Shown here piece by piece: positions 1 through 64,000 of a stretch of DNA of 64,000 nt. How positions within the stretch are numbered: position 1 is the first letter of the stretch; each line of letters starts with the position of its first letter. The position numbers and the translations under genes are program-made. A model generated the notes under the pieces. That model ran no database searches and was not told the origin of the DNA. It was given only the letters and a program-made list of their open reading frames with translations. Source of the stretch: Larkinella soli (GTDB taxonomy: Bacteria > Bacteroidota > Bacteroidia > Cytophagales > Spirosomataceae); the NCBI RefSeq assembly GCF_003703975.1, contig NZ_QTJY01000004.1:310001-374000 (forward strand), given 5' to 3'.

Positions 1-107
1 CCGGTGGTCATCCGCGTTCACGTACCGGTCTGTATGCAAAAGGCAAGAAGACCCGTCCGGTGAAGAAGTACTCAGATCGACTGATTATTAGCAAAAGGAA
101 AAAATAA
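1..107 (+). CDS. rplB: Ribosomal protein L2, C-terminal fragment
   Basis: Only the last 34 codons are present, read from base 3 and ending at TAA 105-107. The translation has the Gly-Gly-His-Pro-Arg followed by Arg/Lys-rich ending typical of the L2 C-terminus, which lies near the peptidyl transferase centre of 23S rRNA. The following gene is rpsS, the normal order of the S10 operon, which supports the call. The start and most of the gene lie outside the left edge of the window. Confidence 0.93.
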
Positions 108-114
108 GAGGTAG

Positions 115-393
115 ATGGCACGCTCACTTAAAAAGGGTCCCTACATAGATTTTCGTCTGGAGAAGAAAGTCACCACCATGAATGATTCCGGCCGCAAGTC
201 CGTCATCAAGACCTGGTCGCGTCGGTCGATGATCTCTCCCGATTTCGTTGGCCATACGTTTGCCGTCCACAATGGCAATAAGTTCATTCCGGTGTACGTC
301 ACCGAAAACATGGTAGGCCATAAGCTGGGTGAATTTTCTCCCACCCGTAACTTCCGCGGCCACGTGGCGAAGAAAGACAAAGGCAAACGATAA
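115..393 (+). CDS. rpsS: 30S ribosomal protein S19
   Basis: This 92-residue protein begins [12 protein letters not shown] and has the full S19 length. S19 sits in the head of the small subunit, pairs with S13 and contacts 16S rRNA near the A site. The Arg-rich segment around residues 30-42 and the [11 protein letters not shown] motif near residues 69-79 are the conserved rRNA-binding parts. It starts 7 bases after rplB and precedes rplV, as in the standard S10 operon, so it is certainly co-transcribed. Confidence 0.98.
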
Positions 394-468
394 AAGCAGC
401 AGGCCGTCGTAAGCCGGTCGTTTCCGAACGATCCGGGTATGCGGAAGGCGACTAACACTCGTAAGATA

Positions 469-861
469 ATGGAAGCAATAGCAAAGCTAAAAAATGTGCC
501 TTCGTCCCCTCGCAAAATGCGGCTGGTCGCCAACCTGATCAGGGGTCAGAAGGTCAGCAAAGCGCTGGGTATTCTGCGTTATCAGCCCCAGGCTGGTGCC
601 GCCCTGCTGGAAAAGCTGCTGCTCTCGGCAGTAGCCAACTGGCAACAGAAAAATGAAGACGGACGGATCGAAGATGCCGACTTGTATGTAAAGACGATCT
701 TCGTCGACGGCGGCCGGATGCTGAAGCGTCTGCGCCCGGCTCCTCAGGGCCGTGGTCACCGGATCCGGAAACGGTCCAACCACGTGACGATCGTGATCGA
801 CAGTGCCGCAGCTCCCCTGACGCTTGCACCAGAAGTGACAACAGAAAACGCAGAAAACTAA
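469..861 (+). CDS. rplV: 50S ribosomal protein L22
   Basis: L22 lines the exit tunnel of the large subunit and helps assemble 23S rRNA. The start at 469 gives 130 residues beginning [20 protein letters not shown], which is the usual N-terminus; an upstream in-frame ATG at 439 would add ten residues that do not look like L22. The conserved RGQKV segment and the C-terminal hairpin around residues 85-105 ([12 protein letters not shown]) are present. The final residues form a short acidic tail. Nine bases separate it from rpsC. Confidence 0.96.
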
Positions 862-870
862 GACAACAGA

Positions 871-1725
871 ATGGGACAAAAAGTTAACCCCGTTGGTCTT
901 CGGCTCGGCATCGTTAAAGGTTGGGATTCCAGCTGGTATGGCGGCAAGGAATTTCCTGATAAACTGGTTGAAGACGAAAAGATCAGAAAATACATTCAGG
1001 CTCGTATTCCGAAAGGTTCCATCAGCAAGGTGGTAATCGAACGGACGCTGAAGCGGATTACGCTGACGATCCACACGGCCCGTCCGGGTATCGTTATCGG
1101 TAAAGGCGGTGGCGAGGTCGATAAGATCAAGGAAGAGCTCAAGAAAATTACCGGCAAAGACGTCCAGATCAACATCTTTGAGATCAAGCGTCCGGAGATC
1201 GACGCCAAGCTGATCGGTGAAACCATCGCTCAGCAGCTCCAGGCCCGTATCTCGTATCGGCGCGCCATGAAGCAGGCCATCAGCTCGGCCATCCGGGTGG
1301 GTGCTCAGGGAATCAAAGTTCGGGTTTCCGGTCGTCTGGGCGGTGCTGAAATGGCCCGTACGGAAGAGTACAAGGAAGGCCGGGTACCCCTGCACACGCT
1401 CCGTGCCGATATCGATTATGCCATCTCTGAAGCGCAGACCGTATACGGTAAAATCGGTATTAAGGTCTGGGTTTTCAAAGGTGAGCTTTACGGCAAGCGG
1501 GACCTGTCACCGGCCGCTCAGATGAGCGCAGCACAGCAGGATCGCGGTGGCGACCGTGGTGACCGTCGTGGTGACCGTGGGGACCGTCGCGGTGAGCGCG
1601 GTGGTGAAGGCGAACGCGGTGACCGTCGCCGGGGTCGGAACGACCAGCAGGGCGGACGCGGTGGCCGGGGCGGTGGTGGCGGACAGCAGCGCGGTGGCCA
1701 GGGCGGTGGCGGACGTAAAAGATAG
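871..1725 (+). CDS. rpsC: 30S ribosomal protein S3 with Gly/Arg/Asp-repeat tail
   Basis: S3 binds 16S rRNA in the head of the small subunit and forms part of the mRNA entry channel. Residues 1-220 are canonical: N-terminal [13 protein letters not shown], a type II KH domain with [10 protein letters not shown] near residues 78-87, and the C-terminal domain with [12 protein letters not shown]. Residues 224-284 are an extra tail built from imperfect GDRGDRRG and RGG-like units, encoded by a tandem repeat of ggtgaccgt-type units. At 284 residues the protein is about 60-70 longer than most S3. The tail is strongly basic and probably disordered; an extra RNA contact is an inference. Confidence 0.97.
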
Positions 1726-1779
1726 TAAGAACATCGGACGTCGGCTGAATCAGACAACGTCCTTTAGATACGACTAAAG

Positions 1780-2208
1780 ATGTTACAACCAAGAAGAACC
1801 AAGTTTCGTAAGCAACAGAAAGGCCGCGTCAAAGGAGTAGCCGGACGGGGCCATGAGATCGCTTTCGGATCGTTTGCCATCAAGGCGCTGGAACCGGGCT
1901 GGATTACGTCCCGCCAGATTGAAGCGGCTCGTATTTCCGTCACCCGGGCCATGAAGCGTGAAGGCCAGGTCTGGATCCGGATTTTCCCGGATAAGTCGAT
2001 CACCAAGAAACCGGCTGAAGTACGGATGGGTAAAGGAAAAGGCGCTCCCGAATACTGGGTAGCCGTCGTTAAACCCGGTACGATCCTGTTCGAAGCGACG
2101 GGCGTCCCCCTGGATATCGCCAATGAAGCACTCCGTCTGGCCGCCCAGAAACTGCCGATCAAGACGAGATTCGTTGTTCGTCGGGATTATCAGGAAGCAG
2201 AAGACTAA
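1780..2208 (+). CDS. rplP: 50S ribosomal protein L16
   Basis: L16 organises the A-site region of 23S rRNA. The 142-residue product begins [16 protein letters not shown], the usual N-terminus, and contains the conserved GRGHEIAFG segment and [18 protein letters not shown] near residues 85-102. Length and sequence fit the family. The preceding 54-base gap holds a small hairpin (arms 1736-1741 and 1757-1762). The following gap to rpmC carries a dispersed palindromic repeat, unusual inside this operon. Confidence 0.98.
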
Positions 2209-2214
2209 CTCGGT

Positions 2215-2260
2215 TTTGTCATCCTGAGAGCAGGATTCGATCCAGAAGCCGGTTTGACAG
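2215..2260. repeat. REP-like palindromic element between rplP and rpmC
   Basis: The gap starts with a gtcatcctgag motif followed by caggat, making a 6-bp hairpin (arms 2221-2226 and 2231-2236), and is bracketed by TGTCA (2217-2221) and TGACA (2255-2259). The motif is closely related to the gtcatcccga arms of the larger element at 29399-29493 and to the cctcctgcgtcgggacgacag half-element near 62500. I infer a dispersed intergenic repeat inserted in a ribosomal operon. Confidence 0.5.
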
Positions 2261-2279
2261 AAAAAAACTCATAAGTGAA

Positions 2280-2480
2280 ATGAAAAAGAACGAGATAAAG
2301 TCGCTGACGGTCGAACAACTGAAAGAGCAGATCGCAGTTGAAAAGGATCGTCTTCAGAAACTGAAGTTTGCGCACGCTATTTCGCCCGTCGAGAACCCGA
2401 TGCGAATCCGTACGTCACGTAAACTGATTGCTCAATTACTGACCGAGCTTACGATTAAAGAAAAACCCGGGCAGGCATAA
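2280..2480 (+). CDS. rpmC: 50S ribosomal protein L29
   Basis: The 66-residue product begins MKKNEIKSLTVEQLKEQIAV and has the two-helix pattern and the NPMRIRTSRKLIAQLLTEL segment typical of L29. L29 sits at the exit of the peptide tunnel next to L23, where chaperones and the signal recognition particle dock. It lies between rplP and rpsQ, as expected. Only 12 bases separate it from rpsQ. Confidence 0.96.
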   Translation: MKKNEIKSLTVEQLKEQIAVEKDRLQKLKFAHAISPVENPMRIRTSRKLIAQLLTELTIKEKPGQA

Positions 2481-2492
2481 CGGTATCGAACC

Positions 2493-2756
2493 ATGGAGCA
2501 GCAAGCAAGAAATTTAAGAAAAGAAAGAATCGGTAAGGTGGTCAGCAACAAGATGGACAAATCCATCACCGTTGCCGTCGACCGGAAGGTACAGCACCCC
2601 ATCTACGGTAAGTTTATGCACCGTACGAAGAAGTTCATGGCCCATGACGAGAACAACGACTGCGGGATCGGCGATACGGTACGCATCATGGAGACTCGTC
2701 CGCTGAGCAAGAACAAGCGTTGGAGATTAGTCGAAATCATTGAAAAGGCGAAGTAA
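2493..2756 (+). CDS. rpsQ: 30S ribosomal protein S17
   Basis: S17 is a primary binding protein of the 5' domain of 16S rRNA. The 87-residue product has the conserved [19 protein letters not shown] start region, the HPIYGKF segment and the [20 protein letters not shown] core, which form its OB fold. Length and position between rpmC and rplN are normal. Three bases separate its stop from rplN. Confidence 0.98.
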
Positions 2757-2759
2757 TCC

Positions 2760-3128
2760 ATGATCCAGCAAGAATCACGTTTGAGCGTTGCCGATAACAG
2801 CGGTGCCAAGGAGGTACTCTGCATCCGGGTCCTGGGTGGTACGGGCAAACGCTACGCTACGGTCGGCGATAAAATCGTTGTGACCGTGAAACAGGCCCTT
2901 TCTTCCAGTAACATGAAGAAGGGAACTGTTTCCAAAGCCGTTGTCGTACGGACGAAAAAGGAAGTTCGCCGGAAAGACGGCTCATATATCCGCTTCGAAG
3001 ACAATGCGGCAGTGCTGCTGAACAACAATGACGAGCCGCGCGGTACCCGGATTTTCGGGCCGGTTGCCCGTGAGTTGCGTGAGAAGCAGTTTATGAAAAT
3101 CGTTTCGTTGGCTCCAGAAGTATTGTAA
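2760..3128 (+). CDS. rplN: 50S ribosomal protein L14
   Basis: L14 forms part of the subunit interface (bridge B8) and contacts L19. The 122-residue product starts [19 protein letters not shown] and carries [25 protein letters not shown] and [13 protein letters not shown], the family signatures. The length is exactly typical. It is three bases downstream of rpsQ and three bases upstream of rplX, so it is tightly coupled in translation. Confidence 0.99.
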
Positions 3129-3131
3129 GCA

Positions 3132-3470
3132 ATGAAGAATGTAGCAGATAAGCCCAAAAAGTTACACGTTAAGTCGGGCGATACCGTTCTGGTGATCTCC
3201 GGTAACTCAAAGGGACAGACCGGTAAAATCCTGCGTGTGCTGGTAGACCGGCAACGGGCAGTGGTAGAAGGTGTCAATATGATCACCAAGCATATCAAGC
3301 CCTCAGCCGCCAACCCCCAGGGAAGCCTTGAAAAACGCGAAGGTTCCATCCACATCAGTAATCTGAAAGTGGTTGACCCGGCAACCGGAGAAGCATCACG
3401 CACTGGTCGGAAACTGAATGACAAAGGAAAGCTGCAGCGGTACTCGAAAAAGTCCGGCAACTTTATCTAA
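3132..3470 (+). CDS. rplX: 50S ribosomal protein L24
   Basis: L24 starts large-subunit assembly by binding the 5' end of 23S rRNA. Its KOW motif is visible near residues 13-45 (VKSGDTVLVISGNSKGQTGKI), followed by VEGVNMITKHIKPS and the GSLEKREGSIHISNL segment. At 112 residues it matches the family. The gap to rplE holds a 6-bp hairpin (CGTATT/AATACG, 3487-3503) ending three bases before the rplE start. Confidence 0.98.
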   Translation: MKNVADKPKKLHVKSGDTVLVISGNSKGQTGKILRVLVDRQRAVVEGVNMITKHIKPSAANPQGSLEKREGSIHISNLKVVDPATGEASRTGRKLNDKGKLQRYSKKSGNFI

Positions 3471-3506
3471 GAAAGAAAATCAGGAACGTATTAAACGAAT
3501 ACGACA

Positions 3507-4061
3507 GTGGCAACTCCGAGACTGAAAGAAAAATATACGAACGAGATTGTGTCCCAGCTCAAGGAGAGATTCCAGTACAAAAGCATCATGCAGGTACCGA
3601 AACTCTCCAAGATCGTCATCAACAAAGGGATTGGGGCCGCCGTCGCCGATAAGAAGCTGGTCGATGTCGGTGTCGAAGAACTGACGATGATCACGGGCCA
3701 GAAGGCGGTTCCGACGATTGCAAAGAAAGCCGTATCCAACTTCAAACTTCGCGAAGGCATGCCGATCGGCGCCAAAGTAACGCTGCGCGGTGAGAAGATG
3801 TACGAATTCCTGGATCGTCTGACCTCCGTAGCGCTTCCGCGGGTACGTGACTTCAAAGGCGTCAGCGACAAGGGTTTCGACGGCAATGGTAACTATACGT
3901 TTGGCGTGAAGGAACAGATCATCTTCCCGGAAATCACCATCGACAAGGTGAACCGGATCTCCGGGATGGACATCACGTTCGTTACGACGGCCAACACGGA
4001 TGAAGAAAGTTTTGCACTGCTGAAAGCGCTGGGTATGCCCTTCGCCGGTGGTAAAAAATAA
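3507..4061 (+). CDS. rplE: 50S ribosomal protein L5
   Basis: L5 binds 5S rRNA and forms bridge B1b with S13. Translation starts at a GTG codon; no better ATG exists upstream in frame, and the N-terminus [10 protein letters not shown] is normal. The family motifs [33 protein letters not shown] and [19 protein letters not shown] are all present in a protein of 184 residues. The GTG start directly follows a small hairpin, which could limit initiation; that link is an inference. Confidence 0.97.
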
Positions 4062-4082
4062 CGCATTTAGCGAAAAAAGAAC

Positions 4083-4352
4083 ATGGCAAAAGAATCCATC
4101 AAAGCAAGAGAGCGTAAGCGGGCTGCCCTGGTTGCAAAGTATGCCACCAAGCGTGCCGCGCTGAAAGCTGCCGGAGACTACGTCGGGCTGGACAAGCTCC
4201 CGAAAAATGCTTCGCCGGTTCGTCTGCACAACCGTTGTAAACTAACGGGACGTCCGCGCGGATACATGCGGAAGTTTGGTATCTCCCGCGTCACCTTCCG
4301 CGAAATGGCCTCGGCAGGTAAGATCCCAGGCGTAACGAAGGCAAGCTGGTAA
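4083..4352 (+). CDS. rpsN: 30S ribosomal protein S14, zinc-independent type
   Basis: S14 binds the head of 16S rRNA with S3 and S10. The 89-residue product starts [20 protein letters not shown] and ends [24 protein letters not shown]. It has a single Cys ([11 protein letters not shown]) rather than the CxxC-CxxC zinc knuckle of the short form, so it belongs to the long zinc-free class. It is followed by a 107-base gap with a possible internal promoter before rpsH. Confidence 0.97.
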
Positions 4353-4391
4353 GCATTTAACGCGACCTTAGCGAATATCGAAACAATTCCC

Positions 4392-4399
4392 TAATTTTG
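4392..4399 (+). promoter_or_regulatory. Candidate internal promoter -7 box upstream of rpsH
   Basis: TAATTTTG fits the Bacteroidota -7 consensus TAnnTTTG exactly and lies 61 bases before the rpsH ATG in one of the longer gaps of the operon. No clear TTTG -33 element is visible at the right distance, so this is a weak call. The transcript from here would begin with a GC-rich segment able to fold (GGCG/CGCC arms around 4424-4440). Confidence 0.35.
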
Positions 4400-4459
4400 C
4401 AGGCCCGTTTCAGGCGGTACAAGTCGCCGGGAGGGTTTGCAGCTAATAATCAGGAGGAA

Positions 4460-4858
4460 ATGAATACTGATCCCATAGCAGACTATCTGACTCGTATCAG
4501 AAATGCGATCCGCGCCAAGCACCGGGTCGTTGAAATTCCTGCTTCCAACATAAAGAAGGAGATCACGAAGGTACTCTTTGATAAGGGCTTCATTCAGAAC
4601 TATAAGTTCGATGAAACCGGCCCCCAAGGCAGTATCAAGATCGCGTTGAAGTACAATCCGGTGACCAAGCAGCCTGCCATCGTTGATTTGCAGCGGGTAA
4701 GCCGTCCGGGTCTGCGCCAATACAAAGGCTCGACGGATCTTCCTCGCGTGTTAAACGGCCTGGGCGTGGCCATCGTCTCGACCTCGAAAGGCGTGATGAC
4801 GGACAAGGAAGCCCGGACGTTGAATGTAGGCGGTGAAGTGTTGTGTTACGTTTACTAA
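4460..4858 (+). CDS. rpsH: 30S ribosomal protein S8
   Basis: S8 binds the central domain of 16S rRNA and in several bacteria represses the spc operon. The start at 4460 gives 132 residues beginning [17 protein letters not shown], the normal N-terminus; an earlier in-frame start at 4397 would add 21 unrelated residues. Signature segments include [11 protein letters not shown] and [19 protein letters not shown]. An AGGAGG hexamer lies two bases upstream of the ATG, which is rare in this window and closer than the usual Shine-Dalgarno spacing. Confidence 0.97.
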
Positions 4859-4867
4859 TCAGGAACC

Positions 4868-5425
4868 ATGTCACGCGTAGGTAATAAAGTCATTGCGCTG
4901 CCGGAGACGGTATCCGTTTCGGTGGAGAGCGGTAATGTCGTTACTGTGAAAGGCCCGAAGGGAACCCTGTCGCAGAGCGTAAATCCCGACATCAAGGTAG
5001 AAATTGCCGACGGCCAGCTTCGGGTGGTTCGTCCGAGCGATCAGAAACGTCATAAGGCCCTTCATGGTCTGTATCGCGCTCTGGTGAACAATATGGTAAC
5101 CGGTGTCAGCGAAGGCTATCGGTTGCAACTGGAAATTGTCGGTGTGGGTTATAAAGCGGTGGTGAACGGCAATATCCTGCAGCTGACCTTAGGCTTCTCC
5201 CACGACATTTACGTTTCGATTCCGGCCGAGATTAAGGTTTCTGCCGTAACTGAAAAAGGTCAGAATCCGAAAGTTATTCTTGAAGGGATCGACAAGCAGC
5301 TGATTGGTGAGGTAGCCGCCAAAATCCGTTCACTCCGCAAGGTTGAACCGTACAAAGGCAAAGGGGTCCGGTTTGTGGGTGAAGCCATCCGCCGGAAAGC
5401 AGGCAAGTCTGCCTCCAAGAAATAA
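4868..5425 (+). CDS. rplF: 50S ribosomal protein L6
   Basis: L6 sits near the sarcin-ricin loop and the factor-binding site. The 185-residue product begins MSRVGNKVIALPETV and contains VKGPKGTLSQSV, the LQLEIVGVGYKA segment and the C-terminal GKGVRFVGEAIRRKAGKSA. Both L6 repeats are complete. Position between rpsH and rplR is standard; the gap to rplR is 31 bases. Confidence 0.98.
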   Translation: MSRVGNKVIALPETVSVSVESGNVVTVKGPKGTLSQSVNPDIKVEIADGQLRVVRPSDQKRHKALHGLYRALVNNMVTGVSEGYRLQLEIVGVGYKAVVNGNILQLTLGFSHDIYVSIPAEIKVSAVTEKGQNPKVILEGIDKQLIGEVAAKIRSLRKVEPYKGKGVRFVGEAIRRKAGKSASKK

Positions 5426-5456
5426 TTGGTGAACCATATAATAAGCACAGGCGAAA

Positions 5457-5813
5457 ATGGCTGTCACAAGATCAAACAGAAGACTGCGTATTAAGCATCA
5501 TATCCGGAACCGGGTTGCCGGAACGGCCGACCGGCCGCGGTTGTCCGTATTCCGTTCCAACGCCCGGATTTACGCCCAGATCATCGACGACGAGAATGGG
5601 GTCACTCTGACCAGCGCTTCGTCCATCGAGGTCAACGGTAGCGAGAAAAAAGGGATCAATGTCGAACTGGCAAAGCAGGTAGGTCAGAAACTGGCCGAAA
5701 AAGCCACTACCAGCGGCATCACGAAAGTGGTTTTTGACCGGAATGGTTATTTGTATCATGGTAAGGTGAAAGCTCTGGCCGACGGTGCCAGAGAAGGAGG
5801 CCTTCAATTCTAA
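5457..5813 (+). CDS. rplR: 50S ribosomal protein L18
   Basis: L18 binds 5S rRNA together with L5. The 118-residue product has the basic N-terminal arm ([20 protein letters not shown]), the [20 protein letters not shown] core and the [26 protein letters not shown] ending that defines the family. Length and neighbours are as expected. It precedes rpsE by eight bases. Confidence 0.98.
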
Positions 5814-5821
5814 GCAAAACA

Positions 5822-6337
5822 ATGGTAACCAATACAAGACCCGCTAAGGTTAACGAGTCTGAACTGAAAGAGCGCGTTGTTGCGATCAACCGCGTTGCCA
5901 AAGTAGTAAAAGGTGGCCGGCGCTTCAGCTTTGCCGCTATTGTAGTGGTCGGTGATGGTAACGGAGTGGTTGGCTACGGCCTGGGCAAAGCAAACGAAGT
6001 AACGGATGCGATTGCCAAGGGAATTGAAGATGCCAAGAAAAACCTGGTTCAGGTTCCGCTTCTGAAGCACACCGTACCTCACCAGATGGAAGGCAAGTTC
6101 AGCGGTGGTTTCGTTCTGCTGAAACCGGCTTCTGCCGGAACGGGCGTTATCGCCGGCGGTGCAATGCGCGCCGTGCTGGAAAGCGCCGGTATCCGCGACG
6201 TATTGGCAAAGTCGAAAGGTTCGTCCAACCCGCACAACGTGGTTAAGGCAACGATCGACGCCCTGCTGAAAATGCGTGCTCCGCATCAGGTAGCCTTCCA
6301 GCGGAGCGTGAAGCTTGGCAAAGTCTTCAACGGGTAA
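5822..6337 (+). CDS. rpsE: 30S ribosomal protein S5
   Basis: S5 lines the mRNA entry channel with S3 and S4 and affects decoding accuracy. The 171-residue product has the double-stranded RNA-binding-like N-terminal domain ([21 protein letters not shown]) and the C-terminal domain with [17 protein letters not shown]-like sequence (here [17 protein letters not shown]), [19 protein letters not shown]. All are family hallmarks. The next gene, rpmD, starts 25 bases later. Confidence 0.98.
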
Positions 6338-6362
6338 GATCCCATAACAACCGTAATAAGAA

Positions 6363-6542
6363 ATGGCACGGGTTAGAATTACACAGATCCGCAGCACCAT
6401 CAAGCGGCCGAAAACGCAAAAGCTGGCGATGCAGTCGCTCGGACTGGGCAAAATCAACCGCAGCGTCGAGTTTGAATACAACGACGCACTGGGCGGTATC
6501 ATTCGGAAAGTCCAACACTTGATTAAAGTCGAAGAAATCTAA
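6363..6542 (+). CDS. rpmD: 50S ribosomal protein L30
   Basis: A 59-codon gene runs from ATG 6363 to TAA 6540-6542. The product starts MARVRITQIRSTIKRPKTQK and continues with TLxxLGLxKxNR-type sequence (here MQSLGLGKINRSVEF), a classic L30 pattern, ending in HLIKVEEI. L30 is a small, non-universal large-subunit protein. It fills the space between rpsE and rplO exactly, with six bases to rplO. Confidence 0.96.
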   Translation: MARVRITQIRSTIKRPKTQKLAMQSLGLGKINRSVEFEYNDALGGIIRKVQHLIKVEEI

Positions 6543-6548
6543 TTCATT

Positions 6549-6995
6549 ATGAATTTAAGTTCACTCAAACCTGCGAAAGGTTCCGTCCGGGAGCGCAAGC
6601 GAGTAGGTCGAGGTACTGGTTCGGGCATGGGTGGTACGTCTACCCGTGGTCATAAAGGTGCCCAGTCGCGTTCCGGTTACAGCGCAAAGAAAAACTTTGA
6701 AGGCGGTCAGATGCCCCTTCAGCGCCGGGTACCGAAATTTGGCTTTAAAAATATCAACCGGGTTGAATACAAGCCCATTAACCTGGATACTCTTCAGGAG
6801 TTGATCCAGAAGACCCAGGCAACGGCCGTTGATATTGACCTGCTGCTGGAAAACGGTCTGGTGAGTAAAAACGATAAGGTAAAGATCCTGAGCCGGGGCG
6901 AACTGACGTCGGCGGTGGAAGTAAAAGCGCATGCCTTCTCACTGAAGGCCACCGAGGCCATCGAGAAAGCGGGGGGTAAAGCAGTAAAGCTCTAA
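6549..6995 (+). CDS. rplO: 50S ribosomal protein L15
   Basis: L15 is a late-assembly protein that spans several 23S rRNA domains. The 148-residue product begins MNLSSLKPAKGSVRERKRVG and has the glycine-rich basic N-terminal region (GRGTGSGMGGTSTRGHKGAQSR) followed by FEGGQMPLQRRVPKFGF, both diagnostic. The C-terminal domain with KVKILSRGEL is complete. secY follows after an 86-base gap carrying a promoter-like box. Confidence 0.98.
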   Translation: MNLSSLKPAKGSVRERKRVGRGTGSGMGGTSTRGHKGAQSRSGYSAKKNFEGGQMPLQRRVPKFGFKNINRVEYKPINLDTLQELIQKTQATAVDIDLLLENGLVSKNDKVKILSRGELTSAVEVKAHAFSLKATEAIEKAGGKAVKL

Positions 6996-7039
6996 TCAGT
7001 TTGCTCGTCCGTTCAATAGGTTAAGCCAGATTTTTTCTG

Positions 7040-7047
7040 TAACTTTG
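7040..7047 (+). promoter_or_regulatory. Candidate promoter -7 box upstream of secY
   Basis: TAACTTTG matches TAnnTTTG exactly and lies 35 bases before the secY ATG. The same octamer occurs before the yqeY operon at 38918. No convincing TTTG is present at the -33 distance (the nearest, 7000-7003, is too far), so this is a weak to moderate call for a promoter that would let secY and the genes after it be expressed apart from the upstream operon. Confidence 0.4.
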
Positions 7048-7081
7048 GTGACTTTTTTTGGATGAGCAGCTTGATAATACA

Positions 7082-8395
7082 ATGAAACGATTCATCACGA
7101 CCCTTCAGAATATCTTTTCGATTGAAGAGCTGAGGACCCGTATCCTGAATACCCTGCTTTTCGTAACGGTTTTCAGACTGGGTTCTCATATCGTTCTGCC
7201 CGGTGTCGATCCGGACAAACTGAATCTGACTCCGCAGGGGCTGTTAGGTTTGCTCGACACCTTTCTGGGTGGAGCTTTCAGCAAAGCTTCGATCTTCGCG
7301 TTGGGGATCATGCCGTATATTTCGGCATCCATCGCGATTCAGCTGCTGACGCTGGCCTTGCCCTACTTCCAGAAAATGCAGAAGGAAGGTGAATCCGGCC
7401 GCAAACGGCTGAATCAGATTACCCGGGTCCTGACGATATTCGTTACGGCCGCCCAGGCGATCAGTTACCTGACGACCACGATTCCGAACGAAGCCATTCT
7501 GATCAATCCGACCACGTTCCGGATCGTATCGGTTTTCATTCTGACGGCAGGAACGATCTTCTGTATGTGGTTGGGTGAGCGGATCACCGATAAAGGAATC
7601 GGCAACGGTATTTCGATGCTGATCATGATCGGGATCGTGAGCCGTTTCCCGGGAGCCATCATCGGAGAAGCCATGTCACGGGGAACCGCTCAGGCTCTGA
7701 TTTTCGTTCTGGAGATTGTGGCGCTTTTCTTTGTCGTGATGGGTGCCGTCGTGCTGACGCAGGCCGTGCGCCGGATTCCGATCCAGTATGCCAAACAGGT
7801 CGTTGGGAACAAGGTCGTCGGCGGACAACGGCAGTATTTGCCCCTTAAGCTGAATGCCGCTGGTGTAATGCCGATCATCTTCGCCCAGGCGCTGATGTTC
7901 CTTCCCTCGCTGGTTGGCTCTCTGTTTGCCGAAAAAAGTGACTTTGCCGGAACGGTTCAGACGGTTTTCGCCGATTATACCTCCTGGCAATACAATGTAT
8001 TGTTTGCTTTCCTGATCATTGTCTTTACGTTCTTCTATACGGCCATTTCGGTAAACCCGAATCAGATTGCCGACGATATGAAGCGTAGCGGTGGTTTTAT
8101 TCCGGGCGTCAAACCTGGTTTCATGACTTCTGAATACATTGGGCAGGTGCTTGACCGAATCACATTACCGGGTGCGCTCATGCTGGCCGTCGTCGCTATT
8201 CTGCCGGCGATTGCCGTTCTGCTCGGAATGACCCGTGGTTTCTCCCAGTTCTTTGGCGGAACCTCGCTGCTGATTATGGTTGGTGTCGTTCTGGATACCC
8301 TGCAGCAGGTAGAAAGTTATCTCCTGATGCGTCGCTACGAGGGATTGATGAAGTCAGGACGTGTAACGGGGCGCACGGAGAGCGTGGCCGCCTAA
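7082..8395 (+). CDS. secY: Preprotein translocase subunit SecY
   Basis: SecY forms the protein-conducting channel of the inner membrane with SecE and SecG. The start at 7082 gives 437 residues beginning MKRFITTLQNIFSIEELRTR; an upstream TTG at 7058 would add eight residues and overlaps the region just after the promoter-like box. Ten hydrophobic segments are visible. The plug-region and signature sequences LGIMPYISASIAIQLL, GESGRKRLNQ and the cytosolic-loop segment IPIQYAKQVVG are present. The gene sits between rplO and map, with no adk, as usual in Bacteroidota. Confidence 0.97.
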   Translation: MKRFITTLQNIFSIEELRTRILNTLLFVTVFRLGSHIVLPGVDPDKLNLTPQGLLGLLDTFLGGAFSKASIFALGIMPYISASIAIQLLTLALPYFQKMQKEGESGRKRLNQITRVLTIFVTAAQAISYLTTTIPNEAILINPTTFRIVSVFILTAGTIFCMWLGERITDKGIGNGISMLIMIGIVSRFPGAIIGEAMSRGTAQALIFVLEIVALFFVVMGAVVLTQAVRRIPIQYAKQVVGNKVVGGQRQYLPLKLNAAGVMPIIFAQALMFLPSLVGSLFAEKSDFAGTVQTVFADYTSWQYNVLFAFLIIVFTFFYTAISVNPNQIADDMKRSGGFIPGVKPGFMTSEYIGQVLDRITLPGALMLAVVAILPAIAVLLGMTRGFSQFFGGTSLLIMVGVVLDTLQQVESYLLMRRYEGLMKSGRVTGRTESVAA

Positions 8396-8401
8396 GGGAA
8401 G

Positions 8402-9214
8402 ATGATTTACCTGAAGTCCGATCAGGAAATAGACTTGATAAAAGCGAGCGCCCAGGTCCTTGGGAAAGCCCATGCCGAAGTAGCCAAACGAATCCGGCCG
8501 GGGCTTACTACCAGGGAACTGGACAAGGTGGCAGAGGAATATATCCGCGATAACGGCGGAATTCCTTCTTTTAAGGGATACAATAACTTTCCTGCTGCGC
8601 TGTGTATCTCGGTGAATGAGACGGTAGTGCATGGTATTCCGGGGCGGTATGAACTGAAGGAAGGAGACATCGTTTCCATCGATTGCGGAGTTAAACTGAA
8701 CGGTTACCACAGCGATAGTGCCTATACATACCCGGTCGGAGAAATCAGCCAGGACATTCGAAACCTGCTTATCCGGACCAAGCAGTCTCTTTACCTCGGA
8801 ATCGAGAAAGCGTCGGAAGGCGGGCGGATTGGCGATATCGGCCATGCGGTGCAGAGTTATGTTGAGAAATTCGGCTACTCGGTGGTTCGGGAACTGGTCG
8901 GCCATGGGGTTGGAAAAAGTCTTCATGAAAGCCCGGAAGTGCCGAATTACGGCAAACGCGGTCAGGGAGCCAAGCTGAAGGAAGGCATGGTGATCGCCAT
9001 TGAGCCGATGATCAACCTGGGCAAGAAAAATATTGTGCAGGAGCGCGACGGCTGGACAATCCGGACGACCGACCGCAAACCATCGGCCCATTATGAGCAT
9101 ACCGTAGCGATACGGAAAGGCCAGGCCGAAATCCTGACCACATTCCAATACATTGAAGAAGCGACAGCCAATACGAGCTTAATGATAGAAGTCAACGAAG
9201 CGACTATAGCGTAA
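8402..9214 (+). CDS. map: Type I methionine aminopeptidase
   Basis: This enzyme removes the initiator methionine from new proteins. The 270-residue product has the metal-binding and catalytic signatures of the type Ia family: VVHGIPG (His), SIDCGVKLNGYHSDSA (two Asp ligands), LVGHGVGKSLHESPEVPNYG (His) and IAIEPMI (Glu). The last Glu region near HYEHTVAI is also present. The C-terminus has about 20 extra residues. It starts six bases after secY and four before infA, so it is translated within the operon. Confidence 0.97.
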   Translation: MIYLKSDQEIDLIKASAQVLGKAHAEVAKRIRPGLTTRELDKVAEEYIRDNGGIPSFKGYNNFPAALCISVNETVVHGIPGRYELKEGDIVSIDCGVKLNGYHSDSAYTYPVGEISQDIRNLLIRTKQSLYLGIEKASEGGRIGDIGHAVQSYVEKFGYSVVRELVGHGVGKSLHESPEVPNYGKRGQGAKLKEGMVIAIEPMINLGKKNIVQERDGWTIRTTDRKPSAHYEHTVAIRKGQAEILTTFQYIEEATANTSLMIEVNEATIA

Positions 9215-9217
9215 CGA

Positions 9218-9436
9218 ATGGCAAAACAGACATCCATCGAACAGGACGGTACGATTGTAGAAGCGCTTTCCAATGCCATGTTTCGGGTTCAGCTCGAAAA
9301 TAAGCACGAGGTAATCGCTCATATTTCCGGGAAAATGCGGATGAACTACATCAAAATCTTACCCGGCGACCGGGTAAAGCTGGAGATGTCACCGTATGAT
9401 CTCACCAAGGCAAGAATTGTGTACAGATACAAATAA
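9218..9436 (+). CDS. infA: Translation initiation factor IF-1
   Basis: IF-1 binds the A site of the small subunit during initiation. The 72-residue product starts [20 protein letters not shown] and has the OB-fold signature [46 protein letters not shown], with the family's exact length. It lies between map and rpmJ, the common arrangement in this phylum. Confidence 0.98.
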
Positions 9437-9447
9437 CGGCAGTAACC

Positions 9448-9564
9448 ATGAAAGTCAAGGCGTCCATTAAAAAGCGCAGTGCTGAATGTAAAGTGATTCG
9501 CCGGAAGGGCAAACTTTACGTTATCAACAAGAAAAATCCACGGTACAAACAAAGACAAGGATAA
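9448..9564 (+). CDS. rpmJ: 50S ribosomal protein L36, zinc-free form
   Basis: A 38-codon gene runs from ATG 9448 to TAA 9562-9564, starting [20 protein letters not shown] and ending [10 protein letters not shown]36 binds 23S rRNA near the L7/L12 stalk base. Three of the four zinc ligands of the classical form are replaced: the first Cys by Ser, the third by Asn and the His by Tyr; only one Cys remains. This is the C-minus type. It sits between infA and rpsM as expected. Confidence 0.95.
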
Positions 9565-9573
9565 TCACTGAAT

Positions 9574-9951
9574 ATGGCACGTATTGCAGGGGTTGACATT
9601 CCCGACCGGAAGCGCGGTGAAATTGCTCTGACCTATATTTTCGGCATTGGCCGTAGCTCAGCGCAGAAAATTTTGAATAAAGCAGGGGTCTCCGTTGACA
9701 AGAAGGTCAATGAATGGAACGACGAAGAGTCGAACGCCATTCGTACCATCATCACCGGGGAATTCAAAGTGGAAGGTGCTCTGAAGTCGGAAGTTCAGCT
9801 GAACATCAAACGACTGATGGATATCGGTTGTTATCGTGGACTTCGTCACCGGAAAGGTTTGCCGGTTCGGGGCCAGCATACGAAAAACAACTCCCGTACG
9901 CGGAAAGGAAAGCGTAAAACGGTAGCAAACAAGAAGAAAGCAACGAAGTAA
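9574..9951 (+). CDS. rpsM: 30S ribosomal protein S13
   Basis: S13 lies at the top of the head and forms bridges B1a and B1b with the large subunit. The 125-residue product starts [20 protein letters not shown] and contains the [14 protein letters not shown] helix-two-turn-helix and the [27 protein letters not shown] tail that contacts P-site tRNA. The gene opens the alpha-operon part of the cluster. A 10-bp inverted repeat follows it. Confidence 0.98.
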
Positions 9952-9960
9952 CCAGTGACC

Positions 9961-10010
9961 AGCAGGTAGTTTCGAAGGGGTAACCACGGTTTCCGATTCG
10001 ACTGCCTGCT
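9961..10010 (+). other. Intergenic stem-loop between rpsM and rpsK
   Basis: The arms AGCAGGTAGT (9961-9970) and ACTGCCTGCT (10001-10010) pair over ten positions with one G-U pair and enclose a 30-base loop. There is no U-tract after it, so it is not a typical terminator. It could be a leader structure or an RNA-processing site for rpsK. Confidence 0.5.
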
Positions 10011-10026
10011 GCAAACTCAAACAAAA

Positions 10027-10422
10027 ATGGCTCAAGCAAAACGCAAAGATAAAGCGAAGAAGCGGGTAGTGGTTGTTGAATCCGTCGGCCAGGTTCACAT
10101 CAAGGCGACGTTTAACAACATCATCATTTCGATTACCAACAGCACCGGCCAGGTGATCTCCTGGGCTTCTGCGGGCAAAATGGGCTTCAAAGGCTCCAAG
10201 AAAAATACCCCGTATGCTGCTCAGACGGCTGCTCAGAACTGTGCGGCCGTTGCCCATGACCTGGGTATGCGGAAAGCTGAAGTGTTCGTGAAAGGCCCGG
10301 GCGCCGGTCGTGAGTCGGCCATCCGGACCATCCAGAACAGCGGGATCGAAGTGACCTCTATTAAAGACATTACGCCCCTGCCGCACAACGGCTGTCGTCC
10401 GCCGAAACGCCGTCGCGTTTAA
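10027..10422 (+). CDS. rpsK: 30S ribosomal protein S11
   Basis: S11 forms part of the platform that holds mRNA near the E site. The 131-residue product has the basic N-terminus [17 protein letters not shown], the [39 protein letters not shown] core and the ending [18 protein letters not shown]. All family signatures are complete. It lies between two structured intergenic regions. Confidence 0.98.
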
Positions 10423-10440
10423 TCGGCTTCGCTTTAGTAG

Positions 10441-10498
10441 AATGAATACGAACAGGCGACATTAGGTTGTGTCTGTTCATGGTTTAACGTTATTCATT
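10441..10498 (+). other. Intergenic stem-loop preceding rpsD
   Basis: Outer arms AATGAATA (10441-10448) and TATTCATT (10491-10498) are perfect complements, with an inner pair GAACAG (10450-10455) and CTGTTC (10473-10478). The structure ends ten bases before the rpsD ATG. S4 represses the alpha operon in other bacteria by binding mRNA, so this is a candidate S4 target; that role is an inference. Confidence 0.5.
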
Positions 10499-10508
10499 GA
10501 GAGTAAAA

Positions 10509-11114
10509 ATGGCAAGATACACTGGCCCCAAGGCCAAAATTTCGCGTAAATTCGGCGAGCCGATCCTCGGCCCCAGCAAAGCACTGCAAAAGAAAAACTA
10601 CGGTCCGGGTCAGCATGGCCGGGGTCGTAAGCGGAAGCAATCGGAATATGCCGTTCAGCTTCAGGAAAAGCAAAAAGTAAAATATATCTACGGTATTCTG
10701 GAACGCCAGTTCCGGGGTCTGTTCCACCGGGCCGTCGTTAAACAGGGCATTACGGGTGAAAACCTGCTGAAACTCTGCGAAGCCCGTCTGGACAATACCG
10801 TCTATCGCATGGGCATTGCTCCGAGCCGTCGGGCAGCGCGCCAGTTAGTATCTCACAAACACATCATTGTCGACGGCGAAGTAGTCAACATCCCCTCATA
10901 CTCCCTGAAACCGGGTCAGCTGATCGGTGTTCGCGAGAAATCGAAGTCGCTGGAAGCCGTTTCGACCAGCCTGTCGGCCCGGGGTGCCAAGCGTTATAAC
11001 TGGCTGGAGTGGGATCAGCAACAACTGCAGGGCAAGTTCACGAGCTATCCGGAGCGCGACCAGATTCCGGAAAACGTGAACGAGCAGCTGATCGTCGAAT
11101 TGTACTCTAAATAA
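10509..11114 (+). CDS. rpsD: 30S ribosomal protein S4
   Basis: S4 starts assembly of the small subunit by binding the 5' domain of 16S rRNA. The start at 10509 gives 201 residues beginning [20 protein letters not shown]; a GTG/TTG-type start four codons earlier is possible but not typical. The S4 RNA-binding domain is seen near residues 90-150 ([31 protein letters not shown]). No zinc-binding Cys cluster occurs in the N-terminal domain. Confidence 0.97.
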
Positions 11115-11116
11115 GC

Positions 11117-11189
11117 GTTTTCAGCTGACGGTTATGGTCATCGGTTTTTTATCTACCTTACCGACGACCCAGAACTGACGGCTGAAAAC
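11117..11189 (+). other. Long stem-loop between rpsD and rpoA
   Basis: Arms GTTTTCAGC (11117-11125) and GCTGAAAAC (11181-11189) are perfectly complementary over nine bases, and an inner CGGT/ACCG pair closes a T-rich loop. It begins three bases after the rpsD stop codon and ends 29 bases before rpoA. It may set the ratio of rpoA to ribosomal protein mRNA. Confidence 0.5.
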
Positions 11190-11218
11190 TATTTTCGGAC
11201 TGTTAACAACAAAATCGT

Positions 11219-12208
11219 ATGTCAATATTAGCGTTCCAAATGCCCGATAAAGTTGTCATGGAGCGAGCTGACGACTTTCACGGGTTGTTTGAGTTCAAGC
11301 CACTCGAAAAGGGTTACGGCGTGACCATCGGGAATGCGTTGCGGAGAATTCTGCTCTCGTCGCTGGAAGGCTATGCCATCACCAGCGTACGGTTCCCTGG
11401 AGTATTGCACGAATTCTCGTCGATCGAAGGGGTTGTTGAGGACGTGACCGAAATCATCCTGAACCTGAAAATGGTTCGGTTCAAAAAGATCTCGGACATG
11501 GTCGATAACAAGATTACCGTTACGATCAAAAACCAGTCGGTCCTCAAGGCCGGTGATATATCGAAGTTTACGGCTTCGTTCGAAGTGCTGAATCCGGATC
11601 TGGAAATCTGCCACATCGACGACACCCGCGAACTGGAGATGGAAATTATCGTGGAAAAAGGGCGGGGTTATATCCCTGCCGATGAGCCGCGGGCGAATGA
11701 ACTTCCCTTCGGTCACATCCCCATCGATGCCATCTATACCCCGATCAAGAACGTTCGTTACAGCGTTGAGAATACGCGCGTCGAGCAGAAAACCGACTAT
11801 GAGCGGCTGCTGCTCGACATTGAAACGGACGGCTCGATTCACCCGGAGGAAGCCCTGAAAGGCGCTGCGACGATCCTGATCCAGCACTTCATGCTCTTCT
11901 CCGACCAGACGATGACGTTCGAAACGGCCAAAGCCGAAGAGGACAACGTCGTCGACGAGGAAATGCTGCATATGCGCAAGCTGCTGAAGACCCCGCTGGC
12001 CGATCTCGACCTGTCGGTCCGTGCTTACAACTGCTTGAAATCCGCTGACGTCAAAACGCTGGGTGATCTGGTAAAACTGGAGATTTCCGACATGATGAAG
12101 TTCCGGAACTTCGGTAAAAAATCCCTGACGGAATTAGAACAACTGGTGTCCGAGAAGGGTCTGACCTTCGGTATGGACATTGCTAAATACAGATTAGACG
12201 AGGACTAA
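11219..12208 (+). CDS. rpoA: DNA-directed RNA polymerase subunit alpha
   Basis: The alpha subunit dimerises to start RNA polymerase assembly, and its C-terminal domain contacts DNA and activators. The 329-residue product has the N-terminal assembly domain with [20 protein letters not shown] near residues 34-53 and the C-terminal domain near residues 255-325 ([40 protein letters not shown]). Length is normal for the phylum. It is linked to rpsD and rplQ as in other bacteria. Confidence 0.98.
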
Positions 12209-12273
12209 CCAATCCGGCCGCCTGAGCAGGCTGTGACAGTGCACCTTAGTCGGCCCCAACAGTACAAATTACC

Positions 12274-12852
12274 ATGAGACACGGTAAAAAAGATAATCAC
12301 CTGAGCAGGACCCATTCCCACCGGGCGGCAATGCTGTCGAACATGGCGTCCTCGCTGATTCTGCATAAGCGCATCGAGACGACGGTAGCCAAAGCGAAAG
12401 AACTGCGGAAATACATCGAGCCGCTGCTGACCCGCGCCAAGGAAGACAGCTACCAGAACCGTCGGGTTCTTTTCTCGTACCTCCAGGATAAGGAGTCGAT
12501 GAAAGAACTGTTCAACGTCGTTTCCGACAAAATCTCCAGCCGCCCGGGTGGCTATACGCGGATCATCAAGCTGGGCAACCGGCTGGGTGACAACGCCGAA
12601 ACCTGCCTGATCGAACTGGTGGACTTCAATGAGGCTCTGCTGACGGCCGCCGCCGAGAAGCCGGCCAAAACCCGTCGGAGCCGTCGTGGTGGCAGTGGTG
12701 GCAGCGGTAAGAAAGCTGGCACCGAAGTTGCGGCCGAAGCTGCACCTGTCGCAGCCGCTGCCGCAGAGCCGGCCGCCGGGGAACCGGCCGCCGGGGATCC
12801 GGAAGCCAGTCAAACGGAAACTTCAGACGAAACCGAAGCACCCAAAGAATAA
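12274..12852 (+). CDS. rplQ: 50S ribosomal protein L17 with Ala/Glu/Pro-rich tail
   Basis: L17 is a large-subunit protein near the tunnel exit. Residues 1-120 are canonical: [24 protein letters not shown], the [21 protein letters not shown] helix and [27 protein letters not shown]. Residues about 125-192 are an extra tail: a short basic Arg/Gly/Ser stretch followed by a low-complexity Ala/Glu/Pro run. Such tails vary in length between Bacteroidota. It is the last gene of the super-operon and is followed by a terminator. Confidence 0.97.
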
Positions 12853-12874
12853 GGGATGACTCACTGATTTTTAT

Positions 12875-12912
12875 AAAAAAGGGGCTGGCCGTTCGGTTAA
12901 GCCCCTTTTTTT
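12875..12912 (+). terminator. Rho-independent terminator of the ribosomal super-operon
   Basis: The sequence aaaaaaggggc, a 15-base loop and gccccttttttt form an A-tract/GC stem/T-tract structure 22 bases after the rplQ stop. It is the first clear terminator of the window and marks the end of the ribosomal operon. Confidence 0.85.
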
Positions 12913-13029
12913 GGAGTAGTAAAATAATAATTAACAATAATTACCCAATGCTGGACATTTGACCCGAAAATTGTGTTTAGAAAAGGGTCGAATGCCGGGT
13001 CCGGAGACCAATTGTCATAAATCAAACCA

Positions 13030-14148
13030 ATGCAAAAACGTCCTCAACAACAAGAAGCGTTGCTGGTACTACAGGATGGTACCGTTTTCAAAGGGTTAGC
13101 ATTAGGTAAAATCGGCACCGCAGGCGGTGAGATTTGCTTTAACACGGGGATGACGGGTTATCAGGAGATTTATACCGATCCGTCGTATTATGGGCAGGTG
13201 ATCGTCAACACGACCTCTCACATTGGGAATTATGGGGTCCAGTTCCGCGAGGAAGAAGAGTCGGACAGCGTAAAAATCAGCGGGATGGTCTGTAACTTTT
13301 TCTCGCAGATTCATTCCCGCTCGACAGCCGACGCTTCGCTTCAGGAGTACTTCGAACGGGCAAACATCGTTGGAATCAGCGGGATCGACACCCGCCAGGT
13401 CGTGCGTCACATCCGGAATAAAGGGGTGATGAACTGCATCATTTCCTCCGAAATTCTGGACCCCGCCGTTCTGGTTCATCGTCTGAACGAAATCCCGGAT
13501 ATGGAAGGGCTGGAACTGTCGTCCGAAGTGTGTACGAAACAGATTTATGAAATCGGAGACCCCAACCAGGCCGAATTCAAAGTGGCGGTTCTGGACCTTG
13601 GCGTCAAGAAAAGCATTCTGAAAAACCTGACGGACCGGGGCGCTTACTGTCGGGTGTTCCCGGCCAGAACCCCGATCCAGGAAATCACGGCCTGGAATCC
13701 GGACGGTTTCTTTATCTCCAACGGCCCCGGCGACCCGGCGGCCATGCCCTACGCCGTGGAAACCGTCAGGAAAGCGCTTGAAACGGATAAGCCTCTCTTC
13801 GGTATCTGCCTCGGCCACCAGATTCTCTCCCTGGCGAGCGGCATCTCGACGTATAAGATGCACAACGGCCACCGCGGGCTGAACCACCCGGTCAAGAACC
13901 TGATCACCGGTCGCTGTGAGGTTACCTCCCAGAACCACGGCTTTGCGGTGAAGGGCGACGAAGTGCAGGATCACCGGGACGTTGAACTGACGCACGTCAA
14001 CCTGAACGACAATACCATCGAAGGAATCCGGCGCAAAGACCGGCCGGCTTTCTCCGTACAATATCACCCGGAAGCCTCGCCGGGACCGCATGATTCCCGC
14101 TACCTGTTCGACGAGTTTGCCAAACTCATCGAGGTAGAGGTTCGATGA
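13030..14148 (+). CDS. carA: Carbamoyl-phosphate synthase small subunit
   Basis: CarA is the glutaminase subunit that supplies ammonia to CarB for pyrimidine and arginine synthesis. The 372-residue product has the N-terminal CPSase domain (LVLQDGTVFKG, GEICFNTGMTGYQEIYTDPSY) and a class I glutamine amidotransferase domain with nucleophile Cys260 in LFGICLGHQI and the later His-x-Glu in VQYHPEASPGPHDS. The amidotransferase also carries FISNGPGDPA. carB is not in the window, and a terminator follows directly, so the two subunits are encoded apart here. Confidence 0.97.
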   Translation: MQKRPQQQEALLVLQDGTVFKGLALGKIGTAGGEICFNTGMTGYQEIYTDPSYYGQVIVNTTSHIGNYGVQFREEEESDSVKISGMVCNFFSQIHSRSTADASLQEYFERANIVGISGIDTRQVVRHIRNKGVMNCIISSEILDPAVLVHRLNEIPDMEGLELSSEVCTKQIYEIGDPNQAEFKVAVLDLGVKKSILKNLTDRGAYCRVFPARTPIQEITAWNPDGFFISNGPGDPAAMPYAVETVRKALETDKPLFGICLGHQILSLASGISTYKMHNGHRGLNHPVKNLITGRCEVTSQNHGFAVKGDEVQDHRDVELTHVNLNDNTIEGIRRKDRPAFSVQYHPEASPGPHDSRYLFDEFAKLIEVEVR

Positions 14149-14152
14149 ATTC

Positions 14153-14182
14153 AAAACCCCGGCCCAACGGCCGGGGTTTTTC
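14153..14182 (+). terminator. Rho-independent terminator after carA
   Basis: A perfect stem aaaaccccggcc / ggccggggtttt with a four-base loop (caac) ends in a T-run five bases after the carA stop. It isolates carA from the acyltransferase gene downstream. Confidence 0.88.
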
Positions 14183-14261
14183 TTGCCTTATGCTAAAATC
14201 ATGATCCTGATTACGGCATGATCCGTTAACTTGGTGCCTGAACAACAGGTACGTAACGATC

Positions 14262-15458
14262 ATGTCGGTAACTGCAACCCTTCCTCTCACCCGTACGGCC
14301 ACCCGCATCCAGAGCATCGATGTGCTCCGGGGTTTGGTGATGGTTATCATGGCCCTGGACCACACGCGGGACTTCCTGCATGTCAACGGCTTCTTCTATA
14401 ACGCCACCGATCTGAATACGACGTATCCGGTCCTCTTTCTGACCCGGTGGATTACGCATTTCTGCGCGCCGATCTTTGTCTTTCTGGCCGGAACCTCGGC
14501 TTTTCTGATGGGCCGGAAGCTGAATCAGCGTGAATTGAGCCTGTTTCTGCTGACGAGGGGTCTGTGGTTCATGCTTCTCGAAGTGACCCTGGTCAATTTC
14601 ATCTTCTGGTTCGACGTGACGATGTCCACGATCTTTCTCCAGGTCATCTGGGCGACCGGTTTTAGCATGGTGGTTCTGAGCGGGCTGATTTTTCTGCCCA
14701 AACGGGCCGTCCTGGCCGTCGGTCTGCTGATTCTGGCCGGGCATAACGCCCTGGACGGGGTGTCTTTCGCCAAAGGAACGTTTATGGAAATGGTCTGGTC
14801 GATGCTGCACCAGACGAACTTCATCCCGCTTTCTACGGGGCAGACCGTAGTAACGCTGTACCCGGTTCTGGCCTGGGTCGGCATTCTGGCGCTGGGATAC
14901 TGCTTTGGGGAATTATACGGTAACCGCTTCAGGGCGGAGGAGCGTCGGCGCCTGCTGCGGATCATCGGGCTGGGAGCAATCGGTGCCTTTATTCTGATCA
15001 GAGCCGTAAATATTTACGGTGATCCTGCTCCGTGGTCGGTTCAGAAAACGTCTCTTTTTACGGTTTTTTCCTTTATCAACACGACTAAATACCCACCTTC
15101 GCTGCTCTATTCGCTGATGACGCTGGGACCGGGAATCCTCGTGTTAAGCCTGCTGGAAGGAAAACGGGGAGCCGGCCTGGATTTCCTCACGGTATTTGGT
15201 CGTGTTCCCTTCTTTTATTACGTGCTGCACTTTGCAATCATTCACTTCCTGGCCGTCGGGGTGTTGCTGATGGACGGTATTGCCTGGTCGGAGATCAACT
15301 TCCGGAACGGGTCCGGCGGGGTGATGCGGGATCACGGACTGACACTTTCTCTCGTCTACATCGTCTGGATACTCCTGATTGCCGCTCTCTATCCGCTCTG
15401 TCGCTGGTATGGCCGGTTCAAGAGCCGGAGAAGCAGCCAGCTCTGGAGTTACCTCTAA
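14262..15458 (+). CDS. Multi-pass membrane acyltransferase-like protein (DUF1624/HGSNAT type)
   Basis: A 398-residue protein with about ten hydrophobic segments. The N-terminal RIQSIDVLRGLVMVIMALDH, with a conserved Arg-Gly and Asp-His in the first membrane helix, is the hallmark of the heparan-alpha-glucosaminide N-acetyltransferase/DUF1624 group, which moves acetyl groups across membranes onto sugars. A second conserved region, APIFVFLAGTSAFLMGRK, fits the same group. The substrate cannot be told from sequence. It stands alone between a terminator and a convergent gene, so context gives little help. YeiB-like membrane proteins are an alternative family. Confidence 0.7.
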   Translation: MSVTATLPLTRTATRIQSIDVLRGLVMVIMALDHTRDFLHVNGFFYNATDLNTTYPVLFLTRWITHFCAPIFVFLAGTSAFLMGRKLNQRELSLFLLTRGLWFMLLEVTLVNFIFWFDVTMSTIFLQVIWATGFSMVVLSGLIFLPKRAVLAVGLLILAGHNALDGVSFAKGTFMEMVWSMLHQTNFIPLSTGQTVVTLYPVLAWVGILALGYCFGELYGNRFRAEERRRLLRIIGLGAIGAFILIRAVNIYGDPAPWSVQKTSLFTVFSFINTTKYPPSLLYSLMTLGPGILVLSLLEGKRGAGLDFLTVFGRVPFFYYVLHFAIIHFLAVGVLLMDGIAWSEINFRNGSGGVMRDHGLTLSLVYIVWILLIAALYPLCRWYGRFKSRRSSQLWSYL

Positions 15459-15655
15459 GCACTGGGTATATCGCCGGAGTGCCACTGCAGCCGTGCCGCT
15501 TTGCTCGGGGAAAACGGCAGAGGATACGTCCGTGTCTCCGTCAGTCGGTAATGAAGGGCAATCAGGTAGTACTGGAATGCTTCTTCGGAGGGGCTCAGGC
15601 GTCGGCGGGGAGCAGGAACTTTTACTTTGTCCGGCTTGAAAGTGAAATCGTTCAT
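15455..15655 (-). CDS. Possible small protein, 66 residues, unknown
   Basis: An open frame from ATG at 15655 to a stop at 15455 encodes MNDFTFKPDKVKVPAPRRRL and a further 46 residues rich in Ser, Tyr and Leu. I do not recognise it. It overlaps the end of the acyltransferase gene by four bases tail to tail and lies downstream of the hybrid histidine kinase on the same strand. Its amino-acid composition looks protein-like rather than random, but there is no signal peptide, motif or ribosome-binding site, so it may be a gene remnant or chance frame. Confidence 0.3.
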   Translation of the reverse strand: MNDFTFKPDKVKVPAPRRRLSPSEEAFQYYLIALHYRLTETRTYPLPFSPSKAARLQWHSGDIPSA

Positions 15656-15834
15656 CGTGCGGTACAGTGATGTATAGGAATCGTTGAAGGAAAAGGCAGC
15701 CGTGCAAAAGAAGGTAGGAATCCCAGGTTCCTTGGGATTCCTACCAGGATCAACAGAATGAACAGAGAAAAAAAGTACATAACAAAAGTCCGAAATCCCC
15801 CACGGACTTGCTCTCAGTTTTCGGACAATAACTA
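15459..15834. other. 376-base gap between convergent genes
   Basis: This is the longest stretch without a recognised gene. It holds the uncertain 66-codon frame on the minus strand (15455-15655), the perfect 12-bp inverted repeat at 15713-15745, and an A-rich segment around 15764-15785. No tRNA, insertion sequence or known RNA was recognised. Confidence 0.6.
15713..15745. repeat. Perfect 12-bp inverted repeat with 9-base loop
   Basis: GGTAGGAATCCC (15713-15724) and GGGATTCCTACC (15734-15745) are exact reverse complements separated by nine bases. It lies about 90 bases past the stop of the hybrid histidine kinase gene. No strong T-tract follows on either strand, so it is a palindrome of uncertain role rather than a standard terminator. 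Confidence 0.6.
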
Positions 15835-18756
15835 CTAATTTTCGGACAAACTGCCGCGGATGTAGTCGGAGGGGGTAGTATCGAACAATTCTTTGAAACA
15901 CTGTCCGAAGTAGGAAGGACTCTCAAAACCAATCATATAGGCGGTTTCCGAAACCGTGTGTCCGGATTTTAACAGGTCGGCGGCCTTGTGCAGACGGTAG
16001 GTACGGATGAATTCGCTGACCGTCATCCCGACCAGAGCGGACAGCTTGCGGTTGAGAGTCCGCGGACTCATCGAAACCATATCGGCCAGGGATTCTACCG
16101 ACAGTTCCGAGTTGTCGAGCTGCGACTCGACCATCTTCTGCAGTTCACCGATGAAAGGATTCTTGGGTGATTCCGCTTTCTGCTGGGAGCGGCTCTCCAG
16201 AAACTGCCGCCGGTAAAAGTCCCGGAGAACTTCCTGATGGTGGAGGAGGTTGGCCACCCGCTGTTGAAGTTCCTGCTGGTCGAACGGTTTGGTCAGGTAG
16301 TCGTTCGCTCCTGTAGACAGGCCTTCCAGCTTGCTTTCCGGGGCGGTCCGGGCAGTCAGATAGATCACGGCAATGTGATTGGTCGCATGGGTTTCCTTAA
16401 TAAGTTTCCCTAATTCAATGCCGTCCATCACCGGCATCGTCACGTCGCTGATGACCAGTTCCGGCAGTTCGCGCCGGCAAATTTCCCAACCCTCTTTTCC
16501 GTTTGCAGCCTTTAGCAGGTTATATTTCCCTTCCAGGCTACAGGCGATCAGCTCGCGGAGGTCCTCGTTGTCCTCCACGATCAGCACCAGCGGCCGATGG
16601 TTATCGAACGGAACCGACGGCCCGGTGGCTTCCGTCCGGACGGAAGCCACCTCGGGCAGATACGTCTGGTGCAGAGGGTAAGGAAGAAAGGACGACGCAT
16701 TCTCACCGGGCGTCCGGACCGGCCACTCGACGGAAATGGTCGTTCCCCGGTCAATTTCGCTTTCGGCCCAAAGCCGTCCCTGCAGCAGATCGGTCAGTTC
16801 TCTGACCAGCGCCAGGCCGATGCCCGTTCCCTCCACGGAGCGGGCACGGGCGTCATTGACCTGATAAAACCGATTGAAGATGGACGAAAGTTTGTCGGCC
16901 GGAATACCGATCCCGCTGTCGGCCACCGTTAGACGCATCGTCAACTGCCCATCCGGACGGGAAGATACCGAACACAGCCCGATTTCGATCCACCCGCCGT
17001 CCGGCGTATATTTCAGGGCATTGGAGATCAGGTTGTAGGCGATCTTTTCAATTTTCTCGTCATCGAACAGCAGTTGCTCCGGGACGGATTCCGTCCGGTA
17101 GACCAGCTCGATGTGTTTACTTTCGGCCGCCAGACGGAAGTGATTGACCAGTTCGCCGATGAAATAGCTCAGGTCACCCTTCGACTCGGTCACTTTCATG
17201 CTGCCGGCTTCGAGCTTCGACAGATCGAGCAGCTGATTGATCAGATGGAGCAGCCGCCGGGCGTTCTGCTGGATGGTATTGAACGTCCTGCGGAGGTAAG
17301 CCGGCTCAACCGGCCCGCCGTTTCCGGTGATCCGGAGAATATGCTCCGCCGGGGAGATAATTAGCGTCAGGGGTGTACGGAACTCATGCGTGAGGTTGGA
17401 GAAGAAGCGGGATTTCATCTCGTCGACCTCCCGGCGTCGCTCGGCTTCCTGCTTTTTGATGGTCATCTCCTCGATGGTCAGGTTGGCGGTTTGCAATTCG
17501 GCCGTGAGGGCTTCCGACTGGGCAAAGGCCCTGGAAAACCGGATGGCCAGAAGCGTAGCCTGACATAACGTAAACAGAAGGATGGCAAAGGAAACCAAAT
17601 GGTAAGTGCGGTGAATTCCCGCACCGACAAACATGTCGTGAAAGCCCGCCATCATCAGGATCAGCAGGCCGGTCAGATACCACCAGGCGCCTTCCACCTT
17701 CAACCGGATCGCGCGGACGGCGATCCAGAGAAAATAGGCAAATTGCAGGGCTACGATTACGTAGCTTGCCGGGTTGAAAGTCGTATAGTTCGCGGAGTCC
17801 AGAAAAACGGCCACCAGCACATTGAACAGGCCGTAGCCGGCGACCAGATTCCGCCCGGTACGGCTCACGATCGTCGGAAAAAGACAACTTAGATAAAGAA
17901 TCAGGCAGATAAAGCCGGCCGAATAGCAGAAATGCAGGGCCGGTATGGTCTGAAGCCAGGTAGAATCCGGGAAAATCAGGTAAAAAAGGCTTTCAAGGTT
18001 CAGGCTTTCCCGGACGCCGGACACTAGGCAAAGAAGCCCGAAAAATAAGGGTGCCCGGTCCTTGCGCCGGAGGCTGAAGAGGATAAAATGGTAGATACCG
18101 ATAATAAACAGACTACCGGCGATCATGGAAGAGTAGAAAATACCTCTTTCCCGGCGCCGGGTGATCACGATGGGATTGCCGATTTCAATCGATTTCCAGA
18201 TACCGCCGTGGGGAAAGTTGTAGTTGGCGACGTGAAAGAGCAGAAAGACGTCCCGGTCCGGTGCAAAGAAGGAAACGACCTTCGCCGTCAGCGCCGTTTT
18301 CGTCGAAGGACCCGGGGCCGGATTTCCCGTCCGGGTCACCGGCCGGCCGTCGATGAACAACGTGTAGGCCATCCGGATATGGGGAAGGCGCAGGGCCCAT
18401 ACTTTCCCCGGCTCGGGCAGTCGTATTCGCAGGCCGTAGGTGCAGTGCCCGACATTACGCGGAAACAGCAGGGATGAACCGGCGTACCTTTTCCATGAAC
18501 CCGGCACGGAAGTCCATTGCCTGCTCCGGACAACGGCGGCCGAATCAACAAAACCGTTCCACTGAAAAAACCATTCCCCATCCAAAGCAACCGGTTCGGC
18601 AGAGGAGTAAGCGTAAGCAGAGAGATCGATAACGCCCTGATGAGCCCGGAAGTCAGCGCTGTTCTGACTGAAACTCTCATATGTTTGGGCAAGTAAATAT
18701 AAAACCAAAATAGAATAGCGAATACTATAAAGCGCAGCGGTATAAACTCTCATCAT
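15835..18756 (-). CDS. Hybrid two-component sensor/regulator (7TMR-DISM kinase + REC + AraC HTH)
   Basis: One 973-residue polypeptide that carries a whole two-component system (start at the MM pair at 18756; a start at 18819 would add 21 residues). Order of parts: signal-like helix (about 10-25); extracytoplasmic 7TMR-DISM sugar-binding-like domain (30-195, with GEWFFQW and VPGSWKRY); seven membrane helices (205-410); coiled coil (411-445); HisKA with phospho-His457 in THEFRTP; ATPase with Asn579, DSGIGIP (613-619) and GTGIGLA (643-649); receiver with phospho-Asp771 and Lys823; AraC-type DNA-binding domain (872-969). It should sense an outside signal and regulate genes directly; no target operon is adjacent, so its signal is unknown. 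Confidence 0.92.
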   Translation of the reverse strand: MMRVYTAALYSIRYSILVLYLLAQTYESFSQNSADFRAHQGVIDLSAYAYSSAEPVALDGEWFFQWNGFVDSAAVVRSRQWTSVPGSWKRYAGSSLLFPRNVGHCTYGLRIRLPEPGKVWALRLPHIRMAYTLFIDGRPVTRTGNPAPGPSTKTALTAKVVSFFAPDRDVFLLFHVANYNFPHGGIWKSIEIGNPIVITRRRERGIFYSSMIAGSLFIIGIYHFILFSLRRKDRAPLFFGLLCLVSGVRESLNLESLFYLIFPDSTWLQTIPALHFCYSAGFICLILYLSCLFPTIVSRTGRNLVAGYGLFNVLVAVFLDSANYTTFNPASYVIVALQFAYFLWIAVRAIRLKVEGAWWYLTGLLILMMAGFHDMFVGAGIHRTYHLVSFAILLFTLCQATLLAIRFSRAFAQSEALTAELQTANLTIEEMTIKKQEAERRREVDEMKSRFFSNLTHEFRTPLTLIISPAEHILRITGNGGPVEPAYLRRTFNTIQQNARRLLHLINQLLDLSKLEAGSMKVTESKGDLSYFIGELVNHFRLAAESKHIELVYRTESVPEQLLFDDEKIEKIAYNLISNALKYTPDGGWIEIGLCSVSSRPDGQLTMRLTVADSGIGIPADKLSSIFNRFYQVNDARARSVEGTGIGLALVRELTDLLQGRLWAESEIDRGTTISVEWPVRTPGENASSFLPYPLHQTYLPEVASVRTEATGPSVPFDNHRPLVLIVEDNEDLRELIACSLEGKYNLLKAANGKEGWEICRRELPELVISDVTMPVMDGIELGKLIKETHATNHIAVIYLTARTAPESKLEGLSTGANDYLTKPFDQQELQQRVANLLHHQEVLRDFYRRQFLESRSQQKAESPKNPFIGELQKMVESQLDNSELSVESLADMVSMSPRTLNRKLSALVGMTVSEFIRTYRLHKAADLLKSGHTVSETAYMIGFESPSYFGQCFKELFDTTPSDYIRGSLSEN

Positions 18757-18961
18757 CGTGAAATGAACAGGGTTTGGATGGGTTTTCTTTAAGAATCGAG
18801 AAGAAACGTTGAGCAGCAAAGAGGCCCGATGGAAATGCCGGCCGACGGCATTTTAAAGATACCGTTCCGTACAAGACGGAAAATTTTACTTACTTTGTAC
18901 GGCAAAAATCAGGCGCTGTCACCAAAATTTTCGGTAACTGTTTTTGCTGGAAAGTATATAA

Positions 18962-20308
<1,347 letters not shown>

Positions 20309-20313
20309 CTTTC

Positions 20314-20355
20314 AGGCCGGAACGCTGCTTCGCGAAGCAGCGTTCCGGCCTTTTT
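20314..20355 (+). terminator. Terminator after eno, 38-base perfect palindrome
   Basis: Bases 20314-20351 are perfectly self-complementary (aggccggaacgctgcttcg and its complement) and end in a T-run. The structure begins six bases after the eno stop codon. It is a strong intrinsic terminator, and its symmetry means it could act in both directions. Confidence 0.9.
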
Positions 20356-20369
20356 ACCTTAAGAAAACC

Positions 20370-20684
20370 ATGTTGAACAAGTTCATCCGACTCGCAAAGA
20401 ATTTTTATGTGGCCACGGGCGTAGGGTTGCTGGTCTGGATGCTGTTTTTCGATACCAACGACATCATCTCCCAGGTCCGCAACTGGTGGAAACTCCAGGA
20501 CCTGGAAACCCAGCGGATCTATTACCGCGAAGAAATTCAGAAAGTGGAGGCTCAGCAGAAGGAAATCCTGGGAAGCCCGCGCCTGCAGGAAAAATACGCC
20601 CGCGAAAACTACCTCATGCGCAAACCGACCGAGGACGTTTACGTGCTGGTGAATGAAAAAAACGAACCGATAGAAAAAGAATAA
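20370..20684 (+). CDS. Septum formation initiator family protein (DivIC/FtsB-like)
   Basis: A 104-residue bitopic membrane protein with a short cytoplasmic N-terminus, one membrane helix near residues 12-28 (FYVATGVGLLVWMLFF) and a coiled coil from about 36 to 70, then the conserved ARENYLMRKPTEDVYVLV segment of the DivIC/FtsB family. These proteins join the divisome with FtsL and FtsQ and help activate septal wall synthesis. Its place directly after eno matches the common eno-divIC linkage in many bacteria. The family and topology are clear; the exact role in division is inferred. Confidence 0.9.
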   Translation: MLNKFIRLAKNFYVATGVGLLVWMLFFDTNDIISQVRNWWKLQDLETQRIYYREEIQKVEAQQKEILGSPRLQEKYARENYLMRKPTEDVYVLVNEKNEPIEKE

Positions 20685-20710
20685 GCCGTTCCGGCCGGTG
20701 CAGGGATAGT

Positions 20711-21244
20711 ATGATCAGTGTTCTGTTTGTCTGTTTGGGAAACATCTGCCGGTCACCCCTGGCGGAAGGGGTCTTTCGGCAACTGGTGAAAGACCAGGGC
20801 CTGGAGCAGCTGATCAGCTGCGACTCCGCCGGCACGTCCTCCTACCACCTCGGTGAACTGCCCGACCGACGAACCCGCGAGAATGCCCTTGAACACGGTC
20901 TGAAACTGACCCACCGCGGCCGCAAACTGTCCGGTGAAGACCTGTCGCAGTTCGATTACCTCGTGGCGATGGACGAAGCCAACTACGACGCCATCCAGTA
21001 TTTCAGCCACCGGAGCATCGGCCTTTACAGCGAAGAAAATACCTTTCTGCTCCGCGAATTCGATCCCGACCCGCAGGACCCCGGCCAGGGCGGACTGAGC
21101 GTGCCGGACCCCTATTACGAAGACGCCGAATTCTTCGAGCAGGTCTATCAGATTATCTACCGCTGCTGCCGTAACTTCCTTCAGTATCTGGTTGAACAGC
21201 ATCGGCTTCAGCCCCAGCCTGAAGGGCGGATCAGTCAAAATTGA
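20711..21244 (+). CDS. Low-molecular-weight protein-tyrosine phosphatase
   Basis: The 177-residue product starts MISVLFVCLGNICRSPLAEG, with the P-loop C-x5-R-S formed by Cys8, Arg14 and Ser15. The general-acid loop is VPDPYYE with Asp133. These are all the catalytic residues of the family, which removes phosphate from tyrosine in proteins, often those controlling exopolysaccharide export, or from free arginine-phosphate in some species. The C-terminus has about 20 extra residues. It lies 26 bases after the DivIC-like gene, so the two are probably co-transcribed. The substrate is unknown. Confidence 0.93.
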   Translation: MISVLFVCLGNICRSPLAEGVFRQLVKDQGLEQLISCDSAGTSSYHLGELPDRRTRENALEHGLKLTHRGRKLSGEDLSQFDYLVAMDEANYDAIQYFSHRSIGLYSEENTFLLREFDPDPQDPGQGGLSVPDPYYEDAEFFEQVYQIIYRCCRNFLQYLVEQHRLQPQPEGRISQN

Positions 21245-21440
21245 TCAATTATTTCCTTTAATTATACCGGCTTCCGAAACGCTTGTTACCGGTTTTAGCT
21301 ATTTAAAGTAATTATTTCCCTCTTCTCGTATTTTCTTGCCGACCTTCCATTATTTTGGACTGCTTATTGCCTGTCCGATTAAGCGCATCATGCAGTAACA
21401 TCAGCCTGCTTCAGATCCCTTTACATACCTTGTTCAAGTC

Positions 21441-22388
21441 ATGAAAATTAAGAAAGCGGTGATTACTGCGGCCGCCCGCGGTGAACGCCTGTATCCGGTA
21501 GCCGATACCATCCAGAAGGCCATGCTCCCGGTGATCGACACCGACGGTTTGCACAAACCGGCCATTCAGATCATTGCCGAAGAAGCGTTTTCGAGCGGTA
21601 TCGAAGAGCTTGGCGTGGTCTGCGCTCCCGGCGACGGAGACCGCTATATCCGGGCGTTTACGTCCCTGCGTGATAATCTGGTCAGTTCGTTCAAGGGCGT
21701 GGACTGGGCAAAGAAGGAAGCCGAAAAGATCGATCATCTACTGAGCCGGGTGCATTTTGCGGAGCAGCGCGAGCCGCTCGGCTACGGGCACGCCATCTAT
21801 TGCGCCCGGGAGTTCGTCAATAACGAACCGTTCCTGCTCCTGCTGGGAGATTATCTGTACGTCTCCAATGTCGCTCAGAAACGCTGCGCGGCCCAGCTGC
21901 TCGAACTGGCCAACCAGGAAAACTGCTCGGTTTCGGCCGTTAATCCGACCATCGAGCACCAGATCAGCCGCTACGGAACCCTCACCGGTAAGCAGGTCGC
22001 CAATCGGAACGGCGTCTATCAGATTGAAAAAATCATCGAAAAACCGTCGCTCAGCGTGGCTGAACTGGAGCTGCAGACGCCGGGGTTGCGCGTCGGCTAT
22101 TACCTCTGCTTCTTCGGGATGCACGTGTTCACCCCCGCCATTTTCGATATTCTTCAGAAATACATCGCGCAGGGCGGCACGAACATCATGCTGACGCCGG
22201 CCCTGCAGCAGCTGGCCGAAGCCGAAACCTACCTGGCTCTGGAAGTGAAAGGAAACCGCTATGACCTCAGCCGGCGGCATGGGCTGCTCCGTGCCCAGAT
22301 TGCGCTCGGGCTGGCCGGTGAAGCGAACAGCGAAACCCTGACGACTATTGTGGAACTTCTGGCCGAAGCGAACAGCCGAACCGTCTGA
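21441..22388 (+). CDS. Nucleotidyltransferase, UTP-glucose-1-phosphate uridylyltransferase (GalU) type
   Basis: A 315-residue protein of the Rossmann-like sugar nucleotidyltransferase fold. The N-terminal motif reads ITAAARGERLYPVADTIQKA followed by MLPVID, aligning with the GxGTR(x)LP...K.MLPV motif of GalU but with Ala-Ala-Arg in place of the glycines. A metal-site segment LLLLGDYLY and a C-terminal NRYDLSRRHGLLRAQIALGL fit GalU enzymes, which make UDP-glucose. The changed glycine loop may alter substrate or activity. The next gene, a kinase/pyrophosphorylase fusion, starts three bases later, so the two are one translational unit and probably one pathway. Confidence 0.82.
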   Translation: MKIKKAVITAAARGERLYPVADTIQKAMLPVIDTDGLHKPAIQIIAEEAFSSGIEELGVVCAPGDGDRYIRAFTSLRDNLVSSFKGVDWAKKEAEKIDHLLSRVHFAEQREPLGYGHAIYCAREFVNNEPFLLLLGDYLYVSNVAQKRCAAQLLELANQENCSVSAVNPTIEHQISRYGTLTGKQVANRNGVYQIEKIIEKPSLSVAELELQTPGLRVGYYLCFFGMHVFTPAIFDILQKYIAQGGTNIMLTPALQQLAEAETYLALEVKGNRYDLSRRHGLLRAQIALGLAGEANSETLTTIVELLAEANSRTV

Positions 22389-22391
22389 CCC

Positions 22392-25300
22392 ATGAATGTT
22401 TTTATCGAGACCATTACCTCGGCTGAACCGGAAAAACGGGATCGGTCTTTTTACGATATAAGCCGGAAACTCTCTGCAAAGGAGTTGCTCGGTGCCCTGC
22501 GTGAACTGGATGACTTCCGAAAGTCGACGCCGAACCTGTACGACAAAGTCCGGGCCATTCTCTTTCTGTATGCCGGGTTTCGGTTTTTCCTGATGGAAGC
22601 GAAAGAAACCCCGCCCATCGGAAAAATACCCTATTCCGGCTTTGAGGATCTCCTTTCCCGCCGTTTCGAACACGCCATTTCGACCTTTCTTCACGAGCTG
22701 GACCAACAGGGCCCCCATGCGGCCCTCTTCAGCGCCCTGGCCGACAGCTACCACCACCTCTCGTTCCAGATCCTAGCCGATCAGGTCCGGAAGAGCGTTC
22801 GTTCCAGCAGGGGCAATCAGTGGATGTTCCGGGTCGGTCATCGCGAAGAACATCCCATCCGAATCCACCCCCGGCTCCTGAAACGACCGGCCGATTCGCT
22901 TTTCTATCCGATCCTGCACGAGCAGACCTCCGTCCGGATGGACCTGACCCACAGCGGCTGGTCGGATATTTTCTTTCTGGGCATGGACTACCCGGAAGGC
23001 GCGCGGGTGATCAACATCTCCATCGACCTGGGCGTGTTCGGCCGCGACAGGGACATCCGGCCCCCCCTGAACTGCTACGTGCGGGTCATTCCCGACCCGG
23101 TGCTGCGCCTGACGAGCATCGACCTCAACACCACCAAGGACATTCACGACCTGGCCGACCTGTTCAACTTCGGGAACGATTACCTGAGTCTGGTTAAAGC
23201 CGGCGTCATTGCTTCCGGCCTGATTCCCCCCTCGTTTGAAGGGACCAACCAGTCGCTGCCCGATATCCTGTCCCGCATCGTGGCGCCGGGTATGGGCATC
23301 GAACTGGTCACGAAAGTGAACGACATTCCGAAGGGGTCCCGCTTTGCCGTTTCGACCAACCTGCTCGGCTCCATCATCAGCCTGCTCATGCGGGCCACCG
23401 GCCAGACCCGAACGCTGGAAGGCGGTCTGGAGGAAAGCGAACGCCGGCTGGTGGCGTCGCGGGCCATCCTGGGCGAGTGGATCGGCGGCTCGGGCGGGGG
23501 CTGGCAGGACTCCGGTGGAGTCTGGCCCGGTATCAAAGCCATTCAGGGTACGTTCTCGCAGGAAGGCGACCCGGAGTTCGGTATCAGCCGCGGCACGCTG
23601 CTGCCGCGTCACCGCGTGCTGCAGGGAGAGGAAATCCATCCCGACGTCGACGAAAAGATCATGAACTCCCTGGTGCTGATGCACGGCGGGATGGCTTCCA
23701 ACGTCGGCCCCATCCTGGAGATGGTGACGGAGAAGTACCTGCTCCGCGGGGAGAAGGAATGGGACGGCCGCCGGCAGACCAATCAGATTTTCAACAACAT
23801 CCTGGAGGCCATTCGGGAAGGCGATATCAAAAAGCTGGGGGCCAATACCGCCCGAAACTGGGAATCTCCCATCAAAACCATTATTCCCTGGGCGTCGACC
23901 CATTTCACCGAGCAGATCATCGCCAAAGCCAAAAAGGCCTTCGGTCCGAATTATTACGGCTTTCTGATGCTCGGCGGGATGTCGGGCGGGGGCATGGGCA
24001 TGTTTGTCAACCCCGACGGCTACGAGAGCCATAAGATGAAGGTGCTGGAGATCCTGCGGGAAACCAAGGAAGAACTCTCGGCCGCGCTGCCGTTTGCCAT
24101 GGAGCCGGTGGTCTACAACTGGAGCATCAACCGGAAAGGAACCTGGGCCACCCTGCGCGAAGGCGCGGAGGCCCTGATGCCGGAGCAGTATTACGGCATT
24201 CATGTGTCGGAACTGGTGCGCCGGGACCCGGCTTCGATTTCCTACATCCGCCGGGCCGAAATCGACTTCTTTACGACCTACTGCGAACAGAACAACCTGG
24301 CCTACCCGCTGCTGCGGACCATCGTCAGCAACCTGTTCAAGGTATCGGACCCGGGCGCGCAGAGCAACCGCTCCGCCGAGGACGAGAAAGCCGACCGGAT
24401 CAAGAAAGAGAACGGTTTCGATTATATCCAGCACGAAGAAATCCGGGAAGACCTCCAGAAAGGCCGGATCGGTCTGGCCCGAAACCGCCTGTCGGTCGAT
24501 ACGACGATCGAGGACGTACAGCCCGAGGACCTCGCCCGCCTGGAAGAACTCGCCGGCTCGGTCAAAACCGGTGAAGAGGCCATCCGGGGCGGCAAAGTGG
24601 CCGTGCTGAGCCTGGCCGCCGGGGTAGGCAGCCGCTGGACCAAGGGGGCCGGGGTGATCAAGGCGCTGAATCCGTTCGTGGAAATCGACGGCGTACACCG
24701 CAGCTTTCTGGAGATTCACCTGGCCAAGACCCGGCGGGTTTCGGAACAGTATGGCAGCCCGATTCCGCACCTCGTCGCGACGAGCTACCTGACCCACAAA
24801 CCGATCCGGCAGGCGCTGGAAAAAACGAAAAACTTCGGTTTTGCCGGGCCGACCTACCTGTCGCCGGGCCGCTCCATCGGGCAGCGGTTCGTACCGATGG
24901 AGCGCGACCTTCGCTTCATGTGGGAGGAAATGCCGCAGGAAACACTCGACGAAAACAAGCAGAAGGTCCGGGATGCCGTCCGGCAGACGCTGATCGGCTG
25001 GGCCAAGTCGAAAGGCGAGGGGTCCGATTACGTCGATAACATTGCTTCCCAGCGGTTTTCGCCCCTCGGCCACTGGTATGAGGTGTCGAACCTGCTGCGC
25101 AACGGGACGCTGGCCCGGCTGCTGGCCGAACGCCCCCAGGTCGAGACGATCATGCTGCACAACATCGATACGCTGGGTGCCGACGTGGACCCCGCCGTGC
25201 TGGGCTATCACCTGGCGTCGGGCCATATGCTTACCTTCGAGGTGGTTCCCCGCCGGATCGAAGACCGGGGGGGTGGGCTGGCCCGCGTCAACGGCCATGT

Positions 25301-25727
25301 CCGGCTGCTGGAAGGGCTGGCGCAGCCCCGGGAGGAGGACGAGCTGAACCTGAGCTATTACAACACCATGACCACCTGGATTCAGGTGGATCCGCTGCTG
25401 GCCCTGTTCGGGCTGACCCGGCAGGACCTTCAGGACGGCGACGATGCCCTGCTGGCGAAAGCCGTCCGGAGCGTGGCCCACCGCATCCCGACCTACGTGA
25501 CGCTGAAAGACGTCAAATACCGATGGGGACACGGTCAGGAGGATATTTACCCGGTGGCTCAGATCGAAAAGCTCTGGAGCGATATGTCGGCGCTGTCCGA
25601 CGTTTCGTGCGGCTACGTGGCCGTGCCCCGAACCCGCGGGCAGCAGATGAAGGACCCGGCCCAGCTCGATGCCTGGGTGACCGACGGCAGTCGGGATCAT
25701 GTCACTTCCCTGTGCCGGTTCGACTGA
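22392..25727 (+). CDS. Fused GHMP sugar kinase-like and UDP-sugar pyrophosphorylase-like protein
   Basis: A 1,111-residue protein with two enzymatic halves. Residues about 185-690 resemble fucokinase/heptokinase GHMP enzymes: HSGWSDIFFLGMDYPEGARV (near 195), PKGSRFAVSTN (from 313), GGSGGGWQDSGGVWPGIKAI (around 365) and the GGMSGGGMGMFV loop (near 527). Residues about 735-1111 match the UGP/UAP pyrophosphorylase family: LSLAAGVGSRW (739) with a following Lys-Ala, GHWYEVSNLL, HNIDTLGADVD (about 922), a GGGLARVNG segment and YNTMTTW (989). The order kinase then pyrophosphorylase is opposite to bacterial FKP. Residues 1-180 are helical and unassigned. The kinase phosphate loop is degenerate. A salvage enzyme that makes a UDP- or GDP-sugar is inferred; the sugar is unknown. 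Confidence 0.8.
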   Translation: MNVFIETITSAEPEKRDRSFYDISRKLSAKELLGALRELDDFRKSTPNLYDKVRAILFLYAGFRFFLMEAKETPPIGKIPYSGFEDLLSRRFEHAISTFLHELDQQGPHAALFSALADSYHHLSFQILADQVRKSVRSSRGNQWMFRVGHREEHPIRIHPRLLKRPADSLFYPILHEQTSVRMDLTHSGWSDIFFLGMDYPEGARVINISIDLGVFGRDRDIRPPLNCYVRVIPDPVLRLTSIDLNTTKDIHDLADLFNFGNDYLSLVKAGVIASGLIPPSFEGTNQSLPDILSRIVAPGMGIELVTKVNDIPKGSRFAVSTNLLGSIISLLMRATGQTRTLEGGLEESERRLVASRAILGEWIGGSGGGWQDSGGVWPGIKAIQGTFSQEGDPEFGISRGTLLPRHRVLQGEEIHPDVDEKIMNSLVLMHGGMASNVGPILEMVTEKYLLRGEKEWDGRRQTNQIFNNILEAIREGDIKKLGANTARNWESPIKTIIPWASTHFTEQIIAKAKKAFGPNYYGFLMLGGMSGGGMGMFVNPDGYESHKMKVLEILRETKEELSAALPFAMEPVVYNWSINRKGTWATLREGAEALMPEQYYGIHVSELVRRDPASISYIRRAEIDFFTTYCEQNNLAYPLLRTIVSNLFKVSDPGAQSNRSAEDEKADRIKKENGFDYIQHEEIREDLQKGRIGLARNRLSVDTTIEDVQPEDLARLEELAGSVKTGEEAIRGGKVAVLSLAAGVGSRWTKGAGVIKALNPFVEIDGVHRSFLEIHLAKTRRVSEQYGSPIPHLVATSYLTHKPIRQALEKTKNFGFAGPTYLSPGRSIGQRFVPMERDLRFMWEEMPQETLDENKQKVRDAVRQTLIGWAKSKGEGSDYVDNIASQRFSPLGHWYEVSNLLRNGTLARLLAERPQVETIMLHNIDTLGADVDPAVLGYHLASGHMLTFEVVPRRIEDRGGGLARVNGHVRLLEGLAQPREEDELNLSYYNTMTTWIQVDPLLALFGLTRQDLQDGDDALLAKAVRSVAHRIPTYVTLKDVKYRWGHGQEDIYPVAQIEKLWSDMSALSDVSCGYVAVPRTRGQQMKDPAQLDAWVTDGSRDHVTSLCRFD

Positions 25728-25818
25728 TGGAGCGTCCCAGACCGGTTTTCCGGCGCTGATGCGCGTATTTAATCGGAATATAATATCCGGGAGGGAGGCA
25801 AACTTTCCGCGACTGGTC

Positions 25819-25826
25819 TATCTTTG
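25819..25826 (+). promoter_or_regulatory. Candidate promoter -7 box upstream of gpmI (distal)
   Basis: TATCTTTG fits TAnnTTTG exactly, 53 bases before the gpmI ATG. No good TTTG sits at the -33 distance. It is listed as an alternative to the box closer to the gene. Confidence 0.35.
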
Positions 25827-25845
25827 CGGCTGATTCGATCAAGGG

Positions 25846-25875
25846 TTTGATCGCTAACCTGTTGTGGTAGTTTTG
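25846..25875 (+). promoter_or_regulatory. Candidate promoter upstream of gpmI (proximal)
   Basis: TTTG at 25846-25849 is followed after 18 bases by TAGTTTTG (25868-25875), a full match to the Bacteroidota TTTG/TAnnTTTG pattern. The box ends only four bases before the gpmI ATG, so use of this promoter would give an almost leaderless mRNA. Confidence 0.45.
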
Positions 25876-25879
25876 CATT

Positions 25880-27415
25880 ATGAACAAGAAAGTCATCCTG
25901 ATGATTCTGGACGGCTGGGGCATCGCCAGCAAGAAGGAAGTGTCGGCCATCGATGCCGCCGACACCCCCTTTGTCGACTCGTTATATCCTAAATATCCTC
26001 ATAGCCATCTGTTGGCTTCGGGGCTGTCGGTAGGTTTGCCGGAGGGGCAGATGGGAAACTCGGAAGTCGGCCACATGAACCTCGGTGCCGGCCGGATCGT
26101 CTATCAGGACCTGGTCAAGATCAACAAGGCGGTGGCCGAACAGACGCTGGACAACGAGCCGGCCCTGGTCGATGCGCTGAATTACGCCAAAGTACAAGGA
26201 AAGAAGGTACACTTCATCGGGCTGGTTTCCGACGGAGGTGTTCACTCGCACATCAATCACCTGAAAGCACTCTGTTCGATTGCCCATAACCGGGGCCTGA
26301 CCGACGTATTCGTTCATGCCTTCACTGACGGACGGGATACCGACCCCAAAAGCGGCTACGGCTATCTCGAAGAACTGGAGCAGCACATGAACGCCACCGG
26401 CGGCCGGATTGCCACCGTGGTCGGGCGGTATTATGCCATGGACCGGGACAACCGCTGGGAGCGCGTCAAACTGGCCTACGATGCCATGGTGAAAGGCGTC
26501 GGCAGCCAACAGACTTCGCCCGAAAACCTGCTTCAGGCCGTTCAGGAATCCTATGACGCCGGAGTGACGGATGAATTTATCAAGCCGATCATCGTGACGC
26601 AGCCCGACGGCAGCCCGGTGGCGACCATTCAGGACGGCGACGTCGTGCTGTGTTTCAACTTCCGCACCGACCGGGGCCGGGAAATTACCCTGGCGCTCAC
26701 TCAGCGCGACTTTCCCGACCAGGATATGAAGAAGCTGAACCTGTATTACGTCACGATGACGAATTACGACAGCGACTTCGTGGGCGTCAAGATCATATAC
26801 GACAAGGACAACCTGAGCAATACGCTCGGTGAGGTCGTGTCGAAAGCCGGCCGGAAGCAGATCCGGATTGCGGAGACGGAGAAATACCCGCACGTGACGT
26901 TCTTCTTTTCGGGTGGCCGCGAGGAGGTGTTCCAGGGTGAAAAGCGACTTCTGTGCCCGTCGCCGAAAGTGGCTACGTATGATCTGAAGCCGGAAATGAG
27001 CGCCTTCGACATCCGCGACGCCATCCTTCCGGAGCTGGAACGTGAGGAAGTCGATTTCGTGTGTCTGAATTTTGCCAATACCGATATGGTGGGTCACACG
27101 GGCGTATTCGAAGCCGCCGTGAAAGCCGCCGAGGCCGTCGATCAGTGTACGCAGGCCGTCGTCACGACCGCCCTGCAGCATGGATATTCGACCATCATCA
27201 TCGCCGACCACGGCAATGCCGACTATATGATCAACGAGGACGGTACGCCCAATACCGCCCACACCACCAACCCGGTGCCCTGCATTCTGGTGGACAGCGA
27301 GTATCATCCGAAGCTGAACAACGGGGTTCTGGCCGACATTGCCCCGACGATTCTGCAACTGATGGGCATTCCGCAGCCCGACGAAATGAAAGGCCGCAGC
27401 CTGATCGTTTCCTGA
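25880..27415 (+). CDS. gpmI: 2,3-bisphosphoglycerate-independent phosphoglycerate mutase
   Basis: GpmI interconverts 3- and 2-phosphoglycerate, the step before enolase, through a phosphoserine intermediate and two metal ions. The 511-residue product starts MNKKVILMILDGWG, with metal-binding Asp, and has the nucleophile Ser61 in MGNSEVGHMNLGAGR. Other signatures are FTDGRDTDPKSG, GRYYAMDRDNRWERV, FNFRTDRGREIT and the C-terminal FANTDMVGHTG and IIADHGNADYM metal ligands. The length is typical. It lies apart from the upstream sugar cassette by 152 bases with promoter-like boxes. Confidence 0.97.
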   Translation: MNKKVILMILDGWGIASKKEVSAIDAADTPFVDSLYPKYPHSHLLASGLSVGLPEGQMGNSEVGHMNLGAGRIVYQDLVKINKAVAEQTLDNEPALVDALNYAKVQGKKVHFIGLVSDGGVHSHINHLKALCSIAHNRGLTDVFVHAFTDGRDTDPKSGYGYLEELEQHMNATGGRIATVVGRYYAMDRDNRWERVKLAYDAMVKGVGSQQTSPENLLQAVQESYDAGVTDEFIKPIIVTQPDGSPVATIQDGDVVLCFNFRTDRGREITLALTQRDFPDQDMKKLNLYYVTMTNYDSDFVGVKIIYDKDNLSNTLGEVVSKAGRKQIRIAETEKYPHVTFFFSGGREEVFQGEKRLLCPSPKVATYDLKPEMSAFDIRDAILPELEREEVDFVCLNFANTDMVGHTGVFEAAVKAAEAVDQCTQAVVTTALQHGYSTIIIADHGNADYMINEDGTPNTAHTTNPVPCILVDSEYHPKLNNGVLADIAPTILQLMGIPQPDEMKGRSLIVS

Positions 27416-27422
27416 GTCGGCC

Positions 27423-27471
27423 GCAGCGTTGCAGGTGGGTTTCCGTTTGCGAACTGCCTGCAGCGCTGCGC
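27423..27471. other. Imperfect 13-bp stem-loop after gpmI
   Basis: GCAGCGTTGCAGG and CCTGCAGCGCTGC pair with one mismatch around a 20-odd-base loop directly after the gpmI stop codon, followed by caacttttc. It may be the gpmI terminator or an mRNA-stabilising structure; the T-tract is short. Confidence 0.5.
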
Positions 27472-27521
27472 AACTTTTCGGCCCGCGATGGTGTTCGCAG
27501 ACAAAGGGCCTCGCATCACGC

Positions 27522-27552
27522 ACCCCTGACGGATTCGGACAGGGGCTTTTTT
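27522..27552 (+). terminator. Intrinsic terminator before the lipoprotein gene
   Basis: CCCCTG and CAGGGG arms with an 11-base loop are followed by gcttttttta. It ends only six bases before the ATG of the next gene, so it could also act as an attenuator for that gene. Confidence 0.65.
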
Positions 27553-27558
27553 ATCGCT

Positions 27559-28104
27559 ATGAAATTTTTGTACGGAATTACCTTCGTTCTGCTGCTGGCC
27601 GGCTGTAACAACCCCGCAAAAGAAGCGCCCGTCGGCACTTATTACGACCTGAAATCCTACGTTGAGCAGCAGATCGGTCAGCTCGACCGGCAGAAACCGG
27701 CCGTCGTCAAGCAGGTGGGCTTCGGCAGCCAGCGCGAGCGCCAGACGGTGAAAGATATCAACTGGAGCCGGGAACTGGATTTGTTCCTTCAGGCCGACAT
27801 CAACAAGCAGGCTTATCAGGCAAGCTACCAGAAAACCCGCCCGGATTCCCTGACGTACGAATACCGCCTGAAGCCCGGTGAACACCTGACCGTCCGGTAT
27901 CTGCGCGTCCAGGTGGACCCGGCCAGCCGGAAGCCCCGGCGCATCGACGCCACGCTGAATACCAAAAACTCGCTGTATGAATCGGAGCGGAAAGTATGGC
28001 TGGAAACCCGGGGAGGCACCGTCAAGCGGTATCACATGGAAGGATTCCAGCAGCTGGCCTGGTTAGAGAAAAAGCAGTTTGTCGTCGACGGTGAGGTACA
28101 GTAA
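27559..28104 (+). CDS. Lipoprotein of unknown function
   Basis: The 181-residue product begins MKFLYGITFVLLLAGCNNPA, a type II signal peptide with lipobox LAGC and Cys16, so it should be anchored in a membrane facing the periplasm or outside. The mature part is soluble, mixed alpha/beta and basic, with no family I recognise. A similar layout of about 180 residues after a LAGC lipobox is seen in many uncharacterised Bacteroidota lipoproteins. It follows a terminator and converges on the TPM-domain genes. Confidence 0.75.
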   Translation: MKFLYGITFVLLLAGCNNPAKEAPVGTYYDLKSYVEQQIGQLDRQKPAVVKQVGFGSQRERQTVKDINWSRELDLFLQADINKQAYQASYQKTRPDSLTYEYRLKPGEHLTVRYLRVQVDPASRKPRRIDATLNTKNSLYESERKVWLETRGGTVKRYHMEGFQQLAWLEKKQFVVDGEVQ

Positions 28105-28113
28105 TCGCCGGTG

Positions 28114-28917
28114 TCAATAGTCACCGCCGGCACCGCCCCCGCCGAAACTACCGCCCCCGAAACCGCCGAAGCCTCCGCCACCGCCACCCCCTCCCCAGTT
28201 GCCGGAGGAGCCGCCCCAACCTGAAAAGGTGGTCGGCGGGAAGGGTAAGGGGAAAAAGCCGCCCCCCCGGTTGCGATTTCGATTTCCACCGCCCCGGTTC
28301 CGGCCGATCCAGATCAGGAGCAGAATCCCCAGAAAGATAATCAGTATGAAACCCAGCCCGGACCCGCCATCCTCCTCCGAACCCTCGGCCTGGTACTCTC
28401 CGCTGGCCCGGCGGATGATCTCCGTGGTGGCTTCATCCAGCCCCGCATACCACTCCTGATTTTTAAATCGCGGGATGATGATCTGGCTGACGATCCGTTT
28501 GGCGATGGCATCGGGAATTGCACCTTCCAGCCCGTAACCGGTCGCAATAAAGACTTTGCGGGTGTCGGTGGCCCAGGTCAGTACGAGGCCGTTGTTTTTC
28601 CCCTCCTGCCCGACGCCCCATTTCCGCCCGACCTGAAAGCTGAAGTCCCCGATCGGATAGGGATCGGTGGTGCGGACGATCAGAACGACGATCTGGGTCG
28701 AGGTCGAGTCGTTGTATCGGCGCAGCTTCTGCTCCAGTTGCTCCCGTTCCCCGGCGCTCAGAATGCCGGTGTAGTCATTGACCAGACGCGGGGGATTGGG
28801 CCTGTCAGGAATGCCCTGATCCTGCCCGAACGCCCACAACGAGGTCAGAACCAGCAGCAAAGCCGCAAGGACACGGACGGGTGGAGCAAAGCGAAATAAG
28901 ACGAAGCGTAGGTTCAT
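28114..28917 (-). CDS. TPM-domain membrane protein (YgcG family) with Gly-rich tail
   Basis: The 267-residue product has a signal peptide (about 1-31), a TPM domain (about 40-165, with LVNDYTGILSAGEREQLEQK, TSTQIVVLIV and FIATGYGLEGAIPDAIAKRI), one membrane helix near 190-207 and a tail of about 60 residues made almost only of Gly, with Asn/Arg and Phe. The TPM fold is named after photosystem II repair proteins; in bacteria these genes accompany lemA, and some members have been described as phosphatases. Its start abuts the stop of the second TPM gene. The function is not known. Confidence 0.88.
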   Translation of the reverse strand: MNLRFVLFRFAPPVRVLAALLLVLTSLWAFGQDQGIPDRPNPPRLVNDYTGILSAGEREQLEQKLRRYNDSTSTQIVVLIVRTTDPYPIGDFSFQVGRKWGVGQEGKNNGLVLTWATDTRKVFIATGYGLEGAIPDAIAKRIVSQIIIPRFKNQEWYAGLDEATTEIIRRASGEYQAEGSEEDGGSGLGFILIIFLGILLLIWIGRNRGGGNRNRNRGGGFFPLPFPPTTFSGWGGSSGNWGGGGGGGGFGGFGGGSFGGGGAGGDY

Positions 28918-29352
28918 TTAATGTGAAATTTCGTCGGAAAGCTCGTTGGTGTCGTCGGTCAGGCGGGGAAAATACTGCCGCAGTTGCCGGCCGGCCCGTT
29001 CGATTCCCTGACAGAAACCTTCCGTAAACCGCCCGTTGCGGAAATGATCCCGCATGATTTCCTTCGTCGACTCCCAGAAGTTTTCCGGTACGGCCTTATC
29101 GATTCCCTCATCGCCCAGAACGGCGAATTTCCGGTCTTCGGTAGCCAGGTAAAAAAGCACTCCGCTCCGCTGGGCGGTTTTATCCATCTCAAGCTGGTGA
29201 AAGACCTGCACCGCGCGGTCGAGCACTTCGGGCGTCGGGCAGTGCGGCTCGATATGCACCCGAATCTCCCCCGACGTTTCCAGCTCCGCCGACCGGATCG
29301 CCTGGATGATCTGCTGCTGCTGCTCAGGGGTGAAGAGTTGGATGGAGGACAT
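28918..29352 (-). CDS. TPM-domain protein, short form
   Basis: A 144-residue protein with no signal peptide or membrane helix. The TPM domain covers most of it: FTPEQQQQIIQAIRSAELETSG, EIRVHIEPHC, GVLFYLATEDRKFAVLGDEGIDKAVPENFW and the final helix. It lies between lemA and the YgcG-like gene on the minus strand, an arrangement known as a lemA-TPM-TPM cluster in many Bacteroidota. A shared role at the cell envelope is an inference from this linkage. Confidence 0.85.
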   Translation of the reverse strand: MSSIQLFTPEQQQQIIQAIRSAELETSGEIRVHIEPHCPTPEVLDRAVQVFHQLEMDKTAQRSGVLFYLATEDRKFAVLGDEGIDKAVPENFWESTKEIMRDHFRNGRFTEGFCQGIERAGRQLRQYFPRLTDDTNELSDEISH

Positions 29353-29398
29353 GGGTAGTTTAGGCGTTAAGGATTTTAGGGGTTAGGGAGTTGGAGAG

Positions 29399-29493
29399 GT
29401 CTGTCATCCCGAGGAATGAGGGATCTGGTGCTTCGGCGCTCAGGGCAGCCGGTCATTCAGCGGCAGGATCCCTCCTGCGTCGGGATGACAGAC
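29399..29493. repeat. REP/MITE-like palindromic element, 95 bp
   Basis: Perfect 14-bp terminal arms gtctgtcatcccga (29399-29412) and tcgggatgacagac (29480-29493) flank a second pair, gagggatc (29418-29425) and gatccctc (29467-29474). The whole unit folds into one long hairpin. A further partial copy of the arm (gggatgacag) follows at about 29518-29527. Related fragments occur at 2215-2260 and 62500-62522. No transposase is present, so this looks like a non-autonomous dispersed repeat between the TPM and lemA genes. Confidence 0.75.
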
Positions 29494-29582
29494 CGTGGAA
29501 TGGCAAACCAAACCGCTGGGATGACAGGGCCGGAATGACCACACCTCAACCCCCAAACCCCCCAACTCTTTTACTCCTCGAT

Positions 29583-30164
29583 TTAGAACTGAACCGATGG
29601 TGCCTGCTGGGCGGCCTGGGATGCTTCGAAAAGGCCCCGGCGGCTGAAGCCGAATACACCGGCAAAAATATTGTTGGGGAAGGATCGCACCGAACGGTTG
29701 TATTCCGTGGCAGCCCCGTTGAAATCATTTCGGGACACGGCGATGCGGTTTTCGGTGCCTTCCAGCTGGGCCTGTAATTCCTTGAAGTTCTCAGTGGCCC
29801 GGAGCTGCGGATAATTTTCGGCCACGGCCAGCAGTCGTGACAGGGCACCACCCAATTGATCCTGAGCCTGCTGGAAGCGCTGGAGATTCTCCGGCGTCAG
29901 CTGGTCGGCATTCAGGTTGATTCCCGTAGCGCTTGCGCGGGCTTTAATGACGGATTCGAGGGTGCTCTTTTCAAAATTGGCGGCTCCTTTGACCGTGTTG
30001 ACCAGGTTGGGAATCAGGTCGGCCCGACGCTGATATTGGGTTTGAACGTTGCTCCAGGCCCGGTCTACCTGAGTGTCCTTGTCGACCAGCCCGTTGTAGG
30101 AACTGCAGCCGTAGAAACCCAGAATCAGAGCCAGCACGATCACGATAATAAGACCTCTTGACAT
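29583..30164 (-). CDS. LemA family protein
   Basis: The start at 30164 gives 193 residues beginning MSRGLIIVIVLALILGFYGC, with an N-terminal membrane segment that ends in a Cys, so it may be a lipoprotein or a signal-anchored protein. The rest is a four-helix LemA domain with SSYNGLVDKDTQVDRAWSNV, YQRRADLIPNLVNTVKG, ENYPQLRATENFKELQAQLEGTENRIAVSRNDFNGAATEYN and FPNNIFAGVFGF, all family hallmarks. LemA proteins are widespread and poorly understood. Two TPM-domain genes follow downstream on the same strand. Confidence 0.93.
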   Translation of the reverse strand: MSRGLIIVIVLALILGFYGCSSYNGLVDKDTQVDRAWSNVQTQYQRRADLIPNLVNTVKGAANFEKSTLESVIKARASATGINLNADQLTPENLQRFQQAQDQLGGALSRLLAVAENYPQLRATENFKELQAQLEGTENRIAVSRNDFNGAATEYNRSVRSFPNNIFAGVFGFSRRGLFEASQAAQQAPSVQF

Positions 30165-30232
30165 GGTAGTTAGCAGGTTAATTGTTGGACCCAAAGTTGG
30201 GTAAAACTAAAGGTTTAACGTTAAAATTTACA

Positions 30233-31678
30233 CTATCGGATACTTTCGGCCTTAATCCACTTGTCGGGGTTGATGATCGGAAGCGGATAATCACTTCCCA
30301 GCCGGACGCCATACCGATTCTGCTCCTCCGGACTAAGCTGCCAGACGGTATGCACCTTTTCAGGCGGAACCCCGGCCAGTTCCGGAAGCCAGTGTCTGAC
30401 GTACACGGCCTGCTCGTCATAGTGCAACGCCTGCGAGTACACGTTGAAATACCGGTTGCCGCGGGGGTCGTTGCCGACACCGGCCACGTAGTTCCAGTTG
30501 CCCCAGTTGCTGCACACGTCATAGTCGGTGAGCATGCTCTCGAACCAGGCGGCTCCCCAGATCCAGTTGATGCCGAGGTCCCGGACCAGAAAGCTCGCGA
30601 CGTTCTGCCGGCCCCGGTTCGACATGTACCCGGTTCGCAGCAATTCCCGCATGTTGGCATCGACGAACGGAATGCCGGTCTGACCCAGTTTCCAGCGCTC
30701 GAACACCTCCGGGTCTTCGCGGTAGGTATAACTCAGATCGTGCCTGATGCCGCTCGGCTTGAAAATCCGGGTCCCGAACTTAAGAGCGACGAACCGAAAG
30801 AAATCCCGCCATAATAACTCGAAAATCAGCCAATAAGTTGACTCGTTGGCGACCCGCTCGCGTTCATACCGCTTCACTTCTTCGTAAATCTTCCGGGGTG
30901 ACAGGCAGCCTGCCGACAGCCAGGCCGAAAATTTTGAAGAATAATCCGGCCCGATCATCTGGTTGCGGGTCTCTTTATACGTTTTCGGCAAATCCCGGTT
31001 CCAGACATAGGCTTCCAGATGCCGGAGCGCAGCGGTTTCTCCGCCCAGCTGCCGGATGGCCGCCCGCTCATCCGACTCCGGCATTTCATGGAAACCCAGT
31101 TCCGGAAGCGTCGGCAGGGTTCCGGTTTCGAGGCCCTCGGGCAGCCGGATGCGCGCCGGTTCGGGAAACGTGGGCCGGACCGACACCTTGTTTTCCACCT
31201 GATTCCGGAAGGGCGTGAACTGATCGGGTAGTTTGAACAGGTTGAACGGCAGGTCCCGGACGTGGTATAGCGACGCCATCCAGAACAGCTCCATGTCGAT
31301 GTTGTAGGTTTTCAGCCGCTTGCTGATACCGGCTTCGATTTCCGTTTCCTCCTGGGTGACCTCCTTACTCGTATAGAGGGCCTCCACCTCGTAATCCCGG
31401 GCCAGTTCCAGCAGGATGGGTTCGGGGTCGCCGATCCGGATGAGCAGGTCACCGCCCAGCGCCCGGAGCCGGCCTTGCAGGTCGGCGACGGCTTCGAGCA
31501 GGAACCGGGCGCGGAACGGTCCTGTTTTACGGAAACCGAAGCGCGGAATGGTGGCGAAAAGCCGCGGGTCGAAACAATAGACGGGAATAACCTCCTCGGC
31601 ATTTTCGGTCGCTTTCAGGAAGCCTTCGTTATCGTGAAGACGCAGGTCGTTCCGGTACCAATAGAGGATACGTTTCAT
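30233..31678 (-). CDS. DASH-type cryptochrome / photolyase
   Basis: A 481-residue flavoprotein of the photolyase family. The N-terminal Rossmann-like domain (MKRILYWYRNDLRLHDNEGF, VYCFDPRLF) can bind a folate antenna. The C-terminal FAD domain has the DASH signatures ELLWRDFFRF, TGYMSNRGRQNVASFL, and DYDVCSNWGNWNYVAGVGNDPRG. DASH cryptochromes repair pyrimidine dimers in single-stranded DNA or loops using blue light. The gene is divergent from an SDR gene with 75 bases between. Function in repair or light sensing cannot be separated from sequence. Confidence 0.93.
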   Translation of the reverse strand: MKRILYWYRNDLRLHDNEGFLKATENAEEVIPVYCFDPRLFATIPRFGFRKTGPFRARFLLEAVADLQGRLRALGGDLLIRIGDPEPILLELARDYEVEALYTSKEVTQEETEIEAGISKRLKTYNIDMELFWMASLYHVRDLPFNLFKLPDQFTPFRNQVENKVSVRPTFPEPARIRLPEGLETGTLPTLPELGFHEMPESDERAAIRQLGGETAALRHLEAYVWNRDLPKTYKETRNQMIGPDYSSKFSAWLSAGCLSPRKIYEEVKRYERERVANESTYWLIFELLWRDFFRFVALKFGTRIFKPSGIRHDLSYTYREDPEVFERWKLGQTGIPFVDANMRELLRTGYMSNRGRQNVASFLVRDLGINWIWGAAWFESMLTDYDVCSNWGNWNYVAGVGNDPRGNRYFNVYSQALHYDEQAVYVRHWLPELAGVPPEKVHTVWQLSPEEQNRYGVRLGSDYPLPIINPDKWIKAESIR

Positions 31679-31753
31679 GGGCGAGCTATGATTACCCTGA
31701 TTAAATGCTTAATTAGAACCTTTTGTTTGGATTAATCAACTATACAACCCGAG

Positions 31754-32542
31754 ATGAATTTATCACTGACCGGAAAAACGGCCGTCGTCTGCGGAAGCAC
31801 GCAGGGCATCGGCCGGGCCGCGGCCGTCGAACTGGCGCTGCTGGGAGCAAACGTAACGCTGCTGGCCCGAAATGAGGAAAAGCTGAAAGAGGTGGCCGGG
31901 CAGCTCGACACCGCCCAGGGCCAGAAGCACCAATACCGGGTGGCCGATTTCACCCGGCCGGAGGAAGTCAAAGCCGCCGTCGAAAGCTACCTGAAGGAGT
32001 TTCCGGAGGTTCATATTCTGGTCAACAACACCGGCGGACCGCCTTCCGGCCCGCTGATCGACGCCCGGCCGGAGGAGTTCCTCAACACCTTCGCGGCCCA
32101 CCTGATCAATAATCAACTGCTGGTCCAGGCCGTGGTTCCGTCGATGAAGCGGCTCGGCTACGGACGTATCGTCAACATCATCTCCACTTCCGTTAAGCAG
32201 CCGATTACCGGCCTGGGCGTTTCCAATACCATCCGGGGTGCGGTGGCGCAGTGGGCCAAGACCCTGTCGCTGGAAATGGCGCGGTTCGGGATCACGGTCA
32301 ACAACGTGCTGCCGGGGACGACGCGCACGGCCCGCCTTCAGACGGTTCTGGACCTGCGCATGAAGAAGGAGGGTATTTCGGCGGAGGAAGCGGAGCAGAG
32401 GATGCTCAGGGAGATTCCGGCCGGGCGGTTTGCCGAACCGGAGGAGGTAGCGGCCGCCGTGGCCTTTCTGTGTACGCCGGCCGCTGCGGCCATCAACGGC
32501 ATCAACGTGCCGGTCGACGGCGGCAAAACCGGCTCGCTGTAA
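31754..32542 (+). CDS. SDR family oxidoreductase with atypical active site
   Basis: A 262-residue short-chain dehydrogenase/reductase. The nucleotide-binding GSTQGIGRAAAVELA (about residues 14-28), LVNNTGG and the C-terminal NNVLPGTTRTARLQ are standard. The catalytic Tyr-x3-Lys is replaced by Ser157 and Arg161 in GVSNTIRGAV. An SDR subgroup with S-N-x-x-R at this position exists, annotated as 3-oxoacyl-ACP reductase-like, and its chemistry is unclear. It may act on an unknown substrate or not be an oxidoreductase. It is divergent from the cryptochrome and convergent with prfA. Confidence 0.87.
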   Translation: MNLSLTGKTAVVCGSTQGIGRAAAVELALLGANVTLLARNEEKLKEVAGQLDTAQGQKHQYRVADFTRPEEVKAAVESYLKEFPEVHILVNNTGGPPSGPLIDARPEEFLNTFAAHLINNQLLVQAVVPSMKRLGYGRIVNIISTSVKQPITGLGVSNTIRGAVAQWAKTLSLEMARFGITVNNVLPGTTRTARLQTVLDLRMKKEGISAEEAEQRMLREIPAGRFAEPEEVAAAVAFLCTPAAAAINGINVPVDGGKTGSL

Positions 32543-32587
32543 AAGAAAAGGGGCGGTGTTACGACACCCGGTGTTCGCCACCCGGTG

Positions 32588-33661
32588 TTACGCCACTGCC
32601 CCTTCCTTCAGTTTTTCGGCATTCTCCGCAATCCGGAGCTGCTCGATAAATTCGTCGATATTGCCGTCCATCACCGCCGGGAGGTTATAGATCGTCAGGC
32701 CGATGCGGTGGTCCGTCACGCGGCTCTGCGGATAGTTATAGGTCCGGATCTTATCGGAACGGTCACCGGTGCCGACCATGGATTTCCGCTGGGAGGAGAT
32801 GGCGTCGTTGTGTTTCTGAAGCTCGATCTCGTACAGCCGTGAACGCAGCACCGTCAGGGCTTTGTCGAAGTTCTTCAACTGCGAACGTTCGTCCTGACAC
32901 TGCACCACCAGGCCGGTCGGGATGTGAGTGAGACGAACGGCCGAGTAGGTGGTGTTGACCGACTGACCGCCCGCGCCGGACGAACAGAACGTATCTTTCC
33001 GGACGTCGTTCATGTTGATCTCCACGTCGACTTCTTCGGCCTCCGGCAGCACCGCCACACTGGCCGCCGAGGTGTGAATCCGTCCCTGAGACTCGGTGGC
33101 CGGAACGCGCTGAACCCGGTGGACGCCGGACTCGAACTTGAGTTTACCGTAAACGTCTTCTCCTTCCACCTGGCAGATGATTTCCTTGAATCCGCCGGAA
33201 GAGCCTTCGGTATAGTCCATGAGGGACATCCGCCAGCCCATGCGGTCACAGAAGCGCTGATACATCCGGAACATGTCACCGGCAAAGATGGAGGCTTCGT
33301 CGCCCCCGGTTCCGGCCCGGATTTCCAGAATCACGTTCTTGCTGTCGTTGGGGTCCCGCGGAATCAGCATCTCCTTCAGCGCTTCTTCCAGGGGTTCCCG
33401 CTGCGGAACCAGTTCATCGAGTTCGGCCTTCGCCAGTTCGCGCAGGTCCTCGTCTTTTTCGTTGGCGAGCAGGTCCTTCGCCCCATCAATGTCCTGCAAC
33501 AGTTTCTTATAGAGACGATACTGTCTGACGATCTTGTCGAGGTCCTTGTATTCCTTGCTCAGTTTCATGAACTTCTTCTGATCCGAAACGATCTCCGGCA
33601 TCATGATCTGCTGGGCAACCTCGTCAAACCGCTCCTTGATGGCTTCTAATTGGTTGATCAT
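32588..33661 (-). CDS. prfA: Peptide chain release factor 1
   Basis: RF1 ends translation at UAA and UAG. The 357-residue product has the stop-codon-reading PAT motif (187-189, in VQRVPATESQG) and the GGQ motif (231-233, in SSGAGGQSVNTTYSAVRL) that triggers peptide release. The length is normal. An AGGAG sequence sits six bases upstream of the ATG (33668-33672), the best-placed Shine-Dalgarno in the window; most genes here have none. The gene is convergent with the SDR gene. Confidence 0.97.
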   Translation of the reverse strand: MINQLEAIKERFDEVAQQIMMPEIVSDQKKFMKLSKEYKDLDKIVRQYRLYKKLLQDIDGAKDLLANEKDEDLRELAKAELDELVPQREPLEEALKEMLIPRDPNDSKNVILEIRAGTGGDEASIFAGDMFRMYQRFCDRMGWRMSLMDYTEGSSGGFKEIICQVEGEDVYGKLKFESGVHRVQRVPATESQGRIHTSAASVAVLPEAEEVDVEINMNDVRKDTFCSSGAGGQSVNTTYSAVRLTHIPTGLVVQCQDERSQLKNFDKALTVLRSRLYEIELQKHNDAISSQRKSMVGTGDRSDKIRTYNYPQSRVTDHRIGLTIYNLPAVMDGNIDEFIEQLRIAENAEKLKEGAVA

Positions 33662-33851
33662 AATCTTCTCCTGGGAGGAGTGAAACGATTACTGCTACGC
33701 TCTCGCCGGCTTTTCACTCCTGATTTTAAGGTATGGATTCACCGACTGCTGACTATCCCGGCCTGTCGACGGGAAGTTTCACCGGAAACCGGTCCGCCGG
33801 TGCGGCATTCAGGCAAAGGTAAGAAAATTCGGTCAGTCGGTCGTTCCGTCG

Positions 33852-33859
33852 TACTTTTG
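33852..33859 (+). promoter_or_regulatory. Candidate promoter -7 box upstream of the 33929 lipoprotein gene
   Basis: TACTTTTG fits TAnnTTTG exactly, 77 bases before the ATG at 33929. No clear TTTG is seen at -33. The surrounding 267-base gap between prfA and this gene has no other recognised feature. Confidence 0.35.
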
Positions 33860-33928
33860 TCAACGAAACGGAAATACAAATCATTGTTTATTTAGATGAC
33901 AAGAATTGGCGTTACTAAGTTCCTGACT

Positions 33929-34507
33929 ATGAATCGTTCCTTTCGCCTTTTTATGCTGCTGCTGCCGGCTTTTTCCGCCTGCAATTCGGATCGCGTTCAG
34001 AACACCCGGGAACTGGCTCTGGAGATGAACGACCGTAAAATTAAACGCGTGACGGATGCCCAGCTGGTGTCGACGGCCGATGAGTGGGGCAAGGCGCTGG
34101 TAATCACCGCCCGGAAAAGTCTGACGAACGAACTGGCTAAAACACCGGGCGGCCCCGCTACGCCCCTCTGCCGGCTGGAAGGCCTGCCGGTTATTCAGAA
34201 ACTGGAGAAACAGTATGCCGTGTCGATCGACCTGCTGAGCACGGAGGAAATGAAAAATCCGGCCCTGAATCCCAAGGAGCGCGAACTGCTCGACGCCTAC
34301 CGGTACAATGCCGAACGGAAACTGGAGCAGAGCGACAACGTCCAGAAGATTGCCGACACGCTTTTCGTCTACAACGCGCCGGTACCGACCGATGACCCTA
34401 TCTGCCGGACCTGTGCCGACAGTGCCGCCCTGCCGCTGGTGATCTGGCGGGTCGTGTTTAACAAACGGGAGATCATCCGGCGCATCAACCCACGTAAACT
34501 CAGATAA
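33929..34507 (+). CDS. Lipoprotein, possibly DUF3365-like, with CxxC
   Basis: The start at 33929 gives 192 residues beginning MNRSFRLFMLLLPAFSACNS; an ATG at 33896 would add 11 residues before the signal. The Ser-Ala-Cys at the end of the signal fits a lipobox, so it is probably a membrane-anchored lipoprotein. The mature part has an NPALNPKERELLDAYRYN segment and a CRTCAD pair near the C-terminus, reminiscent of DUF3365 proteins that can carry heme c, but the His that would complete CxxCH is absent. I cannot assign a function. Confidence 0.55.
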   Translation: MNRSFRLFMLLLPAFSACNSDRVQNTRELALEMNDRKIKRVTDAQLVSTADEWGKALVITARKSLTNELAKTPGGPATPLCRLEGLPVIQKLEKQYAVSIDLLSTEEMKNPALNPKERELLDAYRYNAERKLEQSDNVQKIADTLFVYNAPVPTDDPICRTCADSAALPLVIWRVVFNKREIIRRINPRKLR

Positions 34508-34615
34508 AAAGCCGCGGAATAGCACGGAAACCTGAATTTATTGCACGGAAAGGAAGAGAGAATTCGTACATTTAGCGCTGACTGCATACGCCCCTTAACC
34601 AGTTTCTTTTCGTCT

Positions 34616-35968
34616 ATGGATCATCCAAACAACAAACCGAACTCCCCGGTGAGCCGGCGGGGATTCGTCAAAGGCGCTTCGCTCGCGCTGGCCGGTATCA
34701 CCATCGTCCCCCGGCACGTGCTGGGCGGGAAAGGCTTCATCGCACCTTCCGATAAACTTAACGTGGCCGGCATCGGCATCGGCGGAATGGGTAAAAGCAA
34801 CCTGAACGCCCTCGCTCCGACCGAAAACATCGTGGCCCTCTGCGACATCGATGAGAAATATGCGGCCCCGGTGTTTGAAAAATATCCTAACGCCAAGCGG
34901 TATAAAGATTACCGCAAAATGCTCGAAGCCCAGAAGGATATCGACGGCGTCGTGATTGCCACCCCCGACCACCTCCACGCCATCCAGGCGTCGACGGCCA
35001 TGAAACTCGGCAAGCACGTCTACGTACAGAAACCGCTGACGGTGTCGGTCTGGGAATCCCGCGAACTGGCCCGGCTGGCGAAAGAAAATCCGAAAATCGT
35101 CACCCAGATGGGCAACCAGGGCCACTCCTCGGACGACGCCCGTTCTCTTAACGAATGGATCGCCGACGGCGCCATCGGCAAGGTGACGGAGGTGCACGTC
35201 TGGACCAACCGTCCCATCTGGCCCCAGGGGATTCCGGCCCCGACCGAAGCCGTCGAAGTGCCCTCGACGCTCGACTGGGATCTCTTCCTCGGACCGGCTC
35301 CCTACCGGCCCTACCACCCGGCCTACACCCCGTTCAAATGGCGCGGCTGGGTCGACTACGGGGCCGGGGCGCTGGGCGATATGGGCGCCCACCTGGTCGA
35401 TCACCCCTACTGGGCGCTGGGCCTGAACCCGCCGATCAGCGTGGAAGCCTCCTCGACGCCGTTCAACAAACAAAGCTACCCGATGGCGTCGATGGTGACC
35501 TATGAGTTCGCCACGAAGGACAAGAAACATCCTGTCCTGAAAATGACCTGGTACGACGGCGGTATTCTGCCGCCCAAACCCCTGGAACTCGGCAACGAAT
35601 CCGTCGACAAAGGCGGGGGCGTGCTGTACATCGGAACGAAAGGCAAGCTGATGCACGAAACCTACGGCCGTAACCCGCGCCTGCTGCCGAAGGAAAAGAT
35701 GGAAGCCTATAAAAAACCGGCGCAGACCTATCCGCGCGTCGGCATGAGTCATGAGCGCAACTGGGCCGAAGCCTGCAAGGGCAACGGCAAGGCCACCAGC
35801 CCCTTCGAGTATGCCGGGCCGCTCTGCGAAACCATGCTGCTGGGCATCGTCGCTCTGTACAGGCAGGGAACGAAGCTCAACTGGGATACGCAGAATATGC
35901 AGTTTACGAACGCTCCCGAATTGAACCCGTACCTCAAACGCGAATACCGGCAGGGCTGGGTCATCTGA
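34616..35968 (+). CDS. Gfo/Idh/MocA family oxidoreductase, Tat-exported
   Basis: The start at 34616 gives 450 residues. [15 protein letters not shown] (residues 13-27) is a twin-arginine signal, so the enzyme is folded with NAD(P) before export to the periplasm. The Rossmann domain has [17 protein letters not shown] and [10 protein letters not shown], where Gln replaces the Glu of the usual EKP motif. The C-terminal domain has [20 protein letters not shown] with the family's His. The next gene overlaps by one base and encodes a DUF1080 hydrolase, so the pair probably oxidises a glycoside at C3 and then cleaves it. A tatC gene lies at 50282. Confidence 0.9.
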
Positions 35969-36693
35969 TGAAAAAAGCGTTTTTACTCACCGTAACCTTT
36001 CTATCCGGTCTGGTTTCCGGCATGGCCCAGACCCCGAACACGCTGACGGCACAGGAACGCAGGGAAGGCTGGAAGCTCCTTTTCAACGGAAAAGATACCG
36101 CCGGCTGGCATACCTATGGTAAGCAGGGCATCGGGTCGGCCTGGCGCATCGAAGACGGCGCGCTCAAACTCGACGTGCCGGTGCGGGCCGGAAACAAAGC
36201 CAAAAACGGGGGCGACATCGTCACGGATGCGGCCTTCAAAGGCGACTTCGAGTTCAAAGCCGACTGGAAGGTTTCCCGGCTGGCCAACAGCGGTATCTTC
36301 TTTTTCGTGACCGAAGCGCCGGCCTACAAGGAGCCGTACCATACCGGTCTGGAACTTCAGGTGCTGGACAATGCGATCTATGAGGGTGCCCCGGAGAACA
36401 AACACCGGGCCGGCGATTTCTTCAGCGTCTCCAATGCCCGCATTCGGGAGCCGTCGCCCGTTGGGGAGTGGAACCAGGTGCATTTCATTCTCAAAGGCCG
36501 GACGCTCTCCGTCTACATGAACGGCTATCTGATTCAGGAGCATAACCTCGACAGCGCCGACTGGAAACAGCGGATCGCGGCCAGCAACCTGAAAGCGGCC
36601 CCGATCAGCACGGGACAACTGGCCGGCCGCATCGGGTTGCAGGATTGGGGCAGCACGGTCTGGTACCGCAACATCAAGTTCCGGCAGCTCTGA
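35968..36693 (+). CDS. DUF1080 (3-keto-glycoside hydrolase-type) secreted protein
   Basis: A 241-residue protein with a signal peptide cut after about residue 20 and a single DUF1080 jelly-roll domain (EGWKLLFNGKDTAGWHTYG, IEDGALKLDV, GDFEFKADWKVSRLANSGIFFFV, HTGLELQVLDN, WNQVHFILKGRTLSVYMNGYLIQE). Pfam renamed this family after members shown to hydrolyse 3-keto-disaccharides. Its start overlaps the stop of the Gfo/Idh gene by one base, the tightest coupling possible, which fits a two-step oxidise-then-cleave pathway. The substrate glycoside is unknown. Confidence 0.88.
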   Translation: MKKAFLLTVTFLSGLVSGMAQTPNTLTAQERREGWKLLFNGKDTAGWHTYGKQGIGSAWRIEDGALKLDVPVRAGNKAKNGGDIVTDAAFKGDFEFKADWKVSRLANSGIFFFVTEAPAYKEPYHTGLELQVLDNAIYEGAPENKHRAGDFFSVSNARIREPSPVGEWNQVHFILKGRTLSVYMNGYLIQEHNLDSADWKQRIAASNLKAAPISTGQLAGRIGLQDWGSTVWYRNIKFRQL

Positions 36694-36696
36694 GAA

Positions 36697-37083
36697 TCAG
36701 GCTTCCCGGCGGACGGCCACGGCTTCGATCTCGATCAGAAAGCCATAGTGCAGTTCTTTGGTCGGGACCACCGCCCGGGCGGGTTTGTGGTCTCCGAAAA
36801 AATCGGCGTAGACGGCATTGACCCGGTCCCAGAGGGAGATGTCGGCAATGTACACGGTGGTCTTCAGGATGTGCGACAGATCGCTGCCGGCGGCTTCGGC
36901 GATGGCCCGCACGTTTTCCAGCACCTGCCGGGTCTGAGCCTCGATGGGGCCGGTCAGATTCTCCTTCGTGACCGGATGAATCGGCAACTGGCCCGAAATG
37001 AAGACCAGGTCCTTCCAGACGGTGGCCTGCGCATAATGCCCGGCAGGCAGCGGGGCGTCAGGGGTTTCGACAGACTCGATCAT
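36697..37083 (-). CDS. RidA/YjgF family protein
   Basis: The start at 37083 gives 128 residues beginning MIESVETPDAPLPAGHYAQA; an earlier start would add 13 residues lying inside mnmH. The family motifs LVFISGQLPIHP, QTRQVLENVRAIAEAAGSDLSHILKTTVYIADI and the substrate-site Arg in KPARAVVPTKEL are present. RidA removes reactive enamines and imines made by PLP enzymes. Its start overlaps the mnmH stop (ATGA), so it is translationally coupled to that gene. pdxJ, which makes PLP, lies just upstream on the same strand. Confidence 0.93.
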   Translation of the reverse strand: MIESVETPDAPLPAGHYAQATVWKDLVFISGQLPIHPVTKENLTGPIEAQTRQVLENVRAIAEAAGSDLSHILKTTVYIADISLWDRVNAVYADFFGDHKPARAVVPTKELHYGFLIEIEAVAVRREA

Positions 37084-38135
37084 GAATGCGCAAGGGTAGG
37101 GTTCAGCACTTCGTCGGCCCACCCGATCAGTCGGCGGGCGGTTTGGGCCGGATCGTCGGCGGCCAGTTCGAGGGGGAATACGGTTTCCTTTTTTCGCTGG
37201 GAAAGGCCGTGCAGATAAGCTTTGTCGTAATACGCGAGGGTCAGGTCGGCGACGGCCGCGTAATCCTTTCGGGCCAGCGCATCGAGGGCGTCCCGATAGG
37301 CTTTCCCGCCCAGCCGCCTTTCGATTCGTCGGGTGGCCTCTTCCAGCAGTCCATGGTCCGTGCGGCCGTACTCTCCAACCAGCCGTTCGATCCGGGCGGC
37401 TTTCGGAAGGTCGAGAAAAGCCACGGGGGCGGTTTGCATCTGGAGCCAGAGCGCGTGCGGAATAAAGCAGGCGCCGATGCTTTTGCTTTCATCCTCCAGC
37501 CAGATCCGGCGGGCGGGGTCCAGCTTTCGCCACTCCTGAAACACCAGATTTTCAAACTGTTCGGTGGAAGGCTGCGGAGGCAGACCGATGGCCCCGTAGG
37601 AGGAGCCTTTGTGGTTAGCCAGGGCTTCCAGATCGATCACCTGCTCGCCCGAAGCCGCCAGCTGTTTCAGAATGTCGGTTTTTCCGCTGCCGGTTTTTCC
37701 GCCCAGAACGATCAGCTTCCGCGGTTCGGCGAAGCTGTCCAGCACGGTAGTACGGTAGGCTTTGTAACCGCCGGCGAGCGTCGAAACGGTCAGGCCGGCG
37801 GTGTTCAGCAGCCAGGCAAAACTGCCGCTGCGCATCCCGCCCCGCCAGCAATGCACCAGCACCTCTTTCCCTTTCGGGTTCAGTTTGCGGGATTGCCGCA
37901 CAAACGCGGAAAGCTTCGGCCCGACCAGCTCCAGACCCAGCAGCACGGCCGAGTCTTTGCCGGCCTGCTTGTATTTGGTGCCGACCAGGGCCCGCTCGGT
38001 ATTGTCAAATAGCGGAATGTTGACGGCCCCCGGAATATGGGCATGATCGAACTCCCCCGGCGACCGAACGTCGATCACCGGCATTCGCTGCGCTCTCTCT
38101 AAAAACTCCTCGACCGACAATGGCTCGACCATCAT
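37080..38135 (-). CDS. mnmH: tRNA 2-selenouridine synthase
   Basis: MnmH replaces the sulfur of 2-thiouridine at the wobble base of some tRNAs with selenium, through a geranylated intermediate. The 351-residue product has an N-terminal rhodanese domain with catalytic Cys96 in VLVHCWRGGMRSG and a C-terminal P-loop domain with GGKTGSGKT at 145-153. Both domains are complete. It needs selenophosphate from SelD, which is not in this window. It lies seven bases after pdxJ and overlaps ridA. Confidence 0.94.
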   Translation of the reverse strand: MMVEPLSVEEFLERAQRMPVIDVRSPGEFDHAHIPGAVNIPLFDNTERALVGTKYKQAGKDSAVLLGLELVGPKLSAFVRQSRKLNPKGKEVLVHCWRGGMRSGSFAWLLNTAGLTVSTLAGGYKAYRTTVLDSFAEPRKLIVLGGKTGSGKTDILKQLAASGEQVIDLEALANHKGSSYGAIGLPPQPSTEQFENLVFQEWRKLDPARRIWLEDESKSIGACFIPHALWLQMQTAPVAFLDLPKAARIERLVGEYGRTDHGLLEEATRRIERRLGGKAYRDALDALARKDYAAVADLTLAYYDKAYLHGLSQRKKETVFPLELAADDPAQTARRLIGWADEVLNPTLAHS

Positions 38136-38142
38136 TTATTGC

Positions 38143-38868
38143 TTATTCACGATTCGAATCCAATTCCCGAAGATACAACTGAATCGTGTTTTCCAGACCG
38201 AAATACAGGGCATCCGAGATCAGGGCGTGGCCGATCGAGACTTCCAGCAGATTGGGGATGTTGCGCTGAAAATACTGCAGGTTCTCCAGACTCAGGTCGT
38301 GTCCGGCGTTGAGGCCCAGTCCCAGTTCGCCGGCCAGGTTGGCGGCCTGGATGTAGGGAGCAATGGCGGCCTCGCGGTTGGCGGCATAATGGGCTGCATA
38401 CGGTTCGGTATACAGTTCGATGCGGTCGGTGCCGACCTCTTTGGCCCCCTCGACCATCCTCAGGTCCGGATCGACGAAAATCGACACCCGGATGCCCAGA
38501 TCCCTGAAGCGGGAAACCAGGTGCCGGAGGTATTCGCGGTGCGAGACGGTATCCCACCCGGCGTTGGACGTGACCGCATCGACCGCATCGGGAACGAGCG
38601 TCACCTGCTCCGGCCGGACGCGGGTCACCAGCTTGATGAACCGGTCGTCGGGGTTACCTTCGATGTTGAATTCCGTCGTCACGACTTCCTTCAGGTCCAG
38701 CACGTCCTGATACCGGATGTGCCGCTCATCGGGACGGGGGTGAACCGTAATGCCCTGGGCGCCGAAGCGTTCGCAGTCCAGCGCGACCTTCACCACATTG
38801 GGATTATTACCGCCCCGCGAATTTCGAAGCGTGGCAATTTTGTTGATATTGACACTAAGACGGGTCAT
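38143..38868 (-). CDS. pdxJ: Pyridoxine 5'-phosphate synthase
   Basis: PdxJ joins 1-deoxy-xylulose-5-phosphate and 3-amino-2-oxopropyl phosphate to form pyridoxine phosphate, the DXP-dependent vitamin B6 route. The start at 38868 gives 241 residues beginning [20 protein letters not shown]; a start at 38937 would add 23 residues encoded by AT-rich repeat sequence. Signatures are [45 protein letters not shown]-type [29 protein letters not shown] and [15 protein letters not shown]. mnmH and ridA follow on the same strand. Confidence 0.97.
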
Positions 38869-38917
38869 CGGATGGGATTGAATGGTTGAATGATTGAAAG
38901 GAGGCCGGTTTTGTTTG

Positions 38918-38925
38918 TAACTTTG
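38918..38925 (+). promoter_or_regulatory. Candidate promoter -7 box upstream of yqeY
   Basis: TAACTTTG fits TAnnTTTG exactly and is the same octamer as upstream of secY, 66 bases before the yqeY ATG. A partial TTG element (38894-38896) lies 21 bases upstream. It would drive the yqeY-cvpA-rlmN operon, divergent from pdxJ. Confidence 0.45.
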
Positions 38926-38990
38926 GCGACGTTTCAATGGTTCCGAAGCGAAGTTACTCTAAACGTACCACATTAAACCTACAGCAAGGC

Positions 38991-39443
38991 ATGTCGCTGA
39001 AGCAACAAATCGATACCGATATCAAGGAAGCCATGAAGGCTAAGGAGCAGGACCGCCTGCGGGCGCTGCGGGCCATCAAGTCGCTGATCCTGCTGGAAGA
39101 AACCAAAGACGGCGCGGCCGGCGGAGACCTGAAACCGGAAGACGAACTGAAGCTCCTGACCAAAGCCGTCAAGCAGCGGAAAGATTCGGCGGACATTTAC
39201 CGCGCCCAGAGCCGGGAGGACCTTCTCCAGGCCGAACTCGCCGAGATCGCCGTCATCGAAAAATACCTGCCGCAGCAGCTCTCCGAAGAGGAACTGCAAA
39301 CCCGCATCCGGGAGATCATCGCCCGCGTCGGAGCCTCGGGACCGTCGGATATGGGCAAGGTGATGGGCGTCGCCACCAAAGAACTGGCCGGACAGGCCGA
39401 AGGAAAAACGATCTCCACGGTGGTCAAGAGCCTGCTGAGTTGA
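38991..39443 (+). CDS. yqeY: GatB/YqeY domain protein
   Basis: The start at 38991 gives 150 residues beginning MSLKQQIDTDIKEAMKAKEQ; an upstream ATG at 38937 overlaps the promoter region and adds atypical residues. The all-helical YqeY domain is complete, with LRALRAIKSLILLEETKDG, KQRKDSADIYRAQSREDLLQAELAEIAVIEKYLPQQLSEEEL and MGKVMGVATKELAGQAEGKTISTVVKSLL. YqeY resembles the tRNA-binding end of GatB, but its own function is not settled. Its stop overlaps the TTG start of the CvpA-like gene. Confidence 0.93.
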   Translation: MSLKQQIDTDIKEAMKAKEQDRLRALRAIKSLILLEETKDGAAGGDLKPEDELKLLTKAVKQRKDSADIYRAQSREDLLQAELAEIAVIEKYLPQQLSEEELQTRIREIIARVGASGPSDMGKVMGVATKELAGQAEGKTISTVVKSLLS

Positions 39444-40024
39444 AAACCCTCGATATCCTCATCCTCATTCCACTGCTCTGGGGGGCGTACAACGGCTACC
39501 GTAAAGGCCTCCTTGTGGAGATCGTAGCCGTGATCGCCTTTATCGTGGCCATGATCGTGGGGTTCAAGTTTCTGGGGTTCGGCATCGACCTGCTGGCCCC
39601 ATACATCAGTATGGAAATGGCCCGGCGGCTGCTGCCGTGGCTGGGCTTCTCCATCATCTTTTTTCCGACCGTCTTTCTAATCAACCAGATCGGCTTTTCC
39701 CTGCGCCGGTCGCTGAAATACACGATTCTGGGCACCTTCGACAGTGTAGCCGGTGCCCTGGTCGGAATTTTTACCTGGATTTTCGGAATTAGTGTAATGC
39801 TCTGGTTGTTAACCTGGATGGGGATACGGATGCCCCCCAAACACACCCAGGAAACATACCTGTATCCGATCGTCGTGCCGGTGGCTCCCAAAGTGATGGA
39901 TGTTACCTCGGCCTGGATACCGGTCGGTACGAACTGGATCCGAAAACGGAAAGAAGAATTATCACACAGAAAGTCCGGCGATGTGATCGCGATACCGGCG
40001 CTGAAGGAAGGAAAAAAGGGATGA
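39440..40024 (+). CDS. CvpA family membrane protein
   Basis: A 194-residue integral membrane protein with four hydrophobic segments in the first 135 residues, beginning at a TTG codon that overlaps the yqeY stop (ttga). The motif LIPLLWGAYNGYRKGLLVEI near the start is the CvpA signature. CvpA in enterobacteria supports colicin V export and bile or envelope stress resistance; its activity is unknown. The C-terminal 50 residues are basic and soluble. rlmN overlaps its end by four bases. Confidence 0.88.
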   Translation: MKTLDILILIPLLWGAYNGYRKGLLVEIVAVIAFIVAMIVGFKFLGFGIDLLAPYISMEMARRLLPWLGFSIIFFPTVFLINQIGFSLRRSLKYTILGTFDSVAGALVGIFTWIFGISVMLWLLTWMGIRMPPKHTQETYLYPIVVPVAPKVMDVTSAWIPVGTNWIRKRKEELSHRKSGDVIAIPALKEGKKG

Positions 40025-41088
40025 TTGCTACGAAGCAGGACATACGGAAACTCAATACCGAACAATTAAAAACGTGGCTCGGCCGGCACGGCGAACCCGG
40101 TTTTCGGGCCAAACAGATTCAGGAATGGCTTTGGAAGCACTCCGTGCGGTCGTTCGACGACATGACCAACCTGTCGCTGAAGACGCGGCAGCTGCTGGCC
40201 GAACATTTCGAAATCCGGACGCTGTCGGTGTCCCGGCAGCAGCAAAGTTCGGACGGTACCATTAAATCGTCGTTCCGTCTCTACGACGGCAACCTGGTCG
40301 AAGGGGTGCTGATTCCGGCCCTCCGCCAGGCGGACGACGACCGGATGACGGCCTGTATCTCGTCACAAGTAGGCTGCTCGCTGACCTGCAAATTCTGCGC
40401 GACGGGGTACATGGACCGAAAACGCAACCTGGAAGCCTTCGAGATGGTCGATCAGGTCGTCTCCATCGACCGGCAGGCCCGCGAAACCTACGGCACCGGC
40501 CTGACCAACATCGTCTATATGGGTATGGGCGAACCCTTGCTCAACTACGCCAACATGCTCGAATCGGTCGAACACATTACCTCGCCCGACGGCCTGGGTA
40601 TGGCGGCCCGACGAATTACGGTCTCGACCGCCGGCATCGCCAGGATGATCAAAAAGCTGGGCGACGATCAGGTGAAATTCAACCTGGCGCTCTCGCTGCA
40701 CGCGGCCAACGACGTGAAGCGCAACCAGATCATGCCGATTAACGAGAGCAACTCGCTGCCCGCCCTGGCCGAAGCCCTGAATTATTTTTATAAGAAGACC
40801 GGCACGCGGGTGACGTTCGAGTACATCGTGTTCTATAATTTCAACGATACGCTTCAGGACGCCAGAGAACTCTGGCAGTTTACCAAAAAAGTGCCGGCCA
40901 AAGTCAATATTATCGAGTATAACCCGATTGCCGAAGCCAGTTTTAAGAATACCGATCCGCAGACGCTCGACCGCTTTGCCGGCTTTCTGGAAGAGCGGGG
41001 TGTGGTGGTCAACGTGCGCCGGAGCCGCGGAAAAGACATCGATGCCGCCTGCGGGCAACTGGCAGGGAAAGAGAATAACCCGTCATGA
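40021..41088 (+). CDS. rlmN: 23S rRNA (adenine-C2)-methyltransferase RlmN
   Basis: RlmN is a radical-SAM enzyme that methylates C2 of A2503 in 23S rRNA and A37 of some tRNAs. The 355-residue product has the radical-SAM cluster Cys119-x3-Cys123-x2-Cys126 in QVGCSLTCKFCATGY, the accessory domain (LKTWLGRHGEPGFRAKQIQEWLWK), NIVYMGMGEPLLNY, and the second catalytic Cys344 in GKDIDAACGQL. The ATG overlaps the CvpA stop (ATGA). All functional Cys are intact. Confidence 0.96.
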   Translation: MIATKQDIRKLNTEQLKTWLGRHGEPGFRAKQIQEWLWKHSVRSFDDMTNLSLKTRQLLAEHFEIRTLSVSRQQQSSDGTIKSSFRLYDGNLVEGVLIPALRQADDDRMTACISSQVGCSLTCKFCATGYMDRKRNLEAFEMVDQVVSIDRQARETYGTGLTNIVYMGMGEPLLNYANMLESVEHITSPDGLGMAARRITVSTAGIARMIKKLGDDQVKFNLALSLHAANDVKRNQIMPINESNSLPALAEALNYFYKKTGTRVTFEYIVFYNFNDTLQDARELWQFTKKVPAKVNIIEYNPIAEASFKNTDPQTLDRFAGFLEERGVVVNVRRSRGKDIDAACGQLAGKENNPS

Positions 41089-41104
41089 TTCCGGCACAGG
41101 CGGA

Positions 41105-41215
41105 GCAGGTACTTAATATTTACTTAACATTGCCCTCGAAAGTTTACCGTATTTTTGTAGCAGTATCTATGCTTTTCGGTAAAAGCATGCCCCATTATTA
41201 CAGACTTGTACCTGC
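41105..41215 (+). promoter_or_regulatory. Structured promoter/leader of the Pit phosphate transporter gene
   Basis: A -7-like box TATTTTTG (41150-41157) is followed by a perfect 8-bp hairpin with a four-base loop, ATGCTTTT-CGGT-AAAAGCAT (41169-41188). Outside both, GCAGGTAC (41105-41112) and GTACCTGC (41208-41215, touching the ATG) are perfect inverted copies. The outer arm can pair with the region just before the start codon. Operator, attenuator or chance cannot be told apart by eye. Confidence 0.45.
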
Positions 41216-42628
41216 ATGTTCGGATTAGAAACGGATATTTTTATCCTCCTTTCCCTCTGTCTGTTTGCCGCCTGTGCCTTTGAATTTGTCAACGGTTTTC
41301 ACGACACGGCCAACGCCGTCGCCACCGTCATCTATACCAACTCCCTGAAACCCAATGTGGCCGTCGTCTGGTCGGGCATCTGCAATTTCGTCGGCGTACT
41401 GCTGGGCGGAATCGGCGTGGCGATGGGGATCGTCAATCTGCTCCCCGTCGAGCTGCTGGTCGACCAGAACGTCTATCACAGCATCGCCATGGTGCTGGCC
41501 CTGCTGTTCAGCGCCATCATCTGGAACCTGGGCACCTGGTATTTCGGTCTGCCGAGCTCCAGTTCCCACACCCTGATCGGCTCCATTCTCGGGGTCGGCC
41601 TGGCGTTTTCCACGATGGTAGACACTAACAACCGGGGCGGGGTGAACTGGGAAGAAGCCTCCAAGATTGGAAGGGCGCTGCTGCTGTCGCCCCTGATCGG
41701 TTTCAGTCTCGCCATCATTCTGATGTACCTGCTCCGGAAGCTGGTCGGGAATAAAGATCTGTTCAAGGAACCCAAAAAGAATACTCCCCCGCCGACCTGG
41801 ATCCGGTCCGTTCTGATCGTCACCTGTACGGGGGTCAGTTTCTTCCACGGTTCGAACGACGGGCAGAAGGGCGTCGGCCTGGTCATGCTGATCCTGATCG
41901 GGATCACACCCGCCTATTTTGCCCTCAATTCCAATGTCGACCCGACTACGATGCGGGCCAACCTTGTTCATATTCAGCCGATTATTCAAAAAATTGATAC
42001 CGTGGGCCTGTCGGCCGCCGACCGCAGCCGCCTGAGCGCCACCAGAACAGAACTGGTCGATCTGCAGCGTCGGCTGGACCTCCCGCTGGTAGCCGGTAAG
42101 TTCAGGAATGAGGAGCGGCTGCAGATCCGACGCGACCTCCTGCTGATCAACAGCAACATCAAAAAACTGATCGAAAGCGAGAACGTCGACCTGAGTGCCG
42201 CCGACATCGCCACCCTCAATGCCAATCTGGATGAGAAAAAGGGACTTCGGCGTTTCACCGACTATGCGCCCCTTTGGGTCATTCTGATGATCGCCCTTTC
42301 CCTGGGCCTGGGAACGATGGTCGGCTGGAAGCGGATCGTGGTGACCATCGGTGAAAAAATCGGAAAGCAGCACCTGACCTATGCCCAGGGCGCTTCGGCC
42401 GAACTGGTAGCCGCCACGACGATCGCTCTGGCAACGCTCTACAAGGCGCCGGTCAGCACGACCCACATGCTTTCTTCGGGAATTGCCGGGAGTATGGTCG
42501 CCAGCAAGGGGATCAAAAACCTGCAGGGCGGCACCATTCGGAACATTGCTCTGGCTTGGGTGATGACCCTGCCGGTGTCGGTTACGCTCTCTTTTACCCT
42601 GTATCTGTTTTTCCGCTGGCTTCTTTAA
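41216..42628 (+). CDS. Inorganic phosphate transporter (Pit family)
   Basis: A 470-residue inner-membrane protein with two inverted Pit repeats: FEFVNGFHDTANAVATVIYT near residues 22-41 and the matching FFHGSNDGQKGVGLVMLILIG near 210-230, each with the family's Asn/Asp signature. Further conserved parts are PSSSSHTLIGSILG and YKAPVSTTHMLSSGI. Pit carriers take up metal-phosphate with protons at low affinity. Between the repeats, residues 239-348 form a long polar loop rich in charged residues that looks like a coiled coil. No PhoU homologue is adjacent. Confidence 0.93.
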   Translation: MFGLETDIFILLSLCLFAACAFEFVNGFHDTANAVATVIYTNSLKPNVAVVWSGICNFVGVLLGGIGVAMGIVNLLPVELLVDQNVYHSIAMVLALLFSAIIWNLGTWYFGLPSSSSHTLIGSILGVGLAFSTMVDTNNRGGVNWEEASKIGRALLLSPLIGFSLAIILMYLLRKLVGNKDLFKEPKKNTPPPTWIRSVLIVTCTGVSFFHGSNDGQKGVGLVMLILIGITPAYFALNSNVDPTTMRANLVHIQPIIQKIDTVGLSAADRSRLSATRTELVDLQRRLDLPLVAGKFRNEERLQIRRDLLLINSNIKKLIESENVDLSAADIATLNANLDEKKGLRRFTDYAPLWVILMIALSLGLGTMVGWKRIVVTIGEKIGKQHLTYAQGASAELVAATTIALATLYKAPVSTTHMLSSGIAGSMVASKGIKNLQGGTIRNIALAWVMTLPVSVTLSFTLYLFFRWLL

Positions 42629-42662
42629 GGTGAAACCCCGGCCGACGGCCTTTTAGGCCGGC

Positions 42663-43478
42663 CTATGACATCCACGTCAGTTTTTCTTTCGGCACGTCCT
42701 GTTCGATGGCCGACCGGACCTTGTCCACCAGCGTCTCGATCGGTTCATCGATCCGGTATTCCAGCGGGGCTTTGAAACGCACCGATAAGACCGTGTTGCG
42801 TTTTTTGAACCGCAGACCCTTCTTATCAAACGCCCGCCGAAAACCGTTGATCACCACCGGAATCACAATCGGGTTCGTATTCTTCATGATGTGGGCCGTA
42901 CCTTTCCGGACGGGGGCGTAAGGGCTGGTCGTGCCCTGCGGAAAACTGATCACCCAGCCATGATCCAGGCCCATGGCAATCCGGTCGTTGGCCGTCGTAT
43001 CGACTTCCCGGCTGACGTCCTGCCCTTTCGACCGCCACGAGCGTTCCACCTGAATGGCGCCCCCCAGCGCAAAAATCCGGGGAACCAGCCCTCCCTTCAT
43101 CGTTTCACTTGCCGCAACATAATAGGTCCTGGCTCTGGGACACAACAGGTAAACCGGTGGAACGATGGAATTGCGCATCTTCCATTTTACACTGCAAAAA
43201 ATGTGGTAAAAAGCAATGACGTCGGCAAAATAGGTCTGGTGATTGGACAGAAACAGCACGTTTCCGGCCGGCAGGTTTTCCAGGTGTTCCGTCCCCTCGA
43301 TTTTCAGTTTGTTGTAAAGCGTATAGCGGAAGTAGGTGAAACAGCCGAGGATCGTGATCAGGATGCGTCTGAAGAACAGGAAGTTTCCAAACGGGTCAAG
43401 TTCAAAGAGGCCCAGGAAGTCCAGGGCGTCCAGCGGTTTCGGAAGGAGGCTGTATCGGATCGGTTTCGGATACTTCAT
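42663..43478 (-). CDS. Lysophospholipid acyltransferase family protein (PlsC-like)
   Basis: The start at 43478 gives 271 residues beginning MKYPKPIRYSLLPKPLDALD; an earlier in-frame start would add 74 residues that are not protein-like. The glycerolipid acyltransferase domain begins with VLFLSNHQTYFADVIAF, has GLVPRIFALGGAIQVERSW as motif II, and VISFPQGTTSPYAPVRKGTAHIM as motif III (FPxGT). Here the catalytic His and Asp are five residues apart instead of the usual four. It probably acylates a lysolipid in the inner membrane; the donor and acceptor are unknown. Confidence 0.85.
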   Translation of the reverse strand: MKYPKPIRYSLLPKPLDALDFLGLFELDPFGNFLFFRRILITILGCFTYFRYTLYNKLKIEGTEHLENLPAGNVLFLSNHQTYFADVIAFYHIFCSVKWKMRNSIVPPVYLLCPRARTYYVAASETMKGGLVPRIFALGGAIQVERSWRSKGQDVSREVDTTANDRIAMGLDHGWVISFPQGTTSPYAPVRKGTAHIMKNTNPIVIPVVINGFRRAFDKKGLRFKKRNTVLSVRFKAPLEYRIDEPIETLVDKVRSAIEQDVPKEKLTWMS

Positions 43479-43720
43479 TCTTGAGACGGACGAATCAGAG
43501 ACTACATCCGTAAAGCTACAAAAGCAATACAATGTTTTCAATAAATAGTACCATCCTCCGACTCCGATACAGGATAACTGAACGTTAAATTTTTTTTTAC
43601 ATCCGATTAATCCATGCCTTCCGGTTGCTGTCCAAGCAACAGATTCACGAAAAAAGAGGCTATGACTCACTTTACCTGCCTGAAATAAAAGTGCAACCAA
43701 CCTATTTAGATTTTATCTCC

Positions 43721-44413
43721 ATGAAACGATTTACGCTGGCAGGAATAGCCGCTCTGGCCTTACTCATCGTTCAAACCGCTACCGCTCAGGTGCAGGTCGG
43801 CTTCCGGGCCGGGGCCAACTGGGGGGCGGTTTCGAAACCTGACCTGATCGACACTTTTTCTCCGGAGTTCAAACCGTCTCCGGGTCCGACCGGGGCCGTA
43901 TTTCTCGAATTTCCGGTCAGCGACCGGGTCAGCATCCGGCCGGAAATCGCCTATATCCGGAAGGGCTTCGTGATCAATGAAGGCTTCGATTTCAGCCTCG
44001 GCAGCTGGGAGATTCCGCTGGGTGCCCGGGTGGCCTACCAGACGAACTACGTCGAACTGCCGGTGCTGGCAAAAATTAACCTGAACGACGGTCCGGTACA
44101 GGTTTACCTGATGGCCGGCGCGGCCGCCGGGTATGCCGTCGACGGCCGCATCCGCACCCGGGCCAGTGCGCTGTTCCGGACCCGTCCCATCGATATTCCC
44201 ATGAGCATGGACGGTTTCGGTTTCAACCGCTGGGATTTCAGCGGGATCGGCGGGCTGGGCCTGAGCGCCGAAGCCGGCGTCGGGAAGTTCTTCGTCGAAG
44301 CGCGGTATGAACACGGCTTCTCCCGTCAGTACGACCTGCCGATGCTTCAGCTTCCGATCCGGAACCGGGGCCTCAGTGCTTCCATCGGGTACTCGTTCCC
44401 TATCGGTCGGTAA
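43721..44413 (+). CDS. Outer-membrane beta-barrel (porin-family) protein
   Basis: The start at 43721 gives 230 residues; MKRFTLAGIAALALLIVQTA is a signal peptide cut after about residue 22 (TAQ-V). The mature part alternates short hydrophobic strands with Gly and aromatic residues (VGFRAGANWGAVS, VSIRPEIAYIRKGFVIN, YVELPVLAKINLNDGPVQVYLMAGAAAGYAVDG, VGKFFVEARYEHGFSRQY, SASIGYSFPIGR), the pattern of the eight-stranded PorT/OmpW-like barrels frequent in Bacteroidota. An earlier in-frame start at 43625 lacks support. The ligand or role is unknown. Confidence 0.87.
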   Translation: MKRFTLAGIAALALLIVQTATAQVQVGFRAGANWGAVSKPDLIDTFSPEFKPSPGPTGAVFLEFPVSDRVSIRPEIAYIRKGFVINEGFDFSLGSWEIPLGARVAYQTNYVELPVLAKINLNDGPVQVYLMAGAAAGYAVDGRIRTRASALFRTRPIDIPMSMDGFGFNRWDFSGIGGLGLSAEAGVGKFFVEARYEHGFSRQYDLPMLQLPIRNRGLSASIGYSFPIGR

Positions 44414-44462
44414 GCCATTCTAAAGATAGTTTGTGTGTGTTTAAGGGTTAGAGTTGAAAAAG

Positions 44463-44494
44463 AAAAACCCGGGGCGTTTGCTCCGGGCTTTTTT
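44463..44494 (+). terminator. Intrinsic terminator after the barrel gene
   Basis: aaaaa, then an 8-bp stem CCCGGGGC/GCTCCGGG (one G-U pair) with a GTTT loop, then ctttttt. It lies 50 bases after the barrel stop and 24 bases before the end of the convergent DsbD gene. The A- and T-tracts on both sides would allow it to work in both directions. Confidence 0.85.
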
Positions 44495-44517
44495 ATGTTC
44501 TTTCGGTAAAAAACGGC

Positions 44518-46653
44518 TTATTCCGACCGCCGGGAAAGCGTTACCGGCGACTGAAAATTTTTCTTGCCCTCATCCAGAAAAGCGGCAAAGTTCTCCGGAT
44601 TCAGGTCATAATTCTTCGGCCGGACGAGCAGCCGCCCATTCGGATCGACGAGGCAGTAATGCGGCTGTGCGTTGTTGTTGAACCGGACGATCTGGAGGTC
44701 GGCGTTCTGGGCGCCGATGGTTTTCTTGGGTTTGTTGTCGTAGGTAGACGTATACCAGTCTGCCTCCGGAAGTTCGGTTTTGTCGTCTACATACAGCGCC
44801 ACCACGACGTAATCTTCGCGCAGGCGCTTCAGAACCGGCTCCTCCGACCAGACGCGGGCTTCCATTTCCCGGCAGTTCACGCAGCCGTGTCCCGTAAAGT
44901 CGATGAACACCGGCTTATTCACTTTTCGGGCGTAATTCAGCGCCTGTTGGTAGTCGAAAAAGCCCTGCAGCTGGTGAGGAAGCCGGAACAGTTCGGAATA
45001 TTTGGGCTTTTCGCCCAGCGCAGCAACCGGGGTGCCGACGGCGGCCGTCTGGTTGGTCAGGTTGAAATCCTGCGAAGTTTCGGGCGGCAGGTAACCCGCC
45101 AGCGCCTTCAGCGGAGCGCCCCACAGCCCCGGAATCATGTACACGACGAAAGAGAAGGTAACGATGGCCAGCAGCAGCCGGGGGATGCTGACGGTTTTGG
45201 TCTCGCTGTCGTGCGGCAGCCGAACTTTTCCCAGCAGGTAAAAGCCGATCAGCGAGAAGATAACGACCCAGAAAGCCAGGAAGATTTCGCGGTCGAGCAG
45301 GTTCCAGTGGTAGACCTGATCGGCGATGCTCAGGAATTTAAGGGCCAGGGCCAGTTCCAGGAAGCCCAGCACCACCTTCACCGAGTTAAGCCAGCCACCC
45401 GATTTGGGCAGGCTTTTCAGCCACTGCGGAAAAGCCGCAAACAAGGTGAACGGCACCGCAAAAGCCGCCGAGAAAGCCGCCATTCCGGCGATGGGCTTGA
45501 TCACCTCACCCCCCGCCGAAGCCACCAGCAGACTGCCGACGATCGGACCGGTGCAACTGAAAGAAACCAGCACCAGCGTGAAGGCCATGAAGATGATCCC
45601 CAGAATACCGCCTTTTTCCGCCTGCGCGTCGGCCTTGTTGACCAGAGAGTTAGGAAGAACGATCTCGAACAACCCGAGGAACGAGAGGCCGAAGACGAAG
45701 AAAATGGCAAAGAAAAGCAGGTTCGGCAGCCAGTGGGTGCTGACGAAATTGGCAAAGGCCGGGCCGTTGATGCGGGACACGAGCGTACCGACGAGCACAT
45801 AGATAGCAATAATGGAAACCCCATACAATACGGCCTTCCAGGCCCCGTGGTCCTGCTTCGTAAAGTAGCTGACCGTCATCGGGATGATCGGGAAAACGCA
45901 GGGCGTGAGCAGGGCCAGCAGACCCGACAGGAAAGCCGCCACCATGAAACCAAGCAGGGAGCCGTCGGCGTTCTCAGGCTCGGCCGCGCTCAGGTCGGGA
46001 ACGGGGGCAACCGCCTTTTCGGAAGCGGAAACGACGGTGTCGGTCGCGGTGCCGGCATCGGCGGAGGCTGTAACGACCGCTGAATCAGCGGCCGACAGTC
46101 CGGGAGTGGGTTGAGCTTTGGCCGGTTCGGTGGAAGCGACGGGCTCGGAGAGAGGAGCCGTTTCCGCCGTGGCGGTTCCGACGGTTTTGATCTTCACCGA
46201 AAATTCCTGTTCGGCCGGGGGGAGGCAGGTGGTCCCGGAACAGGTCTGGTATTCGAGCGTGCCTTCGATCACCGGGTTGGCTTTTCGAATCCGGATTTTC
46301 TGGACAAAAGTGGCTTTGCCCTCGAAATAACGCACTTTCGCACTCCAGACTTCTTCAAATTCTTCTTTGGGACCGAGCGAGACGAGAGGACCGATTTTCT
46401 CGAAGCTTCCGTTTTCCTTCCATTTGGCCGAGGTGACGATCGGCCCGATGTCCGGGTTCAAATCCGAGGAATACATATGCCAGCCGTTGTCGAGGGTGGC
46501 GTTCAGCCGTATTTCCACGACCTCGCCCACTTTGGCTTCCGGCCGGGATGCGCCGAAGGTCCAGTGCGACGGATCTTTCTGAATTTGCGCCGAAGTCGTC
46601 AGTGAAAATAGGATGGCGGTCAGAAAAGTGAAAAAGAAACCAACTTGTTTCAT
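44518..46653 (-). CDS. DsbD-like protein-disulfide reductase
   Basis: DsbD carries electrons from cytoplasmic thioredoxin across the membrane to periplasmic partners. The 711-residue product has a signal peptide (about 1-22), an N-terminal DsbC/alpha-like domain, a low-complexity Ala/Glu/Thr linker (about 155-215), eight membrane helices with the reactive Cys252 (LLTPCVFPI) and Cys367 (SFSCTGPI), and a C-terminal thioredoxin domain with Cys591-Val-Asn-Cys594 (GHGCVNCRE). All four transmembrane and thioredoxin Cys needed for transfer are present. An additional Cys pair occurs in the N-terminal domain (CSGTTCLPP). It is convergent with the barrel gene. Confidence 0.93.
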   Translation of the reverse strand: MKQVGFFFTFLTAILFSLTTSAQIQKDPSHWTFGASRPEAKVGEVVEIRLNATLDNGWHMYSSDLNPDIGPIVTSAKWKENGSFEKIGPLVSLGPKEEFEEVWSAKVRYFEGKATFVQKIRIRKANPVIEGTLEYQTCSGTTCLPPAEQEFSVKIKTVGTATAETAPLSEPVASTEPAKAQPTPGLSAADSAVVTASADAGTATDTVVSASEKAVAPVPDLSAAEPENADGSLLGFMVAAFLSGLLALLTPCVFPIIPMTVSYFTKQDHGAWKAVLYGVSIIAIYVLVGTLVSRINGPAFANFVSTHWLPNLLFFAIFFVFGLSFLGLFEIVLPNSLVNKADAQAEKGGILGIIFMAFTLVLVSFSCTGPIVGSLLVASAGGEVIKPIAGMAAFSAAFAVPFTLFAAFPQWLKSLPKSGGWLNSVKVVLGFLELALALKFLSIADQVYHWNLLDREIFLAFWVVIFSLIGFYLLGKVRLPHDSETKTVSIPRLLLAIVTFSFVVYMIPGLWGAPLKALAGYLPPETSQDFNLTNQTAAVGTPVAALGEKPKYSELFRLPHQLQGFFDYQQALNYARKVNKPVFIDFTGHGCVNCREMEARVWSEEPVLKRLREDYVVVALYVDDKTELPEADWYTSTYDNKPKKTIGAQNADLQIVRFNNNAQPHYCLVDPNGRLLVRPKNYDLNPENFAAFLDEGKKNFQSPVTLSRRSE

Positions 46654-46735
46654 ACCGGGGGGTTACTTGTTGCCCAAGCTAATAACACGATTTCCACAAA
46701 AATATTTCCAAATGGGAAAGGATTCACCATCGGAC

Positions 46736-46771
46736 AAAAAAACACCCCGCCGGAGCTCCAGCGAGGTGTTC
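46736..46771 (-). terminator. Terminator-like hairpin between dioxygenase and dsbD
   Basis: On the minus strand gaacacctcgctggagctccggcggggtgttttttt forms an imperfect stem of about 13 bp with three mismatches and a T-tract. It sits downstream of the dioxygenase gene and the first hairpin and could be a back-up terminator. Confidence 0.6.
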
Positions 46772-46821
46772 TGTACAACCAACCTATGAATTGATAATGA
46801 ATTAAATACGGTAGTCAGGTA

Positions 46822-46853
46822 GAAAAAGGACTATTCAAGGTTCGTCCTTTTTC
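46822..46853 (-). terminator. Intrinsic terminator of the phytanoyl-CoA dioxygenase gene
   Basis: GAAAAAGGAC (46822-46831) and GTCCTTTTTC (46844-46853) are exact complements with a 12-base loop. The structure begins 13 bases after the dioxygenase stop codon on the minus strand and ends in a T-run. It looks like a normal intrinsic terminator. Confidence 0.7.
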
Positions 46854-46865
46854 GGAAAGTTCTCC

Positions 46866-47699
46866 TCAATAGGTGAAAAGCACCGGATTTAGTGAACTTT
46901 CGGGTTTGCTGCCGACCGGATAGCTGTCCAACCAGGTGGTCCAGTCGGCCTGCTGAAAAGAGTTTTTGGGTTTAGAAATAGTCTGATCTTTGTCCATGTA
47001 AATCATCGTCATGACCTTCCGCGGGGCTCCGGAGGTGTTCGGGCCGGCGCGGTGGAACGTCCAGCCGGCGTGGAAGCTGACCTCGCCCAGTTCGAACGGC
47101 GTGTCATTGACGTTGAAATTCAATTTCTTTAACTCTTCGCTGAGCCGCTGCTCACTTTCGTCGCTAATTTCGATGTCGCGGCCGATTTCGACGTTCTGGC
47201 TGCGTTCGGCGAAAGCCAGGGGTCCCATTTCCATCGGAGTCGCCTGCAACGGGATCCAGACCGTAACGGTCTGGGGAGAAGCCAGCGGCCAGTAGAACTG
47301 GTCGGCATGCCAGGGCGTCAAACCGCCCGAAGGCTCTTTATAGAGTGCCTGGTCGTGATACAGCCGGACGCCCTGAACCCCCATCAGATCCGTCGCGATT
47401 TTGGCCAGCCGACGGGAGAAGACGAATTCGCGGGCGGAAGCGTCTTCCCGCCAGAGGTTCATAATCTGAAGGAACGCCCGCTCGTAGGTGGTGCGCTCCT
47501 CCATGGGTTTGGTCAATGTGTTCAGCCTGAAGACCAGCTCGGTAATGATATCACCGTAATACTGGAGAACCTCCGGGCTGAGCACATTTTTCAGTTTGAC
47601 GTAGCCGTATTCACGGTAGAAGGCAGTCGCTTCGGCGCTGACTGCATACTCCGTTTCCAGTTCATGAAGCAGAGATGCTTTGTCAACGGCTACTTGCAT
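46866..47699 (-). CDS. Phytanoyl-CoA dioxygenase (PhyH) family protein
   Basis: A 277-residue iron(II)/2-oxoglutarate oxygenase. The double-stranded beta-helix has the metal triad His131-x-Asp133 in TPWHADQFYWPL and His216 in TFHRAGPNTSG, followed by APRKVMTMIYMD with the 2-oxoglutarate-binding Arg. PhyH enzymes hydroxylate small molecules or halogenate some metabolites; the family does not reveal the substrate. It is divergent from an AraC regulator with a cupin domain, separated by 141 bases, which suggests that this gene is the regulator's target, perhaps in breakdown of a plant- or phosphonate-derived compound. Confidence 0.88.
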   Translation of the reverse strand: MQVAVDKASLLHELETEYAVSAEATAFYREYGYVKLKNVLSPEVLQYYGDIITELVFRLNTLTKPMEERTTYERAFLQIMNLWREDASAREFVFSRRLAKIATDLMGVQGVRLYHDQALYKEPSGGLTPWHADQFYWPLASPQTVTVWIPLQATPMEMGPLAFAERSQNVEIGRDIEISDESEQRLSEELKKLNFNVNDTPFELGEVSFHAGWTFHRAGPNTSGAPRKVMTMIYMDKDQTISKPKNSFQQADWTTWLDSYPVGSKPESSLNPVLFTY

Positions 47700-47784
47700 A
47701 ATGGTAAAGGTTTAGGAAAATCAGTAATACAAAGTTGGGTCAATATTTTCTTGTAAAAATTTAATTCTTTTACCGATAAGTGTA

Positions 47785-47792
47785 TAATTTTG
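47785..47792 (+). promoter_or_regulatory. Candidate promoter -7 box for the AraC regulator gene
   Basis: TAATTTTG fits TAnnTTTG exactly, 56 bases upstream of the GTG start. The 141-base divergent gap is AT-rich and also holds a possible minus-strand box, CAACTTTG (one mismatch, reverse complement of about 47730-47737), for the dioxygenase. Confidence 0.4.
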
Positions 47793-47840
47793 ACTTTTGT
47801 TCAGCATATTGATTTGCTACGAGTATAAATACCGCATTTT

Positions 47841-48710
47841 GTGAAAGCTTTATTTGAAAAGATTGAATTGGGTGAATACAACTCTTTGCGGGTCATTTAC
47901 CTGTCTCAGCCTTATTTCGATGCGCCCTGGCACTATCACCCGGAGTATGAACTGACCTACGTCATCCGAAGCCGGGGCAAGCGGTTCGTCGGAGACCATG
48001 TGGAAGCGTTCGGCCCGGGTGACCTGGTGTTGCTGGGGCCGGACCTTCCCCACCTGTACCGGAACGACGACGAGTACTACCACCCCGAGTCCGATGAGAT
48101 TGGAGAAGCCATCGTCGTGCAGTTCGCGCAGGCGCTGGGCGACAGCTGGCTGCCCCAGCTTCCGGAAGCCCAGCCGCTGACGGGCCTGCTGACCCGCGCC
48201 CGCTACGGCCTCCGGTTTGGGCCTGAAAAGGTGCTTGAGGTACGCGACCGGCTCTACACCCTGCTGGAAACCGACGGCCTGGAGCGGCTGCTGCGGCTCC
48301 TCTACATCCTCCAGATGCTCGCTCAGGACGGAGATGCCGTCATGCTCGCCAGTGATAATTACGAACTGAAAGCCACGGAAGCCGAAACCGAGCGGATGAA
48401 ACGGGTACTCGACTATATGCTGGGGCATTTTCGGGAGGAAATCCGGGTCGACAATATTGCCTCGGTGGCCGGTATGGCCCCGGCGGCTTTCTGCCGGTAT
48501 TTCCGGAAGCGGACCCGCAAGTCGTTCATCGAATACCTGAACGAACTTCGGATCAGCCACGCCCGCAAGCTGCTTGTGGAGTCGGACATCAGCGTGAGTC
48601 AGGTCGGGCTGGAGTGCGGGTTCAACAACATTTCGCATTTTCACCGGCAGTTCAAACTGCATACCGGCACCACCCCCCTGAAATATCAGGCGCTTCAGCA
48701 GACCAAGTAA
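47841..48710 (+). CDS. AraC family transcriptional regulator with cupin sensor domain
   Basis: A 289-residue regulator starting at a GTG codon. The N-terminal half is a cupin-like sensor ([47 protein letters not shown]). The C-terminal half (about 187-285) has two helix-turn-helix motifs: [33 protein letters not shown] and [32 protein letters not shown]. Such proteins bind a small molecule in the cupin part and activate nearby genes. The divergent PhyH-type gene is the likely target. The inducer is unknown. Confidence 0.93.
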
Positions 48711-48796
48711 CCGGACGCCCGGACCGCCGGTCTTTTATATTTCGGCGGTTTGCGTCAAAGCCGGGAGCGGATGCTGTGCGGTATGGGTTTTCTCCG

Positions 48797-48804
48797 TACT
48801 TTTG
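48797..48804 (+). promoter_or_regulatory. Candidate promoter -7 box upstream of glyA
   Basis: TACTTTTG fits TAnnTTTG exactly, 65 bases before the glyA ATG. A clear TTTG at -33 is not visible. The leader that follows is AT-rich and contains no obvious riboswitch-like structure. Confidence 0.4.
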
Positions 48805-48868
48805 TATCTGTATTGAAAAAATTGTAATCCAATTACTGATAATCAGTCGCTACGGCGAACCGTCTACT

Positions 48869-50161
48869 ATGTCGACTACAGCCATCTCCGTTGCCCGCGA
48901 CACGCAGGTTTTCGACCTCATCGCGAGAGAGCAGCACCGTCAGGAGTCCGGGATTGAATTGATTGCTTCCGAGAACTTTGTTTCCAAACAAGTGATGGAA
49001 GCGGCCGGGAGTGTGTTAACGAACAAATATGCCGAAGGGCTGCCCGGCAAACGGTATTACGGAGGTTGTGAGGTAGTGGACGAGATCGAGCAGCTGGCGA
49101 TCGACCGCATCAGAGAACTCTTCGGAGCCTCCTGGGCCAACGTACAGCCGCACTCGGGCGCACAGGCCAACACCGCCGTATTTCTGGCCTGCCTGAAACC
49201 AGGGGATACCATCCTCGGCTTCGACCTGTCGCATGGCGGACACCTGACTCACGGCTCCCCGGTCAATATCTCCGGCAAGTATTTCCGCCCGACATTCTAC
49301 GGAGTCGAGAAGGAAACCGGAGTCATCAATTACGACGTCGTGGAGGAAACCGCCCGTCGCGAACGCCCGAAACTGCTGATCTGCGGGGCTTCGGCCTATA
49401 GCCGCGACTGGGATTACGTCCGTCTGCGGGCCATTGCCGACTCGGTGGGCGCTCTGCTGCTGGCCGATATTTCGCACCCGGCCGGCCTGATCGCCAAAGG
49501 ACTGCTGAGCGACCCGCTGGAACACTGCCACATCGTCACGACGACCACTCACAAAACCCTGCGCGGCCCCCGGGGCGGTCTGATCATGATGCGGAACGAC
49601 TTCGAGAACCCGTACGGCATCAGGACGCCCAAAGGCGAATTGCGGATGATGTCGTCGCTGCTGGATTCGGGCGTCTTCCCCGGCACGCAGGGCGGCCCGC
49701 TGGAACACATCATCGCGGCCAAAGCCGTCGCTTTCGGTGAAGCGCTGTCCGAAGACTTCTCCGACTACGCGGCTCAGGTCCAGAAAAACGCCCAGGCCAT
49801 GGCGAACGCCTTCGTCGGCCGGGGTTACCAGATCATTTCGGGCGGCACCGACAATCACCTGATGCTGATCGACCTCCGCTCCAAAGGCCTGACCGGTAAG
49901 CTGGCCGAGAATACGCTGATCAAAGCCGATATTACGATCAATAAAAATATGGTTCCGTTCGACGACAAGTCCCCGATGGTTACCTCCGGGATGCGCGTCG
50001 GGACGGCCGCCATGACGACCCGCGGTATGAAAGAATCGGACATGGAGCAAATCGTCGTATATATCGACGAGGTGCTGATGAACCATGACAACGATGCGAA
50101 GATTCAGGCCGTAAAAGAGGAAATCAATTCCTGGATGAAAGCATACCCGCTTTATCAATGA
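48869..50161 (+). CDS. glyA: Serine hydroxymethyltransferase
   Basis: GlyA converts serine to glycine and loads one-carbon units onto tetrahydrofolate, using PLP. The start at 48869 gives 430 residues beginning [20 protein letters not shown]; an open frame extends far upstream into the AraC gene but the extra part is not homologous. Signatures are [48 protein letters not shown] with the PLP Lys229, and [17 protein letters not shown]. The gene stands alone, separated from tatC by a 120-base gap with inverted AT-rich repeats. Confidence 0.97.
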
Positions 50162-50281
50162 TTGAATGGTTGAGTTGTTGAGGGACGGTTCGCCGTTGCG
50201 ATTGAATTGGCTCCGCAGTGCAAGGTTGGCAGCGCACATTCAATCATTCAGCAATTCAATTATTCAACAATTAACTTTTTG
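50162..50281. repeat. Inverted AT-rich repeat between glyA and tatC
   Basis: attgaatggttgagttgttgag at the start of the gap is matched at its end by an imperfect inverted copy (attcaatcattcagcaattcaattattcaacaatt). A direct relative, gattgaatggttgaatgattgaa, occurs at 38876-38898 upstream of pdxJ. The two arms can form a long imperfect hairpin. This seems to be a short dispersed intergenic sequence of unknown role. Confidence 0.55.
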
Positions 50282-51154
50282 ATGAATCCTTTAGATCAAC
50301 AGTTCGATAACGACCTCGACGACGGCAAGGAGATGACCTTCCTGGAGCACCTTGAGGAACTCAGGTGGCATATTGTGCGGGCGGTTGGGTCAATTGCGGT
50401 CTTTGCCATTGCCGCATTTATCTTTATCCGGGAAATCTACGACAAGGTGATTCTGGCACCGTCGAAAACCAATTTCTGGACGTACCGGATGATGTGTGAA
50501 CTGTCGAAGAAGACCGGTTTTACGGACCTTTGCATCGAAAAGCTGAACTTTACGCTGCAAAGCCGCCAGATGGCCGAGCAGTTTACGATGGCACTGACCT
50601 CCTCGCTCATGATCGGGCTGCTGTTCGCTTTTCCGTATGCGTTCTGGGAACTGTGGCGGTTTATCAAACCGGGCCTCCGGCCCAACGAGCGCCGGGCGGC
50701 CCGCGGGGCGGTTTTCTACGTGACCACCCTGTTCTTTATGGGCGTTCTGTTTGGCTATTATATCGTCTCTCCGCTGGCGATCAACTTTCTGGCCAATTAC
50801 CAGCTCGACCCCCGAATCGTCAACGAGTTTGATATCAGTTCCTACATTTCAACGCTGGCGACCCTGACGCTGGGCTGCGGGCTGACGTTTCAGATGCCAA
50901 TCGTGGCCTTCGTGCTCTCCAAGATCGGTTTCCTGACTCCGGAATTTATGCGCGAATACCGCCGGCATGCGCTGGTCGTGATTCTGGTCGTGGCCGCCGT
51001 CATTACGCCTTCGCCGGATATTTACAGCCAGATTCTGGTGGCGATGCCGCTGGCGCTGCTCTATGAGGTCAGCATCTGGGTGTCCGGCTACGTCAACCGG
51101 CTCCGACTCAAGGAGGAGCAGGAACTGATGCGACGCGACGGATATGAAGATTAA
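50282..51154 (+). CDS. tatC: Sec-independent protein translocase TatC
   Basis: TatC recognises twin-arginine signals and forms the export channel with TatA. The start at 50282 gives 290 residues beginning MNPLDQQFDNDLDDGKEMTF; the typical MTFLEHLEELRWHIVRA follows, with the conserved Glu of the signal-binding site. Six membrane helices are visible. The insertion near residues 65-100 (FWTYRMMCELSKKTGFTDLCIEKLNFTLQSRQ) is typical of Bacteroidota TatC. It may export the Gfo/Idh enzyme at 34616. tatA/tatB are not in the window. Confidence 0.96.
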   Translation: MNPLDQQFDNDLDDGKEMTFLEHLEELRWHIVRAVGSIAVFAIAAFIFIREIYDKVILAPSKTNFWTYRMMCELSKKTGFTDLCIEKLNFTLQSRQMAEQFTMALTSSLMIGLLFAFPYAFWELWRFIKPGLRPNERRAARGAVFYVTTLFFMGVLFGYYIVSPLAINFLANYQLDPRIVNEFDISSYISTLATLTLGCGLTFQMPIVAFVLSKIGFLTPEFMREYRRHALVVILVVAAVITPSPDIYSQILVAMPLALLYEVSIWVSGYVNRLRLKEEQELMRRDGYED

Positions 51155-51190
51155 CTGAAAAGGGCCGGTTCAGAACCGGCCCTTTTCAGT
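51154..51190. terminator. Bidirectional terminator shared by tatC and the M20 peptidase gene
   Basis: ACTGAAAAGGGCCGGTT, a three-base loop and its exact complement form a 17-bp perfect stem. Its left base is the last base of the tatC stop codon, and its right end contains the stop codon of the convergent M20 gene. A-tract and T-tract flank the GC-rich centre, so it can terminate both transcripts. Confidence 0.9.
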
Positions 51191-52649
51191 TCTGGCTGTT
51201 TCGGATCAGCGTCACATAAAACCGGATCATGTTCCGGTAGTCGTCGACCGGCATGCGCTCGTTCGTGCCGTGGATGGTCGGGATGCTGGCTTCGTCGGTC
51301 AGCATCGGCGAGAAGCGGTACACGTTCGGACAGATTCGCGCAAAATACTTCGAATCGGTGCCGCCCAGCACCAGAAACGGCGTCACCACGACCTCCGGGA
51401 AAACACTTTTGATCGTGCGGTGGAGCTTTGTAAAAGCCGGGTCGTCGGGATCGGAGAGGGGCGAAGGCTCCGTACTGGAAGCGCTCATGACCGTCACCTT
51501 CACCTGCTCGTTGTCGATCACCTCCTTCACCCGCTTCGTCACGCTCGCGATGCTTTCACCGGGCAGAATCCGGAAGTTGACCGTCGCCGTGGCATCGATG
51601 GGCAGGACGTTGTCTTTGGCTCCGGCTTTGAAAATGGTCGGGGCGGTGGTCGTGCGGATCAGCGCGTTGCCGGAATTGGTCTGCCCGATGATCCGCTTGA
51701 CGAGCGGGGCAAACAGCCAGTCGTTGGCAAACACCAGCCGCTGCCCGAACGACATCTCCGGGCCGGTATAGGCGAACATCTGGGCCAGACCCGCATCCAG
51801 CCGGGCCGGAAACGGGTTCTTCTGCAAACGGTCGACGGCCTCGGCCACCATGCCGATGCTGGTCTGCGGGGGCGGCATGGACGAGTGCCCCCCGCTCGCA
51901 ACGACCGTTAGTTCCAGGCTGACGTACCCTTTCTCACTGATGCCGACCAGCGCAACCGGTTTTTTCAAACCCGGTATGCCGTCGGTTTTGACCGTGCCGC
52001 CTTCGTCCAGCACGTATTCCAGATCAATATTCCGTTGTTTGAACGCTTTGGCGATGGCTTCGGCGCCCCGTTTCCCGAGTGTCTCCTCGTCCTGCCCGAA
52101 CGCCAGATACACTGTCCGCTCCGGCTGAAAACCGCCTTTCAGCAACCACTCGACCGCTTCACTGATCGCCATGACGCAGCCTTTGTCGTCGCGGGTGCCG
52201 CGGCCGTAGATGATTCCGCCGTCGACCCGGCCCGCAAACGGCGGTCGCGGCCACATCCGCTCGGTGCCCTGAATCACCGGCACGACGTCGTAATGGGCCA
52301 TCAGCAGGATGGGTTTCAACGCCGGGTTGCGGCCTTTCCATTCATACAGCAGGCCGTAGCGGTTGAAGGTTTCGAGCTTAAGCCGGCTGTGCATCAATGG
52401 AAATGACCGTTTCAGAAAAGCCCCGAAAGCCTCGAACTGGGTGGTATCGGTCAGCGAGTAGTCGGTGAAGGAGACGGTTCGGTAACGCAGGGCCTGGGCA
52501 AAACGGTCCACGGCCGAATCGCCGACCGCAACCGGGGGCGCCGGAGCGACGCCGGTCAGCTGCCGCGAAGAAAACCGGAACGTATTGATCACCAGGATAA
52601 CGGCCAGCAGGAAGAGACCGAGCAGGAACCAGCGGAGAAATTTCTTCAT
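51186..52649 (-). CDS. M20 family metallopeptidase, membrane-anchored (carboxypeptidase S-like)
   Basis: A 487-residue di-zinc peptidase with an N-terminal membrane anchor (about 4-26, FLRWFLLGLFLLAVILVINT). Metal ligands and the catalytic Glu are in LLMAHYDVVPV, YGRGTRDDKGCVMAISEAVEWLL and FGQDEETLGKRGAEAI; the last His ligand is in IPTIHGTNERM near the C-terminus. The dimerisation domain starts near LELTVVASGGHSSMPP. The layout matches yeast carboxypeptidase S/PM20D1 more than PepT, so it may hydrolyse peptides or N-acyl amino acids on the periplasmic side. It is convergent with tatC. Confidence 0.9.
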   Translation of the reverse strand: MKKFLRWFLLGLFLLAVILVINTFRFSSRQLTGVAPAPPVAVGDSAVDRFAQALRYRTVSFTDYSLTDTTQFEAFGAFLKRSFPLMHSRLKLETFNRYGLLYEWKGRNPALKPILLMAHYDVVPVIQGTERMWPRPPFAGRVDGGIIYGRGTRDDKGCVMAISEAVEWLLKGGFQPERTVYLAFGQDEETLGKRGAEAIAKAFKQRNIDLEYVLDEGGTVKTDGIPGLKKPVALVGISEKGYVSLELTVVASGGHSSMPPPQTSIGMVAEAVDRLQKNPFPARLDAGLAQMFAYTGPEMSFGQRLVFANDWLFAPLVKRIIGQTNSGNALIRTTTAPTIFKAGAKDNVLPIDATATVNFRILPGESIASVTKRVKEVIDNEQVKVTVMSASSTEPSPLSDPDDPAFTKLHRTIKSVFPEVVVTPFLVLGGTDSKYFARICPNVYRFSPMLTDEASIPTIHGTNERMPVDDYRNMIRFYVTLIRNSQN

Positions 52650-52672
52650 CGTAAATAACAGAGGGTCGGAGT

Positions 52673-54004
52673 TCAGATCATCCCGCGGGCTTTCAACTCC
52701 AGGTACTTATTGACGGTGTCGGCGGTCAGGTGCTGCGGGGCCGTCAGAATGGTCTGAATGCCGTATTGCTGAAGTTCTTTCACGATCAGCTTCTTCTCGT
52801 AGTAAAACTTTTCGGCAATCGTCTTCTGATAAATGGCTTCGGTGCTGTCGGCCGGACCGTCCAATAAACTTCTTAATTCGGTATTTTCAAAGAAAACGAC
52901 GATCAGCAGGTGGTCTTTTGCCAGACGCCGAAGATAAGGCAGCTGCCGGTGCAGGGCGTTGACGGTTTCAAAATTGGAAAACAGCAGCAGCAGGCTCCGC
53001 TGGCGGATGTGCGTCCGGACGCTCGTGTACAGGGCCTCATAATCCGACTCCAGAAACCGGGTTTTCTGCCGGTACAGGACTTCCAGAATCTTCTGCATGT
53101 GGCCCGGCCGGCGTTCGGCGACTACCGTCTGGCCGATTTTTTCGGAGAACGTCATCAGGCCCGCCCGATCCTGTTTCAGCAGCGCGATGTTGCTCAGGAC
53201 CAGCGAGGCATTGATGGCGTAATCGAGCAGGCTGAGCCCCTCGAACGGCGATTTCATGACCCGTCCCTTGTCGATCAGGCAATAGACGGCCTGCGATTTT
53301 TCCTCCTGAAAGGCATTGACCATCAGGTCGCTCCGGCGGGCGGTGGCTTTCCAGTTGATCGTCCGGACGTCGTCCCCCCGGGTATAGGCCCGCACCTGCT
53401 CGAACTCCATGCTGTGACCGATCCGGCGCACCTTCTTGATGCCCAGCTCGGTCAGGCGGTTCGTGATCGCCAGCAGTTCGTATTGCCGCATCTGGAGAAA
53501 AGAAGGGTAAACCGCCACCTGCTTGTCCTGGGAAAACTGAAACCGGCGTTTCAGCAGCCGCAGGGGCGTCATGACGTAGATGTTCAGCGCTCCGAAGCCG
53601 TATTCTCCCCTTCGGATGGGCCGCAGTTCGTACCGGATGGCAGTGGTTTCGTTGGGGTTAAGGGCGGCCTGAAACAGAACGTCGCGTTTCTGAAACTGGA
53701 CCGGTATTTCGTCGATTACCTCCAGATGAACCCGGAACGGATAACGGCTTTCGAGGTAGATCGTCAGCGGGTTGTCGTCCCCGTTCGACAGCCGGTCGGG
53801 CACCTCCCGGCGGGCAAAAACTGAACTCCGCCCCCGAAAGAGCAGTACGGCTTCCAGCACCAGCACGGCCGCGAGTACCGCCAGCGCCAGCTTTACCGGA
53901 GCAAACAGGGCCGGCACCAGATAGGCCGTGATGAACAGCAGGATAAAGCCGGTCAGGGCCATCCAGACGCGTGTGGAAACATACAGGGAGCGGAAAAATC
54001 GCAC
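52673..54004 (-). CDS. DUF58 domain protein
   Basis: A 443-residue membrane protein with two helices near residues 13-52 and a DUF58 domain, marked by GDDVRTINWKATARRSDLMVN around residue 215 and followed by a von Willebrand-A-like core (AVYCLIDKGRVMK). DUF58 proteins are paired with MoxR AAA ATPases and are thought to form chaperone complexes in the cell envelope. It lies downstream of the MoxR gene on the minus strand, separated by 29 bases, in the position expected for such clusters. No experiment defines the substrate. Confidence 0.92.
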   Translation of the reverse strand: MRFFRSLYVSTRVWMALTGFILLFITAYLVPALFAPVKLALAVLAAVLVLEAVLLFRGRSSVFARREVPDRLSNGDDNPLTIYLESRYPFRVHLEVIDEIPVQFQKRDVLFQAALNPNETTAIRYELRPIRRGEYGFGALNIYVMTPLRLLKRRFQFSQDKQVAVYPSFLQMRQYELLAITNRLTELGIKKVRRIGHSMEFEQVRAYTRGDDVRTINWKATARRSDLMVNAFQEEKSQAVYCLIDKGRVMKSPFEGLSLLDYAINASLVLSNIALLKQDRAGLMTFSEKIGQTVVAERRPGHMQKILEVLYRQKTRFLESDYEALYTSVRTHIRQRSLLLLFSNFETVNALHRQLPYLRRLAKDHLLIVVFFENTELRSLLDGPADSTEAIYQKTIAEKFYYEKKLIVKELQQYGIQTILTAPQHLTADTVNKYLELKARGMI

Positions 54005-54033
54005 GGCAGCCGGGGAAAATAGTGACAGATAAA

Positions 54034-55008
54034 TTACCGCGGTACCTCGATCTTCTGAAGCACCTGCGCAATCACTTCGTCGGCGGTGCCGCCCTCCATT
54101 TCGCGCTCGGGGGTCAGCAGGATGCGGTGACGAAGCACCGGCCCGGCCAGTTCCTGAACGTCTTCGGGCGTCACAAAATCCCGGCCCCGGAGGGTGGCGA
54201 GGGCCTTCGAACTGTTCAGCAGCGCCACCGAAGCCCGGGGAGAGGCACCCAGAAAAAGGGATTTATTGCTGCGCGTGCTCTGAACGATCTGCGCAATGTA
54301 TTCGAGCACTTTGTCTTCCACATGGACCTGATGCACCTGCGACCGCAATGCCTGAAGCTGGCCGGCGGTCAGGGCGGGCTGAACGGCCTCCACGCCGTCG
54401 GTGAGGTGACGGCGCTCATGGTGCCCCCGCAGAATGTCGATCTCTTCGTTCAGATTCGGATAGCCGACCACCACCTTGAATAGAAACCGGTCGAGCTGGG
54501 CCTCCGGCAGCCGGTAGGTGCCTTCCTGCTCGACGGGATTCTGGGTCGCCAGCACCAGAAACGGCTCTTCCAGCCGGTAGGTGACGCCGTCGTTGGTCAC
54601 CTGACGCTCTTCCATGACCTCGAAAAGGGCCGCCTGCGTTTTGGCCGGGGCGCGGTTGATCTCGTCGATCAGGACGAGGTTGGCGAAAATAGGCCCCCGG
54701 CGGTATTCGAACTCGGTGGATTTCGGGTTGAAGATCGACGTCCCGAGCACGTCGGACGGCATCAGGTCGGGTGTGAACTGGATGCGGCTGAAATCCACCG
54801 CGATGGTTTTTGCCAGTAATTTGGCCGTCAGGGTTTTGGCAACGCCCGGCACGCCCTCGATCAGCACATGGCCGTCGGAGAGAAGCGCCGTCAGCAGCAG
54901 ATCTATGGTGGCCTGCTGACCGACGATGACCCGGCCGATTTCGGTCCGGATGCCTTCGACGGCGGTTTTGAGTTCGGTTAAGTCCAGACGGCTTTCAAAA
55001 GATGACAT
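54034..55008 (-). CDS. MoxR family AAA ATPase
   Basis: A 324-residue AAA+ ATPase with Walker A GVPGVAKT (52-59), Walker B LVLIDEINRAP (111-121), sensor I in LATQNPVEQEGTYRLPEAQLDRFLFK and a C-terminal lid (SPRASVALLNSSKALATLRGRDFVTPEDV). MoxR enzymes use ATP to remodel or mature partner proteins with VWA domains; the usual partner DUF58 gene is next. The whole region 52673-59803 is one gene cluster of this type. The client is unknown. Confidence 0.96.
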   Translation of the reverse strand: MSSFESRLDLTELKTAVEGIRTEIGRVIVGQQATIDLLLTALLSDGHVLIEGVPGVAKTLTAKLLAKTIAVDFSRIQFTPDLMPSDVLGTSIFNPKSTEFEYRRGPIFANLVLIDEINRAPAKTQAALFEVMEERQVTNDGVTYRLEEPFLVLATQNPVEQEGTYRLPEAQLDRFLFKVVVGYPNLNEEIDILRGHHERRHLTDGVEAVQPALTAGQLQALRSQVHQVHVEDKVLEYIAQIVQSTRSNKSLFLGASPRASVALLNSSKALATLRGRDFVTPEDVQELAGPVLRHRILLTPEREMEGGTADEVIAQVLQKIEVPR

Positions 55009-55058
55009 ACATTCCGTGATTTAAAGGCAGCGGTCGGCGTTTCACAGCCCCGGTGCGC

Positions 55059-56252
55059 CTACATTTTAGCGTATTTATAGAAATTTTCAATCAGGCGGTT
55101 CAATTCAAGTAAATCATATTCGCTCAGCCGCGACTGCTGCCGGGCGAAAGCGATCCGGCGGAACAGCTCGTGAACGTCTTCTTCCGGCACCCCGCTTTTC
55201 CGCGACAGCGCCTGTTTGAACGCTTCGTCCGGGAAGGAGGTATTCAGGCCATATTGCTCCCGCACGAAGGTCAGGAAATACTGAATTTTCTTCTGAGCCA
55301 GGTTATCGTGATCCCCCCGCTGGAAATACAGCCGCCCTACCGTCTGCACGAATTCGAGCGAGGTGTTTCTCAGTGGTTCGACCACCGGTATTACCCGCTG
55401 GGTGCGTTTCCCGGCAAAGACGGCGTACAGGAGCAGCCCGGCCAGGCTCAGGTAATAGGCCCAGGCCAGGGGCGGGCGGCTCAGGGCATACCGCAGCGTG
55501 GATTGTTCGTCCTCGCTGAACCGGCCCTGTTTCTGGTATTCGTCCCAGTAGGTCGGCACCGGGGGCAGGTAGGAAAGCGCCCGGTAGGCGTACTCCTCCG
55601 TCGGTCGGTCGAGGAGGTAATAATTCGTGAAGGCCAGCGGCAGGTTGTGGATGTAAATAGCCCCCTTTCCGTAGGTGATCTTCAGAAAGACGGGTTCGTT
55701 GCGGGCGTTCCGGCCCAGCACGGTAATGTTTGACGGATTTTTAATTTTCAGATAGTTGCGGCCGTCGTCGTGCCGGAAGTGGTAATCGGCCGGTGATCGC
55801 AGGGCAGGGTTGGAGAAATTGACGCCCAGCGTCGTATCGCGGAGGGTCGGCATTTTCAGGTCGGCCGTGAAACCGAGTACCGACGCCAGCGAATCCGGAA
55901 ATTCGTAGGCCGACAGAAATACCTGGTTGCCCTCCCGAACGTACGTCAGCAGCTTCTCCCGGTCGAAACGGCTGAATTTCACAGCATGGCAGATGAAGAT
56001 GTAATTGCTCCGGGGCGGCCGCTTCGTGTCCGAAAGATGATTGTAGACCGGCATCCTTACCTGAGTGACCGGCGCCCCGTTCATGACCTCCGGCAACACT
56101 TCATACACCACCCGCGCTCCGAACGGAATCCGGTCTTTGTTCATGTAGGTCGGCGTCCAGTCGATGGGTTTCGGGCGGTAGTATTCAAACAACCCGTAGG
56201 CCACCAGGGTCAGGACGAAAATGAGGAGGTATCGGTTGGGTTTCAGGACCAT
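55059..56252 (-). CDS. DUF4350 domain membrane protein
   Basis: A 397-residue protein with an N-terminal anchor (LLIFVLTLVAYGLFEYY) and a second helix near residues 262-280 (AWAYYLSLAGLLLYAVFAGK). Between them is a DUF4350 domain (about 40-225, with SDTKRPPRSNYIFICHAVKF and FDREKLLTYVREGNQVFLSAYEF) with an alpha/beta fold resembling class I glutamine amidotransferases without their active site. The C-terminal third is a helical cytoplasmic region. DUF4350 genes are a fixed part of MoxR clusters in this phylum and in actinobacteria. No activity is known. Confidence 0.85.
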   Translation of the reverse strand: MVLKPNRYLLIFVLTLVAYGLFEYYRPKPIDWTPTYMNKDRIPFGARVVYEVLPEVMNGAPVTQVRMPVYNHLSDTKRPPRSNYIFICHAVKFSRFDREKLLTYVREGNQVFLSAYEFPDSLASVLGFTADLKMPTLRDTTLGVNFSNPALRSPADYHFRHDDGRNYLKIKNPSNITVLGRNARNEPVFLKITYGKGAIYIHNLPLAFTNYYLLDRPTEEYAYRALSYLPPVPTYWDEYQKQGRFSEDEQSTLRYALSRPPLAWAYYLSLAGLLLYAVFAGKRTQRVIPVVEPLRNTSLEFVQTVGRLYFQRGDHDNLAQKKIQYFLTFVREQYGLNTSFPDEAFKQALSRKSGVPEEDVHELFRRIAFARQQSRLSEYDLLELNRLIENFYKYAKM

Positions 56253-56277
56253 GTCGGCATTGGGTCAGGCGGCTTGC

Positions 56278-57060
56278 TTATCGGTCGGCCGGAGAAGCCT
56301 GAAAGGCGTGGTTAAATCGTCGGAACGTCTCCCGCAGTTCAGCGAACTGCTCCCCGGATACCGGAAAGTCGCCGTACCAGACGTATTCGAAGCGGGTCGT
56401 CAGCTGCTCGAAATCGGCCTGCAGGGGTGACGCCCCCAGTTCGTAGACGTAGCTGCGGTTGGTCTTGTTCGGCTGCCAGTCGATCAGCCGGCGGTCGGTC
56501 AGGTTTTTCAGGGTCCGGAGATACAGCAGCCGCACGGCCAGCCGGTAATTGGCCTGCTGCACGGCCTCGTCGATGGCGGCTCCGAAATCCATTTCATGAA
56601 TGTTCTCGGTCAAGGTTTCATAGCCCAGGGGACGGCTTCGCGACGCTTTAAAGACAAACCCCAGGATCTGGGCTTTGATCAGCAGCCAGACTGCTCCACC
56701 GGCCAGAACCGCCAGGATCACATACTGCCAGAAGTTCTCATACGACTCACTGGCGAAAAACCGGGCGATTTTCCGAAAGAACCAGTTCCAGAACTTATCC
56801 CACAGGCTGTCCGTGGGCTGAACATCCTGCCCGTAGTGATAATCCCGGTCGTTGCGGTAGGTATCGAGACGGCCGGGTGCCGGTCGACGGACGCGGACCG
56901 GCCCCTGATCGTCGGGAGCCGCCCGGCTCTCCGCCGTCTGCGGGGCCGCCGGCTCCTGCGCGCGGCCGGGTGAGGTAACCAGCAGGAGCAGAATCAGCAG
57001 CCCTGCCGGGAGCGCCGGGAAAGCGAGCGTGAGCCGGAAGCGGTCAGAACTCTCCTTCAT
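56278..57060 (-). CDS. DUF4129 domain membrane protein
   Basis: The start at 57060 gives 260 residues and overlaps the stop of the upstream membrane gene by 17 bases; the earlier start at 57093 is possible. It has a signal peptide or anchor (LPAGLLILLLLVTSPGRAQ), a variable periplasmic part, one membrane helix near 120-142 (NFWQYVILAVLAGGAVWLLIK) and the C-terminal DUF4129 domain (AVQQANYRLAVRLLYLRTLKNLTDRRLIDW, ELGASPLQADFEQLTTRFEYVWYG). In some genomes this domain is fused to transglutaminases; here it stands alone. It is one gene of the MoxR/DUF58 cluster. Confidence 0.85.
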   Translation of the reverse strand: MKESSDRFRLTLAFPALPAGLLILLLLVTSPGRAQEPAAPQTAESRAAPDDQGPVRVRRPAPGRLDTYRNDRDYHYGQDVQPTDSLWDKFWNWFFRKIARFFASESYENFWQYVILAVLAGGAVWLLIKAQILGFVFKASRSRPLGYETLTENIHEMDFGAAIDEAVQQANYRLAVRLLYLRTLKNLTDRRLIDWQPNKTNRSYVYELGASPLQADFEQLTTRFEYVWYGDFPVSGEQFAELRETFRRFNHAFQASPADR

Positions 57061-57916
57061 CCGCTGACTGAGTTTTGGATGGAGCCGTTCCAATGCTTTC
57101 GATGGCCGAGAGCATGCCTTTGCCTTCCCGTTTTTCGACGAGGTTGAAATATTGAAAGCCGAGGGCGAGCGCCATCAGAGACGACACCAGGGCGCTGCCC
57201 ACGGTGCTGATGACGCTGGTCAGGATGTTGACGAAAGTCGGAACTTCGGGCAGAACCTTCATACCGTTCAGGGCGCTCACGACCGCCACCGGCAGGCTGA
57301 AGGCGATACCGAGGATGTAGGTGATCATGCTCAGGATGATGATCAGCCCGAACGTCGACCACCAATGGTCGCGGATCAGGTCGAAGCAGCGGCCCATGAA
57401 CCGGACGGGCGTCTGGTTTTCGAACACCACCACGACCACCGCCAGCGAAAACACGACGGCGAAATAAATACCGGGAAGGAGGAAGAACAGCATCCCGACG
57501 AAGATCAGAACGGCGGAAATGAAAGCCGCTCCCAACGCGCCCACGAGCGACTGCTTCACTTCCGACCAGACGTCGGCCACCTCCACCGGCCCGCCCTGCG
57601 TCCGGTCGTACACCTTCAGGTGGCCGTAGACGGTGAGGTAAACGAACAGGGTCGTCAGCAGGGAGAAGAAAATGGTCAGGAGCATCACCACGCCCCCGCT
57701 TCCGGGAGCGATCACCCCGAAATAGTCGTCACCGATCCGCGTGCCCCGGCTGAAAATTTCCGACAGCGGCATCAAACCCGATCCGATGCCGGCCAGCAGC
57801 GCCACCGGTCCGGCGATGGACAACAGAGCCGCTCCGAGACTGCGGGCCTGCTGTACGGCGTACTGAAAGGTTGCGTTGATCTTCTCTCCGAAGTCACGCT
57901 GTTGAAAAAGAATCAT
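57044..57916 (-). CDS. Integral membrane protein, tandem paralogue 1 of the MoxR cluster
   Basis: A 290-residue protein with about six membrane helices. Near the N-terminus it has QRDFGEKINATFQYAVQQARSLG, and its C-terminus ends with a soluble stretch containing MLSAIESIGTAP. The next gene upstream shares both end motifs and the general helix pattern. I do not recognise a family with certainty; the layout resembles membrane domains of glycerophosphodiester phosphodiesterase-type or stator-like proteins. It overlaps the DUF4129 gene. A scaffold or substrate of the MoxR system is inferred. Confidence 0.7.
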   Translation of the reverse strand: MILFQQRDFGEKINATFQYAVQQARSLGAALLSIAGPVALLAGIGSGLMPLSEIFSRGTRIGDDYFGVIAPGSGGVVMLLTIFFSLLTTLFVYLTVYGHLKVYDRTQGGPVEVADVWSEVKQSLVGALGAAFISAVLIFVGMLFFLLPGIYFAVVFSLAVVVVVFENQTPVRFMGRCFDLIRDHWWSTFGLIIILSMITYILGIAFSLPVAVVSALNGMKVLPEVPTFVNILTSVISTVGSALVSSLMALALGFQYFNLVEKREGKGMLSAIESIGTAPSKTQSADEGEF

Positions 57917-57920
57917 AAAA

Positions 57921-58805
57921 TCAGGTGGTTACGTCTTCCTGAGAAGCGGTGTCGGAATGGGCCCGGGTACCGATGCTTTCAATGTCGTCGAGCAGACCGG
58001 TGCCCTCTTTCAGATCGAGCAGATGAAAATAATGCAGGGCGATGGCCATATGCAAGGGGGCGGACACCAGCGACCGGATCAGGATCAGCAGCGACTGGGA
58101 GAGGATGAACAGAACCGGGTGGATCCGGGCAGTTCCGGCCGTCAGCAGCCCCAGCGGAATCCCGATGCCGTTGGAGAGGACGATCTGGATCAGGAGCATC
58201 ACCAGCAGCAGCCCGCCCGTTTCCCACCAGTGGCCGCGAACGAGTTCGAAACACCGGCGGATGGCCTCGCCCGCGCTTAGGTCCTCCCGCATGACGACGA
58301 TCGTCCCGAGCGACAGCACCACCGCCAGATAAATACCCGGCACGAACAGAAACAGGGCGCCGGCCAGGACCAGTACGAACGATGCGACCGAGGTCAGAAA
58401 CACCTGCAGAAAATCGACTTCCAGCCACGACCAGATGCCTTTGACGGTGATTGGCTCGTCGGGCCGTTCTTCGTAACTCAGCAGATGCCGGTAGACGACC
58501 ATCGCCACCAGCAGGTTGTTGAGCAGCGTGAAAAACAGGATGGCCCAGAACGACGGAGCGGTATAGCTGAAGCTGAGAACGCCCCAGCCTCCCAGGCCGG
58601 TCCTGCTGTACCGCCGGTGAACCAGCGAATCGACCAGGCCTGTCTGGAATATTCGGGTAGCGATACTGGTAGCCAGCGCCAGGGGACCGGCAATGGCCAG
58701 GATGGCCAGACCCAGCGAGCGGTAATGCCGTACGATGTACTGAAAGGCGGTGTTGACCTTCTGGCCGAAATCGCGCTGGCGGTGGAGTTGAAAAGAGCCA
58801 TTCAT
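57921..58805 (-). CDS. Integral membrane protein, tandem paralogue 2 of the MoxR cluster
   Basis: A 294-residue multi-helix membrane protein. Shared with the previous entry are RQRDFGQKVNTAFQYIVRHY followed by RSLG, an IAGPLAL segment, a GHWWETGGLLLVMLL region and a C-terminal GLLDDIESIGT. The two genes are four bases apart and probably arose by tandem duplication; sequence outside these anchors has drifted far. About six hydrophobic segments are visible. Function is unknown, and its conservation in the MoxR cluster suggests a joint role with its neighbour, perhaps as a heterodimer. Confidence 0.7.
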   Translation of the reverse strand: MNGSFQLHRQRDFGQKVNTAFQYIVRHYRSLGLAILAIAGPLALATSIATRIFQTGLVDSLVHRRYSRTGLGGWGVLSFSYTAPSFWAILFFTLLNNLLVAMVVYRHLLSYEERPDEPITVKGIWSWLEVDFLQVFLTSVASFVLVLAGALFLFVPGIYLAVVLSLGTIVVMREDLSAGEAIRRCFELVRGHWWETGGLLLVMLLIQIVLSNGIGIPLGLLTAGTARIHPVLFILSQSLLILIRSLVSAPLHMAIALHYFHLLDLKEGTGLLDDIESIGTRAHSDTASQEDVTT

Positions 58806-58849
58806 ATCAGGTGTGGTTGGGGCCGGCCGGAAACGTTTCCAGCCCGGCC

Positions 58850-59803
58850 TCAGGTTTTCTTTCCGAGCCGGATCGGATACAGGATAAAGTACCAGATGAT
58901 AAAAGCCGCCGAAGCCAGGATGATGGCCAGACTGGCGGCCGGGGGGAGCGGCAGGCGGGTCACGAAGCTTTCGAGGAAGCCGGCGGAGATGAAGATCGGA
59001 ACCAGCCCGATCACGATTTTCAGCCCCTGTTTCGCCCCCCGCCGGAACGATTCCAGCCGGGAATACGTGCCGGGGAAGAGCAGGCTGTTGCCGAGCGTCA
59101 GACCGGCCGCCCCCGCAATGACGATGGCCGAAATTTCCAGCGTTCCGTGAATCCAGACCGTCAGCAGGGCTTTGGTCAGCAGGCCCCGTTCATAAAAGAA
59201 ATACTGGAAGGCACCCAGCATGATGCCGTTCCGGAACAGCACCGTAAGCGTGCCGAGCGAAGCAAAAAGTCCCATTACGAAGGCCATGAACGCCACCCGG
59301 ATGTTATTGATCGTGATGCCCAGAAACATGGTGGCTTGCCCTCCGCTTTTGTATACTGCCAGCGGGTCGCCCTTGCGGATGTTTTCCAGCGTCATATTGA
59401 CGTAGTCGTCGCCCAGGATCAGCCGGACGAACGTATCGTCATTGGCCGCCGAAACCCAGCCCAGTGCCCCGGCCACCGTAAACACCACGAACGACACCAG
59501 CAGCAGCCGGTGCGACTGCCGGAACAGCCGCGGAAGTTCATATTTCCAGAAGCTCACAAACCGGCCGCGTTCCTCGCGCTTGTTGTGCATCAGCCGCCGA
59601 TGCATCCCGGAGGTCAGCCCGTTGAGGTAGCGCGTCACCGGCGAGTTGGGGTAAAACGTGCGGGCGTAGGAAAGGTCGTCGGTCAGCTCGATGAAGTGTC
59701 CGGTCAGCACGTCGGGGTCCTGGCGGTCGCGGGTGGTCGCCGGTGCATTTTCGATTTCCTTCCACTTATCGGTATTTCGTTTGATGAAAACAGCTTCCCG
59801 CAT
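58850..59803 (-). CDS. SpoIIM family membrane protein
   Basis: A 317-residue protein with a soluble N-terminal region (1-105) and about six membrane helices. The family pattern is visible in FLGITINNIRVAFMAFVMGLFASLGTLTVLFRNGIMLGAF and in WIHGTLEISAIVIAGAAGLTLG, where HGxxEIxAI is the SpoIIM signature. In spore formers SpoIIM recruits peptidoglycan hydrolases; here no sporulation genes exist, and the homologue is the usual first gene of the MoxR/DUF58 cluster. It starts 44 bases upstream of the first tandem membrane gene. Confidence 0.92.
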   Translation of the reverse strand: MREAVFIKRNTDKWKEIENAPATTRDRQDPDVLTGHFIELTDDLSYARTFYPNSPVTRYLNGLTSGMHRRLMHNKREERGRFVSFWKYELPRLFRQSHRLLLVSFVVFTVAGALGWVSAANDDTFVRLILGDDYVNMTLENIRKGDPLAVYKSGGQATMFLGITINNIRVAFMAFVMGLFASLGTLTVLFRNGIMLGAFQYFFYERGLLTKALLTVWIHGTLEISAIVIAGAAGLTLGNSLLFPGTYSRLESFRRGAKQGLKIVIGLVPIFISAGFLESFVTRLPLPPAASLAIILASAAFIIWYFILYPIRLGKKT

Positions 59804-59966
59804 AACGATCCTGAGGCCGGTGATGGCAGAGACATAAATTGGCAGATTCTGCTATTATTTCAAAGATCAGGAAGCAAAAGCAGCGAAAATTTTGAAATTT
59901 TGTAATCGGTCGGGGCATTCCTCCGGTGGAAGCTCCGGCCAGACATCCACTTTAACCAACCCGGTT

Positions 59967-60668
59967 TTGAGCGTTGCCATACAAACCTCCCAGAACGTTA
60001 CGCTGGAATATGAACCGGCCAGCCTCGGCGACCGGATTCTGGCGACGCTGATCGATTACCTGATTTTTCTGGCCTGGATGATTGCGTTCTTTCTCATCTA
60101 CGGCCAGCTTCAGGGTTCCGCCCGGAGCCAGGTGTGGATTTACCTGCTGCTGTTGCTGCCGTTCATGCTCTACGACCTGGTTTGCGAGGTGATGCTGAAC
60201 GGGCAGAGCCTCGGCAAGATTGCCATGAAAATCCGGGTCGTCAACCTCGACGGTTCGCAGCCGGGTCTGGGTGCCTATCTGCTGCGGTGGCTGCTGCGGC
60301 TGATCGAATCGCCCGCGTTCATGGGCGGGCTGGTGGCCCTGATTACCGTGGCGGTCAACGGCAAAGGCCAACGGCTAGGCGACATTGCCGCCGGAACGAC
60401 CGTGGTCAAACTGGACCGGCCGGTTTCACTCGAACACATTGCCTACCGCGAACTGCCTCCGGATTACCAGGTCAGTTTTCCGGAGGTGACCCGGCTTTCC
60501 GACCGCGACCTGAATGTCGTCCGGGAGGCCCTCCGTCGAAACCAGCCCGGCATTCTGGCACTGACGGCCGACAAGGTAAAGACGGTTCTGGACGTGCAGT
60601 CGGCGCAGGACGACCGCTCGTTTCTTCAGACTATCGTCAACGACTATCAATATCTGGTCACCCGATAA
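59967..60668 (+). CDS. RDD family membrane protein
   Basis: The likely start is TTG 59967, giving 233 residues; a TTG at 59892 would add 25 residues in a region that carries a promoter-like sequence. The RDD domain has the conserved Arg-Asp-Asp pattern (ASLGDRILATLIDYLIFLAW), two further helices and GQSLGKIAMKIRVVNLDGSQ. The C-terminal 75 residues are soluble and helical. It is divergent from the SpoIIM gene by 163 bases and is a regular companion of this cluster, so the two transcripts may be co-regulated. Function is unknown. Confidence 0.87.
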   Translation: MSVAIQTSQNVTLEYEPASLGDRILATLIDYLIFLAWMIAFFLIYGQLQGSARSQVWIYLLLLLPFMLYDLVCEVMLNGQSLGKIAMKIRVVNLDGSQPGLGAYLLRWLLRLIESPAFMGGLVALITVAVNGKGQRLGDIAAGTTVVKLDRPVSLEHIAYRELPPDYQVSFPEVTRLSDRDLNVVREALRRNQPGILALTADKVKTVLDVQSAQDDRSFLQTIVNDYQYLVTR

Positions 60669-60728
60669 CGAAGCACCGAAAAGCTTCGCCGAAAACGGAA
60701 AAAGCCGGGCGCAGGCCCGTATCATTCT

Positions 60729-61922
60729 ATGCAGGAACAGATCAAAGCATTAGCCCGGCAGTATGCCGCCGATGCCATCGCCAACCGGCGGCACCTTCAC
60801 GCTCACCCGGAACTGTCGTTTCATGAGTTCAATACGGCCCGGTTCGTGGCCGAACACCTCAAAGCCATCGGCCTGACCCCGCAGGAAGGCGTCGCCAACA
60901 CCGGCGTCGTGGCCCTGATCGAAGGCCGCAACCCGGAGAGCCGCGTCGTTGGGCTGCGGGCCGATATGGACGCGCTGCCCATCCACGAAGCCAACCAGGT
61001 CCCGTACAAGTCGACGGTCGAGGGCGTCATGCATGCCTGCGGGCACGACGTTCACACGGCTTCGCTGCTCGGCACGGCCCGGATTCTTCACCAGCTCCGT
61101 GACCAGTTCGAGGGCACCGTCAAGCTGGTGTTTCAGCCGGCGGAGGAAAAGGCGCCCGGCGGGGCTTCCCTGATGATCAAGGACGGCGTGCTGCAAAACC
61201 CGGCTCCGGCCAGCATGATCGGCCAGCACGTGGCGCCCAACATTCCGGTCGGGAAGATCGGCTTCCGGGAAGGCATGTATATGGCCAGCACGGATGAACT
61301 GTACATGACCGTGAAGGGGAAAGGCGGCCACGGGGCCATGCCCGACCAGCTCATCGACCCGGTGGTCATTGCGTCCCACATCATCGTCGCCCTGCAGCAG
61401 ATCATCAGCCGCAACCGCAAGCCGGCCAACCCGTCGGTGCTGTCGTTCGGGCGGTTCATCGCCGACGGCGTTACCAACGTGATTCCCAACGAGGTAAAGA
61501 TCGAAGGGACGTTCCGCTGCATGGATGAGGAATGGCGGGAAGACGGGCTGCGCCGGATGAAAAAAATGGCCGAAGGCATGGCCGAAGCGATGGGCGGACG
61601 CTGTGAGTTCGAAATCCTGCGCGGCTATCCGTTCCTGAAAAACCACCCCGAACTGACCCGCCGTCTGCGGTCGGCCGCTACGGATTTCATGGGGCCGGAG
61701 AACGTCATCAACCTGGACCTGTGGATGGCCGGCGAAGATTTTGCCTTCTACTCGCAGGTGGTGGACTCGTGTTTTTACCGGCTCGGCACCCGTAACGAAG
61801 AACGCGGCATCGTCTCCGGCGTCCATACCCCGACCTTCGACATCGACGAGTCGGCGCTGGAGATCGGCTCCGGCCTGATGAGCTGGCTGGCCGTGGAGGA
61901 ACTCCGGATGGGCGCCGTCTGA
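60729..61922 (+). CDS. M20 family amidohydrolase (N-acyl-amino-acid/hippurate hydrolase type)
   Basis: A 397-residue M20D metallohydrolase. Ligand motifs are RRHLHAHPELSFHE, GLRADMDALP, HACGHDVHTASLLG, FQPAEEKAPGGASLMI with the catalytic Glu pair, and a late His in GVHTPTFDIDE. The dimerisation domain carries GKGGHGAMPDQLIDPV. The family removes acyl groups from amino acids or aromatic conjugates in the cytoplasm; there is no signal peptide. The next gene, a phosphatase, follows after 57 bases. The substrate cannot be named from sequence. Confidence 0.95.
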   Translation: MQEQIKALARQYAADAIANRRHLHAHPELSFHEFNTARFVAEHLKAIGLTPQEGVANTGVVALIEGRNPESRVVGLRADMDALPIHEANQVPYKSTVEGVMHACGHDVHTASLLGTARILHQLRDQFEGTVKLVFQPAEEKAPGGASLMIKDGVLQNPAPASMIGQHVAPNIPVGKIGFREGMYMASTDELYMTVKGKGGHGAMPDQLIDPVVIASHIIVALQQIISRNRKPANPSVLSFGRFIADGVTNVIPNEVKIEGTFRCMDEEWREDGLRRMKKMAEGMAEAMGGRCEFEILRGYPFLKNHPELTRRLRSAATDFMGPENVINLDLWMAGEDFAFYSQVVDSCFYRLGTRNEERGIVSGVHTPTFDIDESALEIGSGLMSWLAVEELRMGAV

Positions 61923-61979
61923 CCGTCGGTCAGGACTGGCCATTCCGGCCATCAGCATCACCCGTAACTATTTTTACGT

Positions 61980-62483
61980 ATGAGAAACATTCTGATTGGA
62001 TTCCTGCTGGCGGGGCTGTCGGCCTGCTCGACCTCGACGGTCTACATCGTCCGGCATGCCGAGAAGCGGAACGACACCGACACCAGCACGCTGACCCCGG
62101 CGGGCTCGGAGCGGGCGCAGGCCCTCGCCGAACGGCTGGCCGGCCGGAACATCGACCTCATTCTGACGACGCCCTATGCCCGGACGCGACTCACGGCGGC
62201 ACCGCTGGCAAAGCAGCGAAACCTGACTACCGGAACGTATCCGGCCGGCCCGCCGACGGCGGTGGTAAAGCAGTTGGAAGAAGCCGACGCGAAGAATATT
62301 CTGGTGGTCGGGCACAGCAACACGATCCTGGAAATAGCGAAAGCACTGGGAACTAACCCCTCCCGGCAGAAAATCGAGTCCGGGGATTTCGACAACCTGC
62401 TGATCGTAACGGTCCGCAAAGGTCTGTTTGGCCAGTCGGTAGACCTGAAGGAAGAGACGTACGGCACGCCGACGGCCCCCTGA
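61980..62483 (+). CDS. Histidine phosphatase family lipoprotein
   Basis: The 167-residue product has a signal with lipobox LSAC (MRNILIGFLLAGLSACSTST), so it should be attached to a membrane on the periplasmic side. The phosphatase core begins YIVRHAEKRND, with nucleophile His and the Arg-His-Ala-Glu motif, and continues with LTPAGSERAQALAERL, ILTTPYARTRLTAAPLA and VVGHSNTI with the second His. This is the short SixA/PhoE-like form. The substrate is unknown. It follows the M20 gene on the same strand. Confidence 0.9.
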   Translation: MRNILIGFLLAGLSACSTSTVYIVRHAEKRNDTDTSTLTPAGSERAQALAERLAGRNIDLILTTPYARTRLTAAPLAKQRNLTTGTYPAGPPTAVVKQLEEADAKNILVVGHSNTILEIAKALGTNPSRQKIESGDFDNLLIVTVRKGLFGQSVDLKEETYGTPTAP

Positions 62484-62497
62484 CCAGCGGCCCGTTT

Positions 62498-62522
62498 TGC
62501 CCTCCTGCGTCGGGACGACAGG
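62498..62522. repeat. Partial REP-like element
   Basis: gccctcctgcgtcgggacgacagg matches the right half of the element at 29467-29493 (cctcctgcgtcgggatgacag) with one change. No left half is seen nearby. It lies 15 bases after the phosphatase stop codon, in a 191-base gap that has no other feature. Confidence 0.55.
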
Positions 62523-62674
62523 GGAATCGGGCGGAGAAAGGGAAGGGGTGCTAAACGATGACGGAAACCGGATGGACCCGCGGCAGGGCCGCCGGCATTC
62601 GGCACAATTTTTGGCGATTAAAATAGTTACCAGTTAATAGAGTCAGTTAATTAATAATCGTAGTGAGTAGACTT

Positions 62675-63160
62675 ATGAGTACCCGATTTGTGCGCTTGTT
62701 CTTGGTTTTCAGTATGTTGTGGTTTGCCGGGGCCGGCTTCTGCCAGGCTCAGGAGACGGAATCCGAGCCGACTTCTCCGCCGACGCCCACCGGTTCGACG
62801 TTTCCCAACCGGTATACCGGGCGTCAAATCATTCTGGCGGTAGGTTCTTCGGCCGACCGACCTGAATACCGCCTGCTCGACAACGGATTGCTGTTCTACC
62901 GCGAAGGCTCCGAAGGGCCGTTCAAACAGCTGGGTCAGAAGCCCAAAGCCACCATCCAGCAGGCCTTTGCCGCCCTGGAACAGGAGTGTAAAATTAAGAC
63001 CGCCAGGGTCGAAGCTCCCGCGCAGCCCGACACCACCCTCGTCTGGAAGAAGGCCAAAACCGAGTACAGCGTCGCCTGGGAGCGGAAAAATGCTCCGGAC
63101 GCCTACGCGAAGTTCGTCGAAACCTTCAAGGATCTTTTTTCCAAAAAAACAACGAAATAA
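62675..63160 (+). CDS. Secreted protein of unknown function
   Basis: The ATG at 62675 gives 161 residues; a GTG at 62663 would add four. The N-terminus (MSTRFVRLFLVFSMLWFAGAGF) is a signal peptide cut near CQAQ-E, where the Cys at about residue 24 lacks a clear lipobox. A Pro/Thr/Ser-rich spacer is followed by a compact domain (YTGRQIILAVGSSADRPEYRLLDNGLLFYREGSEGPFKQLG). I do not recognise the family. It is followed by a terminator. Confidence 0.7.
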   Translation: MSTRFVRLFLVFSMLWFAGAGFCQAQETESEPTSPPTPTGSTFPNRYTGRQIILAVGSSADRPEYRLLDNGLLFYREGSEGPFKQLGQKPKATIQQAFAALEQECKIKTARVEAPAQPDTTLVWKKAKTEYSVAWERKNAPDAYAKFVETFKDLFSKKTTK

Positions 63161-63192
63161 AAAAGCCCCGGTTGATGAAGCCGGGGCTTTTT
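63160..63192. terminator. Intrinsic terminator, probably bidirectional
   Basis: AAAAAGCCCCGG and CCGGGGCTTTTT are exact complements with a nine-base loop. It starts at the stop codon of the secreted protein gene and lies 29 bases before the end of the convergent TonB-domain gene, so both transcripts can stop here. Confidence 0.88.
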
Positions 63193-63220
63193 GCTTCCCT
63201 GACGGGAGCTTTAGCGGAGG

Positions 63221-63856
63221 TCACAGCTGAAACCGGATCGGCATTCTGAATTTTACATTGACCGGTTTCCCCTGGATCCGGCCCGGGGTCCAGTGCGGCA
63301 TGTCATAAACCACCCGCAGAGCCTCCGCATTGACTTCAGGGCTGAGTCCTTCCAGAATCTGAGCGTCATGGAGGCTGCCGTCCGTCGCCACGATGAACGT
63401 TACGAACACTTTTCCCTGAACGCCGTCTTTCACCGCTTTTTCCGGGTAATTGAGGTGATCCGACAAATACTCGCCCAGGGCTTCCCAGCCGCCCGGAAAA
63501 CCGGGCAGGTCATCCACGACCGTATAGACCTCACCCACGGGACCAATCCTTGAAAGAGCCGACAAACCCTGGGCGACGGCTTTCTCCGTTGCCTTGTCGG
63601 CGGCCGCCTGCGTCGGTTCGGCTTCCTTCTGAGTGCACATCAGCAGCAGAACGGCCAGGGGGAACACGACTCCGTAACTCACCAGCCGCCACCGGCCGGA
63701 TTTCGATTTCTGTAACATAAGAATACGCTGTTTAAGGGTGGATGAATGAAAAAAGGGGGTTACCAACGGTGCTGGGTTCGGACCGAACACCCAGGCCGTC
63801 AGCCGGTCGTCCAGTTGGTGCCGGCGACGGGCGAAATAGGAAAACAGGCTGGTCAT
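63221..63856 (-). CDS. TonB C-terminal domain protein with remnant M56-type N-terminus
   Basis: The 211-residue product has an N-terminal stretch (about 38-80, STLKQRILMLQKSKSGRWR, then one membrane helix) that resembles the end of M56/BlaR1 membrane peptidases. The C-terminal TonB domain (about 125-211) has PGGWEALGEYLSDHLNYPEKA, GKVFVTFIVATDGSLHDAQIL and HWTPGRIQGKPVNVKFRMPI. No HExxH peptidase motif is present, so the M56 part is incomplete. It starts two bases after the stop of the upstream partial gene, so the two are one operon. A link to beta-lactam-type envelope signalling is an inference. Confidence 0.82.
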   Translation of the reverse strand: MTSLFSYFARRRHQLDDRLTAWVFGPNPAPLVTPFFHSSTLKQRILMLQKSKSGRWRLVSYGVVFPLAVLLLMCTQKEAEPTQAAADKATEKAVAQGLSALSRIGPVGEVYTVVDDLPGFPGGWEALGEYLSDHLNYPEKAVKDGVQGKVFVTFIVATDGSLHDAQILEGLSPEVNAEALRVVYDMPHWTPGRIQGKPVNVKFRMPIRFQL

Positions 63857-63858
63857 GA

Positions 63859-64000
63859 TCAGGGATTTTTAGGCGCCGGGGTCTCGTTCCCGGCTTTCGG
63901 ATTAGCTTTGGTCGTGATCAGAATGACGCCGTTCGTACCCTTTTCGCCGTAGATGGCCCGGGCCGACTGGCCTTTCAGGACGGCTACCGACTTAATGGCA
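63859..64000 (-). CDS. Partial gene ending in a TonB-receptor-plug-like tail (likely M56/BlaR1 type)
   Basis: Only the last 46 codons lie in the window, ending at TGA 63859-63861. They read AIKSVAVLKGQSARAIYGEK followed by GTNGVILITTK and a short tail. This is the plug-domain signature (SVxVLKGxSAxAIYG...GVIxITTK), but it stops right after the plug rather than continuing into a beta-barrel. Bacteroidota M56/BlaR1-like peptidases often end with such a plug, and the next gene has M56 and TonB parts, so this is the probable identity. The rest lies beyond the right edge. Confidence 0.65.
   Translation of the reverse strand, partial: AIKSVAVLKGQSARAIYGEKGTNGVILITTKANPKAGNETPAPKNP

Follow-up and report, generated by a model that had tools for sequence, protein, structure and literature searches.

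What is encoded by a bacterial gene in which a sugar kinase is joined to a nucleotide-sugar pyrophosphorylase in the opposite order to that of FKP? The gene lies in a window of 64,000 nucleotides from Larkinella soli, the whole stretch of DNA that was analysed, and a first-pass annotation had read it as a single-gene salvage system. Since a GalU-like partner, which that reading missed, is found directly upstream, the system consists of two genes and not one. We favour, as a moderately probable reading, a nucleotide-sugar salvage cassette in which a sugar-1-kinase step is followed, probably, by a transfer with UTP, the sugar being possibly L-fucose-like.

Architecture of the fusion gene

The fusion gene (22392..25727, plus strand) is a single open frame of 1,111 residues. 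It starts with an all-helical domain (residues about 1-150, 22392..22841, plus strand), continues with a GHMP sugar kinase region similar to the FKP kinase (residues about 174-590, 22911..24161, plus strand) and ends with a UDPGP-type nucleotidyltransferase domain (residues about 721-1111, 24552..25724, plus strand). The frame, the kinase-first order and the motifs were as first described, the kinase signature GGGWQDSGGVWPG occupying residues 368-380, HNIDTLGAD 923-931 and NTMTTW 991-996.

The AlphaFold model of the fusion, made with a 66-sequence alignment, had a pLDDT of 89.4 and a pTM of 0.89. Only one segment of at least three residues had a pLDDT below 50, namely residues 368-370, where the kinase signature has its GGG, beside D373. 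When the model was compared with the PDB by Foldseek, FKP ranked first (9iit, E=3.3e-19, rmsd 6.3; 9iip, E=5.8e-18, TM 0.75 by target length, rmsd 6.0), the heptokinase WcbL was also matched (4usk, E=7.4e-14, TM 0.81 by target length, rmsd 4.3), and UAP and UGP chains gave TM values of about 0.5-0.6 by target length. Structure prediction had been proposed as a check of the kinase half; the 9iip and 4usk matches place a GHMP fold in its predicted model, and the outcome of no such fold did not occur. At the sequence level the PDB matches were FKP (9iip) at residues 175-393 and eukaryotic UGPs at about 889-1000.

Profile searches of the two halves, also suggested beforehand, gave a mixed result. 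The Pfam UDPGP model (PF01704) was over its cut-off (E=2.9e-14, 53 bits against 22, best stretch 886-1002) and, together with the UAP and UGP folds, bears out the claim that the second half is UGP-type, unlike that of FKP. GHMP_kinases_C stayed below its threshold (E=0.13, 13.1 bits against a cut-off of 21), and no N-terminal GHMP model was listed for the fusion in the Pfam search. The NCBIfam FKP model PRK13412 matched residues 177-560 (E=9.8e-21) at 73.2 bits, below its cut-off of 721. No dedicated model for the fusion was matched in either Pfam or NCBIfam. Residues 1-172, modelled alone, were predicted with a pLDDT of 90.4 and had no PDB fold match in Foldseek at E<=0.001, and the N-terminus keeps its earlier status as a region without assignment.

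Chance or artefact as the source of the frame was ruled out because the fusion is conserved in 80 other loci. A defence system was rejected as well, neither the fusion nor its partner having a PADLOC match at E<=0.1, and so was a phage origin (no match in 50,697 phage records; one in 72,556 plasmid records). The predicted viral structures gave nine matches at E<=0.001, all of the pyrophosphorylase or nucleotidyltransferase type, and no kinase-transferase fusion was named among the 50 entries listed.

Conserved residues of the two halves

In the alignment with the PDB sequence, the FKP residues R592, W599, D601, E751, G759, Q761 and D762 correspond to R182, W190, D192, E362, G370, Q372 and D373 of the fusion, all seven of which are invariant in the 66-sequence alignment. 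The roles of Arg592, Trp599, Asp601, Glu751, Gly759, Gln761 and Asp762 in FKP were taken from PMC11982464. W190 and D192, the counterparts of sugar-binding residues, belong to the motif GWSD (residues 189-192, 22956..22967, plus strand), while Q372 and the catalytic-base candidate D373 close the motif GGGWQD (residues 368-373, 23493..23510, plus strand). Counting the side chains of the FKP kinase that serve as base or sugar site (R592, W599, D601, T602, E751, Q761 and D762; Ala900 makes a backbone contact), six of the seven are kept. The base and the side-chain sugar contacts are invariant in the fusion family with the exception of Thr602, in place of which all 81 fusion sequences have Ile.

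The glycine-rich ATP loop (residues 313-322, 23328..23357, plus strand) is rewritten, PKGSRFAVST standing in place of PAGSGLGTSS of FKP. In the 81-sequence alignment it reads PKGSR(F/L)AVST, with R317, A319, V320, S321 and T322 each present in 81/81. Two glycines (G to R and G to A) and one threonine are replaced as compared with FKP; Ser719 of the FKP loop is retained and Ser720 is Thr. In the proposed mechanism the GHMP domain would phosphorylate a free sugar at C1 with ATP, D373 acting as the base; for ATP it would use R182, E362 and the altered loop.

Since W190, D192, Q372 and D373 match the fucose-binding residues of FKP, an L-fucose-like sugar (L-fucose, L-galactose or D-arabinose) is our leading guess for the substrate. 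FKP makes beta-L-fucose-1-phosphate, and UGP-type enzymes are usually known to act on alpha-D sugar phosphates; thus the specificities of the kinase and the transferase may not fit this guess. Because of this usual alpha-D preference and of the Thr602 to Ile replacement, the guess is held with caution. To identify the sugar would be to uncover a route by which environmental bacteria salvage nucleotide sugars.

The same type of cassette could instead act on a sugar unlike fucose, such as a uronic acid or a pentose leading to UDP-GlcA or a UDP-pentose as in the glucuronokinase routes of plants and fish, and we regard this as a real though minor possibility. The Ile in place of Thr602 alters one sugar contact, UDP-sugar pyrophosphorylases take many sugar-1-phosphates according to PMC6329318, and a fish glucuronokinase is fused to a nucleotidyltransferase resembling short bacterial ones, as described in PMC3938481. 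However, the fusion retains the Trp, the Gln and both Asp residues of the FKP sugar site, the top sequence matches of the kinase half are FKP entries, and PMC3938481 gives the pyrophosphorylase activity of the fish enzyme, DrGKUP, as extremely low.

The loss of two loop glycines in favour of invariant Arg and Ala might also be taken to mean that the kinase half is catalytically dead and controls the two transferases as a sugar sensor or a structural domain. This is quite unlikely, as the base Asp, the Arg and the Glu, the Ser/Thr of the loop and the third motif of the kinase half, G532-G534, are all invariant, and 100 invariant positions were counted in residues 181-560 against 54 in residues 736-1111.

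In the salvage reading that we prefer, the UDPGP-type domain would couple the sugar-1-phosphate to an NTP, most likely UTP, yielding a nucleotide sugar. Its putative nucleotide-binding loop, a role that we assume for GVGSRWTKGAGVIK (residues 744-757, 24621..24662, plus strand), contains G744, R748 and K757. The motif HNIDTLGAD (25158..25184, plus strand) contributes D926, presumably a metal ligand. G744, R748, K757 and D926 were found in 81/81 sequences, and K1039 (25506..25508, plus strand), which aligns with the NSK lysine of a bacterial UGP from locus L090 and which we take to be the catalytic lysine, in 80/81, with one gap. The uracil-contact Gln of UGPs aligns with Q831, a possible uracil contact, only in a stretch where we judge the alignment unreliable; this column holds Gln in 58/81 and Leu in 22/81 sequences.

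Distribution and relation to known systems

One scan of genome contigs gave at least 583 relatives among at least 591 pattern matches. The best 80 of these relatives, which carry 13 phylum labels, have best segments 55-88% identical and align over nearly their full length, except L022 and L057, which contig ends cut short. Full-length members were found in 7/296 Bacteroidota genomes, the host included. In the host family 22/150 genomes had a match (that of genome G393 being partial), and so did 9/9 genomes of the host genus. The fusion occurs in 18/194 genomes of Verrucomicrobiota, 8/149 of Planctomycetota and 31/68 of Hydrogenedentota, in 26 of the latter as one full-length piece. In most fusion-bearing genomes of these groups both halves lie in one ORF. 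Partial or two-piece matches were obtained in G793, G799, G801, G810 and G839 (Hydrogenedentota), in G393, and in G676, G686 and G760 (Planctomycetota), where the frame lengths indicate one ORF, incomplete in G676; rare split versions of the gene may exist. The shorter matches elsewhere fit FKP- and UGP-like ORFs. The enzyme family is large and strongly conserved, with members in Bacteroidota, Verrucomicrobiota, Hydrogenedentota and further groups.

The 82 rows of a quick tree, including the query and its duplicate L001, group largely by phylum, with 13 label changes for 13 groups where the minimum possible is 12. The supported branches of the tree require at least three changes for Bacteroidota and at least two each for Hydrogenedentota and Planctomycetota, which speaks against one origin per phylum. 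Single rows of Actinomycetota, Pseudomonadota, Fibrobacterota and Ignavibacteriota fall among Bacteroidota; since several rows are MAG contigs, such odd placements may be binning errors. Our reading is that the family is old and patchily distributed and may have undergone some transfer.

As far as we found, this conserved family is without description in the open-licence literature searched, which agrees with the first-pass annotation in calling the architecture undescribed; the search for a kinase-first fusion found none there, subscription journals lying outside it. The closest known enzyme, FKP of Bacteroides fragilis (PRK13412; PDB 9iit, 9iip, 5yys), likewise activates a sugar in two steps on one chain, and its kinase is homologous, sharing the base and the Arg, Glu, Trp and Asp residues. 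According to PMC11982464, FKP carries its own transferase first, with a beta-helix. In contrast, the fusion has the kinase first, a UGP-type transferase, a helical N-terminus, another ATP loop and a GalU-like partner gene. The term "separate invention" used earlier therefore holds for the fusion itself and is limited to it, because the kinase half is a relative of the FKP kinase.

Eukaryote-type UDP-glucose and UDP-N-acetylglucosamine pyrophosphorylases (PF01704) are like the C-terminal domain in fold and core motifs, but in the fusion this domain sits behind a kinase and is 14-20% identical to the solved members listed. The heptokinases of the WcbL/HddA type (4usk) have the same kinase fold and, unlike the fusion, stand alone; the sugar-site Trp is presumably absent from them. 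The kinase of zebrafish DrGKUP we take to belong to a different subfamily. According to PMC3938481, DrGKUP resembles the present system in combining a GHMP kinase with a nucleotidyltransferase, a short one of bacterial type, as is the partner here. It differs in that a transferase domain of 260 aa is fused N-terminally to the kinase, a position taken in the fusion by the helical region without PDB fold match; with 260 + 357 aa, there is no space in DrGKUP for a UDPGP domain.

Could the fusion be a differently ordered replacement of FKP that makes GDP-fucose? No FKP over the cut-off was found in the host genome or in any of the 150 host-family genomes, 22 of which carry the fusion, and this would suit a replacement. 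We nevertheless consider it improbable: 128 of the 150 have neither the fusion nor FKP over the cut-off, the transferase half is UGP-type, and in Verrucomicrobiota a second ORF matching the kinase half (26-36% identity) was found in 9/18 fusion-bearing genomes against 21/176 without the fusion. From this second ORF it follows that the fusion is not simply a stand-in for FKP. Fusion-bearing Verrucomicrobiota seem to have larger genomes, and genome size may explain the difference between 9/18 and 21/176.

The GalU-like partner gene and its surroundings

The partner gene (21441..22388, plus strand) encodes a nucleotidyltransferase of 315 aa and ends 3 bp before the fusion gene. It matches PF00483 (E=4e-16) and is of the GalU family (TIGR01099), but at 153.6 bits it remains under the cut-off of 326.8, whereas a true GalU over that cut-off (380 bits) is encoded at a separate site of the host genome. 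In 81 loci (80 fetched as the best of at least 583 relatives, and the window), a partner homologue adjoins the fusion in 77, with gaps of -11 to 237 bp, and is wholly or partly present in 78. Just 279 bp precede the fusion in L069, and they encode the C-terminal end of the partner (49% identity, E=1e-22); L020 with 36 bp upstream and L022 with none offer too little for a partner. In L068 no partner match was present at E<=1e-3 across 19.4 kb, including 8 kb upstream of the fusion.

Co-occurrence was followed in the host family: of its 150 genomes 21 contain both genes, 128 neither, and one, G393, an incompletely read fusion. At E<=1e-40 the partner was detected in 21/22 fusion-bearing genomes and in 0/128 others. 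In the partner-less G393 the partial fusion lies within an open frame 24,313 aa long, presumably a run of unreadable letters. The pairwise identities of fusion and partner correlate (Pearson 0.92, 77 loci), which shared host descent would also give. The GalU-like enzyme would be a dedicated partner, either as a second transferase or as a subunit helping or regulating the first.

By simple ORF calls in 66 loci, the nearest upstream gene was on the plus strand in 30 and on the minus strand in 27, the nearest downstream gene in 38 and 25, respectively. The 109 nearest flanking proteins of these loci were scanned, leaving out seven longer than 900 aa and those touching the locus ends. No functional theme appeared in the 25 families listed of 129, the commonest being PGK with 5 members, nor among the 20 of 30 close same-strand neighbours scanned. 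There was no third conserved gene: outside the cassette and the ORFs that overlap it, the widest ORF cluster covered 8/81 loci. From the themeless neighbours and this maximum the cassette looks self-contained.

An isolated cassette in which two unlike nucleotidyltransferases are paired with one kinase poses a clear, testable question. One answer, speculative and on the whole rather unlikely, is that both proteins assemble into a single complex with three active sites, one for the kinase and one for each of the two differing nucleotidyltransferases. Its product would be a nucleotide sugar not known from bacteria so far, e.g. an L-fucose-like sugar activated with UDP, that serves general needs of the cell and is not tied to polysaccharide gene clusters. 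That the cassette runs backwards in the cell, from nucleotide sugar to sugar-1-phosphate with regeneration of NTP, is very improbable, since the fusion to a kinase would favour the forward direction. In its favour, UDP-sugar pyrophosphorylases are reversible (PMC6329318), and the neighbour families listed contain no recurring glycosyltransferase family, though a PMT_2-type protein (L043) and a sugar epimerase-type protein (L064) occurred once each.

For the salvage cassette itself, we count as adverse observations the altered ATP loop, the Thr602 to Ile replacement, the GGG (368-370) at which the model is least sure and the partner-less L068, and also the uncertain Q831 and the second kinase-half ORF of Verrucomicrobiota. 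Alpha-L-fucosidase genes are uninformative on the sugar, because they are present in 147/150 host-family genomes.

Neighbours of the cassette

In the window, the cassette, formed by the fusion gene and its GalU-like partner, is preceded by an enolase gene (18962-20308) and followed by an iPGM gene (25880-27415). In five related loci of Verrucomicrobiales type (L056, L065, L072, L077 and L081), a phosphoglycerate kinase gene was observed just upstream of the cassette on the opposite strand, in divergent orientation. The occurrence of lower-glycolysis neighbours in two lineages may be a coincidence.

Variation in the partner gene

Among the 81 loci (the window and the best 80 of at least 583 relatives), L068 is the only one lacking the partner with sufficient upstream sequence (8 kb), and tblastn did not find the GalU-like partner across its whole 19.4 kb (E<=1e-3). 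L051, from an Acidobacteria MAG, has two partner homologues: one adjoins the fusion, and a second (3891-4763) is separated from the fusion by about 3.2 kb on the upstream side.

Plasmid copy and stand-alone kinase-like frames

The sole plasmid copy of the fusion among 72,556 plasmid records was found in Hymenobacter volaticus (NZ_CP095065.1, 51192-54456), where the match is split in three pieces, together covering 96% of the query, and no gene is listed.

Among the 150 Spirosomataceae genomes, eight of those without the fusion carry stand-alone ORFs of 326-357 aa matching the kinase end of FKP (for example G313:C5:261377-261997), which are probably HddA-type heptokinases.
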